DNA from: Clostridiales bacterium
GTDB lineage: Bacteria > Bacillota > Clostridia > Oscillospirales > Oscillospiraceae
Direction of reading: 5' to 3'
Length of the DNA stretch: 43,432 nucleotides
Assembly: GCA_014799565.1 (NCBI GenBank)
Contig: JAAVHT010000014.1
Location: forward strand, 2,642 to 46,073
Shown: piece by piece, positions 1 to 43,432 of the stretch
Numbering within the stretch: position 1 is the stretch's first letter
Layout: each line of letters starts with the position of its first letter
Notes under the pieces: generated by a model
Seen by the model: the letters and a program-made list of their open reading frames with translations, nothing else
Told to the model about the DNA's origin: nothing
Databases searched by the model: none
Translations under genes and position numbers: made by a program

Positions 1-339
1 TTGAAGCGGTTTGCGAAGGGGCTGGCGGAGAAGAAGGGGATGAAGGACGAGTTTGAGCTGTTCGAGACGGTGGAGCGGCTCACCCCCGACATCTTCCGCT
101 CCGTGACCGGCATAGAGAAGGCCATGTGCGCCAACGTGGATATGTACTCCGGCCTGGTGTACAAGATGATGGATATCCCCCCTGAGCTGTACACCCCGCT
201 GTTTGCCATCGCCCGCATCGTGGGCTGGTGCGCCCACCGGGTGGAGGAGGTCTACAACCCCTATGGCCGCATCATCCGTCCGGCCTACAAGGCGGTGGGG
301 CCCAAGCGCTCCTTCATCCCGCTGGAGGAGCGGGGCTGA
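1..339 (+). CDS. gltA: Citrate synthase, C-terminal part (5' end outside window)
   Basis: This is the last 112 codons of a citrate synthase, which condenses oxaloacetate and acetyl-CoA to citrate at the entry of the TCA or glutamate-synthesis branch. Visible family hallmarks are the ANVDMYSGLVYKMM stretch (near residue 45), the PPELYTPLFAIARIVGW stretch and the terminal RIIRPAYK segment; the Asp and Arg residues in these belong to the active-site region of the family. The frame is open to the left window edge, and the first in-frame TTG at base 1 is only the edge, not a start. A GC-rich hairpin with a T-run follows the stop, so the transcript probably ends here. The symbol could equally be citZ. 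Confidence 0.9.
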   Translation: MKRFAKGLAEKKGMKDEFELFETVERLTPDIFRSVTGIEKAMCANVDMYSGLVYKMMDIPPELYTPLFAIARIVGWCAHRVEEVYNPYGRIIRPAYKAVGPKRSFIPLEERG

Positions 340-356
340 GGGAAGATACACAAAAC

Positions 357-397
357 AAAACCAGCTCTGTCCGGGAAACCGGGCGGGGCTGGTTTTT
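357..397 (+). terminator. Rho-independent terminator of the citrate synthase gene
   Basis: The arms AAAACCAGC and GCTGGTTTTT pair around a G/C-rich loop that can itself fold, and the 3' arm runs into TTTTTCTTT. It lies 18 bases after the citrate synthase stop. Confidence 0.85.
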
Positions 398-406
398 CTT
401 TGGCGC

Positions 407-435
407 TTGCATTACCGGGCACGTTCTGCTATAAT
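407..435 (+). promoter_or_regulatory. Sigma-A promoter, copy 1 of a duplicated promoter unit
   Basis: TTGCAT at 407-412, a 17-base spacer and a perfect TATAAT at 430-435 preceded by TGC (extended -10). It points at the small membrane gene starting at 522. The leader carries a hairpin with arms GCAGCC and GGCTGC. A near copy of this promoter and of its first transcribed bases lies at 889-917. Confidence 0.8.
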
Positions 436-521
436 CGACGCGAAAAACAAAACTGCGGCAGCCTGCGGGGCGGCTGCGGTGGAGGTATTTCGAGCAACAG
501 TTTGGAAGAGAGGTGTTGAAT

Positions 522-830
522 ATGGCAAGATATAAAGTGACATATACGATTTATAAGGATCCCACCGGCAAGACCCTCAAGGGCCCCTCCTTTATCCACT
601 GGCTGGGGGATCTCTGCTCCGGCCTTGGCCTGATCGGGGTCCTCGGTGTGATTGTTTCTTTCATGGAGCACTATGGCACATCGTTTATCATTGGCTGTGT
701 TATCATGGCCGTCGCCGGCTTCGCCCTGGGGCCGGTGCTCCATAAGCAGGCCAAAAAGAGCGCGGAGGCCAAGTGCCTCCAGGTGCTGGCCCAGCAGGAG
801 GGGCAGACAATTACCCAGAAAAAGGACTGA
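522..830 (+). CDS. Small two-helix membrane protein, unknown function
   Basis: A 102-residue protein that I cannot assign to a family. The first ~30 residues are polar (ARYKVTYTIYKDPTGK...), followed by two hydrophobic segments at about residues 31-48 and 53-71, then a charged Lys/Gln-rich tail, so it is probably an inner-membrane hairpin with both ends on one side. The ATG at 522 is chosen because GAGAGG ends 8 bases upstream; an in-frame GTG at 513 would overlap that ribosome binding site. It is a single-gene unit, with its own strong promoter (407-435) and terminator (842-882). Confidence 0.75.
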   Translation: MARYKVTYTIYKDPTGKTLKGPSFIHWLGDLCSGLGLIGVLGVIVSFMEHYGTSFIIGCVIMAVAGFALGPVLHKQAKKSAEAKCLQVLAQQEGQTITQKKD

Positions 831-841
831 ATTGGACAAAA

Positions 842-882
842 AAGCAGGGGCATCCCGGTGGGGAGGCCCCTGCTTCTTGTTT
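842..882 (+). terminator. Terminator after the small membrane gene
   Basis: GCAGGGGC and GCCCCTGC arms (844-851 and 866-873) followed by TTCTTGTTTT, 12 bases after the stop codon at 830. Confidence 0.8.
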
Positions 883-888
883 TGGCTC

Positions 889-917
889 TTGCATTGCTTG
901 GCGCCTTCTGCTATAAT
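889..917 (+). promoter_or_regulatory. Sigma-A promoter, copy 2 (drives the structured RNA)
   Basis: TTGCAT at 889-894, a 17-base spacer and TATAAT at 912-917 with TGC before it. From the end of the spacer through about 25 transcribed bases it nearly repeats the promoter at 407-435. No open reading frame with a ribosome binding site follows for over 350 bases, which suggests that its product is an RNA. Confidence 0.75.
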
Positions 918-923
918 CGACGT

Positions 924-1151
924 GAAAAACAAAAATGCGGCAGCTCACGGGTGTTACCAGCACCCGCAAGCCTGCGCAGGTGACAACACCACCTACACAA
1001 CGGCCATCCGGCCGCACCGCATGGAATCATTATACGATAATCCGGCCCTTCGTGCAAGGGCGGGTTTCTTGTGGTGTTTCCGCGCTTGTGTGCATGAGAG
1101 CCTTGCTTCTTACGCTGTGTGGGATGATCCTGCACGGCGTTTTTGTTTTTC
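924..1151 (+). ncRNA. Candidate structured noncoding RNA, about 228 nt
   Basis: The stretch sits between a consensus promoter (889-917) and an intrinsic terminator (1114-1151) and holds no supported gene. Local hairpins are CGGGTG/CACCCG (948-966), CCTGCGCAGG (971-980), CGGCC/GGCCG (1001-1014), ATTAT/ATAAT (1029-1041) and GCCCTT/AAGGGC (1045-1061). AACACCAC (985-992) can pair with GTGGTGTT (1071-1078), enclosing three of them. The 5' end GTGAAAAACAAAAATGC (922-938) is complementary to the T-rich tail at 1137-1153 over 17 positions with one wobble, closing the whole molecule. I do not recognise the family. A 6S-like or other Clostridia-specific regulatory RNA is possible. The fold is inferred by eye. 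Confidence 0.55.
1114..1151 (+). terminator. Terminator of the candidate RNA
   Basis: Bases 1114-1138 form a 10-base-pair hairpin with loop ATGAT (some G-T wobbles), followed directly by GTTTTTGTTTTT. Confidence 0.65.
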
Positions 1152-1294
1152 ACCCGGCCAGTCCTATCCTGGGGGCGCAAGCCCCCGGGGCGGCTGTGGT
1201 GAATTATGATAACTCGTCCGATGGGAGGGGAGAGGCCGAAAAAACTTGATCGGTTTGCATCATCAATACAGTTCTATGAACAGGAGTGATTTCA

Positions 1295-1768
1295 GTGGTT
1301 GAACTATTATGTCTTGCCGTCATTGTGATTGGTATCATCCTTATTGTCAGTTATCTTCGCGCTTGGAACAAAAGCCAGAGCAGTCGTCAGACCGAAGCGG
1401 AAGCCCAGCGCCAACGGCACGGAGGAGAAGCTGTTTTGGAGTGGGACGGCCCCAGGGCGTCCGGCGCACCGGATCAGGAGTTTGGCGAGCTGCTTGTGGA
1501 GATCCCTAAAAAATCCGGCGGGAGTGCGCGCTTCTACGAGCGGGGAGCTGTGCTGGATGGCAAGCGCCTGGCCTATGACGCGCTGAAGGATGTGGCTTTT
1601 GCGGAGCGTACCCCCGCGCTGATCCAGACGCCGAAGACTGCCGCAGTGATGTGGCTGTACCCGAAAAAGGGTATGGGGAGGCCCATCTCTCTGTTCAGCC
1701 TGCATTATGAATATGAGGACGCGACCATGAAGGCGATCCAAGTTGGATTAGGGTTTGGCCGCGGGTGA
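1295..1768 (+). CDS. Membrane-anchored small protein, unknown function
   Basis: A 157-residue protein with an N-terminal hydrophobic anchor (about residues 2-20), a short Gln/Arg/Glu-rich linker and a soluble domain of mixed beta character (about 48-155). No family is recognised; the soluble part resembles in style the small PH-like domains of Bacillota membrane proteins, but this is only an impression. The GTG at 1295 is chosen because AGGAG (1282-1286) lies 8 bases upstream; an in-frame GTG at 1286 overlaps that site. The region upstream (1152-1294) holds a GGGGGC/GCCCCC hairpin and no clear promoter. It is convergent with cysS and shares a terminator with it. Confidence 0.7.
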   Translation: MVELLCLAVIVIGIILIVSYLRAWNKSQSSRQTEAEAQRQRHGGEAVLEWDGPRASGAPDQEFGELLVEIPKKSGGSARFYERGAVLDGKRLAYDALKDVAFAERTPALIQTPKTAAVMWLYPKKGMGRPISLFSLHYEYEDATMKAIQVGLGFGRG

Positions 1769-1769
1769 G

Positions 1770-1817
1770 GTATAAAAATAGAGGTCTCCCCACCTGGGGA
1801 GACCTCTATTTTTATAC
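1770..1817. terminator. Bidirectional terminator between the 1295 gene and cysS
   Basis: A perfect inverted repeat, with GTATAAAAATAGAGGTCTCC on the left arm and its complement on the right around loop ACCT. A/T-rich flanks give a T-run on both strands. The cysS stop codon (1812-1814) lies inside the right arm, so the hairpin overlaps the coding end. Confidence 0.92.
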
Positions 1818-3263
1818 CCTTTTCCAAACCGCCCCGCCGGGCACGTCGGTGACCTCAATGCCCTGGGCTTTCAGCTCGTCCCGAATGCGGTCGGCCTCGG
1901 CGAAGTTTTTGGCCTTTTTTGCCTCAGAGCGCTGAAGCACCAGCGCGTCAATGGCCGGGTCGCCCTCGCCCTGGATGGTGAAGCCGCCGGGGGCGCTGGC
2001 GGTCTTGGCCTGGGCCGCCTCCTTTTCCCGCAGGGCATCCGCCTTTTTGATGAGATCCAGCCCCAGCACCAGGTCGTAGCTGGCGATGATGGCCCGCTTG
2101 GTGGCGGCGTTGGTATCCGCCTTCAGCGCGTCATAGACGCAGGTGACCGCCATGGAGGTGTTCAGATCGTTGTCCAGCGCCTCGCCGAATTTGTCCGCAT
2201 AGGCGTTGAGTACGTCCTGATCCACTGCGCCGTTGTCCCCGCCCAGGGCGGCGACCCGCTTGATGAGCTTGTTGTAGGCCCCCACGGCGTTGTCCAGGTT
2301 CTCCCAGGTGAACACCAGCCCCTTGCGGTAGTGGCTTTGCAGGCAGAAGAAGCGGTAGGCCAGGGGGTCGTACCCCTTTTCCTCCAGCAGGGAGACGGTG
2401 AGGAACTCCCCCTTGGACTTGGACATCTTGCCGGAATTGGTGTTGAGGTGGTGGACGTGGAACCACTGCTTGCACCAGGGGTGGCCGAGATATGCCTCGG
2501 ACTGGGCGATCTCATTGGTGTGGTGGGGGAAGGCGTTGTCCACCCCACCGCAGTGGAGGTCGAGGTACTCGCCGTTGAACTTCATGGAGATGCAGGAGCA
2601 CTCGATGTGCCAGCCGGGGTAGCCCACACCCCAGGGAGAGTCCCACTTCAGGGCCTGATCCTCGAACTTGGACTTGGTGAACCAGAGGACGAAGTCGTTC
2701 TTGTTGCGCTTGTTGGCGTCCTCCTCCACGCCCTCGCGGACGCCCACGGCCAAGTCCTCCTCATCGTGGTCGTTGAACACGTAGTAGCGATCCAGCTTGG
2801 AGGTGTCGAAGTACACGTTGCCCCCGGCCACATAGGCGTACCCCTTGTCGATGAGGGCGGAGACGACCTTGATGAACTCGTCGATGAGGCCGGTGGCGGG
2901 CTGCACCACGTCGGGGGTCTTGATGTTCAGCTTTTTGCAGTCGTCAAAGAAGGCGTCGGTGTAGAACCTGGCGATGTCCATGACGGACTTGTTCTCCCGC
3001 TTGGCGCCCTTGAGCATCTTGTCCTCGCCGGTGTCCGCGTCGGAGGCCAGGTGGCCCACGTCGGTGATGTTCATCACCCGGTTCACGTCATAGCCCCGCC
3101 ACCGCAGGGCCTTTTCCAGCACATCCTCCATGATGTAGGAGCGCAGGTTGCCGATGTGGGCGAAGTGGTACACGGTGGGGCCGCAGGTGTACATCTCCAC
3201 ATGGTTGGGGGTGTGGGTGACGAATTCTTCCTTCTTATGGGTGGCGGAATTGTAAAGATACAT
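1812..3263 (-). CDS. cysS: Cysteinyl-tRNA synthetase
   Basis: CysS charges tRNA-Cys with cysteine in the cytoplasm. The 483-residue product is of normal family length. It shows the class I signature HIGN (36-39) just after CGPTVY with Cys27, a zinc-site Cys in WHIECS (Cys222), the HHTNE box, and the KMSKS loop (279-283). The C-terminal part carries the helical anticodon-binding region, including the RSEAKKAKNFAEADRIRDEL segment. The ATG has a good GGAGG site. It lies 16 bases behind cysE in the same orientation, so both genes fall under the cysteine T-box upstream of cysE. The pairing supplies the amino acid precursor and consumes the product, a common Bacillota arrangement. Confidence 0.97.
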   Translation of the reverse strand: MYLYNSATHKKEEFVTHTPNHVEMYTCGPTVYHFAHIGNLRSYIMEDVLEKALRWRGYDVNRVMNITDVGHLASDADTGEDKMLKGAKRENKSVMDIARFYTDAFFDDCKKLNIKTPDVVQPATGLIDEFIKVVSALIDKGYAYVAGGNVYFDTSKLDRYYVFNDHDEEDLAVGVREGVEEDANKRNKNDFVLWFTKSKFEDQALKWDSPWGVGYPGWHIECSCISMKFNGEYLDLHCGGVDNAFPHHTNEIAQSEAYLGHPWCKQWFHVHHLNTNSGKMSKSKGEFLTVSLLEEKGYDPLAYRFFCLQSHYRKGLVFTWENLDNAVGAYNKLIKRVAALGGDNGAVDQDVLNAYADKFGEALDNDLNTSMAVTCVYDALKADTNAATKRAIIASYDLVLGLDLIKKADALREKEAAQAKTASAPGGFTIQGEGDPAIDALVLQRSEAKKAKNFAEADRIRDELKAQGIEVTDVPGGAVWKRV

Positions 3264-3279
3264 GATAGCTTCCTCCGTT

Positions 3280-3972
3280 TCAGCTTTTCTCTTGTTCAGA
3301 TGATTGGGCGGGGACGGCCCCCGCGGCTTTCTTCTCTGTAAGTTTTGTGTCCAGCAGCTTTTCCAGCGCCTCCACCCGGTCGGACAGGGCGGCGATCCGC
3401 TCCAGAGTGGGGTTCTTCACGCTGGTTTGATCCACCTCGTCGGCGTAGTGGGTGGAGCGCCCGGCGATTTTCACGATCTGGGCCGGGATGCCAACGGCGG
3501 TGGCGTCGGCGGGCACCTCGGACAGCACCACCGCATTGGCGGCGATGCGGGAATTGTCCCCCACCTTGAAGGGCCCCAGCACCTTGGCCCCGGTGGAGAT
3601 GAGCACGTTGTTTCCAATGGTGGGGTGGCGCTTGCCCTGGTCCTTGCCGGTGCCCCCCAGGGTGACGCCGTGGTAGATCAGGCAGTCGTCCCCCACCTCG
3701 GCGGTCTCGCCGATGACGATGCCCATGCCGTGGTCGATGACTAACCGGCGGCCGATTGTCGCGCCCGGATGGATCTCGATGCCGGTCCAGAACCGGCTCC
3801 ACTGGGACACCAGCCGGGCCAGGAATTTCAGGTGGTGACGGTACAGGAAATGGGCCAGTCTGTGGTAAAGGGTGGCGTGTACCCCGGGGTACAGCAGGAA
3901 GATCTCCAGCCTGCTCCGGGCCGCCGGATCCCGGGCCTGATAGGCCCGCAGTGTCTCGCCCAATCGGGTCAT
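3280..3972 (-). CDS. cysE: Serine O-acetyltransferase
   Basis: CysE acetylates L-serine with acetyl-CoA to O-acetylserine, the first step of cysteine synthesis. The 230-residue protein has the helical N-terminal part followed by the left-handed beta-helix of hexapeptide repeats, with family motifs IEIHPGATIGRR, IDHGMGIVIGETAEVGDD, YHGVTLGGTGK and KRHPTIGNNVLISTGAKVLG. The His in IDHG and in YHGV are expected catalytic or cofactor residues. A ~35-residue charged helical extension follows the helix. The ATG at 3972 is chosen for its AGGAGGAAC site; a longer frame would start inside the T-box terminator hairpin. First gene of cysE-cysS. Confidence 0.95.
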   Translation of the reverse strand: MTRLGETLRAYQARDPAARSRLEIFLLYPGVHATLYHRLAHFLYRHHLKFLARLVSQWSRFWTGIEIHPGATIGRRLVIDHGMGIVIGETAEVGDDCLIYHGVTLGGTGKDQGKRHPTIGNNVLISTGAKVLGPFKVGDNSRIAANAVVLSEVPADATAVGIPAQIVKIAGRSTHYADEVDQTSVKNPTLERIAALSDRVEALEKLLDTKLTEKKAAGAVPAQSSEQEKS

Positions 3973-3998
3973 AGAAAAAGTTCCTCCTTGTCCAAATG

Positions 3999-4236
3999 AA
4001 AAACCTCCCATGCCCGTCAATGGGCATGAGAGGCGAAATAAATCCGCGGTTCCACTCTCGTTTGTTACTCATGGCCGTGACGTGGCCGGACGGGGGGCGT
4101 CTGCATCCCCCTCGCTCCCGCTTGCATTTCGTCCCGTCTTTCCCTGAGGGCCTTTTCAGCCGAGAGGCCCCTCTCTGACAGTTTCAAAACGGTCTACTTC
4201 CCGCGTTCATCGCGATATTTGGTTTTTCATACCGTT
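3999..4236 (-). promoter_or_regulatory. T-box riboswitch, cysteine-specific (UGC specifier)
   Basis: Read on the minus strand, the leader of cysE holds the canonical T-box sequence AGAGTGGAACCGCGG (4044-4058), which would bind the acceptor end of uncharged tRNA. Upstream lies the stem I region with an AAGTAGA motif and, on the 3' side of its loop, GAAATGCAAGC, placing a UGC Cys codon at 4124-4126 as specifier. Downstream is a 12-base-pair terminator hairpin with arms TCATGCCC and GGGCATGG at its core (about 4004-4032) followed by TTTTT (3999-4003). Uncharged tRNA-Cys is therefore predicted to turn on cysE-cysS. The T-box core is certain; the specifier call rests on manual alignment. Confidence 0.92.
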
Positions 4237-4241
4237 CCAGT

Positions 4242-4270
4242 ATATTATCACACAGCCTGGGAGGTGTCAA
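4242..4270 (-). promoter_or_regulatory. Promoter of the cysE-cysS leader
   Basis: On the minus strand a perfect TTGACA (4265-4270), a 17-base spacer and TAATAT (4242-4247). It lies just upstream of the T-box leader. Confidence 0.85.
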
Positions 4271-4342
4271 GTGGGACGGATGTTTTTGCGGGGCGGCGAA
4301 AGAACAAATTTTCGATTTCCCACTGGAATTTTCCGACGATGT

Positions 4343-4352
4343 GTGCTAATAT
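4343..4352 (+). promoter_or_regulatory. Possible extended -10 for uppP
   Basis: TGTGCTAATAT is an extended -10 candidate without a clear -35. A GCCGCC/GGCGGC hairpin lies in the leader between it and the uppP start. Confidence 0.35.
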
Positions 4353-4414
4353 ATTATATTGACTTTATAGCGCCGCCTGTTTGCAGGGGCGGCGGCTTGA
4401 ATGAGGTGAGCGCG

Positions 4415-5266
4415 TTGAAATTTTGGATGGCAGTCGTATTGGGCCTGGTACAGGGCGTGGCGGAGTTTCTGCCCATATCCAGTTCAGGACACCTGACCCT
4501 GTTACAGCACTTCTTTAACATGGAGGAGCCGGACACCCTGTACAACATCCTGCTCCACTTCGCTACGCTGGTCGCGGTGTGCGTGGTATACCGGCAGGAC
4601 ATCGTGGACATGATTACGGAGTTTTTCCGCTGGATCGCGTCGCTGGCTCATAAGGACGAAAAGGCTCCGGGCAAGCCCCCCGAGGCCCGGCGGATGATCC
4701 TGCTGCTGATCCTGGGCACGCTGCCCCTGTTTTTGGTGCTTCCCTTTGACGATCTGGTGGAGGGCATGGGGGCCAATCCCATGTTTGTGTCCCTGATGCT
4801 GCTGCTCACTGGGTGCATCCTGTTTTTGTCCGACTATTACGGCGGCGGCAAAAAGACCGCCCGCACCGCCACCGTGAAGGATGTCCTGCTGGTGGGGCTG
4901 GCCCAGGGTATGGCCACCATCCCCGGCCTGTCCCGCTCTGGCACCACCATCTCCGCCGGCATGGCTCTGGGCTTTGAGCGCAACTTCGCTGTGCGCTTTT
5001 CCTTCCTGCTGTCTCTGCCCGCTGTGCTGGGGGCCACGCTGCTGAAGGTGGTCAAGGTGGCGGGCGCGGGCGGCGTGGATGCAAAGCTCCTGCCCATGTA
5101 CCTCGTCGGCATGGTCATCGCCGGGGTGGTGGGCTACTTTGCCATCTCGCTGGTGAAGCTGCTGGCGGACAAGGGCAAGTTCGGCAAGTTTGCCTTCTAC
5201 TGCTGGATCGTGGGCGGGATTGCCCTGATTGCCAGCTCCTTCTTCACCGCTCCTATCCCCGCATAA
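4415..5266 (+). CDS. uppP: Undecaprenyl-diphosphatase (BacA/UppP)
   Basis: UppP dephosphorylates undecaprenyl pyrophosphate at the membrane, recycling the lipid carrier used for peptidoglycan and other wall polymers; it can confer bacitracin tolerance. The 283-residue polytopic protein shows both family motifs, EFLPISSSGH at 17-26 and PGLSRSG at 170-176, and about eight hydrophobic segments. The start is taken as TTG at 4415 because GAGGTGA ends about 5 bases upstream and the homologous N-terminus begins there. A GTG at 4406 is the alternative, and the frame is open much further upstream. It is followed after 21 bases by the FtsK gene, so the two are probably co-transcribed. Confidence 0.93.
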   Translation: MKFWMAVVLGLVQGVAEFLPISSSGHLTLLQHFFNMEEPDTLYNILLHFATLVAVCVVYRQDIVDMITEFFRWIASLAHKDEKAPGKPPEARRMILLLILGTLPLFLVLPFDDLVEGMGANPMFVSLMLLLTGCILFLSDYYGGGKKTARTATVKDVLLVGLAQGMATIPGLSRSGTTISAGMALGFERNFAVRFSFLLSLPAVLGATLLKVVKVAGAGGVDAKLLPMYLVGMVIAGVVGYFAISLVKLLADKGKFGKFAFYCWIVGGIALIASSFFTAPIPA

Positions 5267-5287
5267 AGAAACAGGAGGATCCCCTGA

Positions 5288-8101
5288 ATGGCTTCCACAC
5301 AAAAGAGAACTTCATCTTCCGGCGGCGGCTCCAGGAGCCGCTCGACCTCATCTGCTAGCTCCAACAGCGGCGGAAAGCGTACATCGTCCGGTTCTTCCCG
5401 GTCGTCGTCCACGTCCAGGAGCCGCTCGTCCCGCAAGTCCGCGCCGGCGAAAAAGCCCTACCGCCGGGAGGTGGGGGGCGCGGTGTGCCTGCTGCTGGCC
5501 CTGTTTGGCGCCATCGGCTACTTCAAGACGGACGAGGGGGCGGTCATCGCCCTGTTCTGCGACCTGCTGAAGGGCCTGGTAGGCTATGGCTTCTACATTG
5601 CCCCGCTGATGCTGTTGGCCGCGGCGGGTATTCTGATCTTCCACCGGGGCCGTCCCGTCCGCCTGCGGGTGACGGGGGCGCTGGCCCTGCCGGTGCTGGT
5701 CGGCGCGGTGATGCACCTGCTGCTGTGCGGAGTTGAGTACGAATGGGGTCTGGAGCTGTTCGGCCGGTTGTGGACAGACGGCAAAGCCATCACCTGCGGC
5801 GGTGTGGTTGGCGGATTCATCGCCATGACCTTCCGCTTTGCCTTTACCACGGTGGGGGCGGTGGTCATCCTGCTGCTGCTCACCGCGGCGGCAGTGCTGT
5901 GCGCCCTGCGGCTCACTCCGGCGGACATTTTGGACTACTTCCGGGAGCAGCGGGAGCGCCGTCCCGAGTACGATCCCGAGGACTACCCGGAGCCGGAGGA
6001 ACGCCCAAAAAGGGCCGCCCGGCGGGAGCCTGAACCCGCGCCCTCCCGCCGGAAAAACGCCGCCATCGACATCCCGGTGGACGACGGCCCGCTGCTGGCA
6101 AAAAAGCCCACAACACCGGTGACCACCGTGCGGAAAAAGTCCTTCTTTGACAAGGTGGCGGGCGCGGCCCTTCCCGGCCAGAAGGGGGACAGGCCCCCTG
6201 TGGAGGAGGAGCCGCCGGAGTACGAGGACGTGCCCGAGCTGCGCCCCATGAAGGAGCCTCCCCGCACGCCAAAACCGAACCCCGTGGCGCCGCCTGCGGC
6301 GGCGGTGAACGATGTGATTCCGTTCCCTGCCCCCACTCCCATCCGGGAGGAGCCGGAACCGACACCCATCGTCCGAGAGGAGCCGGTGCAGCCCCCAGTC
6401 ATCCGGGAGGAGCCGGTGCCGCCCCCGGTGATCCGGGAGCCGGAGGCCCCCAAGCCCAGTCCCCGCCCCGAGAGCGGGTTGGAGGAGAAGAACACGGCGG
6501 AGGAGATGGCCCGGGAGCTGGAGGCGGGGCTGGAGCAGGATGCTCCGGCTTATCGCTATCCCCCGATCACCCTGCTCAACCAGGGCGGCGGCGGGAATGC
6601 CTCCGCGGCGGAGGGAGAGCTCCACGCCAACCAGCAGCGGCTTCAGGACGCGCTGCAGTCCTTCGGGGTGAGCGCCCATATTGTCAATGTGATCCGCGGC
6701 CCCGCCGTCACCCGGTATGAGCTGGAGCTGGATCAAGGCGTCAAACTGAACAAGATCACCAACCTGTCCGGAGATATCGCCCTGGCCCTGGGCGCGTCCG
6801 CCGTCCGGGTGGCCCCCATCCCCGATAAGATCTCCACCGTGGGCATTGAGGTGCCAAACCGGCAGGTCAGCCCGGTGTGCATCCGGGACGTGCTGGGTTC
6901 CAAGGCGTTCACCGACAGCCCGTCCAAGGTGTCCTTCGCCGTGGGCAAGGACATCAGCGGCAGCCCCATCGTGGGCAACATCGCCAAGCTGCCCCATATG
7001 CTCATTGCCGGCACCACCGGCTCGGGTAAGTCGGTGTGTACCAACTCCCTCATCATCTCCCTGCTGTACAAGGCTTCGCCGGAGGAGGTCCGCCTCATCA
7101 TGGTGGATCCCAAAATGGTGGAGCTGAGCGTTTACAACGGCATCCCCCACCTGCTCATCCCCGTGGTCACCGACCCGAAAAAGGCCGCCGGCGCCCTCCA
7201 GTGGGCGGTGAGCGAGATGATGAAGCGCTACCAGAAGTTCTCCGAGGTGGGTGCCAAGGACTTGGCCTCCTACAACAACCACGCGAAAAAGCGGGAGGAT
7301 CTGGAGCCCATGCCCCAGATTGTGGTGGTCATCGACGAGCTGGCCGACCTGATGCTGGTGGCGGCGAAAGAGGTGGAGGAATCCATCTGCCGGGTGGCCC
7401 AGATGGGCCGCGCCTCGGGTATGCACCTGGTCATCGCCACCCAGAGCCCCCGTGCCGACGTCATCACCGGCCTGATGAAGGCCAACATCCCCAGCCGCAT
7501 CGCCTTTGCAGTGGCGTCCAGCCTGGAGTCCCGCATCATCCTGGACACCGTGGGCGCGGAAAAGCTGGTGGGCAAGGGCGATATGCTGTATGCCCCCCTG
7601 GGCCAGGACAAGCTGCGTGTCCAGGGCTGCTTCATCACGGAGGAGGAAGTGGCCAACGTGGTGGACTTCATCAAGGACGGCGCCTCCGCCCAGTACGACG
7701 AGTCCGTCATGCACGAGATCGAGAAGAACGCCGAGGACAAGGAAAAGGCCGCCAAGGGCGTGGGTGGATCCGACCCCGGCGGTGGTGGCGGGAACGACTA
7801 CGACGAGCTGCTCCCCGCCGCCATCGACGTGGTGCTGGAGGTGGGCCAGGCGTCGGTATCCATGCTTCAGCGGCGGCTGAAGCTGGGCTATGGCCGCGCC
7901 GCCCGCTTGGTGGATCAGATGGAGGAGAAGGGGGTCGTGGGGCCCTTTGAGGGCTCCAAGCCCCGGCAGCTGCTCATCACCAAGGAGCAGTGGGCGGAGA
8001 TGCAGTACCGCCAGAACATGGTGGCCGCCGTGCCGGACGAGCTGCCCTTTGAGGGGGACGCGTTCCCCCAGGACGCCCCGCCCTTTGATATGGATGAATA
8101 G
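5288..8101 (+). CDS. ftsK: DNA translocase FtsK/SpoIIIE family
   Basis: A hexameric ATP-driven DNA pump that clears chromosomal DNA from the division or sporulation septum. The 937-residue protein begins with a Ser/Arg/Gly-rich basic tail (1-60), then about four membrane helices (65-205), then a long Pro/Glu-rich linker containing four VREEP/IREEP-type repeats (about 350-390). The motor domain follows, with Walker A AGTTGSGKS at 574-582 and Walker B VVVIDELADL near 678-688. A winged-helix gamma domain (about 837-905) would read KOPS/SRS polarity sequences. AGGAGG precedes the ATG. Whether it acts in vegetative division or in sporulation cannot be read from the sequence. Confidence 0.95.
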   Translation: MASTQKRTSSSGGGSRSRSTSSASSNSGGKRTSSGSSRSSSTSRSRSSRKSAPAKKPYRREVGGAVCLLLALFGAIGYFKTDEGAVIALFCDLLKGLVGYGFYIAPLMLLAAAGILIFHRGRPVRLRVTGALALPVLVGAVMHLLLCGVEYEWGLELFGRLWTDGKAITCGGVVGGFIAMTFRFAFTTVGAVVILLLLTAAAVLCALRLTPADILDYFREQRERRPEYDPEDYPEPEERPKRAARREPEPAPSRRKNAAIDIPVDDGPLLAKKPTTPVTTVRKKSFFDKVAGAALPGQKGDRPPVEEEPPEYEDVPELRPMKEPPRTPKPNPVAPPAAAVNDVIPFPAPTPIREEPEPTPIVREEPVQPPVIREEPVPPPVIREPEAPKPSPRPESGLEEKNTAEEMARELEAGLEQDAPAYRYPPITLLNQGGGGNASAAEGELHANQQRLQDALQSFGVSAHIVNVIRGPAVTRYELELDQGVKLNKITNLSGDIALALGASAVRVAPIPDKISTVGIEVPNRQVSPVCIRDVLGSKAFTDSPSKVSFAVGKDISGSPIVGNIAKLPHMLIAGTTGSGKSVCTNSLIISLLYKASPEEVRLIMVDPKMVELSVYNGIPHLLIPVVTDPKKAAGALQWAVSEMMKRYQKFSEVGAKDLASYNNHAKKREDLEPMPQIVVVIDELADLMLVAAKEVEESICRVAQMGRASGMHLVIATQSPRADVITGLMKANIPSRIAFAVASSLESRIILDTVGAEKLVGKGDMLYAPLGQDKLRVQGCFITEEEVANVVDFIKDGASAQYDESVMHEIEKNAEDKEKAAKGVGGSDPGGGGGNDYDELLPAAIDVVLEVGQASVSMLQRRLKLGYGRAARLVDQMEEKGVVGPFEGSKPRQLLITKEQWAEMQYRQNMVAAVPDELPFEGDAFPQDAPPFDMDE
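6338..6450 (+). repeat. In-frame Pro/REEP repeats in the FtsK linker
   Basis: Four degenerate units encode [IV]REEP or IREPE separated by proline-rich spacers. They lie between the membrane part and the motor of the translocase and probably form an extended flexible tether. Confidence 0.7.
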
Positions 8102-8108
8102 CAAAAAA

Positions 8109-8158
8109 GCAGCATAAGGCCGACACTCCGTAACGAAGTGTCGGCCTTATGCTGTTTT
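8109..8158 (+). terminator. Terminator after ftsK
   Basis: An 18-base-pair stem, CAGCATAAGGCCGACACT (8110-8127) with its complement at 8137-8154, followed by GTTTTGAGATTTTGG. Its tip (8122-8142) matches the tip of the hairpin at 8866-8886 at 19 of 21 positions. Confidence 0.88.
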
Positions 8159-8179
8159 GAGATTTTGGGTGGGCGGCGG

Positions 8180-8208
8180 TGGAAATACAGCAGCAGTTGT
8201 GGTAGACT
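8180..8208 (+). promoter_or_regulatory. Possible promoter of the AT-rich orphan gene
   Basis: TGGAAA (8180-8185), a 17-base spacer and TAGACT (8203-8208) preceded by TGG. This extended -10 style recurs at mtaB, yfbR, the VanW gene and the Na/Pi gene. Confidence 0.45.
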
Positions 8209-8239
8209 AAATACAAATATCTGGGGAGAAAAATCAGTT

Positions 8240-8782
8240 ATGAACAAGGACAAGGTTTTAAGAATATCACGATACTCTTTTATTGCTATTGTAGGCATAC
8301 TTACGCTTCTGTTCTTTTTGGATGCTAAATTTGTGGTATTAGGGTTGAACATCCTCGAATGGGATATAGTAATGGCTGCTATCTGGATATTTGTCCGATC
8401 GTGCCGGTGGGCTGGACGCGAGAACACTGGAAGAAGGATGCTCGCTGTATTTGCCATAACATTTTTGGGGCTATTTGCAGCCGCGATTATGTTTTTGGGC
8501 CTATGTATTTATGGCGGGATACCATGCTATGTCGAGCAGACGGAACCGCAGACACACCGCACTTTTGTGGCAGAATACCAGCGCAATATGATGATGCGTG
8601 GCAGTGTCAAACTATATGAGCGGTTTGGCCCCTTGCTGCTTGCCTGTGACGTGGAGGAGTTCGTTGGGGAATTTTCTCTTGAGCGACCAGAGGATCGACA
8701 GCTTTACGTCAGCGAGGACGGAAAATCTATTGTTGTCGCATATTTCTTTCTTTGGCCTATCTTTTTTGTCCCATTGGAATAG
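8240..8782 (+). CDS. AT-rich orphan membrane protein
   Basis: A 180-residue protein with no recognisable family. Hydrophobic segments at about 11-28, 32-50 and 68-92 are followed by a soluble region of about 85 residues that ends in another hydrophobic stretch (YFFLWPIFFVPLE). Base composition and codon use are visibly more AT-rich than in all neighbouring genes, suggesting later acquisition. The ATG follows GGGGAG with about 11 bases spacing. An in-frame extension to 8138 runs into the ftsK terminator and is not used. The gene sits alone between two hairpins sharing a near-identical tip. Confidence 0.7.
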   Translation: MNKDKVLRISRYSFIAIVGILTLLFFLDAKFVVLGLNILEWDIVMAAIWIFVRSCRWAGRENTGRRMLAVFAITFLGLFAAAIMFLGLCIYGGIPCYVEQTEPQTHRTFVAEYQRNMMMRGSVKLYERFGPLLLACDVEEFVGEFSLERPEDRQLYVSEDGKSIVVAYFFLWPIFFVPLE

Positions 8783-8850
8783 TCTGTAAAGGAGCTGGAT
8801 ATGGAACAACAGACAGGGGGACATAGGGTGGAGCTGCCTTGCGTCCCTCG

Positions 8851-8902
8851 CAAAAGCTTTGGGGGGACACTCCCTTACGAAGTGTCCCCCAGAGGTGTTT
8901 TT
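8851..8902. terminator. Bidirectional hairpin between the orphan gene and the SLH gene
   Basis: GGGGGACACT pairs with AGTGTCCCCC around CCCTTACGA; TTTTT follows on the plus side and AAAGCTTTTG on the minus side. Convergent genes flank it. Confidence 0.8.
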
Positions 8903-8907
8903 ATTGC

Positions 8908-9867
8908 TTACCAAAACCACCCGCTGGAAGTTCTGGCATCCAGCACGTCCAGCATGGCGGACAGCATCACCGCTGCCTCGGCATGGGTAAGGGGTTTGGA
9001 CAGGTCGCTGCTGCTGCTCAGCACCGACACCGCCTCCATATTCACCGCCGACTGGTAGGCCCAGGCGGGGGCGGTCTCAGCGGAGAAGGCGGAGGCCGTC
9101 CCGGCCACGTCGCCCATGGCCAGCAGGCGGTCAATGATCACGGCGGCCTCGCCGCAGGTGATGGCGCTGGTGGGGGTGAACACCGTTTGACCCTCGCTGT
9201 TGCGGCTGCCCCGCACGGTGCCCACCATCAGGGCGGCGGACACATAGCCTTTGGCCCAGGCGGAGATGTCGCTGTCGTCATAGAAGCCGGTGAGGGTCAC
9301 GTTTTCCAGCGGAGCGTCCCCTGCGGCGGTCATGGCCATGGCCAGGAACTCTTCGCGGGTGAAGGTGGTCTCCGGGTCAAAGCAGTACAGCGTGCCAACC
9401 TTCCGCCCGGTGTACACCCCGGCCTCGGCCAGACGGAGGGCGGCGTAGAGAGAGGGGTCGTCCGCCATGTCGGAATAGCTGACGCTGGTGGACTGCTTCT
9501 GAATGGTGATCTTCACCTTGGCGGGTTTGGAGGTGTTGCCGTTGGCATCGATGGCCACATAGGTGAAGCTGTCCTTGCCCTTTTTGCCCTCATAAGGGGT
9601 GTAGGTGAAGGCGGCGGGGTCGTTCTCATCCATGGTAACCTGGCCGCGGGCGGGGCTGTCCACCACCTGAAAGGTGACCAGATCGCCTTCCGGATCTACG
9701 GCGGCAAAGCGGCTGAAAATGGCCACGCCCTTGTAGGTGGTGAGGGTGAGATCCTCCGCGATGGGAGCGGCGTTCTCCACATCGGCGGTGGAGGTGGTCA
9801 GCGCCAGGGCCGGCATAAACAGCGCCCCTGTCAGGCAGAGAGAGAGTATTTGAATCCGAGTTTTCAA
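8908..9867 (-). CDS. Secreted protein with Ig/cadherin-like domain and SLH domains
   Basis: A 319-residue exported protein. A signal peptide (about 1-23, ending PALAL) precedes a beta-sandwich region (about 33-122) with the pattern AVDPEGDLVTFQV...FTYTPYEGKKGKDSFTYVAIDANG, typical of bacterial Ig-like or cadherin-like repeats. About three SLH-type modules follow (130-310), with motifs FTREEFLAMAM, ISAWAKGYVSAAL, ITCGEAAVIIDRLL and LTHAEAAVMLSAML. SLH modules usually bind pyruvylated secondary wall polymer. The start is TTG at 9867, supported by AGGAGG 8 bases upstream. It is a single gene; its function beyond surface attachment is unknown. Confidence 0.85.
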   Translation of the reverse strand: MKTRIQILSLCLTGALFMPALALTTSTADVENAAPIAEDLTLTTYKGVAIFSRFAAVDPEGDLVTFQVVDSPARGQVTMDENDPAAFTYTPYEGKKGKDSFTYVAIDANGNTSKPAKVKITIQKQSTSVSYSDMADDPSLYAALRLAEAGVYTGRKVGTLYCFDPETTFTREEFLAMAMTAAGDAPLENVTLTGFYDDSDISAWAKGYVSAALMVGTVRGSRNSEGQTVFTPTSAITCGEAAVIIDRLLAMGDVAGTASAFSAETAPAWAYQSAVNMEAVSVLSSSSDLSKPLTHAEAAVMLSAMLDVLDARTSSGWFW

Positions 9868-9917
9868 AGGGAAAACCTCCTTTGTATGAATGTGGGACTA
9901 GCATACGCCAGAAAAGC

Positions 9918-9957
9918 AAAAATTATGCGGGCGTTCCAAGCAACGGAACGCCCGCAT
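9918..9957. terminator. Terminator downstream of the rodA unit
   Basis: ATGCGGGCGTTCC (9925-9937) pairs with GGAACGCCCGCAT (9945-9957), with T-rich flanks on both strands. It ends the leftward rodA transcript before the SLH gene. Confidence 0.85.
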
Positions 9958-9974
9958 TTCATTTTTGCAGGAAT

Positions 9975-10003
9975 TTATAATTGACTTCGATCCTTCAGCC
10001 AGC
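9975..10003 (-). repeat. Second copy of the rodA 3' end (remnant)
   Basis: On the minus strand these bases encode WLKDRSQL-stop, identical in protein to the last eight codons of rodA at 10052-10080. The two 29-base copies differ at 5 positions, and every difference is synonymous. Upstream in this frame one reads GDVKLFR. A GC-rich hairpin (10017-10043, no T-run) lies between the copies. Confidence 0.75.
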
Positions 10004-10051
10004 GGAACAATTTCACATCCCCACCCCCTCCGGGGGTGGGGATCACAGATC

Positions 10052-11245
10052 TTACAGCTGACTTCGATCTTTTAGCCAGCTGGGCAGGGGCCGCATCTTG
10101 ATGCCGGACACCAGTCCCATGGCGATAAACAGCGTCAGGGTGGACGAGCCGCCGTAGCTGAAAAAGGGCAGCGTCACGCCGATGACGGGGCCCACATACA
10201 GGCACATGGCTACGTTGATGACGGTCTGGGCCATGAGCATGGCGGCGATGCCCATGGCGATATAGGCGGACATATGGCTTTTGGCCCGACGGGACACCCA
10301 GATGCACCGCAAAATGATGGCCAGCAGCACCAGCAGCACGATACAGCAGCCGATCATGCCGAACTCCTCCCCGCACACGGCGAAGATGTTGTCGGTATGC
10401 CGGGCAGGCAGGCTTTCCCGACCGGGAGAGTGGGTCTGCTTGCCGTTCATGAAGCCCATGCCGGTGAGCCGGCCCGAACCGATGGCCAGCAGGGAGCGGC
10501 TCTGCTGCCACCCCGAGCCCCGGGGGTCAAGATTGTTCCCCTTGAGGTGCTCCACCACCACCCGGAAGCGCATGATGCGGTAGTCCGTCCAATATTTGGT
10601 GCGGGGCAGGATGAAGTGCCACAAAAAGACCACGCCACCGATTAGGGGTGTGCCGATGCCGATAAACCACCACTTGCTCACCCCGGCCACCCATGCCATA
10701 GCCAAGAAAATGAACAGATAGACCAGCACCATGCCCCAGTCGCTGGACAGCACAGCCAGCATTCCAGCAAATACACAGGTCAGTATCCCGTATTTCACAA
10801 TGGCGGAGAACCGTCCCAGACCCTTCGGACGCTCCTTGTTGATGAGCCAGGCCAGCACCACAATATAGGACAGCTTAGCGATCTCTCCAGGCTGGAAGCC
10901 GAAATAATTGCCGATGACGGGAAGATAGACCCAGCTCTTGTTGCCGCTGTCTCCGCCCTCGCCCCAGGGGACAATGGTCAGGATGACCCCCAGGCCCAGC
11001 AGGAGGAAGACCCACCACCATTTTTCCATCAAAAACTCGATGTCGATGAAGGTGACCCACACATACGCAATGACGCCCAGGCAGAGAAATATGGCCTGCT
11101 TCGCCGCGCAGCTGTGGAGGAGCTCATAGTACTGGGTGGCGCTGTAAATGAGTACAAGGCCCATGAGGCTGGCCAGGATGCACAGCAGGAGCAAAACCAC
11201 GTCTCCCTTTTTGAAAAATTCCTTGAGTGTGCGCGTAGGCTGCAA
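10052..11245 (-). CDS. rodA: SEDS peptidoglycan polymerase RodA/FtsW family
   Basis: SEDS proteins polymerise lipid II into glycan strands together with a class B PBP; RodA serves cell elongation. The 397-residue polytopic product shows the catalytic-region motif SSDWGMVLVYLFIFL with the conserved Asp, a GSGWQQSRSLLAIGSG stretch and the C-terminal signature LPFFSYGGSS. The start is placed at TTG 11245 because GAGGGGG lies 7 bases upstream and the cytoplasmic PTRTLKEFFKKGD segment then leads into the first helix. An ATG just upstream is out of frame. RodA is favoured over FtsW by the isolated context without division genes, but this is not decisive. Confidence 0.92.
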   Translation of the reverse strand: MQPTRTLKEFFKKGDVVLLLLCILASLMGLVLIYSATQYYELLHSCAAKQAIFLCLGVIAYVWVTFIDIEFLMEKWWWVFLLLGLGVILTIVPWGEGGDSGNKSWVYLPVIGNYFGFQPGEIAKLSYIVVLAWLINKERPKGLGRFSAIVKYGILTCVFAGMLAVLSSDWGMVLVYLFIFLAMAWVAGVSKWWFIGIGTPLIGGVVFLWHFILPRTKYWTDYRIMRFRVVVEHLKGNNLDPRGSGWQQSRSLLAIGSGRLTGMGFMNGKQTHSPGRESLPARHTDNIFAVCGEEFGMIGCCIVLLVLLAIILRCIWVSRRAKSHMSAYIAMGIAAMLMAQTVINVAMCLYVGPVIGVTLPFFSYGGSSTLTLFIAMGLVSGIKMRPLPSWLKDRSQL

Positions 11246-11277
11246 GACATGGCCCCCTCTCTGACAAAACTGCAAAA

Positions 11278-11312
11278 CAGTATAGCACATTTCAAAAAGA
11301 TATGCTATACTG
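11278..11312. promoter_or_regulatory. Inverted repeat with divergent -10 boxes (rodA / tsaE)
   Basis: CAGTATAGCA and TGCTATACTG form a perfect 10-base inverted repeat separated by 15 bases. Each arm reads TGCTATACT outward on one strand, so the element supplies an extended -10 to rodA (minus) and to tsaE (plus). No good -35 is visible on either side. It could also act as an operator. Confidence 0.5.
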
Positions 11313-11394
11313 TTTGGCAAGAGTTTTTGAAATCTTAACATCACGGTGAAAAACCCCGCCGGTCGGGCGGGGCCAAAGTAAGGAAGTGACCGCA

Positions 11395-11820
11395 ATGGAA
11401 TTTGTCACCCACAGCCGGGAGGAGACGGAAGCCCTGGGGGCGCGGCTGGCAGGCGCACTGACGGGAGGCCGGGTGGTGGCCTTCACCGGTGACCTGGGAG
11501 CGGGTAAGACAGCTTTTGTGTCCGGCATAGCCCGGGCTTTGGGGGTGGAGGAGCGGGTGACCAGCCCCACCTTCACCATCGTCAACGAGTACGAGGGGGG
11601 CCGCCTGCTCCTGTTCCACTTTGATATGTACCGGCTGGACAGCGCCGACGAGCTGTTCCACATCGGCTGGGAGGACTATCTGGCCCGGGGCGGCGTTTGC
11701 GCCGTGGAGTGGAGCGAGAACGTGGAAGAGGCCATTGAGAGCGACGCTGTCCGGGTGTCCATCCTCCGGGGGGACGGGGACGACGACCGGATCATCACCA
11801 TCGAGGGGGTGGAGTTGTGA
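11395..11820 (+). CDS. tsaE: tRNA t6A biosynthesis ATPase TsaE
   Basis: TsaE is the small P-loop ATPase that works with TsaB and TsaD to attach the threonylcarbamoyl group to A37 of ANN-decoding tRNAs. The 141-residue protein has Walker A GDLGAGKT (32-39), the family stretch [15 protein letters not shown], the Walker-B-like [11 protein letters not shown] and VEWSE further on. The ATG at 11395 follows AAGGAAG by 8 bases; a GTG nine bases earlier overlaps that site. A GC hairpin (about 11354-11373) lies in the leader. It overlaps tsaB by four bases, implying translational coupling. Confidence 0.95.
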
Positions 11821-12524
11821 AAATCATCGCGCTGGAGAGTTCGGCGGTGACGGCATCCGTGGCGGTCACCGAGGACGAGAAGCTGCTGGCCCAGTCCTTT
11901 CAGAACAGCGGGCTGACCCACTCCGCCACTCTTATGCCCATGGTCGCTGATCTGCTGAAAAACACCGGGCTGACGCTGGACGAGATGGATGTGGTGGCGG
12001 TAGCGGCGGGGCCGGGGTCATTTACCGGTGTGCGCATCGGCGTGGCCGCCGCCAAGGGGCTGGCCTGGCCGGGGGACAAGCCCTGCGCCCCCTGCTCCAC
12101 CCTGGAGTCCATGGCGTGGCAGTGCGCCCACGTGGGCGGGGAGATCTGCGCCGCTATGGACGCGCGGCGAAACCAGGTATATTGCGCCCGGTTTTGGGCG
12201 GAAAACGGGGAGCTGAAGCGCCTGACTAATGACAGGGCCATGGGGCTGGACGAGCTGGGGTCGGAAATCCGTGCCTCCGGGAAGCTTCAGACTCTGGTGG
12301 GGGACGGCGCGCACCTGGTGCAAAAGGCGCTGGAGGAGGCGGGTTTGCCATGCGCCCCCATGCCGCCCCACCTGGTTTACCAGACCGCCTGGGGGGTGGC
12401 GCGGTGTGCCCTGCGCATGGCGCAAGAGGGCAAGCTGGTGTCCGCCGCCGCCATGGCTCCCAGCTACCACCGGCTCAGTCAGGCGGAGCGGGAGCGCTTG
12501 GAGCGGCTGGGCAAGACAGAGTAA
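11817..12524 (+). CDS. tsaB: tRNA t6A biosynthesis protein TsaB
   Basis: TsaB is the inactive ASKHA-fold partner that forms the TsaBD(E) complex for t6A37 synthesis. The 235-residue protein begins [17 protein letters not shown] and shows the family core VAVAAGPGSFTGVRIGVAAAKGLAW and AAMDARRNQVYCARF. The GTG start at 11817 shares GTGA with the tsaE stop. No rimI or tsaD follows; the operon ends at a strong hairpin, so TsaD must be encoded elsewhere. Confidence 0.94.
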   Translation: MKIIALESSAVTASVAVTEDEKLLAQSFQNSGLTHSATLMPMVADLLKNTGLTLDEMDVVAVAAGPGSFTGVRIGVAAAKGLAWPGDKPCAPCSTLESMAWQCAHVGGEICAAMDARRNQVYCARFWAENGELKRLTNDRAMGLDELGSEIRASGKLQTLVGDGAHLVQKALEEAGLPCAPMPPHLVYQTAWGVARCALRMAQEGKLVSAAAMAPSYHRLSQAERERLERLGKTE

Positions 12525-12566
12525 AAAATCCTCCCTCGGCAACGCCGGGGGAGGATTTTTTTATAC
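12525..12566. terminator. Bidirectional terminator between tsaB and the lipid kinase gene
   Basis: AAAAATCCTCCCTCGGC pairs with GCCGGGGGAGGATTTTT around AAC, giving T-runs on both strands. The stop of the convergent kinase gene lies at its right edge. Confidence 0.92.
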
Positions 12567-13472
12567 CTTTGGCTCATAGTTCAACCCGGCCGGATAGAAG
12601 AAATTCATCTTCTTGTCCGACCGCCGGATATTCAGCTCGCGGGAGCGCAGTATCTCGCCGTCCACTGCCGCCACCAGCTCCTGGGGGCTGCGGACGGTGA
12701 CCCCGTCCCCCTGATCGTACTGGATCAGGTCGGGGTACTTGGCGTACCGGCCCTTGCCGTATTCCCCGATCAGACGGAAGAAGGTGAGGCGGCTCACCTT
12801 GCGCACCACCAGGGTCTCCAGCAGGCCGTCGTCGGGCATATTGTCCCCCACGGGCATAAAGCCGCCGCCGTAGTACCGCCCGCTGCACACGCAGATGATG
12901 GTGCCCTCTCCCTCGTAGTGGAAGTTCCCCATGTCCACCGTCATGGGCTGGGAGATGCTCTTGAACAGCGCGTTGGCCACGGCGGAGATGGCGTAGGCCC
13001 CGATGCCGCTGACCAGAGGGAGGCCGTTGTATTTGTCCTTGTCCGCGGCGATGCGGGCGTCCAGGCCGGCGCACACGGTGTTGAGGCCCAGATGGCCGTT
13101 GCAGTCGATGAGATCCATGGCGGCCTGGGGACCCACCGACAGGGCCTTCAAATCGGTAAACCGGGCCTTGTTTTCCTTGCCGAAAAGCTTCAAAAAGTCG
13201 TTGCCGGTGCCGATGGGCACGTTGGTGACGGCGGCGTTGTCGTACCCCGCCGCGCCGTTTACCACCTCGTTCAGGGTGCCGTCTCCGCCGCAGGCGTAGA
13301 TGCGCACCTCGTCGCCGCTCTCCACCGCCTCCCGGGCGATGCTGCGGGCGTCGCCTGCCTTCTTTGTGAGAGCGATCTCATAGGGCACGTCCAGCTTTCG
13401 GATGTTTTCCTCCAGCAGCCTGGTGCTTTTCTTTTTTCCCGCCGTGGGGTTGATGATGAAGATGTGCCGCAT
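12561..13472 (-). CDS. Diacylglycerol kinase catalytic-domain lipid kinase
   Basis: A 303-residue DagK/YegS/LCB5-type kinase that probably phosphorylates diacylglycerol released during lipoteichoic-acid or wall synthesis, feeding it back to phosphatidate. The N-terminal nucleotide-binding half has NPTAGKKKS (8-16), the ATP-site motif GGDGT (62-66) with LNEVVNG after it, and PIGTGNDF. The C-terminal beta-sandwich carries DGLLETLVV and VDGE. Substrate choice cannot be read directly. The ATG follows AGGAGGG. It is 157 bases downstream of the methyltransferase gene. Confidence 0.88.
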   Translation of the reverse strand: MRHIFIINPTAGKKKSTRLLEENIRKLDVPYEIALTKKAGDARSIAREAVESGDEVRIYACGGDGTLNEVVNGAAGYDNAAVTNVPIGTGNDFLKLFGKENKARFTDLKALSVGPQAAMDLIDCNGHLGLNTVCAGLDARIAADKDKYNGLPLVSGIGAYAISAVANALFKSISQPMTVDMGNFHYEGEGTIICVCSGRYYGGGFMPVGDNMPDDGLLETLVVRKVSRLTFFRLIGEYGKGRYAKYPDLIQYDQGDGVTVRSPQELVAAVDGEILRSRELNIRRSDKKMNFFYPAGLNYEPKV

Positions 13473-13608
13473 GGCCCATCCCTCCTTTTTCTATCTGTAT
13501 CCCATCGGGGGTTATATGCCGTTGTCACGCTGCGCCTGTTCGCAACGCGCGGCTTCCCTCCGACTCGGACTGGTCTCCAGGCCGCTGTGCGGCCTTGCGC
13601 TCGTCCTC

Positions 13609-13651
13609 GCTCCAGTCCATCCGCACGGCTCACGACGGCTCCGCGCTTCTT
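13609..13651. repeat. Bipartite intergenic element, copy A
   Basis: GCTCCAGTCCA and CCGCGCTTCTT separated by exactly 21 bases. The same pair with the same spacing occurs at 38077-38119. It sits at the 3' end of the methyltransferase gene and in the adjoining spacer, which otherwise holds a GGCCGCTGTGCGGCC-type hairpin but no gene (13473-13629). Confidence 0.4.
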
Positions 13652-14766
13652 GCATACATAAACAAATCACATTTAATCATGCCGTTATAGAGCTTTCGCT
13701 TTTTGTCTGCGGGACGGCCAAAGGTTCGTTCAAATTCGGTGTGGGAGGACAGCACGTCCACCTCCCAACCCTTTGGCAGCTTCAGCGCCGCTTTGCCGAA
13801 GGCCCGGTACAGCTCCTCCGCCTCTTTTTTTTCCAGCAGACGCTCCCCATAGGGTGGGTTGGTCACCACCCTCCCCTTTGGCTCATCCCGGTGGAATTTC
13901 GCCGCGTCCGCCACCTCGAACCGCACCGTGTCCTCCACCCCGGCAAGCTCGGCGTTGTGCCGAGACAGCTCCACGGCGGCGGAGTCGATGTCCCCGCCCC
14001 AGATGTCATAGGTGCCGTGGAACTCGTGATCCATAGCCTCGTCCGCCGCGTCCATCCAAAGCTTGGAGGACAGCCACCGCCACTTCTGGGCGGCAAAAGA
14101 GCGATTTAAGCCCGGTGCCCGGTTTTTGGCGATGAGCGCCGCCTCGATGGGAATGGTGCCCGAGCCGCAGAAGGGGTCGCAGAAGGGATCTCGCCCCTTG
14201 TACCTGGACAGGGACACCAGCGCCGCCGCCAAAGTCTCCCGCAGGGGTGCGCCCATGTTTTGGGCCCGGTAGCCCCGCTTGTACAGGCTGTCGCCGGAGG
14301 TGTCCAACATTAAAGTGACTTGATCCTTCAAAATAGAAAACTGCACCTGGTACAAAGCCCCGGTCTCGGGCAGCTCCGACAAACCATACACCGACCCCAA
14401 CCTTTTGCACAGCGCCTTTTTCAGGATGGACTGGCAGGCGGGCACCGAGTGAAGCTGGGAACTGATGGTGTAGCCCTTCACCGGGAAGCGGCCCTCCCGG
14501 GGGATGTAGTCCTCCCAGGGCAGGGCGGCACAGCCCTGGAACAGTTCCTCGAAGGAGCGGGCCTGGAAAGAGCCAAGGCACAACAGCAGGCGGGCCCCGG
14601 TGCGCAGATTTAAATTGATCCGGGGGATGTCCGCGGGGGCGCCCTGGCACAGCACCCGGCCGTTTTCCGCCTTCACCTGAGACAGCCCCAGTTTTTTCAG
14701 CTCGTAGGCCACCGTGGATTCAACCCCCATCAGGGCGGGTATGACAAACTGTAAGGTTTCTCCCAT
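13630..14766 (-). CDS. THUMP-domain class I SAM RNA methyltransferase (RlmL/YpsC-like)
   Basis: Probably methylates a guanine N2 in 23S rRNA, as RlmL and its Bacillota relatives do. The 378-residue protein has a THUMP RNA-binding domain in the first ~165 residues, then a Rossmann-type methyltransferase with DPFCGSGTIPIEAALIA (SAM-binding loop) and the catalytic NPPYGERL motif typical of N-methylation of exocyclic amines. It starts at ATG 14766 without an obvious strong ribosome binding site. Target position is inferred from the family only. Confidence 0.9.
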   Translation of the reverse strand: MGETLQFVIPALMGVESTVAYELKKLGLSQVKAENGRVLCQGAPADIPRINLNLRTGARLLLCLGSFQARSFEELFQGCAALPWEDYIPREGRFPVKGYTISSQLHSVPACQSILKKALCKRLGSVYGLSELPETGALYQVQFSILKDQVTLMLDTSGDSLYKRGYRAQNMGAPLRETLAAALVSLSRYKGRDPFCDPFCGSGTIPIEAALIAKNRAPGLNRSFAAQKWRWLSSKLWMDAADEAMDHEFHGTYDIWGGDIDSAAVELSRHNAELAGVEDTVRFEVADAAKFHRDEPKGRVVTNPPYGERLLEKKEAEELYRAFGKAALKLPKGWEVDVLSSHTEFERTFGRPADKKRKLYNGMIKCDLFMYARSAEPS

Positions 14767-14779
14767 AAAAAGCTCCGTT

Positions 14780-14894
14780 CAAAAAATTTTGCTTAAACCC
14801 CTTGACTTTGCACCTAGTTCCTGGTACTCCCGCCCGCCGGGCGGGAGTAGCGCAAGAAAAGTTTTTTGAAAACCCCCTTGACTTTATACCTGGT
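14780..14894 (+). repeat. Tandem promoter-like repeat around a hairpin
   Basis: Two 39-base units (14780-14818 and 14856-14894) agree at 28 positions, with shared core CCCCTTGACTTTnnACCTnGT. Between them is a hairpin with arms TACTCCCGCCC and GGGCGGGAGTA. Each unit holds TTGACT (14802-14807, 14878-14883). The second has a weak TAGTAT at 19 bases, and a TATAAT lies at 14946-14951. The 296-base spacer 14767-15062 otherwise holds only promoter candidates for nfeD, including TGGTACACT at 15024-15032. Confidence 0.45.
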
Positions 14895-15062
14895 GAAAGG
14901 TGTAGTATTCTGTCATGGGCAGGGGAAATATTTTACAAAGCCTAGTATAATGTAAAATGGAAGCGCTGGCAACAATAATATGAAAATATATGCGAAAAAC
15001 TTCTTCCCCCTGGCCCCTGTTTGTGGTACACTGGAAGAGCACTGAGAAAGGAGTTGTGGAGT

Positions 15063-15551
15063 ATGCCGTTCAATTTAGATGCGGAATCCATTCAGAAGAT
15101 CGTCTGGCTGGCGCTGCTGCTGCTCTTCGCGGTCAGCGAGGCCGTCACCGTGGGGCTGACCTCCATCTGGTTTGCGGCCGGAGCCCTGATCGCGCTCATC
15201 GCCGCGTTGCTGGGCGGGCCGCTGTGGATCCAGATCACCCTGTTTTTGGCGGTGAGCCTGCTTTGTCTGGCCGCCGTTCGGCCCCTGGCCAAGCGGCACC
15301 TGAATGACCGGGTGGAGCCCACCAACGCCGACCGTGTCATTGGCGCGGAGGCCCAGGTCACCGAGGACATTGACAACATCCACGGCAAGGGGGCGGTCAT
15401 CATCCGGGGCATGACCTGGTCCGCCCGGAGCGAGAATGACAGCATCATCGCCGCCGGTACCCGGGTGCGGGTGCTGCGCATCGAGGGGGTCAAGGTGTTC
15501 GTGGAGCCCATTTCCGCCCCTGTTTCCGCGGGCGAGCCCAAGAGTTGGTAA
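15063..15551 (+). CDS. NfeD-like membrane protein with OB-fold domain
   Basis: A 162-residue short-form NfeD protein. Two or three membrane helices in the first ~75 residues are followed by a soluble OB-fold domain (about 90-150) with the family pattern RVIGAEAQVTEDI...GKGAVIIRGMTWSARSE. Such proteins partner SPFH/stomatin proteins in membrane-domain organisation. The ATG at 15063 follows AAAGGAG. The next gene, 38 bases on, is the expected SPFH partner, so they form the conserved nfeD-stomatin operon. Confidence 0.88.
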   Translation: MPFNLDAESIQKIVWLALLLLFAVSEAVTVGLTSIWFAAGALIALIAALLGGPLWIQITLFLAVSLLCLAAVRPLAKRHLNDRVEPTNADRVIGAEAQVTEDIDNIHGKGAVIIRGMTWSARSENDSIIAAGTRVRVLRIEGVKVFVEPISAPVSAGEPKSW

Positions 15552-15589
15552 CCAAAGGCATTATTTTATATATTTTAGGAGGTAATCAA

Positions 15590-16585
15590 ATGAAAACATT
15601 TGCACTGGCCGGAGCTGTCGCCATAGGGGATATCGTGGGCCCCATCATCGTCCTGCTCGTCATCATCATCCTGCTGGGCATCCTGGCCTCCAACGTGAAG
15701 GTGGTTCAGCAGTCCAAGGCCGTGGTCATTGAGCGGCTGGGCGCGTTCCGTACCGTGTGGGGTGTGGGCCTGCACCTGAAGGTGCCCTTCATTGAGCGCG
15801 TGGCCAAGACCGTGTCCCTGAAGGAGCAGGTGGTGGACTTCGATCCCCAGCCCGTTATCACCAAGGACAACGTCACCATGCAGATCGACACCGTTCTGTA
15901 CTTCCAGATCACCGACCCCAAGCTGTATACCTACGGCGTGGAGCACCCCATGAGCGCCATTGAGAACCTGACCGCCACCACCCTGCGTAATATCATCGGC
16001 GATCTGGAGCTGGATCAGTCCCTGACCAGCCGCGACCACATCAACACCCAGATGCGGGCCATCCTGGACGAGGCCACCGATCCCTGGGGCATCAAGGTCA
16101 ACCGCGTGGAGCTGAAGAACATCATGCCGCCCCGTGACATTCAGGAGTCCATGGAAAAGCAGATGCGCGCCGAGCGTGAGCGTCGCGAAGCCATCCTCCA
16201 GGCCGAGGGCCAGAAGCAGTCCCAGATCCTGGTGGCCGAGGGCGAGAAGCAGTCCGCCATCCTGCGGGCCGACGCCGCCAAGCAGGCCAAAATCATGGAG
16301 GCCGAGGCCGAAAAGACCGCAAAGATCCTGGCCGCTGAGGCCGAGTCTGAGGCCATCTTGAAGGTGCAGCAGGCCACCGCCGACGCCATCCGGCTCATCA
16401 ATGAGGCCGCTCCCGGCGAAGGCGTGCTGAAGATCAAGGCGCTGGAGGCCTTCCAGAAGGCCGCCGATGGTCGGGCCACCAAGATCATCATCCCCAGTGA
16501 GCTGCAAGGGCTGGCCGGCCTGTGCGCCAGCGCCAAGAGCGTGTTCGACACCGTGGAGCCCAATCAGCCCAAGTCCGGGAAATAA
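15590..16585 (+). CDS. SPFH/stomatin-family membrane scaffold protein (QmcA-like)
   Basis: A 331-residue SPFH protein anchored by one N-terminal helix (about 14-35). The SPFH/band-7 domain covers about 36-200 (VQQSKAVVIERLGAFRTV...VPFIERV...VDFDPQPVITKDNV). An Ala/Glu/Lys-rich coiled coil follows (about 205-290) with repeated EAEK/AEGEKQS units, then a C-terminal oligomerisation segment. It likely forms membrane-bound oligomeric cages or microdomains with NfeD. AGGAGGTAATCAA precedes the ATG at 15590. It is co-directional with nfeD and with a zinc-ribbon gene 7 bases downstream. Confidence 0.92.
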   Translation: MKTFALAGAVAIGDIVGPIIVLLVIIILLGILASNVKVVQQSKAVVIERLGAFRTVWGVGLHLKVPFIERVAKTVSLKEQVVDFDPQPVITKDNVTMQIDTVLYFQITDPKLYTYGVEHPMSAIENLTATTLRNIIGDLELDQSLTSRDHINTQMRAILDEATDPWGIKVNRVELKNIMPPRDIQESMEKQMRAERERREAILQAEGQKQSQILVAEGEKQSAILRADAAKQAKIMEAEAEKTAKILAAEAESEAILKVQQATADAIRLINEAAPGEGVLKIKALEAFQKAADGRATKIIIPSELQGLAGLCASAKSVFDTVEPNQPKSGK

Positions 16586-16592
16586 GAAAGCC

Positions 16593-16814
16593 ATGGAGTG
16601 CCCGTACTGTCATGGCGAGTTGGAGCCGGGAACTCATATCTCGGGCCACGGCTCCTATTGGCTCCCCAAAGGAATGCGCTGGGGGTTGACTTTAACCAAT
16701 CGCAAAATCAAGGAGAAGGGTGGTTTTATTGTGGGACAGCCCAAGACTTGGTATGAGGCTGAGGCTTGGTACTGCCAGACCTGCAACCGCCTGACCATCT
16801 TCAACGCGAAGTAA
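16593..16814 (+). CDS. Small zinc-ribbon protein (DUF6487-like)
   Basis: A 73-residue protein with CPYC near the start and CQTC near the end, an evident four-cysteine zinc ribbon, and aromatic/GxY segments between (GSYWLPKGMRWG). The pattern fits small Bacillota proteins annotated as DUF6487; that assignment is from memory of the motif. The ATG is 7 bases after the SPFH stop, with only a weak AAGAAAG site, so translation may depend on coupling. Its function is unknown. A terminator follows. Confidence 0.75.
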   Translation: MECPYCHGELEPGTHISGHGSYWLPKGMRWGLTLTNRKIKEKGGFIVGQPKTWYEAEAWYCQTCNRLTIFNAK

Positions 16815-16853
16815 CCAAAAGGAGCGGCCCCCACGGGGGGCCGCTCCTTTTTG
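16815..16853. terminator. Terminator shared by the zinc-ribbon gene and PTS EIIA
   Basis: AAAAGGAGCGGCCCCC pairs with GGGGGCCGCTCCTTTTT around a 3-4-base loop. It is symmetric, so it can stop transcripts from both convergent sides. Confidence 0.92.
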
Positions 16854-16865
16854 CACTGTTTGCGG

Positions 16866-17387
16866 TTACTTGCTGACCTTCAGCACGTCGTCCCCCACCT
16901 GGACGGGGCCGGTCTTGACCGGTTCCACCCCGGCGAAGTCGTCGGAGTTGGTGACGGCGATGATGATGGTGGTGGGGTGGCCCGCCGCTTTGACGGTCTC
17001 CAGATCCATGGTGAGCAGGGGGTCGCCCTTCTTTACCTGCTGGCCTTCCTTCACCAGCATGGTGAAGCCCTGGCCCTTCATGTCCACGGTGTCCACGCCG
17101 CAGTGGACCAGCAGTTCCATGCCTTCGCACTCCATGCCCACGGCGTGGAGGCTGTCGGGCACCTGGCTGACGGCGCCGTCCACCGGGGAGTAGACCTTGC
17201 CGTCCTCCGGCTCAATGCCGCAGCAGATGCCCACAAAGCCCTGGCTGAAGGCGGCGTCAGGAATGTCCGCCATGGGGATGGCGTTTCCCTTGGCTACCGC
17301 GCCTACCAGCAGTTCAGCGCCGGCCTTGGGCGCGGGGGCGGGCTCCTCGCCCAGCAGACCCTTTTTCAGCTTGTCAAAAAATCCCAT
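16866..17387 (-). CDS. PTS glucose-type EIIA component
   Basis: A 173-residue EIIA-Glc family protein that passes phosphate from HPr to the EIIB domain. After a short basic lead (MGFFDKLKKG) the beta-sandwich shows DGKVYSPVDGAVS, His81 (LHAVGMEC) and the phosphorylated His95 (LLVHCGVDTV), both expected in active EIIA. The ATG at 17387 follows AAGGAAG. It lies 108 bases downstream of the EIICB gene with an intervening terminator, so the pair is probably one system with reduced EIIA transcription. Confidence 0.93.
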   Translation of the reverse strand: MGFFDKLKKGLLGEEPAPAPKAGAELLVGAVAKGNAIPMADIPDAAFSQGFVGICCGIEPEDGKVYSPVDGAVSQVPDSLHAVGMECEGMELLVHCGVDTVDMKGQGFTMLVKEGQQVKKGDPLLTMDLETVKAAGHPTTIIIAVTNSDDFAGVEPVKTGPVQVGDDVLKVSK

Positions 17388-17403
17388 AATAATTCTTCCT
17401 TTC

Positions 17404-17443
17404 CAAAAAAGTACCGTGAGCGGGCTTACAAGCCCGCCCACGG
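17404..17443 (-). terminator. Internal terminator between PTS EIICB and EIIA
   Basis: On the minus strand CCGTGGGCGGGCTT pairs with AAGCCCGCTCACGG over 14 positions around a 2-base gap, followed by TACTTTTTT. It lies inside what would otherwise be a two-gene operon. Confidence 0.8.
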
Positions 17444-17495
17444 CAGAGTTAACTCACAAGAGGAACCAGCTCCTGTACTGTCGACCACAGAGGTC

Positions 17496-19004
17496 TTACA
17501 GCATCTTCTTCAGCTCGTCGTACACGAACTGAACCTTCGGGCCAATGATGACCTGGCAGGCGTTCTTGCTGGGACGGATGACACCAGCCGCGCCGGCGGC
17601 CTTGACGGCCTTCTCGTTGATGGCGGTGTAATCCTTGATTTCGAAGCGCAGACGGGTGGTGCAGTAGTCCACGCTGGACACGTTGCCCTTGCCGCCCACG
17701 GCAGCCAGCACGCCGCTGGCGATGGCGGTGAAGTCGTTGTTGGCCAGGGTGATCTTGGTCTCCTCGGCCTCAGCATCCTCGTCCTCGTTGCCCGGGGTCT
17801 TCAGGTTGAACTTCTTGATGGCGAAGTAGAACACCAGATAGAAGACCACGAACGCCGCGATGCCCAAGGGGATGATCAGCCAGGTTTTGGCGTGGGCGGG
17901 CAGGGAGGCGGAGAACAGCAGGTCGGTGGCGCCGGCGGAGAAGCAGAAGCCGGCACGGAAGCCCAGAGCTACGGTGATCATGGCGAAGATGGCGTACAGC
18001 AGGGCGTAGGCCACGTACAGCGGGAAGGCCAGGAACATGAACGCGAACTCGAAGGGCTCGGTGACGCCGCAGACGAACGCGCAGATGGCGGCGGAGCTGA
18101 CGATGCCGATGGCGACCTTCTTATTCTTGGCGGCGCGGATCATGGCGACGGCGGCGCCCGCCACGCCGAACATCATGCAGGGGAAGAAGCCGGACATATA
18201 CTGGCCGACGGACCAAGAGATCTCGGTGCCCATCAGTTCCTTGGTGATGACGCCGCTCTGGCCGCTCCAGTAGGCGGACAGATCGCCCAGACCGATGGTG
18301 TCAAACCAGAACACGTTGTTCACCGCGTGGTGCAGGCCGGTGGGGATGAGCAGGCGGTTCAGGAAGGTGTAGAGACCGACGCCCACAACGTCCAGCTTGG
18401 CGATGAAGGAGCCGATGGTGACCAGAACGCTGAAGATCACAGGCCACGCGAACAGGAGCACCGCGGAGACGACGATGGACACCACGCCGGTGACGATGGC
18501 CACGCAGCGCTTGCCGGAGAAGAAGGACAGCCAGTTGGGCAGCTGGGTGCTCTTGAACTTGTTGTAGCACCAGGAGCCGATGACACCGGCCAGAATGCCG
18601 ATGAAGGGGTTGGCGATCTTGCTGTAAGCCACGGACCAGGTCTCGTTAGCGGCCAGACCAGGAGCATAGCTGCCGGCGGCGCTTACCAGGCTGGTCATCA
18701 TGAGCCAGGAGACCAGAGCTGCCAAGCCGCCGGTGCCGTCGCTGTCCTGAGAAAGGCCGACGCCCACGCCGATGGCGAACAGGATGGCCATGTTGTCGAT
18801 GATGGCGTTGCCGGCCGTGATCAGGAAGTAGCCCACGGAGTAGGCCGCGCCGGAAGTGGCATAGCCCAGGTTAGTGGCCCATTCAGTGCCCATCATGAAG
18901 GCAGGGCACAGCAGGTAGCCGATGCCCATCAGGATACCGCAGATGGGGAGCACCGCCACCGGCAGCATCAGGGCCTTACCGAGCTTTTGCAAATGCTTAT
19001 ACAT
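17496..19004 (-). CDS. PTS EIICB permease, glucose/N-acetylglucosamine type
   Basis: A 502-residue permease-kinase that imports and phosphorylates a hexose or GlcNAc. The EIIC part (about 1-395) has around ten membrane segments, FLNRLLIPTGLHHAVNNVFWF and the substrate-site motif GVTEPFEFAFMFLA. A Glu/Asp-rich linker (about 403-420) leads to EIIB with the phosphocysteine in DYCTTRLRF (Cys448). No EIIA is fused; the separate EIIA gene is next. NHHA/TEPFEF features fit the glucose-GlcNAc superfamily; the exact sugar is unresolved. AGGGAGGAATTGAG precedes the ATG. Confidence 0.92.
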   Translation of the reverse strand: MYKHLQKLGKALMLPVAVLPICGILMGIGYLLCPAFMMGTEWATNLGYATSGAAYSVGYFLITAGNAIIDNMAILFAIGVGVGLSQDSDGTGGLAALVSWLMMTSLVSAAGSYAPGLAANETWSVAYSKIANPFIGILAGVIGSWCYNKFKSTQLPNWLSFFSGKRCVAIVTGVVSIVVSAVLLFAWPVIFSVLVTIGSFIAKLDVVGVGLYTFLNRLLIPTGLHHAVNNVFWFDTIGLGDLSAYWSGQSGVITKELMGTEISWSVGQYMSGFFPCMMFGVAGAAVAMIRAAKNKKVAIGIVSSAAICAFVCGVTEPFEFAFMFLAFPLYVAYALLYAIFAMITVALGFRAGFCFSAGATDLLFSASLPAHAKTWLIIPLGIAAFVVFYLVFYFAIKKFNLKTPGNEDEDAEAEETKITLANNDFTAIASGVLAAVGGKGNVSSVDYCTTRLRFEIKDYTAINEKAVKAAGAAGVIRPSKNACQVIIGPKVQFVYDELKKML

Positions 19005-19042
19005 AACTCAATTCCTCCCTCTTGAAGATTGGGGTTAATAGA

Positions 19043-19117
19043 GGGCTCGATCCCCGCTGGTTCCGAGGATCGAACCCTTGTTAACAGTATGTTAACACAG
19101 TTTCTGGGAATTGAAAA
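19043..19117 (-). promoter_or_regulatory. Promoter and leader hairpin of the PTS unit
   Basis: On the minus strand TTTTCA (19112-19117), a 17-base spacer and TAACAT (19089-19094) preceded by TGT. The leader then forms an 11-base-pair hairpin (GGGTTCGATCC at 19067-19077 with GGATCGAGCCC at 19043-19053) followed by a weak U tract, possibly an attenuator of the GlcT kind, though no clear antiterminator site is seen. AAAACGCTTTT overlaps the -35 and is only loosely cre-like. The rest of the 319-base gap 19005-19323 is AT-rich and holds nothing else I can support. Confidence 0.4.
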
Positions 19118-19323
19118 GCGTTTTGGCAAAAATATTTAAAAATCTCAAGTACTGCCAAAATTCTTTTAAAAATCCTGTGCATATTAACCAAAAATGGTAG
19201 CGCGGTTTTATCAAAAATGGGGAGAGATAGCTGACCGGATGCGCTGGGCCGAGGATGCGTTTCAGCATGATGAATTCTCTTTTTTATGGTCTGCTACTCC
19301 ATTCTGCCCCCATTTGGGCGGCC

Positions 19324-20163
19324 TTATTCTTTTATCATATGCACGTTGACATGGGGATAGGTCATCTCCACGCCCGCCTTGTCAAAGGCGGACTTCATGC
19401 CGTCCATCAGATCGAAGTACACCGTCCAATAGTCGGCATTGGCAGTCCACACCCGCATGACGTACCCGATGGCGTTGTCGCCGTAGCTGTCCACGTGGAC
19501 GGCGGGCTCCGGCTCGGCCAGCGCCAGGGGGTGATCCGCCGCCATCACTTTCAGCAGGGCAATGACCTGATCGGTGGGCGCGTCGTAGCTGGCGGACACC
19601 TTCAGCTCCACCCGGCGGGTGGGCTGGGCGGAGTAGTTGGTGATGTTGGCGGAAACGATGGTGCTGTTGGGCAGCTGCACCAGCTTGTTGTCTGGGGTGG
19701 TGAGCTTGGTGTAGAACATCCCGATTTCCGTCACCGTGCCGGAGCAGCCCCCGGCGTCCACGAAATCCCCCAGCTTGAAGGGATGGGAGGCCAGCAGCTG
19801 CATCCCGCCCGCCATATTGGAGAGGAAGTTTTGCAGCGCCAGGGAGAAGGCGAGGCCCACCACGGACAGCACCGCCACCAGAGAGGTGACCTCAATGTCC
19901 AGGCAGCCCAGCACGATGATGATCGTGATGAACCAAAGCACGCCTTTCAGCAGGTTGCGCAGCAGAGCTTGGAGGGGCGTGTCCAGCTTGGAGCGGCCCA
20001 GTGCCCGGGCCATCACTTTGGTGAGGATCTTGGTGACCACCAGGCAGACCACCGCCGCGATGACCGCGCCGAATATCTTGTTGGCGGTGAGCTTGCTGAT
20101 ATTCTCCCACAGCCCTTCTGCGGCCTCTTCCGGCAGCACGCCGGTGAGTATAATGGACGGCAT
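19324..20163 (-). CDS. mscS: Small-conductance mechanosensitive channel MscS
   Basis: A homoheptameric channel that opens under membrane tension to release solutes during hypo-osmotic shock. The 279-residue protein has three N-terminal helices (about 28-50, 70-90, 92-125). The third is the pore helix, with the Gly/Ala-rich pattern VGLAFSLALQNFLSNMAGGMQLL. Next come the beta domain (FKLGDFVDAGGCSGTVTEIGMFYTKLTTPDNKLVQLPNS) and the alpha/beta vestibule. AGGTGG precedes the ATG. It is 28 bases downstream of mtaB on the same strand and likely shares its transcript. Confidence 0.94.
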   Translation of the reverse strand: MPSIILTGVLPEEAAEGLWENISKLTANKIFGAVIAAVVCLVVTKILTKVMARALGRSKLDTPLQALLRNLLKGVLWFITIIIVLGCLDIEVTSLVAVLSVVGLAFSLALQNFLSNMAGGMQLLASHPFKLGDFVDAGGCSGTVTEIGMFYTKLTTPDNKLVQLPNSTIVSANITNYSAQPTRRVELKVSASYDAPTDQVIALLKVMAADHPLALAEPEPAVHVDSYGDNAIGYVMRVWTANADYWTVYFDLMDGMKSAFDKAGVEMTYPHVNVHMIKE

Positions 20164-20191
20164 GGAGCCACCTCCGTTTCAATCTCTTATG

Positions 20192-21517
20192 TTACCGCAA
20201 TCCGGCGTGGGGCGAAAGGGCCGCCCCTTCTGTCAGAACGCCGATCAGAGCGTCTCCCTCCACGCCGGTGATTTTCACATCCGCCAGCGCGTTGTGAAGG
20301 GATTCTCCTTGCGCCCGCACCAGGGCATAATTGGGAGCATGGCCTTGCCACAGACCGTCCCGCTCCTCCTCAAACAGCACCGGGAGGGTGCAGTCCACCT
20401 GGCCGTTCAGCCATTGGGCCTCCAGCTCGCCCGCCAGATCGATGGCCCGACGGGCCCGGGCCTCCTTCTCTTCCCTGGGCACCTGATCCGGCATGGTGCC
20501 GGCGGGAGTGCCGGGGCGGCGGGAGTAGGGGAATATGTGCATGGCGGTGAAGGCGCACCGCTGGATGAATTCCAGCGTCTGGGTGAACTCCTCCTCTGTC
20601 TCTGCCGGAAAGCCGGTAATGAGGTCGGTGGTGATCCCGGGATTGGGGAAGTATTCCCTCAGTAATCTGACACTCTCATAATACCGAGCGGTATCATATT
20701 TTCGGTTCATTCGGGCCAGGGTCGCGTCGCATCCGGACTGAAGAGACAGATGGAAATGGGGGCACAGGTTGGGCAGGGCGGCGGCGCGGCGGCAGAATTC
20801 CTCTGTCACAGTTCTGGGTTCTAAAGAGCCCAGGCGTACCCGCAGCCCGGGGGCGGCCCCGCACACCGCCTCAATCAGGTCAATAAGCCCCTGGCCGTTT
20901 TTGAGGTCGTGTCCCCAGGAGGATATCTCAATGCCGGTGAGCACCACCTCCCGGTAGCCTTCTCGGGCCAGGGCGCGGGCCTGTTCCGCCGCTTCCTCCA
21001 GGGGCAGGGAGCGCACCGGCCCCCGGGCATAGGGGATAATGCAGTAGGAGCAGAAGTTGACGCAGCCGTCCTCCACCTTCAGCATGGCCCGGGTGCGGCC
21101 TGCCGCGCCCCCAGCGGGGAGGCGCTCGAAGTCCCTGCGTGCCAGGGCGCTGTCAACGGTAATCACTTGCTCCCGCTTAGCTTGAAGCAGCTCCTCCAGC
21201 TTGTCCAGAAAGTTCATCCGCCCCGCCGAGCCGGACACCAGATCCACTCCCAGGGCCGCCACCGCCTCCGGGTCGGTCTGGGTGTAGCAGCCACACGCCG
21301 CCACAATGGCGTCCGGGGCGCTTTTTCGGGCACGGCGGATGATGTTGCGGCACTTCTTGTCGCTGACGGCGGTGACGGTGCAGGTGTTGATGATGTAGGC
21401 GTCCGCCGGGCCGTCGAAGTCCGCCAGGGTGTGGCCTCGGCGGAGCAGCTCCCGCTCCATGGCCTGGGTCTCGTACTGGTTCACCTTGCAGCCCAGGGTG
21501 TAGATGGCGATGTCCAC
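20192..21517 (-). CDS. mtaB: tRNA t6A37 methylthiotransferase MtaB
   Basis: MtaB converts t6A37 to ms2t6A37 in tRNA-Lys using two [4Fe-4S] clusters. The 441-residue protein has the N-terminal UPF0004 domain with Cys10, Cys46 and Cys77, the radical SAM triad CVNFCSYC (Cys152, 156, 159) followed by IIPYARGPVRS, and a C-terminal TRAM-like domain. The GTG at 21517 is preferred because AAGGAGG lies 8 bases upstream and the protein then begins DIAIYTLGCKVNQYE as in relatives. It acts downstream of the t6A made through TsaE/TsaB, also encoded in this window. Confidence 0.95.
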   Translation of the reverse strand: MDIAIYTLGCKVNQYETQAMERELLRRGHTLADFDGPADAYIINTCTVTAVSDKKCRNIIRRARKSAPDAIVAACGCYTQTDPEAVAALGVDLVSGSAGRMNFLDKLEELLQAKREQVITVDSALARRDFERLPAGGAAGRTRAMLKVEDGCVNFCSYCIIPYARGPVRSLPLEEAAEQARALAREGYREVVLTGIEISSWGHDLKNGQGLIDLIEAVCGAAPGLRVRLGSLEPRTVTEEFCRRAAALPNLCPHFHLSLQSGCDATLARMNRKYDTARYYESVRLLREYFPNPGITTDLITGFPAETEEEFTQTLEFIQRCAFTAMHIFPYSRRPGTPAGTMPDQVPREEKEARARRAIDLAGELEAQWLNGQVDCTLPVLFEEERDGLWQGHAPNYALVRAQGESLHNALADVKITGVEGDALIGVLTEGAALSPHAGLR

Positions 21518-21550
21518 GGCGGGCCCCTCCTTAATCAATGAGTTCCCGCC

Positions 21551-21579
21551 ATTATACCACTTCACGGGTGGAAAGGCAA
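21551..21579 (-). promoter_or_regulatory. Promoter of mtaB-mscS
   Basis: On the minus strand TTGCCT (21574-21579), 17 bases and a perfect TATAAT (21551-21556) preceded by TGG. It diverges from the yfbR promoter about 50 bases away. Confidence 0.85.
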
Positions 21580-21631
21580 CCGCCATCTGGCCCCGCGGTT
21601 GCCCTCCCGAGAAATCCTCTGTGATTTTTGC

Positions 21632-21660
21632 TGTACATTTTCCTTCCGCCGTGGTAGAAT
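21632..21660 (+). promoter_or_regulatory. Promoter of yfbR
   Basis: TGTACA (21632-21637), a 17-base spacer and TAGAAT (21655-21660) preceded by TGG. Confidence 0.65.
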
Positions 21661-21692
21661 ACCGGGGCAGATATAGAAAGGCGGCCCCGCAT

Positions 21693-22268
21693 ATGAACTA
21701 CAGTTTCTTTGCCTACATCTTCCGAATGCGCTACATCGCCCGCTGGGCGCTGATGCGCAACACCCGCACCGAGAACGTGGAGGAGCACTCCTACGAGGTG
21801 GCGGTGCTGGCCCACGCCCTGGCGGTCATCGGCCGGGACGTGTTCCACAAGGAGATCGACCCGGATAAGGCCGCCGTGGCGGCGTTATTCCACGACGCGC
21901 CGGAGATCATCACCGGCGATATGCCCACCCCCATCAAGTACTACAACCCGGACATCAAAACTGCATACCGGCAGGTGGAAGCAGTGGCTCAGGACAAACT
22001 GCTGTCCATGCTTCCTTCCGAGCTGGTCCCTACTTACGCGCCGCTGGTGCGGGAAAGCGACCCCCTGGTGCGGCGGTACGTGAAGGCGGCGGACAAGCTG
22101 TCCGCGTATATCAAGTGCGTGGAGGAGCTGAAGGCGGGCAATGCCGAGTTCAAAAAGGCTTCGGAGCAAACCCTGGCGGCTCTTAAAGGCATGGAAATGG
22201 AGGAGCTGGATTACTTCATGGAGCGGTTCCTCCCCGCGTTCAGTCTGACGCTGGACGAATTGCAATAA
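21693..22268 (+). CDS. yfbR: 5'-deoxynucleotidase YfbR (HD domain)
   Basis: An HD-domain phosphohydrolase that dephosphorylates deoxyribonucleoside 5'-monophosphates. The 191-residue protein matches the family from the start (MNYSFFAYIFRMRYIARW), with EEHSYEVAVLAHAL, the metal-binding HD in ALFHDAPEIITGDMPTPIKY, and the later Asp in VKAADKLSAYIKC. The ATG at 21693 lies 33 bases after the -10 box; its GAAAGG site is weak and distant. It leads a co-directional row of five genes (NUDIX, ACT, DUF711 and a membrane protein follow). Confidence 0.92.
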   Translation: MNYSFFAYIFRMRYIARWALMRNTRTENVEEHSYEVAVLAHALAVIGRDVFHKEIDPDKAAVAALFHDAPEIITGDMPTPIKYYNPDIKTAYRQVEAVAQDKLLSMLPSELVPTYAPLVRESDPLVRRYVKAADKLSAYIKCVEELKAGNAEFKKASEQTLAALKGMEMEELDYFMERFLPAFSLTLDELQ

Positions 22269-22283
22269 TAAGGAGGAGTATGC

Positions 22284-22748
22284 GTGAGCGAACGCTTCAA
22301 AAACGCATCCGCAGTGTTTCCCGTTTTGCTGCGGACAGCGGACGAAACTGAGCAGGTGCTGCTCCACCTTCGGGCCGGCACCGGCTACATGGACGGCTGG
22401 TGGGACTTTGCCGGCAGCGGCCACGTAGAAGCGGGGGAAACCGCCTCACAGGCGGTGTGCCGGGAGTGCGCGGAGGAGATTGGCGTCGCCGTGCGCCCTG
22501 AAAACACCCGCTTTCTCCATGTGACCCACAGACTGGGCAGGCTGACCTATTACGACTTCTATTTTCAGGTCTGCGTCTGGGCGGGAGAGCCGCAGATCAA
22601 TGAGCCGGACAAATGCGCAGATCTGAAGTGGTTCGCGCTGGACCAGCTGCCTCAAAACATGATCCCCCAACGCCGCTTTGCGCTGGAGCGCTGGCGTTCA
22701 GGGGTCCCGTACAGTGAAATCATTGAATCAAAGGAGGAACCCCTATGA
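22284..22748 (+). CDS. NUDIX hydrolase
   Basis: A 154-residue pyrophosphohydrolase of unknown substrate. The NUDIX box is complete at residues 46-68 (GHVEAGE, seven residues, RECAEEIGV), giving the metal-binding REXXEE. N-terminal FPVLLR and DGWWDFAGSG fit the fold. The GTG start at 22284 follows AAGGAGG. The stop overlaps the ACT gene start by four bases (ATGA). Next to YfbR, a nucleotide-sanitation role is plausible but not shown. Confidence 0.88.
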   Translation: MSERFKNASAVFPVLLRTADETEQVLLHLRAGTGYMDGWWDFAGSGHVEAGETASQAVCRECAEEIGVAVRPENTRFLHVTHRLGRLTYYDFYFQVCVWAGEPQINEPDKCADLKWFALDQLPQNMIPQRRFALERWRSGVPYSEIIESKEEPL

Positions 22749-23014
22749 GAGCTATTGTCACCGTCATCGGGAAGGATCAGGTGGGTATCATCGCCGCCGT
22801 GTGCGCCCTGCTCAGCGAGAAGAACGTCAACGTGCTGGACATCAGCCAGACCGTCCTCCAGGAGTATTTCACCATGATTATGCTGGTGGACGCCGCCAAC
22901 GCCACAGTGCCCTTCGCCCGCCTGCGGGAGGATCTGGCCGAGGCCGGCAAGGAGCGGAACCTGGACATCCGCATCCAGCGTGAGGACATCTTCAACGCGA
23001 TGCACCGTATCTGA
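22745..23014 (+). CDS. ACT-domain regulatory protein (UPF0237)
   Basis: An 89-residue single ACT domain (RAIVTVIGKDQVGIIAAVCALLSEKNVNVLDISQTVLQEYFTMI, split by the usual beta-alpha-beta pattern). Such stand-alone ACT proteins are conserved next to DUF711/UPF0210 genes, as here with a 10-base gap. The ligand is likely an amino acid, but this is inferred from the domain only. Translation is coupled to the NUDIX gene by ATGA overlap. Confidence 0.9.
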   Translation: MRAIVTVIGKDQVGIIAAVCALLSEKNVNVLDISQTVLQEYFTMIMLVDAANATVPFARLREDLAEAGKERNLDIRIQREDIFNAMHRI

Positions 23015-23024
23015 GGGCTGAGCC

Positions 23025-24383
23025 ATGATCAACACCAACGACATTTTACAGACCATCCAGATGATCGACCACCAGCACCTGGACGTGCGCACCATCACCA
23101 TGGGGGTCAATCTGCTGGACTGCTGCGACCCCGACCCCGCCGCCGCCTGCCGGAAGATTTACGACAAGATCACCACCTCCGCCGAGAAGCTGGTGAAGAC
23201 CGGCGAGGACATCGAGACGGAATTCGGCATTCCCATCGTCAACAAGCGCATCTCCGTCACTCCCATGGCCCTGGTGGCCGGGGCGTCCCGCACCGCCGAT
23301 TACGTCCCCTTTGCCGCCGCCATGGACCGGGCCGCAAAAACTGTGGGGGTCAACTTCATCGGCGGCTTCTCCGCCCTGGTGCAGAAGGGGATGACCGAGG
23401 GAGACAAGAAGCTCATCGCCGCCATCCCCGAGGCGCTGGCCGTCACCGACGTGGTATGTTCTTCCGTCAACGTGGGCTCCACCAAGGCGGGCATCAACAT
23501 GGACGCGGTGGCCCTCATGGGCCGCACCATCAAGGCGCTGGCGGAGCGCACCGCCGACCAGGGCGGTTTCGGCTGCGCCAAGCTGGTGGTGTTCTGCAAC
23601 GCGGTGGAGGATAACCCCTTCATGGCCGGGGCCTTCCACGGCGTGGGCGAGGCCGAGCGGGTCATCAACGTGGGGGTGTCCGGCCCCGGCGTGGTGCATC
23701 ACGCCCTGCAAAGCGTCAAAGGCCAGCCCTTTGACGTGGTGGCGGAGACCATCAAAAAGACGGCGTTCCAGGTCACCCGCATGGGCCAGCTAGTCGCGAG
23801 AGAGGCCAGTGCCCGGCTGGGCGTGCCCTTTGGCATCGTTGACCTGTCTCTGGCCCCCACCCCCGCCATCGGGGACAGCGTGGCCCGGATTCTGGAGGAG
23901 ATGGGCCTGGAGGTGTGCGGCACCCACGGCACCACCGCCGCGCTGGCGCTCCTCAACGACGCGGTGAAGAAGGGCGGCGTCATGGCGTCCTCCTCGGTGG
24001 GCGGGCTGTCCGGGGCCTTTATCCCGGTGAGCGAGGACGAGGGCATGATCGCCGCCGCCCAGGCGGGAGCCCTCACCCTGGACAAGCTGGAGGCCATGAC
24101 CTGCGTGTGCTCGGTGGGGCTGGACATGATTGCCGTCCCCGGCGACACCTCCGCCGCCACCCTGTCCGCCATCATTGCCGATGAGGCTGCCATCGGCATG
24201 GTGAATCAAAAGACCACCGCCGTGCGCATTATCCCCGCCCCCGGCAAGCAGGTGGGGGATGTGGTGGAGTTCGGCGGACTGCTGGGTTCCGCGCCGGTGA
24301 TGCCCTGCCACACCGGCAGCGCCGAGGACTTTGTGGCAAGGGGCGGGCGGATTCCCGCGCCCATGCACAGCTTGAAGAACTGA
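23025..24383 (+). CDS. DUF711/UPF0210 family protein
   Basis: A 452-residue member of the UPF0210 family, a glycyl-radical-fold (PFL-like) protein of unknown reaction. Recognisable segments include the N-terminal [84 protein letters not shown] and [17 protein letters not shown] see no glycyl-radical RVxGY loop. It is nearly always paired with the small ACT protein encoded just upstream, implying amino-acid-sensing control. Confidence 0.9.
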
Positions 24384-24399
24384 AAGGAACGTGAGATCA

Positions 24400-24942
24400 A
24401 TGCCCGAAATCATGCAAGGCCCCATCGCGGGAAGCGAGTACCGCTTTGGGGAGGACGGCTTCTCCTGCAAGGACTGCGCTGGCACAGTCAGGTATGAGGA
24501 CATCACCAAGGTGACCAATGTGCCGGGGAACTGCTGCTTTAACATCAGTTTTACCACCCAGAAGGGGAAAGCGCGCAAGGTGGAGGTCATCCTGGACAAC
24601 TCCAGCCAGGCAGAGGCGCTCCGGACGATGCTCCCGCGAAAGATTCCCCGCGCCACCGCTGATACCCGCCCAGAGACGGTGTGGGAGGCTGTCGACGCTT
24701 GGGTGACCCTGGGGCTGTGCCTGGCCGCGCTGGTTGCGCTGATTATTGCGCTCAACACATGGGGCCGGGGGGCCTCTGTCAGCGTGCCCATCTGGTTCCT
24801 GCCCTTCCTCGCGATTGGCTCGTTTCTGAACACGGGGACGCTGATCGCCATCGGCGCCGCTATTTTGCTCCTGTGCGGGGTCGGCGCCGCGGTTTCGCTG
24901 GCAAAGCGGAAAACGGTATGGGAGATCACCACAATTAAATAA
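24400..24942 (+). CDS. Membrane protein of unknown function
   Basis: A 180-residue protein with a soluble N-terminal half (about 1-85) of mixed strands that contains CKDC and NCC cysteines. Two hydrophobic segments follow (about 101-121 and 130-165), then a short basic tail. The first half resembles PH-like or YcxB-like small domains in pattern, which is only suggestive. The ATG at 24400 follows AAAGGA at about 11 bases; a GTG at 24391 would be too close to it. It lies 16 bases behind DUF711 and ends the operon. Confidence 0.7.
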   Translation: MPEIMQGPIAGSEYRFGEDGFSCKDCAGTVRYEDITKVTNVPGNCCFNISFTTQKGKARKVEVILDNSSQAEALRTMLPRKIPRATADTRPETVWEAVDAWVTLGLCLAALVALIIALNTWGRGASVSVPIWFLPFLAIGSFLNTGTLIAIGAAILLLCGVGAAVSLAKRKTVWEITTIK

Positions 24943-24984
24943 GCAAAGAGGCCGAAAGCAATCCGCTTTCGGCCTCTTTGCTTG
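24941..24984. terminator. Hairpin terminator between the membrane gene and the S41-like gene
   Basis: A 19-base-pair perfect stem with left arm AAGCAAAGAGGCCGAAAGC (24941-24959) and a 5-base loop. The T-run lies mostly within the stem end (TTTGCTT), so it may act in both directions. Confidence 0.8.
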
Positions 24985-25021
24985 ATACTGCTCTCTTGAG
25001 AATGCCCTTTCGGCGGGCCGA

Positions 25022-26494
25022 TCAGCCCGCTTCCGCCAGCCCGTAATACTCGATCAGCTTTTTTACCAGGGCCAAAGCTTGCTGGGGCTCCACCCACAGG
25101 TCGGGGAGAAAGCCCACGCAGTCTATGTTCTCACCCGTTTCACATAGGCCAAGGCCGATGCCGAAATAGCAGCTCAGGCCGGTATTGGGGAGATAGAAGG
25201 TTCGGTTGCCGGGTGTGAGGTATAGCCCTCCGGTGGGGCCACCCACCAAAAGAGTGTCTGCCGCCGTGCGGAAAAGGGCTACCGCTGACTCCCCCGAGGA
25301 GGCTACCCCTTTATCCTGGAGGACAAAGACAGGGCCGGAACGCTCCACCCATCCTCCGGCCTGTGAATAGGTATGGTACGTACCCATTTGCTCAACTGGG
25401 TAGTTGAGCAGGCGGCAAGAGAGTTGGCTGAAACGGTAAGCGCTGGTGCGCCGATCCTGATTGTCCTCCCCAGTCCAATCCTGGAACCAGTTCCTGATAT
25501 AGGGGTCGTTGCCGCCGCCATTATTCCGCACATCGAAAATGAGGAGGGGGCTGTCTTTGTAATCCCCGCCGCAGGAGGCCAATTCCTCAAGCGCATCGAC
25601 CCGCACCTGAACCTCGTGACCATAATCGTCGGAGGTGGACATACTCCGGGAGGTCAGGATGGGGATTCCATTCCATTCGGACGTAGAAAAAATACGGGCT
25701 GAGGGGTTGGAGGGGAACCAGGAGGCTATTTGCCACGAGAGTTGGTTCCCGTCCAGAGCGTCCGGCAGGTCGCTGCCGTCGCGGCTGAGGGCGGCGTACC
25801 ACCAGCAGATGCGGCCGTCCGGGCCGATGGTGGGCTTGATGTAGTCAAGATTTTCCACGCCGTCTATGCTGTCCAGGTAGAGGTCGGGCACATAATACAT
25901 AGAACGGAAGTGGGTACTCCGCATGGGGTAGCGTCCCAGCACAAAGTGTCCGTCCACCAGCACTGGGGAGAGGTGCTGGAACAGGATTTCTTCCAGGGTA
26001 TCCACGGTGGGGTCTTCGGCGGCGGCCAAATCCTTTTTCACCTCGTCCAGCAGGGGGAGGAAGGTGTCGTCCCCGCCGAAGTAGTAGTAGGCCCCATAGG
26101 TGGTTTGGAGGAGGGTGAAGAAGGTCTCCGCGTCGGCGATCAGATCCTCCCGGGTCAGGTTCTCCTCCGGGGCGTGGGCGGTGGTGAGGACTTTCATCTC
26201 CGCCTCGGTGAAGGTGTGGTTCTGCTCATGGAAATCAGGGGTATAGGCGGAGAGGTCGATGGGTTCTTCCCCCGTGTACATCGCCTCCCGGGCGGCGTTC
26301 ACCCCGTCCAGGAACTCGTAAAAGTCCATCGGCTCGGGGGTGGGCGTGGGCTCCGGGGTGGGCGCAGGGGCAGGGGTGGGAACAGCCGCGGACGCCGTGG
26401 GAATGGGGTCGGGGGCCGGGGTCTCCGCCGCCGGGGCGCAGCCCGCCAGCATGACCAGAACCAGGAGCAGGGACAGCAGTCTGCGTTTTTTCAC
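25022..26494 (-). CDS. Lipoprotein with S41 (tail-specific) peptidase-like domain
   Basis: A 490-residue predicted lipoprotein: signal peptide with lipobox LAGC (16-19, lipidated Cys19), a Pro/Thr/Ala-rich tether (20-56) and a large extracellular domain. The C-terminal part has the S41 core pattern LLIFDVRNNGGGNDPYI and, later, DKGVASSGESAVALF with candidate nucleophiles Ser399/Ser400, followed by VGGPTGG. A PDZ domain is not evident and the usual Lys of the dyad is not obvious, so activity is uncertain. The GTG start follows GAAGGTGAT. It is a single gene, ending at the hairpin 24941-24984. Confidence 0.82.
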   Translation of the reverse strand: MKKRRLLSLLLVLVMLAGCAPAAETPAPDPIPTASAAVPTPAPAPTPEPTPTPEPMDFYEFLDGVNAAREAMYTGEEPIDLSAYTPDFHEQNHTFTEAEMKVLTTAHAPEENLTREDLIADAETFFTLLQTTYGAYYYFGGDDTFLPLLDEVKKDLAAAEDPTVDTLEEILFQHLSPVLVDGHFVLGRYPMRSTHFRSMYYVPDLYLDSIDGVENLDYIKPTIGPDGRICWWYAALSRDGSDLPDALDGNQLSWQIASWFPSNPSARIFSTSEWNGIPILTSRSMSTSDDYGHEVQVRVDALEELASCGGDYKDSPLLIFDVRNNGGGNDPYIRNWFQDWTGEDNQDRRTSAYRFSQLSCRLLNYPVEQMGTYHTYSQAGGWVERSGPVFVLQDKGVASSGESAVALFRTAADTLLVGGPTGGLYLTPGNRTFYLPNTGLSCYFGIGLGLCETGENIDCVGFLPDLWVEPQQALALVKKLIEYYGLAEAG

Positions 26495-26563
26495 AAAATC
26501 ACCTTCCCGCTATATGTTGATGGGAGTTTTTGACGCAAAGCAGCAGCTTGGGCAAGAGACTTT

Positions 26564-26588
26564 TAACATAATATTATATAATATGTTA
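26564..26588. promoter_or_regulatory. AT-only palindrome upstream of the S41-like gene
   Basis: A 25-base element with arms TAACATA and TATGTTA and an A/T-only centre, in the ~200-base spacer between the S41-like gene and DUF2461. On the minus strand a possible promoter for the lipoprotein gene lies closer in (TTGCGT, 18 bases, TATAGC near 26508-26537). It may be a repressor operator or a promoter UP-type element. Confidence 0.35.
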
Positions 26589-26636
26589 TATTGTAGCATA
26601 GTGCACAGAGCAATGCAAGAGAAAAATGGTATGGAG

Positions 26637-26672
26637 GTAAAAAACTCCCCCCGGCGGATACCGAGAGGAGTT
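26637..26672 (-). terminator. Terminator after the DUF2461 gene
   Basis: On the minus strand AACTCCTC pairs with GGGGAGTT, then TTTT; it lies 20 bases after the stop of the DUF2461 gene. Confidence 0.6.
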
Positions 26673-26691
26673 CTTCTTGCCGCTATACTTT

Positions 26692-27375
26692 TTATATCGG
26701 TTCACGGGGATCTGGATCGGCCCAGATGGTGGAGAAATAGTCGTAGTACGGCATAAGGAAGGTGAAGCCCTCCACCAGACGGTTGGCCAATTCGGGGCCG
26801 TAGAGGAACTCTGTCAGTTCCTCCTCATGGCCCACAGTCAGGGATTTTTTGTTGTACCACGACCCCAGCCTGGGCTCGGCGCAGGGCTTTTTCCGGCTGT
26901 ACTCAGGCCCGTCCAGCGCAAATTCCGACTGCTTGGCCAGCTTGTTGTGCAGCTTCAGCAGGGGCTTGGGATCTCGGTCGATGCGGGCACGGTGCTTTTC
27001 CATCAGCGATGCCTGGGCGCACCAGAAGCCCATGCCGTAGCTCCAGCCGTCAGGAGCCAGCTCAAACCATAGCACCGGGTGGTCGCCGCCCGATTCGTTG
27101 CCGAAGCGGAACAGGGACAGCCACAGGTGATCTTTATACGGCCCCCGGCCGAACAGCCGCCGGGCGTCCCGGTAGATCCGGGAAATTTTCAGATTGAGCT
27201 GGCTCTTGGGGAAGCGTTCCAGCAGCTCCCGCTGTACCTGCTCGCCCAGCTCCTTCATCGGAGTTTGAAAATAGGTCTGAAAGTCGGACTTGTGGGCCTC
27301 AAACCAGCTCTTTTCGTTGTTGAAGCGGATGCCCCACATGAAGTCCACCGTTTCCTGAGAAAACCCTTCAAACAT
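26692..27375 (-). CDS. DUF2461 family protein
   Basis: A 227-residue member of the DUF2461/TIGR02453 family of unknown function, recognised by the N-terminal GFSQETVDFMWGIRFNNEKSWFEAHKSDF and the core ISRIYRDARRLFGRGPYKDHLWLSLF and later MGFWCAQASLM. It is predicted to be a soluble single-domain protein. The start is 6 bases after the VanW gene stop; the only ribosome binding site is GGGAG formed by that gene's last codons, so expression is probably coupled to it. Confidence 0.88.
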   Translation of the reverse strand: MFEGFSQETVDFMWGIRFNNEKSWFEAHKSDFQTYFQTPMKELGEQVQRELLERFPKSQLNLKISRIYRDARRLFGRGPYKDHLWLSLFRFGNESGGDHPVLWFELAPDGWSYGMGFWCAQASLMEKHRARIDRDPKPLLKLHNKLAKQSEFALDGPEYSRKKPCAEPRLGSWYNKKSLTVGHEEELTEFLYGPELANRLVEGFTFLMPYYDYFSTIWADPDPREPI

Positions 27376-27381
27376 GGTGCG

Positions 27382-29235
27382 TCACTCCCATCCGTTCCAG
27401 TTGTCCCATCCGCCCCATCCGTCCTCGTTGGGCAGGTCGATATACTGGGTGGGGGTGGGCTCAGGCTCCGGCGTGGTGTCCACCACGGGATCGGTGACGA
27501 CGGGCGGCAGGCCAAGATCATCGGTGGGGATGACGGGAGGATCGGTCACAATGGGCGGTTCAGTGACCGGCGGCACTTCAGGGGTGGTCACAACGCCGGG
27601 ATCCGGGGTGACCACTGTGCTGGGATCTACGGGCAGACCCCAGTAGGCCGCGTCGGCGGGGTTGTAGAGAACCACTTTGTCCCGTTTGGCGTAGGTGCTG
27701 TGGTTTTCAAAGGTGCGGGAGAGGAGGTTGCCGTTGGCGTCGTACACGCAGCGGTACACGTCCACCACATAGCCGGTGTAGGGGGTGACGTCCACTTTGG
27801 TGGTGCCCAGGGGGATGGTCTCGTCCGGCTGGTACACGGTAGTCCAGGCGGTGGAGGACTGGGTATACCGCTGAGTCTCCACCTTGATGCCGTCGGGGTT
27901 GCTGCCGTAGAACTGGACGGTGAGCTTGCCCCAGGCCCCGCCCTCCGTGTAGGCAACGATCTTGATGGGGAAGCCGGTGTTGTTGCGGAACTTGAAGTCC
28001 AGAGAGGGATAGTACACCGTGGCGTCCAGTCCGTTGGGGATATAGCCGGTGGCGAAGGCGTGGCAGGCCCGCCGGACGATCTCCAGATTGGAATACACCG
28101 CGCAGTAATACAGGGACGAGGACACCTGGCACACGCCGCCGCCGTCCATCTCCACGGTCAGGCCGTTCTGATAGCCGGTGCTGGTCTTATAGCCGTTGCG
28201 GGTGCTGGGGTCGCCGATGGTGTCCAGGTAGGAGAACACCTCCCCGGGCTGGATCACCTTGCCGTTGCAGAAGGAGGCCGCATGGCCCACGTTGAAGGAG
28301 CGGTTGGCCACGCCGTCCAGATTGGTGGTGATGGAGGCCAGCAGATCCTTATAGTACATGGACTCGTCCTCGGAGGTTCCCGGCGGGGTGTACTCCAGGG
28401 GGATGATGACGGGCGCGCCGGGTTCGGCGGCGTCCAGCAGGGACTGGGCCTCCTCCGCGTTGACAGACAGGCCGATCACCGCCGGGGTGAGCTTACCGCT
28501 CTCATCCACGCCGGGGGCCTTGGGCTCCACATAGATCAGTTCATGGAGGGTCTCGCCGCTGAGCTCGGCGCTGGGTACGGTCTCAGGCTCCACCGTCAGC
28601 TCGGTCTGGCCCTGGGCCAGAGCCTCCTCCACCGCTTCCAGCAGGGCATCGGTGTCCAACTTCTGCCCGTCGCTGCCGGGAGTGACGGTCACCGTCTCCT
28701 CCCCCAGCTCATAGGTGAAGTCCACCGGCTCCATATACAGCTCGTCGGCGATGGACTGGATCACCCGCTTTGCCTCAGCCTCCCCCTCGGGGGTGAAGGC
28801 GGCGGCGGACAGGGACAGGTCGGTGGGCTCCTTCGCCACGCCCAGCCACAGCGCGCCCAGCTTCCAGAAGGGCTGATTCTCCTTGGCGCTGAAGCCCACG
28901 TCCACTGCGGCCTCGGGGGCGCAGGCCATCAGCTCTCCGGTGAGCTCCACCCGCTTGCCTTCGCCATAGTGGAGGGTGAGTGTGCGGTTATCCAGGCGCT
29001 GATCCATTTCCTCGGTGACCACGGCCAAAGCGTCCTCTCGGGTGAGCTTGCCCAAATCGGCCACCGTATCTCCCCGGTCGTCCACAGCCACCGCGCCGGG
29101 CAGGAGCTGGTCATTGTCCCGCACCCAGGCGCACAGGCCGAAATAGCCGCCCGCGGCGGCAGCGATTAGAGCCGCCGCTGTGAGGCCGGCGATGAGCCCG
29201 ACCGGAATCTTCTTTTTTGGAGTAGATTGTTCCAT
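27382..29235 (-). CDS. VanW-domain cell-wall protein (YoaR-like) with Pro/Thr-rich tail
   Basis: A 617-residue exported or membrane-anchored protein. One N-terminal helix (about 12-34) follows a basic start. Two peptidoglycan-binding-like (YoaR type) domains cover about 45-290. The VanW domain lies at about 300-440 (GVANRSFNVGHAASFCNGK, PGEVFSYLDTIGDP, MDGGGVCQVSSSLYYCAV), then a G5-like beta domain (about 450-520). The last ~95 residues are Pro/Thr/Val-rich and end in an odd Trp/Gly run (DGWGGWDNWNGWE). It probably sits in the wall near peptidoglycan. AGGAGG precedes the ATG. Confidence 0.9.
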   Translation of the reverse strand: MEQSTPKKKIPVGLIAGLTAAALIAAAAGGYFGLCAWVRDNDQLLPGAVAVDDRGDTVADLGKLTREDALAVVTEEMDQRLDNRTLTLHYGEGKRVELTGELMACAPEAAVDVGFSAKENQPFWKLGALWLGVAKEPTDLSLSAAAFTPEGEAEAKRVIQSIADELYMEPVDFTYELGEETVTVTPGSDGQKLDTDALLEAVEEALAQGQTELTVEPETVPSAELSGETLHELIYVEPKAPGVDESGKLTPAVIGLSVNAEEAQSLLDAAEPGAPVIIPLEYTPPGTSEDESMYYKDLLASITTNLDGVANRSFNVGHAASFCNGKVIQPGEVFSYLDTIGDPSTRNGYKTSTGYQNGLTVEMDGGGVCQVSSSLYYCAVYSNLEIVRRACHAFATGYIPNGLDATVYYPSLDFKFRNNTGFPIKIVAYTEGGAWGKLTVQFYGSNPDGIKVETQRYTQSSTAWTTVYQPDETIPLGTTKVDVTPYTGYVVDVYRCVYDANGNLLSRTFENHSTYAKRDKVVLYNPADAAYWGLPVDPSTVVTPDPGVVTTPEVPPVTEPPIVTDPPVIPTDDLGLPPVVTDPVVDTTPEPEPTPTQYIDLPNEDGWGGWDNWNGWE

Positions 29236-29270
29236 AATGCAGAAAACCTCCTACGAACACAATCATAAAC

Positions 29271-29299
29271 AGTATACCACGATAGGCCGGATCAAGCAA
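29271..29299 (-). promoter_or_regulatory. Promoter of the VanW-DUF2461 unit
   Basis: On the minus strand TTGCTT (29294-29299), 17 bases and TATACT (29271-29276) preceded by TGG. Confidence 0.8.
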
Positions 29300-29343
29300 G
29301 AAAAAGTGTGCGGGAAAGGGTTACAATTCGGTATCAGAGGGTG

Positions 29344-29390
29344 AAAAATCCTGTCCGCCCACCGGCAGCCGGCGGGCGGACAGGATATAT
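29344..29390 (-). terminator. Terminator after fbp
   Basis: On the minus strand ATCCTGTCCGCCC pairs with GGGCGGACAGGAT, with an inner CCGGC/GCCGG helix, then TTTTT. It closes the rpe-fbp transcript. Confidence 0.88.
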
Positions 29391-29402
29391 TTTACAAACA
29401 GG

Positions 29403-31403
29403 TCAGGTTTTGTGGCTCTCCACAATGGCACCGCTGCGGAAGGCGGCCACCAGGTCGATCAACTCGTCGATCTGGCCCTGGAGCTTCTGGCCGATGTCGG
29501 TCTGGCGGATCATGGCCCGGCTCTCCAGCCGCTCGAACACCTGGGAGGTGGAGGCGATGTCCCAGTTTTTGTGGATGGCGGCGGCCTTGCCCACGAAGGG
29601 CTCATGAGCCACCAGCCGGAAGTAGTTGGAGCTGTAGATGAGGGTGTACCCGGCGATGCCGGTGGTTTTCTGGTACGCCTTGCAGAAGCCGCCGTCGATG
29701 ACCACCAGCCTGCCGCCGCCTTTGACGGGGCTCTCCCCCTTCTTGGACTTCACGGGGACGTGGCCGTTGATGATGTGGCAGTGGGAGCCCTCCAGGCCGA
29801 ACTCCTTCAAAATGTCCTCGCACACTGCCGGATCGTTATAGAGGCGGTAGTAAGCGTTTTTGGTCTCCACCCAGGTGGACTCGTCGGCGACGAAGCGGCG
29901 CTCAAAGGTGGTCATGCGATCCCGGCCGAAGATGGGGCTGTTCCGCCCCGCCCACAGCCACCACAGGAAATCCATGCCCTGCTGGCGCTCCGGGGAGCCG
30001 ACCTTATTGTAGTAGGCCCGACGGGCCAGCCGGTCGGCGTAGTCCAGGAACGCCCGGCCCGACAGGTTGTCGCAGCCCATGATGGAGAACCGCATGAGGG
30101 ATCCGTCCTCGTGCATGGGGATGCAGCCGTGGAACAGGAGGTTGCCGTTGTAGATGCGGTACAGGCTGCCCTTGGAGTAGAGGAATCGAACATGACGCTG
30201 GAGCTTTTCGCTGTGGCGGAAGGATCGGGTGAGGGTGTTGATAAGCGTATCCTCCTCCGGAGTGAGGGCATAGGGATCCGCCGGATCTACGGTGGGGAAG
30301 TCGGTGTCCAGCATGGGGTGGGTCACGCCGTCAATGGTGATGGTCTTGGCTTCGTAGTCGATCTTGTCCAGCATCAGCCGGTCATCCATGAGGAAGTCGG
30401 GATTGCGCTGGATCTTCTGCCCCTCCAGCTTGAACAGGATCATGGAGATGGCCTTGTGCATCCGGGCGCACAGCAGTCTGTCCCGGTCAGTGGTCTTGTC
30501 CTCGTCCTCCTTGGCGACTTTTATTTCAAAGCGGCTGATGTCGCAGTGGCGGTAGAACTCGTCGGCAAACACGGACAGAGGGCGCAGAGAGATGCCGTAG
30601 CCCGTCTCGATGGTCTCCAGGTTGTTGTACCGCAGGGAATTGACCAGCACCGTGGCAACCAGGGTGCGGGAGCCGGAGGCCGCGCCCATCCAGAGGATAT
30701 CGTGGTTGCCCCACTGGATATCCACGCTGTGGTACTGCATCAGGCTGTCCATGATGACATCCGCACCGGGGCCCCGGTCGAAGATGTCCCCCACCAGGTG
30801 GAGGTGATCCACCGCCAGCCGCTTGATGAGCGCGCACAGCTGGATGAGGAAATTGGAGGCCCGATCCAGGTCGATAATGGTGCTGATGATGTTCTCGTAA
30901 TAGTCCCGCTTGTCCGCCTCGTTCTTCTCGTAGTGGGTGTGAATCAGCTCGTCGATGATATAGGCGTATTCGGGGGGCATGGCCTTGCGCACCTTGGAGC
31001 GGGTGTACTTGGCGCTGACCAGGCAGCACAGGTCGATGAGCCGGTGGAAGGTGATGCGGTACCACTCCCGCATATCCTCCGTCTCCCGCTCGATCTCCTC
31101 CAGCTTTTCCTCGGGGTAGTAGATGAGGGTGGCCAGCTGATCCCGGTCGGACCGGGGGACGGTGGTGCCCAGCAGCTCGTCGATCTTTACCCGCACCACG
31201 CCGGAGGCGGAGTTGAGGATGTGCTGGAACGCCTCGTACTCCCCGTGGACGTCGGAGATGAAATGCTCGGTCCCCTTAGGGAGGTTCTGGATGGCCCGCA
31301 GGTTGATGATCTCCGTACTGGCGGACTGGACGGTGGGATACTGGCGGGCCAGCAGCTTCAGGTATTCCAGCCGTTCGGGGGAAAAGGTGACAGTGGGTTT
31401 CAT
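29403..31403 (-). CDS. fbp: Fructose-1,6-bisphosphatase class III
   Basis: The gluconeogenic step from fructose-1,6-bisphosphate to fructose-6-phosphate, catalysed by the Bacillota-specific class III enzyme. The 666-residue length is typical. It is a calcineurin-like metallophosphatase: SDVHGEY with Asp51 and His53, GDIFDRGPGAD, and WGNHDILWMG carry the di-metal ligands, and a later VNGHVP-type segment (INGHVPVKSKKGESP) closes the site. AAGGAGG precedes the ATG. It is the last gene of a four-gene leftward unit, 15 bases after recR; together with rpe it serves hexose/pentose phosphate metabolism. Confidence 0.96.
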   Translation of the reverse strand: MKPTVTFSPERLEYLKLLARQYPTVQSASTEIINLRAIQNLPKGTEHFISDVHGEYEAFQHILNSASGVVRVKIDELLGTTVPRSDRDQLATLIYYPEEKLEEIERETEDMREWYRITFHRLIDLCCLVSAKYTRSKVRKAMPPEYAYIIDELIHTHYEKNEADKRDYYENIISTIIDLDRASNFLIQLCALIKRLAVDHLHLVGDIFDRGPGADVIMDSLMQYHSVDIQWGNHDILWMGAASGSRTLVATVLVNSLRYNNLETIETGYGISLRPLSVFADEFYRHCDISRFEIKVAKEDEDKTTDRDRLLCARMHKAISMILFKLEGQKIQRNPDFLMDDRLMLDKIDYEAKTITIDGVTHPMLDTDFPTVDPADPYALTPEEDTLINTLTRSFRHSEKLQRHVRFLYSKGSLYRIYNGNLLFHGCIPMHEDGSLMRFSIMGCDNLSGRAFLDYADRLARRAYYNKVGSPERQQGMDFLWWLWAGRNSPIFGRDRMTTFERRFVADESTWVETKNAYYRLYNDPAVCEDILKEFGLEGSHCHIINGHVPVKSKKGESPVKGGGRLVVIDGGFCKAYQKTTGIAGYTLIYSSNYFRLVAHEPFVGKAAAIHKNWDIASTSQVFERLESRAMIRQTDIGQKLQGQIDELIDLVAAFRSGAIVESHKT

Positions 31404-31418
31404 GGCGCGTCCTCCTTA

Positions 31419-32021
31419 TCAGATTTCTCTGCGTCCTTCCAAAGCCCGCATCAAAGTGGCATCGTCCGCGAATTCCAGGTGGCTGCCCACCGGGATGCCG
31501 TAGGCCAGACGGGTGGTTTTCACCCCGAAGGGCTTCAACAGCCGGCTGAGGTACATGGCGGTGGTCTCCCCCTCGGTGTCCGGGTTGGTGGCCATGATGA
31601 CCTCATCCACTCCGCCCTCCGCCACCCGCTCCACCAGCTGCTGGATGCGCAGGTCGTCGGGGCCCACGTGGTTCATGGGGGAGATGACCCCGTGGAGGAC
31701 GTGGTACACCCCGGTGTACTCCCGGGAGCGCTCCATGGCCACCACGTCCTTGGGGTCGGCCACCACGCACACCACGGAGTGATCCCGTTTGGAGGAGGCG
31801 CAGATGGCGCATTCACCGTCCCCGTCGGTGAGGTTTTGGCATACCGGGCAGCAGCCGATGGAGGATTTCGCGTCCAGCAGGGCGGCGGCGAAGTCCTTGG
31901 CCGTCTGCTCCGGCTGATCCAGGATATAGAAGGCCAGCCGCTGGGCGCTCTTGCGGCCTACGCCGGGCAGCTTGGCGAACTGCTCTACCAGGGTTTCCAG
32001 GGCTGCGGGGAAATAGTCCAT
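31419..32021 (-). CDS. recR: Recombination mediator RecR
   Basis: RecR, with RecO, loads RecA at gaps during recombinational repair. The 200-residue protein has the N-terminal helix-hairpin-helix (LAKLPGVGRKSAQRLAF-like), a C4 zinc finger (Cys58, 61, 71, 74), a Toprim domain (VCVVADPKDVVAMERS... through ATNPDTEGETTAMYL) and the C-terminal Walker-B-like region. GGAGGTC precedes the ATG. Placement between rpe and fbp is unusual: recR more often follows dnaX and a YbaB gene, absent here. Confidence 0.96.
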   Translation of the reverse strand: MDYFPAALETLVEQFAKLPGVGRKSAQRLAFYILDQPEQTAKDFAAALLDAKSSIGCCPVCQNLTDGDGECAICASSKRDHSVVCVVADPKDVVAMERSREYTGVYHVLHGVISPMNHVGPDDLRIQQLVERVAEGGVDEVIMATNPDTEGETTAMYLSRLLKPFGVKTTRLAYGIPVGSHLEFADDATLMRALEGRREI

Positions 32022-32041
32022 GGTAAGACCTCCAAAACAAG

Positions 32042-32191
32042 TTACACGATTCTTTCAAAAGTAATGATAAGATATTGGAATGTGCTATTATAGGTCACGC
32101 ATAGTACGCGCCATCCTTTATAAGCCATTTCGTTCATAGTTCTTTCGGCCTCAGCCTCATTAAGAACGTCCAAAACTTTATACTCTTTCAT
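32042..32191 (-). CDS. DUF4177 family micro-protein, 49 residues
   Basis: A short gene between rpe and recR. The product starts MKEYKVLDVLNEAEAERTMN, continues with the typical MAYKGWRVLCVTYN and ends LIITFERIV, the compact beta-alpha-beta-beta pattern of DUF4177 (function unknown). It begins 5 bases after the rpe stop and ends 20 bases before recR. No strong ribosome binding site is seen (GGAAAG about 15 bases upstream), so coupling to rpe is likely. Its codons are much more AT-rich than those of its neighbours. Confidence 0.8.
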   Translation of the reverse strand: MKEYKVLDVLNEAEAERTMNEMAYKGWRVLCVTYNSTFQYLIITFERIV

Positions 32192-32196
32192 TGATA

Positions 32197-32847
32197 TCAC
32201 GTCGCTTTCCGCAAAAATTCGATTGCCTTTGCCGGATCCTCCGCCCCGTACACCGCGCTGCCCGCCACCAGCACATTGGCCCCGGCCTCAACGACCAGCT
32301 CCGCCGTGCCTGGGGCGATGCCGCCGTCCACCTCCAGCTCACAGCCGGGGTTGTATTGGTCAATGATGGCCCGCACCTCTCGGATAGTGGCGAGCTGGCT
32401 TTCCATAAACTTCTGCCCGCCGAAGCCTGGTTCCACCGTCATCACCAGCACCATGTCCAGCTGCTCGATGTAGGGCAGCACGGCCTTGGCCGACGTGATG
32501 GGCCGCAGGGCTACCGCCTTTTTCACTCCGTTGGCCTCCATAGCCCGCAGGGCGTCGGCGATACGGGTGGGGTGGTCGGCCTCCAGGTGGACGGACAGCA
32601 GATCGGCTCCCGCCTTGCAGAAATCGTCGATGTACCGCGCGGGCTTGTCGATCATCAGGTGAACGTCCAGAAACATATCCGTGTGCCTGCGGATGGACTG
32701 CACCACCGGCACGCCGATGGTGATATTGGGGACAAACATCCCGTCCATCACGTCCACATGGAGCCAGTCCGCGGCGGACACCCGGCGGATGTCGGCCTCC
32801 AGATTGCAAAAATCCGCCGAAAGGATGGAGGGCGCCACTTTGACCAT
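32197..32847 (-). CDS. rpe: Ribulose-phosphate 3-epimerase
   Basis: Interconverts ribulose-5-phosphate and xylulose-5-phosphate in the pentose phosphate pathway. The 216-residue TIM barrel has APSILSADF near the start, the metal-site stretches LHVDVMDGMFVPN and DVHLMI, EPGFGGQKF and the phosphate-binding ELEVDGGI and VAGSAVYG. The ATG follows GGGG at 8 bases. First gene of rpe-DUF4177-recR-fbp. Confidence 0.96.
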   Translation of the reverse strand: MVKVAPSILSADFCNLEADIRRVSAADWLHVDVMDGMFVPNITIGVPVVQSIRRHTDMFLDVHLMIDKPARYIDDFCKAGADLLSVHLEADHPTRIADALRAMEANGVKKAVALRPITSAKAVLPYIEQLDMVLVMTVEPGFGGQKFMESQLATIREVRAIIDQYNPGCELEVDGGIAPGTAELVVEAGANVLVAGSAVYGAEDPAKAIEFLRKAT

Positions 32848-33146
32848 GATTTTTACCCCTTCTTTTGTGAATTTGTTTGACGGTCAGGCCCGACCAAAGC
32901 CGCCCGAGCAGCACACCCAACGCCCAGCCGCCACATAAGATAAAACACGCGGAGGTCGCCGCCAGGGTCGGCTGGGCGGTTCCCCCACGCCCCCGCTCGC
33001 GCCCAGTCCGGACGTCTGGACGGCGCGCCGCACTTGAATACCCCCCATCGCCGCCAACGCGGCGGTGGGGGGAGTGTGACTTGTTCTCTCACCCCGCCCG
33101 ATGGGCGGGGTGATGTCATGTCTGCGGCGGTGAGGGGAATTGTGTT
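32848..33146. other. Intergenic spacer with two GC-rich hairpins
   Basis: About 300 bases between rpe and ilvA, both leftward. Two strong stems are present: a 14-base-pair one at 33041-33072 (CCCCCCATCGCCGC left arm) and CACCCCGCCC/GGGCGGGGTG at 33090-33112. Neither has a T-run; the latter lies where an ilvA terminator is expected. I found no convincing promoter for rpe and no gene. Confidence 0.5.
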
Positions 33147-34370
33147 TTAGCCTGTGATGGTGCCGCTGAGAGGCACCTCCTTGACCTGATAGCCCGCTTG
33201 GCGCAGGGCGTCCATGATCTCCGCCTTGTGGCTCAGGCCGAAGGCCTCCAGGGTGACCTTCAGCTCCACCCCCGCCTGGCGGTTGATGTTGACGAACTGG
33301 TTGTGATCCAGCTTGATGATATTGCCGTTGAGCCTGGCTACCAGGTCGGCGATGCGCAGCAGCTCGCCGGGCCGGTCGGGCAGCTGCACCGAGAAGGTGA
33401 AGATGCGCCCCCGGTTGATGAGTCCGTGCTGCACCAGGGAAGAAATGGTGATGACGTCCATGTTGCCGCCGGACAGGACAGGAACCACGTTCTGCCCCTG
33501 GCAGTCCAGGTGCTTTAAGGCCGCGATGGTGAGCAGGCCGGCGTTTTCCACGATCATCTTGTGCTTTTCCATCACATCCAGGAAGACGTCCACCAGCTCG
33601 TCGTCGTCGATGGTGATGATGCCGTCCAGGTTCTTCTGGATATAGGGGAACACCTGGTCGCCGGGAGTTTTGACGGCCACGCCGTCGGCGATGGTGCTGA
33701 TGGGGTTCACGGTGACCACATGGCCCGCCTCCAGGCTGGCCTTCATGGACGCCGCCCCGGAGGGCTCCACGCCGATGACCCGCACGGAGGGGTTGAGCAG
33801 CTTGGCCAGGGTGGCCACACCCGCCGCCAGCCCGCCGCCGCCCACGGGCACCAAAATCACGTCCACGTCGGGCAGATCTTTGAAAATTTCATAGGCGATG
33901 GTGCCCTGGCCGGTGGAGACGGTGAGGTCGTTGAAGGGGTGGACGTAGGTCAGCCCCTCCTCCTCGCTGAGCTGGGCGGCCAACGCCGCCGCGTCGTCAA
34001 AGGTCTCGCCGTGGAGCACCACCTTCGCCCCGTAGTCCTTGGTGTTGTTCACCTTCACCAGCGGGGTGGTGGTGGGCATGACGATGGTGGCCTGTACCCC
34101 TGCCGCCTGGGCGGCGTAGGCCACGCCCTGGGCGTGGTTGCCCGCCGAGGCGGTGACCAGCCCCCGGGCCTTTTCCTCGTCAGAGAGGGTGGAGCACTTG
34201 AAATAGGCCCCGCGGATCTTATATGCTCCCGTGACCTGCATATTCTCCGGCTTGATGTACACGTGGTTGCCGGTGGTTTTGGTGAAAAAGGGGCTGTACA
34301 TCAGATCTGTGCGGTGGAGTACGCCGTCCAGTATTTTCCGCGCCGCCCTGAAATCGTCTAACGTCATCAT
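33147..34370 (-). CDS. ilvA: Threonine ammonia-lyase with C-terminal ACT domain
   Basis: A PLP enzyme that deaminates threonine to 2-oxobutyrate, the entry to isoleucine synthesis or threonine catabolism. The 407-residue medium form has the cofactor lysine in TGAYKIRGA (Lys51), SAGNHAQGVAYAA, the phosphate-binding VPVGGGGLAAG and SGGNMD. A single ACT domain occupies the last ~75 residues (FSVQLPDRPGELLRIADLVARLNGNI). The first of two adjacent ATGs is best spaced from AGGGAG. It has its own promoter, divergent from the xpaC cluster. Confidence 0.94.
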   Translation of the reverse strand: MMTLDDFRAARKILDGVLHRTDLMYSPFFTKTTGNHVYIKPENMQVTGAYKIRGAYFKCSTLSDEEKARGLVTASAGNHAQGVAYAAQAAGVQATIVMPTTTPLVKVNNTKDYGAKVVLHGETFDDAAALAAQLSEEEGLTYVHPFNDLTVSTGQGTIAYEIFKDLPDVDVILVPVGGGGLAAGVATLAKLLNPSVRVIGVEPSGAASMKASLEAGHVVTVNPISTIADGVAVKTPGDQVFPYIQKNLDGIITIDDDELVDVFLDVMEKHKMIVENAGLLTIAALKHLDCQGQNVVPVLSGGNMDVITISSLVQHGLINRGRIFTFSVQLPDRPGELLRIADLVARLNGNIIKLDHNQFVNINRQAGVELKVTLEAFGLSHKAEIMDALRQAGYQVKEVPLSGTITG

Positions 34371-34408
34371 TTGGAAAGACTCCCTTGTCTTAATTGAAAT
34401 AATACTCT

Positions 34409-34437
34409 ATTTTACATGAAGAAATTGTTAAAGTCAA
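34409..34437 (-). promoter_or_regulatory. Promoter of ilvA
   Basis: On the minus strand TTGACT (34432-34437), a 17-base spacer and TAAAAT (34409-34414). Confidence 0.8.
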
Positions 34438-34457
34438 CCGCCCGCGCACCCTTCTTC

Positions 34458-34487
34458 TTGACAGGAGGCTTGTCCGGGGAGTAAAAT
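34458..34487 (+). promoter_or_regulatory. Promoter of the xpaC-telA operon
   Basis: TTGACA (34458-34463), an 18-base spacer and TAAAAT (34482-34487), 32 bases before the xpaC start and back to back with the ilvA promoter. Confidence 0.8.
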
Positions 34488-34519
34488 AGAGACCAGAACT
34501 GGGAAAGGGGGCAAACACT

Positions 34520-35224
34520 TTGTCTTATGTGAAAAAACGCAGCGTGCTGCCCGTCTATTTCATCGGGGGAACCTGGCTTCTGTGGTCGCTGCTTGCCCCC
34601 CTGTACCGCCCCACCCACTATATCATGGCGGCGCTGGTCTCCCTGGTGGCCTACTACGTGGGCAAGATGCTCTTCCCCGATAAAGGGTATGAGATGCAGG
34701 ATACGGCTCAGGCCGCGCCCCAGACTCCGCCCCAGCCTGTTTCCAAGCAGGAGGCGAAGCCCAAAAAGCCGGAATCCACGGGAAATCCCGAGATCGACGC
34801 CCTGCTGGACGAGCGGGGAAAGGCCATCTCTGAGATGCGGCGGCTGAATGAGTCCATCAAGGACGTGAAAATCTCCGCCCAGATCACCCATCTGGAGACC
34901 ACCACGGGCAAAATCATTGACGCGGTGGTGGAAAAGCCGTCCAAGCTGCCCCAGATCCGCAAGTTTATGAACTACTACCTGCCCACCACGCTGAAGCTGC
35001 TCAACGCCTATGACCGGATGGACGCCGCCGGCGTGTCCGGGGCCAACATCGACGGCACCAAGGGCAAAATCGAGGATATGCTGGACACCGTATGCGCCGC
35101 ATTCACCCGCCAGCTGGACGACCTCTACGGCGAGGAGGCCATGGACGTGTCCGCCGAGATCACCGTTATGGAGCAGATGCTGGCCCAAGAAGGGTTAGGA
35201 GGCATGACATTAGGAGGTTCATGA
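34520..35224 (+). CDS. xpaC: XpaC-like membrane protein
   Basis: A 234-residue protein of the XpaC family (named for 5-bromo-4-chloroindolyl phosphate hydrolysis; true role unknown). Two membrane helices (about 10-27 and 34-51) precede a Pro/Gln/Lys linker and a helical, coiled-coil-prone domain (about 85-225) with LDERGKAISEMRRLNESI and KFMNYYLPTTLKLLNAYDRM. It starts at TTG 34520 after GAAAGGGGGC. It pairs with telA two genes on, as often seen. Its last codons (TTA GGA GGT TCA TGA) double as ribosome binding site and overlap the start of a 21-codon ORF. Confidence 0.88.
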   Translation: MSYVKKRSVLPVYFIGGTWLLWSLLAPLYRPTHYIMAALVSLVAYYVGKMLFPDKGYEMQDTAQAAPQTPPQPVSKQEAKPKKPESTGNPEIDALLDERGKAISEMRRLNESIKDVKISAQITHLETTTGKIIDAVVEKPSKLPQIRKFMNYYLPTTLKLLNAYDRMDAAGVSGANIDGTKGKIEDMLDTVCAAFTRQLDDLYGEEAMDVSAEITVMEQMLAQEGLGGMTLGGS

Positions 35225-35286
35225 GAAGCATGAAAAGCAAAGCTCCATGGAACAGAGGGACGAATATGACCCTGGGTGGATCGTGA
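35204..35286 (+). repeat. Duplicated xpaC 3' end (MTLGGS-stop twice)
   Basis: Bases 35204-35224 and 35266-35286 both encode MTLGGS followed by TGA. Codons differ at T, L, both G and S, all synonymously. A 41-base spacer separates the copies. Confidence 0.7.
35221..35286 (+). CDS. 21-codon ORF coupled to xpaC
   Basis: It starts in the ATGA overlap with the xpaC stop, preceded by TTAGGAGGTTC, an ideal ribosome binding site formed by xpaC codons. The peptide is basic in its first part (MRSMKSKAPWNRGTN) and ends in MTLGGS, the same six residues as XpaC. It may be a remnant of a duplicated xpaC end, a coupling device handing ribosomes to the next gene (start at 35297), or a real micro-peptide. 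Confidence 0.4.
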   Translation: MRSMKSKAPWNRGTNMTLGGS

Positions 35287-35296
35287 GGGAGGCGCC

Positions 35297-35587
35297 GTGA
35301 AAAAGAAAATCACCCGGCGGGGATATCGGACATTGGCCATCGTGTGGACGCTGGCCGCCGCCTCCATGGCGGTGGCGTTTGTGCGGCGGCTGGCGGAGTT
35401 CAACCTGTTACTGCTGCTCGTGCTGGTGCTGAGTACGTTGACCGCCGCAAACCTGTGGAAAAGCTATCAAAAGACCCCGGAGGAAACCGTTTTGGATCCC
35501 TTTGCCGCCCCGCCCAAATTCGCGGACAACCCGATCCTATTTGACGACGACCCAAATCAAAATTCGGAGGAGAAAGACCATGAGTGA
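35297..35587 (+). CDS. Small two-helix membrane protein in the xpaC-telA operon
   Basis: A 96-residue protein, no known family. A basic start (MKKKITRRGYR) leads to two hydrophobic segments (about 13-29 and 35-53), then an acidic, disordered-looking tail (DPFAAPPKFADNP...DDDPNQNSEEKDHE). The GTG at 35297 follows GGAGG at only 4 bases. It overlaps the telA start by 8 bases, so the two are translationally linked. Context suggests an accessory membrane subunit for XpaC/TelA; this is inference. Confidence 0.75.
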   Translation: MKKKITRRGYRTLAIVWTLAAASMAVAFVRRLAEFNLLLLLVLVLSTLTAANLWKSYQKTPEETVLDPFAAPPKFADNPILFDDDPNQNSEEKDHE

Positions 35588-36803
35588 CGAACTGAACATG
35601 ATGCCCGAGCTGACCCTGGATCCCAGCGGCTCCGCTGCGGCGACCGCTGCCGCTCAGGCGGCTGAGGCCGCTGTCCCCGCCGCTCCCGAAGCCCCCACGC
35701 TGACCCTGGGCAGTACCATCACCCCCGATGACGCCGCCGCCGTCCAGGCGGCACGGGATGCCCAGGCCATCCAGCTGGACGAGAGCCAGCTCAGCGAGGC
35801 GGAGCGGAAGATCGTCAACGACTTCGCTGAGAAGATCGACATCACCGACTCCACCCAGGTACTCCAATACGGCGCCGCCGCCCAGAAAAACATCGCCGGG
35901 TTCTCGGAGAACGCGCTGAACAACGTGCGCACCAAGGATTTGGGTGAGGTGGGCGAGGCTTTGTCCTCCCTGGTGGTGGAGCTGAAAACCTTCGGCCAGC
36001 CGGAGAAGAAGGGCATCGCCGGTTTCTTCCAGAAGAAGAAAAACGAGCTTACCGCCTTGAAGGCCAGCTATGATAAGGCGGAGGTCAATGTGGACAAGAT
36101 TGCCTCCATTCTGGAGGGCCACCAGGTGACTTTGATGAAGGACATCGCCATGCTGGATCAGATGTATGAGCTGAATACCAAATATTATAAGGAACTGACC
36201 ATGTATATCTTAGCGGGCAAGAAGGCGCTGATGAAGGCCCGGAACGAGACGCTGGAGGAGATGCGCAAGAAGGCCGCCGCCTCCGGCGCTCAGGAGGACG
36301 CCCAGCAGTACAACGACTATGCCAATCTCTGCAACCGCTTCGAGAAGAAGCTCCACGACCTGGAGCTGACCCGGATGATTTCCATCCAGATGGGCCCCCA
36401 GACCCGGATGATCCAGAACAACGATACCCTGATGCTGGAGAAGATCCAGTCCTCCCTGGTGAATACCATCCCGCTGTGGAAGAGCCAGATGGTGCTGGCC
36501 CTGGGGATGGAGCACTCCCGCCAGGCCACCGCAGCCCAGTCCGCTGTCACCAACATGACCAACGACCTGCTGCGCAAAAACGCGGAGATGCTCAAGATGG
36601 GCACCATCGAGACCGCCAGGGAGGCGGAGCGCTCCGTGGTGGATATCGAGACCCTCCAGCACACCAATGAGCAGCTCATCTCCACCCTGGACGAGGTCAT
36701 GCAGATCCAGAAGGACGGCGCCCAGAAGCGCAAGGAGGCCGAGCTGGAGTTGGGCCGCATCGAGGGCGAGCTGAAGCAGAAGCTCTTGGAGCTGCGTGGC
36801 TGA
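35580..36803 (+). CDS. telA: TelA/KlaA-family toxic anion resistance protein
   Basis: A 407-residue TelA-family protein, linked in the literature to tellurite and other membrane or antimicrobial stress, with unknown mechanism. An Ala/Pro-rich, low-complexity N-terminus (1-60) is followed by an almost entirely helical body. Family segments include DITDSTQVLQYGAAAQKNIAGFSE, GIAGFFQKKKNELTALKASYDKAEVNVDKI and MILRMIS-type RMISIQMGPQTRMIQNND, then the C-terminal LKQKLLELRG. The ATG at 35580 follows GGAGGAGAAAG. It is most likely cytoplasmic and acts with XpaC at the membrane. Confidence 0.93.
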   Translation: MSDELNMMPELTLDPSGSAAATAAAQAAEAAVPAAPEAPTLTLGSTITPDDAAAVQAARDAQAIQLDESQLSEAERKIVNDFAEKIDITDSTQVLQYGAAAQKNIAGFSENALNNVRTKDLGEVGEALSSLVVELKTFGQPEKKGIAGFFQKKKNELTALKASYDKAEVNVDKIASILEGHQVTLMKDIAMLDQMYELNTKYYKELTMYILAGKKALMKARNETLEEMRKKAAASGAQEDAQQYNDYANLCNRFEKKLHDLELTRMISIQMGPQTRMIQNNDTLMLEKIQSSLVNTIPLWKSQMVLALGMEHSRQATAAQSAVTNMTNDLLRKNAEMLKMGTIETAREAERSVVDIETLQHTNEQLISTLDEVMQIQKDGAQKRKEAELELGRIEGELKQKLLELRG

Positions 36804-36840
36804 GCGTGACAATGCCGCTTTTTTATGAAAGGAACCTTCC

Positions 36841-37395
36841 ATGAAATTACTGAAAAAGCAGGGCGTGGCCTGGTTTCTCACCATTGTGATGATTGCCGCC
36901 GCCATCGGCATCGGCTACAACAAGGCCCACGCCTCCAGGACGCCGGAGCCTGATCTGCCCTCCCAGACCATCCCGCCTGTCCAGACTGTCCCGCCCGTCT
37001 CCGCCGATTCCTTCGTGTGGGACAACGCCCGGGTGCTGTCCAATCGGACGGTAAAGGCACTGGACGAGCGCAACGACCGGCTGTGGAACAATTATAATGT
37101 CACCGTCGGCGTGGTCACCTGCGACTACGGCGGGGATGACCTGTACAGCTACGCTCTGCAGTGCGCCGAGGACATGGGGCTGGGCGGCTACGACATGATT
37201 GTGGTGCTGGACATTCAGGGCGACAACTACTGGCTGCTCCAGGGCAACGATATCCGTGGAACCTTTACCGACCAGACCGCCGCTGACTACGCCTACGACT
37301 ATATGGAAGAGTGGTTTGCCGCGGGCGATTACGATTTCGCCGTGTGCCAGCTCACCGAAATGCTGGAGCTGTGGTATGGGACCTATTATGGCTGA
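36841..37395 (+). CDS. TPM-domain membrane-anchored protein
   Basis: A 184-residue protein with an N-terminal anchor or signal (about 9-28), a Pro/Thr/Val linker (33-53) and a TPM (TLP18.3/Psb32/MOLO-1) domain to the end. The domain pattern reads DNARVLSNRTVKALDERNDRLWNNYNVTVGVVTCDYGGDDLYSYALQCAEDMGLGGYDMIVVLDI, which I read as typical strands and helices of that fold. Bacterial TPM proteins usually carry a Gly-rich tail after a second helix; here that tail seems to be a separate gene 21 bases downstream. Confidence 0.85.
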   Translation: MKLLKKQGVAWFLTIVMIAAAIGIGYNKAHASRTPEPDLPSQTIPPVQTVPPVSADSFVWDNARVLSNRTVKALDERNDRLWNNYNVTVGVVTCDYGGDDLYSYALQCAEDMGLGGYDMIVVLDIQGDNYWLLQGNDIRGTFTDQTAADYAYDYMEEWFAAGDYDFAVCQLTEMLELWYGTYYG

Positions 37396-37416
37396 TTTAG
37401 GAAAGGAGGCTGTACC

Positions 37417-37959
37417 ATGGGTGATTTTTTGATTATTGTCGTGCTGTTGGTGGTGCTCCTGCTGGTGATTGAGGGCTCCCACCGGCGGCGTTACCGCAGC
37501 GGCTGGTACGGGCCCACCTATGTTTACCGGCCCTTCTACCTGTTCCCGCCCAGGCCGCCCCGGCCTCCGCGCCATGCGCCTCCCCCGCCCCCCCGCGGGG
37601 GCCCCGGCCCTGGTGCCGGCCCAGGCGCGGGTATAGGCTTTGGTATGGGCGCGCGGCCCAATCCCGGGTCAAGACCCGGCGCGGCGCCCCGGCCTAACCC
37701 CAGTCCCCGTCCGGGTAGCTCCTTTGGCGGAAGCCGTCCCTCCACGGGCCCCCGTCCGGGTGGATCTTTCGGCGGGAGCCGTCCCTCGGCGGGCTCTCGT
37801 CCGGGGGGCTCCTTTGGTGGCAGCCGTCCCTCGGCGGGTTCCCGTCCCGGCGGGTCTTTTGGCGGCGGACGCTCCTTCGGCGGGGGCGGACGTCCCTCTG
37901 GCGGCGGACGTCCCGGCGGCGGCTCCTTTGGTGGAGGACGCGGCGGCGGAAGGCGATAG
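37417..37959 (+). CDS. Gly/Pro/Ser/Arg-rich repeat protein with membrane anchor
   Basis: A 180-residue protein: one N-terminal helix (about 3-18), a basic stretch (SHRRRYRSGW), a Tyr/Pro region (YVYRPFYLFPPRPPRPP), a poly-Pro/Gly part, then four 15-residue units of the type PRPGGSFGGSRPSAG (97-156) and a Gly/Arg-rich end (GGGRGGGRR). It is probably disordered and positively charged. AAAGGAGG precedes the ATG. The SFGGG tail style is that of TPM proteins, suggesting a split partner of the preceding gene. Last gene of the operon. Confidence 0.75.
   Translation: MGDFLIIVVLLVVLLLVIEGSHRRRYRSGWYGPTYVYRPFYLFPPRPPRPPRHAPPPPPRGGPGPGAGPGAGIGFGMGARPNPGSRPGAAPRPNPSPRPGSSFGGSRPSTGPRPGGSFGGSRPSAGSRPGGSFGGSRPSAGSRPGGSFGGGRSFGGGGRPSGGGRPGGGSFGGGRGGGRR
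37705..37884 (+). repeat. Four 45-base in-frame repeats
   Basis: Units of 15 codons encode PRPGSSFGGSRPSTG, PRPGGSFGGSRPSAG, SRPGGSFGGSRPSAG and SRPGGSFGGGRSFGG. Near identity of the central units points to expansion by slippage or recombination. Confidence 0.9.
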
Positions 37960-37976
37960 AAAAGATCGGCGCTTGC

Positions 37977-38009
37977 AAGGAGACAGGCTTTTGCCTGTCT
38001 CCTTTTTTG
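37977..38009 (+). terminator. Terminator of the xpaC-telA operon
   Basis: AAGGAGACAGGC pairs with GCCTGTCTCCTT around TTTT, followed by a T-run. Confidence 0.92.
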
Positions 38010-38076
38010 TTATGCCGGCCTCGCCGCCAGGCGGCTTTGCCGCCCCAGGCCTAAGCGGGCCCATGGCCCGCCCACG

Positions 38077-38119
38077 GCTCCAGTCCAAGCTCCCCTGCGC
38101 GGCTATCCCCGCGCTTCTT
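38077..38119. repeat. Bipartite intergenic element, copy B
   Basis: GCTCCAGTCCA, 21 bases, CCGCGCTTCTT, matching the element at 13609-13651. It lies in the 333-base gap 37960-38292, which otherwise has GC-rich short hairpins (for example GGCGGCTTTGCCGCC), an AT-rich stretch and the promoter of the next gene. Confidence 0.4.
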
Positions 38120-38219
38120 CTCTGTTTTGTCCAAAATTCGATTTGCGGGGGAAAAAAATTCGACAACTATGGAGAAAATGAAAAAAGATGAAAAAAGGCG
38201 AGAAATCCCTATAAAGGTA

Positions 38220-38228
38220 TGGTACAAT
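38220..38228 (+). promoter_or_regulatory. Extended -10 for the Na/Pi gene
   Basis: TGGTACAAT, the TGG extended form seen at several promoters here; the -35 (GAGAAA-like, 17 bases upstream) is weak. Confidence 0.5.
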
Positions 38229-38292
38229 GTCTTTGTATGTATACTAGGAGTCTGCGATGGGGCGGGCCAGGCCCGCAGGAAGGAATGAGCGC

Positions 38293-40059
38293 ATGGGTAT
38301 TGCGGACGTTGTATCGCTGCTGGGCGGGCTGGCTTTTTTCCTGTTTGGCATGACCCTTTTGGGGGACGGCCTGAAGCGGGTGGCAGGCAGCAAGCTGGAG
38401 ACTATTTTGGGCAAGCTGACCTCAAACCCCATCAAAGGAGTGCTGCTGGGCGCGCTGGTGACGGCGGTCATCCAGTCCTCCTCCGCCACTACCGTCATGG
38501 TGGTGGGCTTTGTCAACTCGGGCATTATGCAGCTCAGCAACGCTGTTGGCATCATCATGGGCGCGAACGTCGGCACCACTGCCACCGGCTGGGTGCTGAC
38601 CTTAGCCGGTGTTGAGGGCGAAGGGGGCTTTACCTCCGCCACTGTGTTCGCTTTTATCGCCTTTGTGGGCATTGTCCTGTATTTCTTCTGCCGTAAGCAG
38701 ACGCAGAAAAACGTGGGGCTGATCCTGCTGGCCTTTTCCGTACTCATGAGCGGGATGCAGGCCATGAGTTCCGCCATGGATCCGCTGAAGGAGGACGCGG
38801 CGTTCCTGCACTTCATCTCCGCCGCCTCTAACCCGGTGGTGTCCCTGTTTATCGGTCTGCTGGTCACGGCGGTGATTCAGTCGTCCTCCGCGTCCATCGG
38901 TATTCTGCAGGCGCTGTCCATCACCGGAGCCATCAGCTACGAGGTGGCCATCCCCATGGTGCTGGGTATGTGCATCGGTGCGTGTGTGCCCGTGCTGCTG
39001 TCCGCCATCGGGGCCAACCCCAACGGCAAGCGTACCGCCGTCATCTACCTCTACTTCAACATTGTGGGCTCCGCGCTGTTTATGGTGCCGTTCTATGTGG
39101 CCCACCTCTTTATGGACTTTGACTTCATGGCCCTGCCCGCGTCCGCGCTGGGCATCGCCGTGTTTAACACGGTGTTCAAGGTGGCGGCCACGCTGATTCA
39201 GCTTCCCTTCACCCGGCTGCTGGTGCGGCTGGCTGTACTTACCGTCAAGGAGACGGGCGGCGAGGAGGACGAGGAGTTCGAGGAGAACCTGCTGGACGAG
39301 CGTTTCCTGGACTATCCGCCCCTGGCGCTGGAGCAGAGCGGCCGCACCGTGGTGCAGATGGCGGCGGCGGCCATGAAGAACCTGAACCGCTCCATTGAAC
39401 TGTTCACCACCTTCAGCGGGGAGAAATATGAGAAGATCCTGGGCCGGGAAAACGTGGTGGATCGCTATGAGGACAAGCTGGGCAACTATCTGTTCCACCT
39501 GAACAGCCGGGGACTCAACGAACGGGAGACGCTGGTCAGCTCCCACTATCTCCACTGCCTCACCGACCTGGAGCGGATCTCCGACCACGCGGTGAACCTG
39601 GCGGATCTTGCCAAGGAGATGGACGGCAAGAGCGTCTCCTTCTCCCCCGACGGGCTGGAGGATATGAACCGCTCCGCCGGGGCGGTGCAGGAGATCGCCG
39701 ACCTGGCCCAGCAGGCCTTGGTTCGGGAGGATATCGACGTGGCCCTGCGGGTGGAGCCTTTGGAAGAGGTTATCAGCACTATGCTGGAGGGCATGAAGCT
39801 GCGCCATATCCGGCGGCTGCAAAACGGCGTGTGTACGCTGGAGATGGGCTTTATCATCAACGACCTCATCAACAACTTTGAGCGCGTGGCCGCTCACTGT
39901 TCCAACGTGGCTCTGGCGGTGCTGGAGCTGCGTTACGCTGACCTCCAGTTCCACAACTACGCACGGGGCGTGCGGCAGGGCGATCAGCCGGAGTTCCGCC
40001 GTTGGCTGGCTTTCTATCAGGAGAAGTATCTCCGTGCCACCCCGTCTGAACAATCGTAA
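38293..40059 (+). CDS. Na+/phosphate cotransporter with PhoU-like C-terminal domain
   Basis: A 588-residue NptA/PNaS-type transporter driving phosphate movement with sodium. The membrane part (about 1-330) holds the two inverted repeats, each with the QSSS signature: VIQSSSATTVMVVGFVNSG and VIQSSSASIGILQAL. The C-terminal ~230 residues form a PhoU-like helical bundle (LERISDHAVNLADLA, NNFERVAAHCSNVALAVLEL). The ATG at 38293 follows AGGAAGGA and begins as homologues do. An ATG at 38257 with its own AGGAG site would add 12 residues, and a GCGGGCC/GGCCCGC hairpin lies between the two starts. Confidence 0.92.
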   Translation: MGIADVVSLLGGLAFFLFGMTLLGDGLKRVAGSKLETILGKLTSNPIKGVLLGALVTAVIQSSSATTVMVVGFVNSGIMQLSNAVGIIMGANVGTTATGWVLTLAGVEGEGGFTSATVFAFIAFVGIVLYFFCRKQTQKNVGLILLAFSVLMSGMQAMSSAMDPLKEDAAFLHFISAASNPVVSLFIGLLVTAVIQSSSASIGILQALSITGAISYEVAIPMVLGMCIGACVPVLLSAIGANPNGKRTAVIYLYFNIVGSALFMVPFYVAHLFMDFDFMALPASALGIAVFNTVFKVAATLIQLPFTRLLVRLAVLTVKETGGEEDEEFEENLLDERFLDYPPLALEQSGRTVVQMAAAAMKNLNRSIELFTTFSGEKYEKILGRENVVDRYEDKLGNYLFHLNSRGLNERETLVSSHYLHCLTDLERISDHAVNLADLAKEMDGKSVSFSPDGLEDMNRSAGAVQEIADLAQQALVREDIDVALRVEPLEEVISTMLEGMKLRHIRRLQNGVCTLEMGFIINDLINNFERVAAHCSNVALAVLELRYADLQFHNYARGVRQGDQPEFRRWLAFYQEKYLRATPSEQS

Positions 40060-40063
40060 GACT

Positions 40064-40093
40064 GCGCCCGGGCCGTCATGGCCCGGGCGTTTA
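40064..40093 (+). terminator. Terminator after the Na/Pi gene
   Basis: CGCCCGGGCC pairs with GGCCCGGGCG around GTCAT, followed by TTTATC. Confidence 0.8.
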
Positions 40094-40118
40094 TCATGCG
40101 TGAGTTTTGAATTTGCTA

Positions 40119-40147
40119 TTGCATTTTCCCGCGGGGCTATGTATAAT
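40119..40147 (+). promoter_or_regulatory. Promoter of the riboswitch-controlled surface protein gene
   Basis: TTGCAT (40119-40124), a 17-base spacer and TATAAT (40142-40147). The predicted start lies about 355 bases before the coding region, giving a long leader. Confidence 0.85.
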
Positions 40148-40151
40148 GGTG

Positions 40152-40195
40152 CAAAGACCCATGGGTCTTTGTTTGTGCTGAAGAACAGCACAAAC
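40152..40195 (+). promoter_or_regulatory. Perfect palindrome and hairpin at the predicted transcript start
   Basis: CAAAGACCCATGGGTCTTTG (40152-40171) is a perfect 20-base palindrome beginning 5 bases after the -10 box. It is followed at once by a 10-base-pair hairpin, GTTTGTGCTG/CAGCACAAAC around AAGAA (40171-40195). It could be an operator or a protective 5' structure. Confidence 0.55.
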
Positions 40196-40289
40196 AAGAA
40201 ATACTCCGAACGGAGGGGGATGCGTATGATCGACAGCCCGCCGGGGAAACGGCCCGCCGCGCGACGCGCCTAAGGGTGGCGGGGCAGCA

Positions 40290-40381
40290 GGCAAGGCGCA
40301 TTGGCAAACCATGGGAAACTGTGGGACGCAAAGCCAGAGGCTGTGGCGCGGGATTCCGTGCTAAGCTCGTTCGGTTGCATG
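40290..40381 (+). promoter_or_regulatory. c-di-GMP-I (GEMM) riboswitch aptamer 1
   Basis: It contains the GEMM core GGCAAACC, a GGAAAC loop, GTGGGACGCAAAGCC, then AGAGGCT pairing GCC with GGC, a second helix (GGCGCGG with CCGTGCT) and the closing CTAAGCTCGTTCGGTTGC segment. The order and conserved bases follow the class I cyclic-di-GMP aptamer. It abuts aptamer 2. Upstream, 40238-40285 holds a related but degenerate GGGGAAACGG...GCGACGCG stretch. Confidence 0.85.
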
Positions 40382-40475
40382 GCAAAACAGCGGAAACGCT
40401 GCGACGCAAAACCAGAGGCTAAGGAGCCGCTGAGACTGTTTGGCGGTTCTAAGCTCGTTCGGTTACCGGATACCT
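40382..40475 (+). promoter_or_regulatory. c-di-GMP-I (GEMM) riboswitch aptamer 2
   Basis: GCAAAACAGCGGAAACGCTG forms the first helix with its GAAA loop, then GCGACGCAAAACCAGAGGCT, the tetraloop-receptor-like CTAAGG, a second helix (GAGCCGC with GCGGTTC) and TAAGCTCGTTCGGTTACC. It shares two conserved blocks with aptamer 1. Just downstream, CCTTTGC can pair with GCAAAG and the AAGG of the ribosome binding site (40473-40503), which suggests control of translation, as no terminator is present. Confidence 0.85.
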
Positions 40476-40510
40476 TTGCGTCCGAAATATGCAAAGAAAG
40501 GGAGAAAAAC

Positions 40511-42250
40511 ATGAAAAAACTGAGTAAGATTTTGTCTGTGGGTCTGTCGCTGGTCATGTGCGCCAGCATGGTTGCCCCCGCGCTCGCCCTGGACATCGAT
40601 CAGGCGTACATTGATAGCCTTACTGTCAAGAATGGTAACCAGTATGATGGGCGGCCAACATCGTATGTTGAGCTCAAGGCGACCGATGACGACAACGTGT
40701 TCAATTTTTTGGGGGACATCAGGACAGAGCACTCCCTGGTGTTCAAGGGCGATGATGTCACCGTAAACCTGAACGGCCACACGCTGGAGAACACCGGCAA
40801 CACATCCGCTATCTGGACAAAAAACACCAACCTGACCGTGAACGGCGCGGACGAGAACGGCAATAAGGGCACCATCGAGGGCGGCAACGCGGCCGGCGAG
40901 GATTACCTGTCTGTAAATAATGGCGGCGGCATCCATGCTGAGGGCGGAAACCTCGCTGTGAGCGATGTCGAGTTTACAGGGAACAAAGCGGTCACTGACG
41001 GAGCCGCCATCTGGGCCGCGGGAAATGGGAAGGAAGGCAGCAACGTTACAATTAAGAACGTGACGGTGACCAATGGTGAAATGGGCGACGGCGGCGCGAT
41101 CACCGTGACTGGACATGACAACGCCTCGCTGGAAAATGTCTCCATTACGGGGAATGTTGCCCAGGGCGCCGGCGGCGGCCTGGTGATTCAGAATGGCGGG
41201 AGCGCGTCCCTGACCAACGTGACCGTTTCCGGCAATGAAGCCACGGGCAGCACGCTGCCGAACACCACCCCCAGACCGGTTGGCGGCGGCATCTATTTTG
41301 GGTACCTTGACAAGGTTTCCATGAAGAACGTCGAGGTCACCGGCAACAGCGCGGCTAAGGGCGGCGGCGGTGTGGCCGCCGAGGTTGTTGGGACGATCAC
41401 CATGGAGGACGTTACCATAACCGGGAACACGGCCGGCTATTACGGCGGCGGCCTGTATGTTTACGCCTACGGTTCGACCACGGTCAGCGCCACCAACACC
41501 GTGATCGCCGACAACAAGGGTTATTGGGGCGGCCAAGAGGCCTTCGACAACGATGTGTATGCGTTCGCATACTATGGCAGTATTGAGCTCAGCGCAGGGG
41601 CTGTGACCCACAATAAACAGCAGTTCGACGGCTGGGGTGACAGCACGGTTCCCGGTGAGTTTGCAAGGGTCGGCGATGAGGCCGGCGAGGATGGGATCTT
41701 TGAGAACAGCTTCAGGGGGGATATTGCGTACATGACCTCCCACTGGATCACTCCGGAGCCTGACGACGGTGACAACGGCGGCGAAATCCCCAACACCCCC
41801 GTGACCGACCCCACCGTTGAGATCGACGACGTGGAAGTGCCTCTGGCGGGCCTGTTCACCCGGGCCGACGCCATCGGCTACCTGTGGGAGCAGACCGGCA
41901 GCCCCGAGTGGGAGCTGTCCGACTTCCCTGACGTGCCCGAGGATCACTATTGGGCGGTCGCCATCGGCTGGGCCCAGGACATGGGCATCGCTCTGCCCGA
42001 CGAGGACGGCAACTTCCGTCCCGACGAGCCTGTGCTGCGCTCCGTGGAAGATCTGGAGATCGACCCCGAGGGCGAGCTGCAGGAGTTCCTGAACCGCTAT
42101 GCGGTGTTCGCCGGCATCGAGCTGGACGAGGGCGAGCTGTTCATCGAGCTGGCCGGCGCGTGGGATGACGTCATCATGGGCGAGGAAGCCCAGGTCATTT
42201 TCAACGACTTCTTCGCCAAGCTGGAGCTGGCTCTGGCTCAGGCGGCGTAA
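40511..42250 (+). CDS. Secreted beta-helix surface protein with SLH-like C-terminus
   Basis: A 579-residue exported protein under tandem c-di-GMP aptamers. Signal peptide at 1-26 (ending APALA). A right-handed parallel beta-helix region spans about 60-380, built of short GN/NGG-rich turns (NNGGGIHAEGGNLAVSDVEFTGNKA, DGGAITVTGHDNASLENVSITGN split across coils), as in pectate-lyase-like adhesins. An acidic Pro/Asp linker (about 415-440) leads to an SLH-like module (about 443-535) with LFTRADAIGYLWEQTGSP, FPDVPEDHYWAVAIGWAQDMGI and FRPDEPV. The final part is acidic and helical. The ATG at 40511 follows AAAGGGAG. A role in surface attachment or biofilm is inferred from the riboswitch and fold. 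Confidence 0.88.
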   Translation: MKKLSKILSVGLSLVMCASMVAPALALDIDQAYIDSLTVKNGNQYDGRPTSYVELKATDDDNVFNFLGDIRTEHSLVFKGDDVTVNLNGHTLENTGNTSAIWTKNTNLTVNGADENGNKGTIEGGNAAGEDYLSVNNGGGIHAEGGNLAVSDVEFTGNKAVTDGAAIWAAGNGKEGSNVTIKNVTVTNGEMGDGGAITVTGHDNASLENVSITGNVAQGAGGGLVIQNGGSASLTNVTVSGNEATGSTLPNTTPRPVGGGIYFGYLDKVSMKNVEVTGNSAAKGGGGVAAEVVGTITMEDVTITGNTAGYYGGGLYVYAYGSTTVSATNTVIADNKGYWGGQEAFDNDVYAFAYYGSIELSAGAVTHNKQQFDGWGDSTVPGEFARVGDEAGEDGIFENSFRGDIAYMTSHWITPEPDDGDNGGEIPNTPVTDPTVEIDDVEVPLAGLFTRADAIGYLWEQTGSPEWELSDFPDVPEDHYWAVAIGWAQDMGIALPDEDGNFRPDEPVLRSVEDLEIDPEGELQEFLNRYAVFAGIELDEGELFIELAGAWDDVIMGEEAQVIFNDFFAKLELALAQAA

Positions 42251-42281
42251 AATCCCCGCGGACAAAATCAAGCAGCGGCAG

Positions 42282-42314
42282 AGGGCCGGACGCGAAAGCG
42301 TCCGGCCCTTTTTA
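42282..42314. terminator. Terminator of the surface protein gene
   Basis: AGGGCCGGACGC pairs with GCGTCCGGCCCT around the stable loop GAAA, followed by TTTTT; the convergent gene's stop codon lies in the T-run. Confidence 0.93.
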
Positions 42315-43190
42315 AAGTCCGGTCAAATCAAAGGAGGGGATGAAGTCCTCACCCACGGCGTCCAGCTCCTGGACAAAGCCGGCCAAGCCTAGGTTTTTCA
42401 TGTATGTTTTGGCGGCGCGCAGCTCGGAGGGCCGCAGGGAGCGGCGCAGCTCGGGAAAGCCGCCCAGTTCCCCCAGTGGGGTGTACTGTGCCATGAGGGA
42501 GAACAGCACCGCGCCGGTTGGAAACGTTTCCGCGACCCAGTCCATCACCCGCTTGGCCTCGTTCACCTGTCCCGGCAGGATGAGGTGTCGGATGAGTACG
42601 CCGCTTTTCAGCAGGCCATTTTCCAGCCGCGCGGGGCCCCGCTGACGGTACATCTCCAGGATAGCCGCTTGCGCGGCCATCGGATAATCCGCCGCCCCGG
42701 AATATTTGGCGGCGATATCCGGCGTGACATATTTCAGATCGGGCAGGTACACATCCACTTTGCCCTCCAGTGTGCGCAAAACCTCTGGGCGCTCGTAACC
42801 GCCGCTGTTCCACACCACCGGCAGGCCGTTGGGAACGGGCCGCTCCAGCACCCGGCTGAGCACATGGGTAAACTGGGTGGGGGTGACCAGCTCGATGCAG
42901 GAAGCGCCCTGATCCGCCAGCCGCTGAAAGACGGCGCACAGCTCGTCCTCAGTCAGCGTCTTGCCGAAGTTTTCCCGGCTGATGGAGTGGTTCTGGCAGA
43001 ACACGCAGCCCAGGGTACAGCCGGAGAAAAACACTGTCCCCGCCCCGGTTTTGCCGGACAGGCAGGGTTCCTCCCACAGGTGGAGGGCGGCTCGGGCGCA
43101 CACGGGGAGGGCAGGCATCTGGCAGAAGCCCTCACCGTGGTCAGCGTCCCGCAGGGCTCCACATTCCCGGGGGCAGAGGGTGCAGATCAT
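42312..43190 (-). CDS. Radical SAM Fe-S protein, PflX-like (COG1313)
   Basis: A 292-residue radical SAM protein of the PflX/COG1313 family, related to pyruvate-formate-lyase activases; its substrate is unknown. The N-terminus carries extra cysteines (CTLCPRECG...GFCQMP), then LHLWEEPCLSG, GTVFFSGCTLGCVFCQN with the cluster-binding Cys58, Cys62 and Cys65, and LVTPTQFTHVL, all family hallmarks. It starts at ATG 43190, sharing ATGA with the tdk stop, so it is coupled to tdk. Confidence 0.88.
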   Translation of the reverse strand: MICTLCPRECGALRDADHGEGFCQMPALPVCARAALHLWEEPCLSGKTGAGTVFFSGCTLGCVFCQNHSISRENFGKTLTEDELCAVFQRLADQGASCIELVTPTQFTHVLSRVLERPVPNGLPVVWNSGGYERPEVLRTLEGKVDVYLPDLKYVTPDIAAKYSGAADYPMAAQAAILEMYRQRGPARLENGLLKSGVLIRHLILPGQVNEAKRVMDWVAETFPTGAVLFSLMAQYTPLGELGGFPELRRSLRPSELRAAKTYMKNLGLAGFVQELDAVGEDFIPSFDLTGL

Positions 43191-43432
43191 GATTTGGTGG
43201 GGCCGTCGGGGCCTAAATCTCCTGCCTTCCAGTGCTTCCGACACAGGCCGATGTAGCAGTCGTTGGCCCCCAGCACCACCTGCTCCCCCTCCTTGAGCAC
43301 CACGCCGTTTTTGTCAAACCGGGCGTTGCAGATGGCCTTTTTGCCGCACCAGCAGATGGTTTTGACCTCCTCGATGATGTCCGCGCAGGCCAGCAGCGCC
43401 TCCGAGCCGGGGAACAGCCGCCCGCTGAAATC
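43187..43432 (-). CDS. tdk: Thymidine kinase, C-terminal part (5' end outside window)
   Basis: The last 81 codons of a type II thymidine kinase, which phosphorylates thymidine for salvage. The visible part has DFSGRLFPGSEALLACAD, then the zinc-site region ICWCGKKAICNARF and CYIGLCRKHW, plus the substrate-loop Tyr region. The frame is open to the right window edge. The stop overlaps the radical SAM gene start by four bases. Confidence 0.9.
   Translation of the reverse strand, partial: DFSGRLFPGSEALLACADIIEEVKTICWCGKKAICNARFDKNGVVLKEGEQVVLGANDCYIGLCRKHWKAGDLGPDGPTKS

Follow-up and report, generated by a model that had tools for sequence, protein, structure and literature searches.

A predicted antisense-controlled transcription attenuator from a chromosomal, multi-copy family in Clostridia

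To our knowledge, antisense-controlled attenuation is known mainly from plasmids and from a few single genes. In pT181, the 5′ arm of a terminator is blocked by an antiterminator unless an antisense RNA sequesters the latter (PMC4878617), and in pIP501 a convergent promoter gives rise to the 136-nt antisense RNAIII, which causes transcription to terminate prematurely in the repR leader (PMC4981023). RnaG of Shigella acts through a kissing complex, giving an antisense-induced terminator in the icsA mRNA leader (PMC5394118). Similar 5′ terminators before non-homologous genes, including genes of mobile elements, were described by Naville and Gautheret (2010) as “attenuator regulons” and “mobile attenuators”; unlike the present work, the main text of that paper does without the word antisense, and its regulon analysis deals with Enterobacteria and Bacillus (PMC2965389).

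The locus described here lies in a window of 43,432 nucleotides (the whole stretch of DNA analysed) from a Clostridiales bacterium. The logic that we propose for it is that of pT181 as set out in the source cited, with an antisense RNA complementary to the 5′ part of a leader sequestering an antiterminator. In contrast to pT181, however, the family to which the locus belongs is chromosomal and multi-copy, stands before many unrelated genes, has a target other than a replication gene, and combines a four-way-junction antisense RNA with a covarying helix that closes the 5′ and 3′ ends of the leader. With pIP501 the likeness proposed is one of layout, and plasmid copy control is not the role of the present family; in some integrase-type loci a small divergent gene of putative HTH type, beside the leader promoter, loosely recalls the small repressor CopR. 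Whereas a single target gene is described for RnaG in the account cited above, the present family is widespread and precedes many genes. What differs is the family itself, chromosomal, multi-copy, associated with many genes and endowed with a four-way-junction antisense RNA; antisense attenuation as such is already known. Among the papers listed in literature searches, none was seen to describe this Clostridia attenuator family, which is not proof of absence.

A predicted leader and a nested putative antisense RNA

The leader, RNA-B, would start from the promoter P_B at 889–917 on the plus strand (TTGCAT, 17 nt, TATAAT), and its terminated (attenuated) form would span 924–1151 (+), about 228 nt, as judged from the promoter and the U tract. 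The original prediction had placed a consensus promoter here, and the sequence is indeed promoter-like, with a perfect −10 and a −35 that matches TTGACA at 3/6 positions. It had also called the RNA highly structured, in agreement with its fold (922–1153: −107.9 kcal/mol, z −7.2, 0/200 shuffles as good), and had ended it with an intrinsic terminator, which we find at 1112–1150 (+) as a hairpin (1112–1140, −19.4 kcal/mol) followed by a U-rich tail. A further proposal, an 8-bp enclosing helix (985–992 with 1071–1078), was not supported: the letters are complementary, yet the helix is absent from the minimum-energy and centroid folds, and its eight pairs are lost in both genus relatives inspected by eye (L003 and L007). 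The element had not been recognised as any known family, and Rfam, with 6S, raiA, and other families, gave zero matches to it at 924–1151 at the gathering threshold, and none at the element in the loci of 20 relatives (one tRNA lies in the flank of one relative); at a loose threshold, nine matches between 700 and 1400, all far under the gathering scores, were taken as chance. In the whole window, the only known-family match at the gathering threshold is a c-di-GMP-I riboswitch aptamer at 40371–40470 (+).

Absent from the original prediction were a conserved minus-strand promoter (1057→1029), a better-folding RNA on that strand, and a co-directional gene (1295–1768) after the terminator. The opposite-strand promoter, P_A (1029–1057, minus strand; TTGCAC, 17 nt, TATAAT), is predicted to lie within the leader and to read back across its 5′ half, an arrangement of the pT181 and pIP501 type. 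Its putative product, RNA-A, about 99 nt long (1022→924, minus strand, with ends estimated), falls within the 5′ half of RNA-B, to which it is complementary. It folds into a perfect four-way junction of P1 (1022–1016/941–935), P2 (1015–1010/1005–1000), P3 (999–989/983–973), and P4 (972–961/953–942), followed by a U-rich tail (934–924). Over 924–1027, the minus strand reaches −55.4 kcal/mol (z −5.9) with zero unpaired bases at the junction, against −40.3 kcal/mol (z −4.0) for the plus strand in the same comparison. The downstream gene, which together with its Shine-Dalgarno sequence occupies 1282–1768 (+), starts with GTG at 1295 and encodes a predicted protein of 157 aa with a hydrophobic N-terminal segment; a Pfam scan gave no family for this product.

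Our reading, to which we assign a probability of roughly three-quarters, is that the locus is a countertranscript-controlled transcription attenuator of gene 1295–1768. P_B would start RNA-B as the leader of this gene. In the ON state, the antiterminator segment CCUACACA at 992–999 (+), which complements part of the P3 5′ strand of RNA-A, would pair in the nascent RNA with the terminator 5′ arm UGUGUGGG at 1116–1123 (+), for which the terminator 3′ arm also competes, so that the terminator would be blocked and transcription would proceed. P_A would give RNA-A, a four-way-junction RNA of high stability that is the complement of RNA-B 924–1022. It would contact the leader, probably through kissing of the P3 and P4 loops, and occupy 992–999; the terminator arm would then be freed and the terminator would form, stopping transcription at about 1151 (the OFF state). 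Sequence comparisons support the two promoters, RNA-A in its fold as well as its strand, a terminator before a co-directional gene, and the covarying antiterminator and closing helices; transcription, kissing, and the direction of the effect are inferred. If true of a family spread over a bacterial class, with several copies per genome, this would be a general way for gut Clostridia to keep costly genes off.

Both promoters recur among relatives. The main set consists of 105 elements, namely 91 CM matches and 14 (L217–L230) of 71 further ones; as it combines the best genome-search matches with 60 places picked down the family list, high-scoring matches are over-represented. A held-out set comprises 42 elements, mostly from other families (one further locus was skipped). 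The promoter consensus is TTGACA at −35 and TATAAT at −10, and under a looser rule asking for 3/6 matches at −35, 4/6 at −10, and 9/12 overall, P_B-like sites occur in 75/105 relatives (6.5% in shuffles) and P_A-like sites in 94/102 (2.9% in shuffles), P_A being the more regular of the two; in the held-out set P_B was found in 23/42. The −35 is weak in both promoters and neither is listed by a stricter consensus scan, which missed P_B because its −35 has only 3/6 matches where 4/6 per hexamer are required.

Comparison of the predicted antisense RNA, antiterminator, and loops among relatives

A first alignment held 17 sequences, that of the window among them; 95.8% of its RNA-A stem cells are paired, and it outdoes all shuffles on four out of five covariation measures, the exception being further pair types (448/500); the stem cells that are not Watson-Crick on the minus strand comprise 109 G.U, 7 A.C, and 19 others. 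A larger alignment, A6, built from 91 CM matches from 90 sources and fitted to the model, which favours structure, has 94.3% of 3233 RNA-A stem cells paired, with 26/36 pairs changed on both sides and 0/500 shuffles doing as well on any one of the five covariation measures. Among its 90 distinct sequences, the stem cells of the antisense strand include 550 G.U, 40 A.C, and 145 other combinations, and G.U exceeds A.C in 90/90, an excess that points to selection as RNA. Moreover, RNA-A is more stable than its complement in 105/105 elements, and a near-perfect four-way junction is found in the sampled relatives, including those from other families of the class. By these comparisons, structural selection is strongest on the nested antisense RNA-A. 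One weak class-level match (L271), included in the class tally, lacks the junction fold and is a doubtful member.

The antiterminator pairing covaries as well. Between the RNA-B stretch complementary to the P3 5′ strand and the terminator 5′ arm, the mean duplex score over 91 distinct elements is 7.02, compared with 5.96 when arms are permuted among elements (top of 200: 6.23; relatedness is ignored in all permutation tests given here). Shuffling the arms lowers the score to 4.50, and at nine other offsets along the leader it is 4.6–6.8, the top one overlapping the antiterminator. The held-out elements give 6.72 against 5.28 permuted (top of 300: 5.95) for the 29 of 42 in which a terminator was called at a looser threshold of −10 kcal/mol, the calls in L286, L288, and L290 looking spurious. 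P3 and the arm change jointly, as in the pairs GUGUAGG/GUGUAGG, GUAUGG/GUAUGG, GUGCUGAG/GUGUUGAG, GCGUAAGGU/CGUAAGGU, and GCGUAUGAG/UGUAUGAG; counter-examples with weak pairing are L018 (score 4), L181 (4.5), and L050 (poor by eye).

When transcripts stop short of the 3′ arm of the terminator, the predicted probability of pairing between arm and leader averages 0.457 versus 0.093 for shuffled arms (n = 92), and exceeds 0.3 in 74/92 versus 13/92. In the window, 1116–1123 is predicted to pair with 992–999 when the transcript ends at 1126, 1130, or 1135, and with 1129–1136 when it ends at 1140 or 1151. By computation, the stretch of leader able to pair with the 5′ arm of the terminator falls within the region targeted by the antisense RNA. 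The full free RNA at equilibrium favours the terminator (0.89, or 0.94 without the leader), and a switch would therefore have to be kinetic, decided during transcription.

The loops behave differently from the stems in one genome. In G609, eight of ten fetched paralogues have a stem diversity of only 0.024, whereas the diversity of their P3 and P4 loops is 0.66 and 0.61, with 8/8 distinct sequences for each; their P2 loop hardly varies (0.083). This pattern fits loop-loop recognition with insulation between copies, and is suggestive rather than proof. Across 334 element pairs with stem divergence below 15%, variation extends to all three loops, that of P2 among them (0.68, 0.69, and 0.52), so that the variability could there reflect relaxed constraint; G609 is the stronger case because its P2 loop is kept. 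Some P4 loop sequences recur in the main set (15, 9, and 9 of 105). YUNR is the motif of U-turn loops, and it is present in 37/105 P4 loops (23% expected) and 24/103 P3 loops, a weak enrichment for which it was dropped as an argument. A U-turn recognition loop is a feature of pIP501, according to the title of a reference in PMC4981023. The whole P4 arm was also considered as the determinant of specificity and set aside, its identity being lower than that of the P1–P3 half in only 5/9 multi-copy genomes.

We tentatively consider it possible, though on balance doubtful, that the copies in one genome form a set of mutually insulated antisense attenuators in which one type of switch is reused before surface-protein genes and the integrase genes of mobile elements: the stems would set the competition between terminator and antiterminator and the P3 and P4 loops the address, each RNA-A silencing its own gene alone, perhaps with rare stochastic ON states resembling phase variation but requiring no inversion of DNA. 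A further check on read-through RNA may come from the closing helix and from H2 (see below). The proposed rules, stem for switching and loop for address, give testable predictions.

The same evidence bears on the idea that RNA-A is a structured sRNA in its own right, one that binds a protein or acts in trans, and that its overlap with the leader is secondary. Such a role would suit the most constrained part of the locus, with its junction nearly perfect across families of the class, yet it would sit badly with P3 and P4 loops that are hypervariable among the paralogues of one genome, unlike a site for a protein or a common target, and with a P3 that changes together with the terminator arm of the other transcript. 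We regard this explanation as improbable, although it fares best among the alternatives to the attenuator.

The putative leader and the genes downstream of it

A terminator of −14 kcal/mol or better follows the leader in 93/105 elements, and three of the other 12 stop at contig edges. Of these 93 terminator-bearing elements, 86 are followed by a same-direction script-called ORF with a plausible ribosome site and a start within 450 nt (several of these ORFs are doubtful, and the set has no orientation control); the start lies within 250 nt in 77, 150 nt in 63, and 60 nt in 11, with a median of 93.5 nt. An intrinsic terminator thus stands between leader and same-direction gene, the layout of an antisense attenuator. 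In L047, the start codon of an excisionase-like gene lies about 26 nt beyond the terminator tail. Promoter-like sites between terminator and start were found in 2/69 gaps under the looser rule (shuffled, 1.0%). In a pattern-selected set of 110 elements, nearby genes on the side of RNA-B share its direction in 64 cases and oppose it in 19; near ORFs on the far side also favour the RNA-B direction (43/68, with 25 away), so part of this orientation bias may be general.

The downstream genes are diverse and include those of SLH and BspA surface proteins and of integrases. A Pfam scan covered 80 ORFs out of 95, those set aside being 6 that were short and 9 that were duplicate or doubtful, and found SLH in 12, BspA LRR_5 in 8, copper amine oxidase N in 8, NPCBM in 5, phage integrase in 4, resolvase in 3, TraX in 3, HATPase in 3, and others. 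Among the 25 listed of the 48 Pfam families none is a replication family, so these genes do not point to plasmid copy control, and the diversity of the proteins, many above 200 aa, does not agree with the single small toxin family of a type I toxin-antitoxin sense RNA. Of the 110 pattern-selected elements, 16 are followed, within 800 nt and in the direction of RNA-B, by a member of a tyrosine-integrase cluster and 5 by a member of a serine-recombinase cluster; the largest ORF cluster near the elements was rejected as probably spurious ORFs crossing the element itself. Some integrase-type loci also have a small HTH gene (cluster of 8) on the other side and a mobilisation-like gene (cluster of 6), the single member tested per cluster matching HTH_26 and a NikA-like family, respectively. 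In L080, L081, L087, L123, and L149, the order observed is a small gene pointing away from the leader promoter, an integrase past the leader, and then a mobilisation-like gene. The proteins downstream of L182, L194, and L059 show GHKL-ATPase-like matches or similar sequence; those of L182 (match below the Pfam cut-off) and L194 (assigned by eye) start 37 and 35 nt past the terminator.

The complementarity of 17 positions between the two ends of the RNA (922–938 with 1137–1153), part of the original prediction, is retained as a closing helix of −22.0 kcal/mol and has gained strength from covariation, the check that had been suggested for it. Its duplex score is 10.63 against 7.86 with tails permuted in 91 distinct elements (top of 200: 8.28), and 8.24 against 6.05 in 29 held-out elements (top of 300: 7.03). 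A second hairpin, H2 (1143–1209, plus strand, −39.3 kcal/mol), reuses part of the terminator tail in the predicted read-through RNA; post-tail hairpins of relatives average −38.2 kcal/mol versus −23.8 for shuffled sequence, and they take tail bases in 80/93 relatives versus 501/930 controls with shuffled downstream sequence, which is just moderately above chance. The 5′ end of RNA-B, the tail, and H2 might compete as a possible second layer of control. Some class-level relatives, such as L260, have a hairpin past the tail that contains the Shine-Dalgarno sequence, and translational control by pairing of tail and ribosome-binding site, seen in 7/75 main-set elements, was rejected as a general feature.

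The closing helix raises the question of whether RNA-B is, as first proposed, a stand-alone RNA, acting in trans and closed by its two ends, with the downstream gene incidental. The strong covariation of that helix and the terminator favoured at equilibrium speak for it, whereas starts so close behind the terminator with so few promoter-like sites between them, the excisionase-like start in L047, and an antiterminator covariation that it leaves unaccounted for speak against it, and we judge it less probable than an independent RNA-A. The original description of a discrete, structured, unrecognised regulatory RNA stands, but its stand-alone character is improbable, and RNA-B is probably the attenuated leader of the downstream gene.

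Leaders of this kind could also sense a ligand or a protein, as riboswitches do, with the inner opposite-strand promoter a by-product. A terminator and antiterminator before unrelated genes is indeed a riboswitch layout; the inner promoter is, however, the more regular of the two, the G.U wobbles favour the antisense strand in every A6 sequence, the loops vary widely (even if some P4 loops recur), and Rfam gave no family match in the element or the relatives’ loci. For these reasons a sensing leader ranks lower still.

Distribution and mobility

With blastn, related DNA was found in 19/42 same-genus genomes, the window’s own included. Model R1 found the element in 137/400 genomes of the family (51/106 genera, up to 9 copies), and model R2 in 61/394 genomes of the order (35/168 genera, up to 10 copies) and 20/391 of the class (16/222 genera), the three samples overlapping and the weakest matches being doubtful. 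An exact pattern matched 109 stretches in named genomes; among the 80 of these that are listed, all titles specific enough to give a group point to Clostridia, with Flavonifractor, Oscillibacter, Agathobaculum, Evtepia, and Gemmiger as examples. Pattern matches lie in records of Flavonifractor sp. An112, Oscillibacter valericigenes, and Agathobaculum butyriciproducens. The same pattern matched one stretch in viral contigs (IMG/VR), and blastn gave no match for the window element against phages, for one relative against phages and plasmids, or for another against plasmids. A class-wide family, multi-copy before surface-protein and integrase genes, would constitute a large natural collection of RNA switches.

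That the element is merely a repeated mobile DNA whose ends resemble RNA signals would accommodate its multiple and partial copies, its association with integrases, and contigs ending at copies, but is hardly credible for copies that diverge strongly while keeping their base pairs and whose excess of G.U over A.C shows selection as RNA.

Several minor observations concern individual copies. Three contigs of G055 (L054, L179, and L180) end near a copy, which suggests near-identical repeats breaking the assembly. In four genomes of one genus (L260, L261, L264, and L265), similar predicted proteins of 97–99 aa come right after the attenuator. The window itself has a partial copy at 407–470 (+), consisting of a P_B-like promoter and some 30 nt from the start of the leader; inspection by eye showed neither an antisense promoter nor an attenuator in it. 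It precedes gene 522–830, a small ORF with hydrophobic stretches, and similar or longer partial copies lie upstream of related ORFs in G007, G008, and G012.
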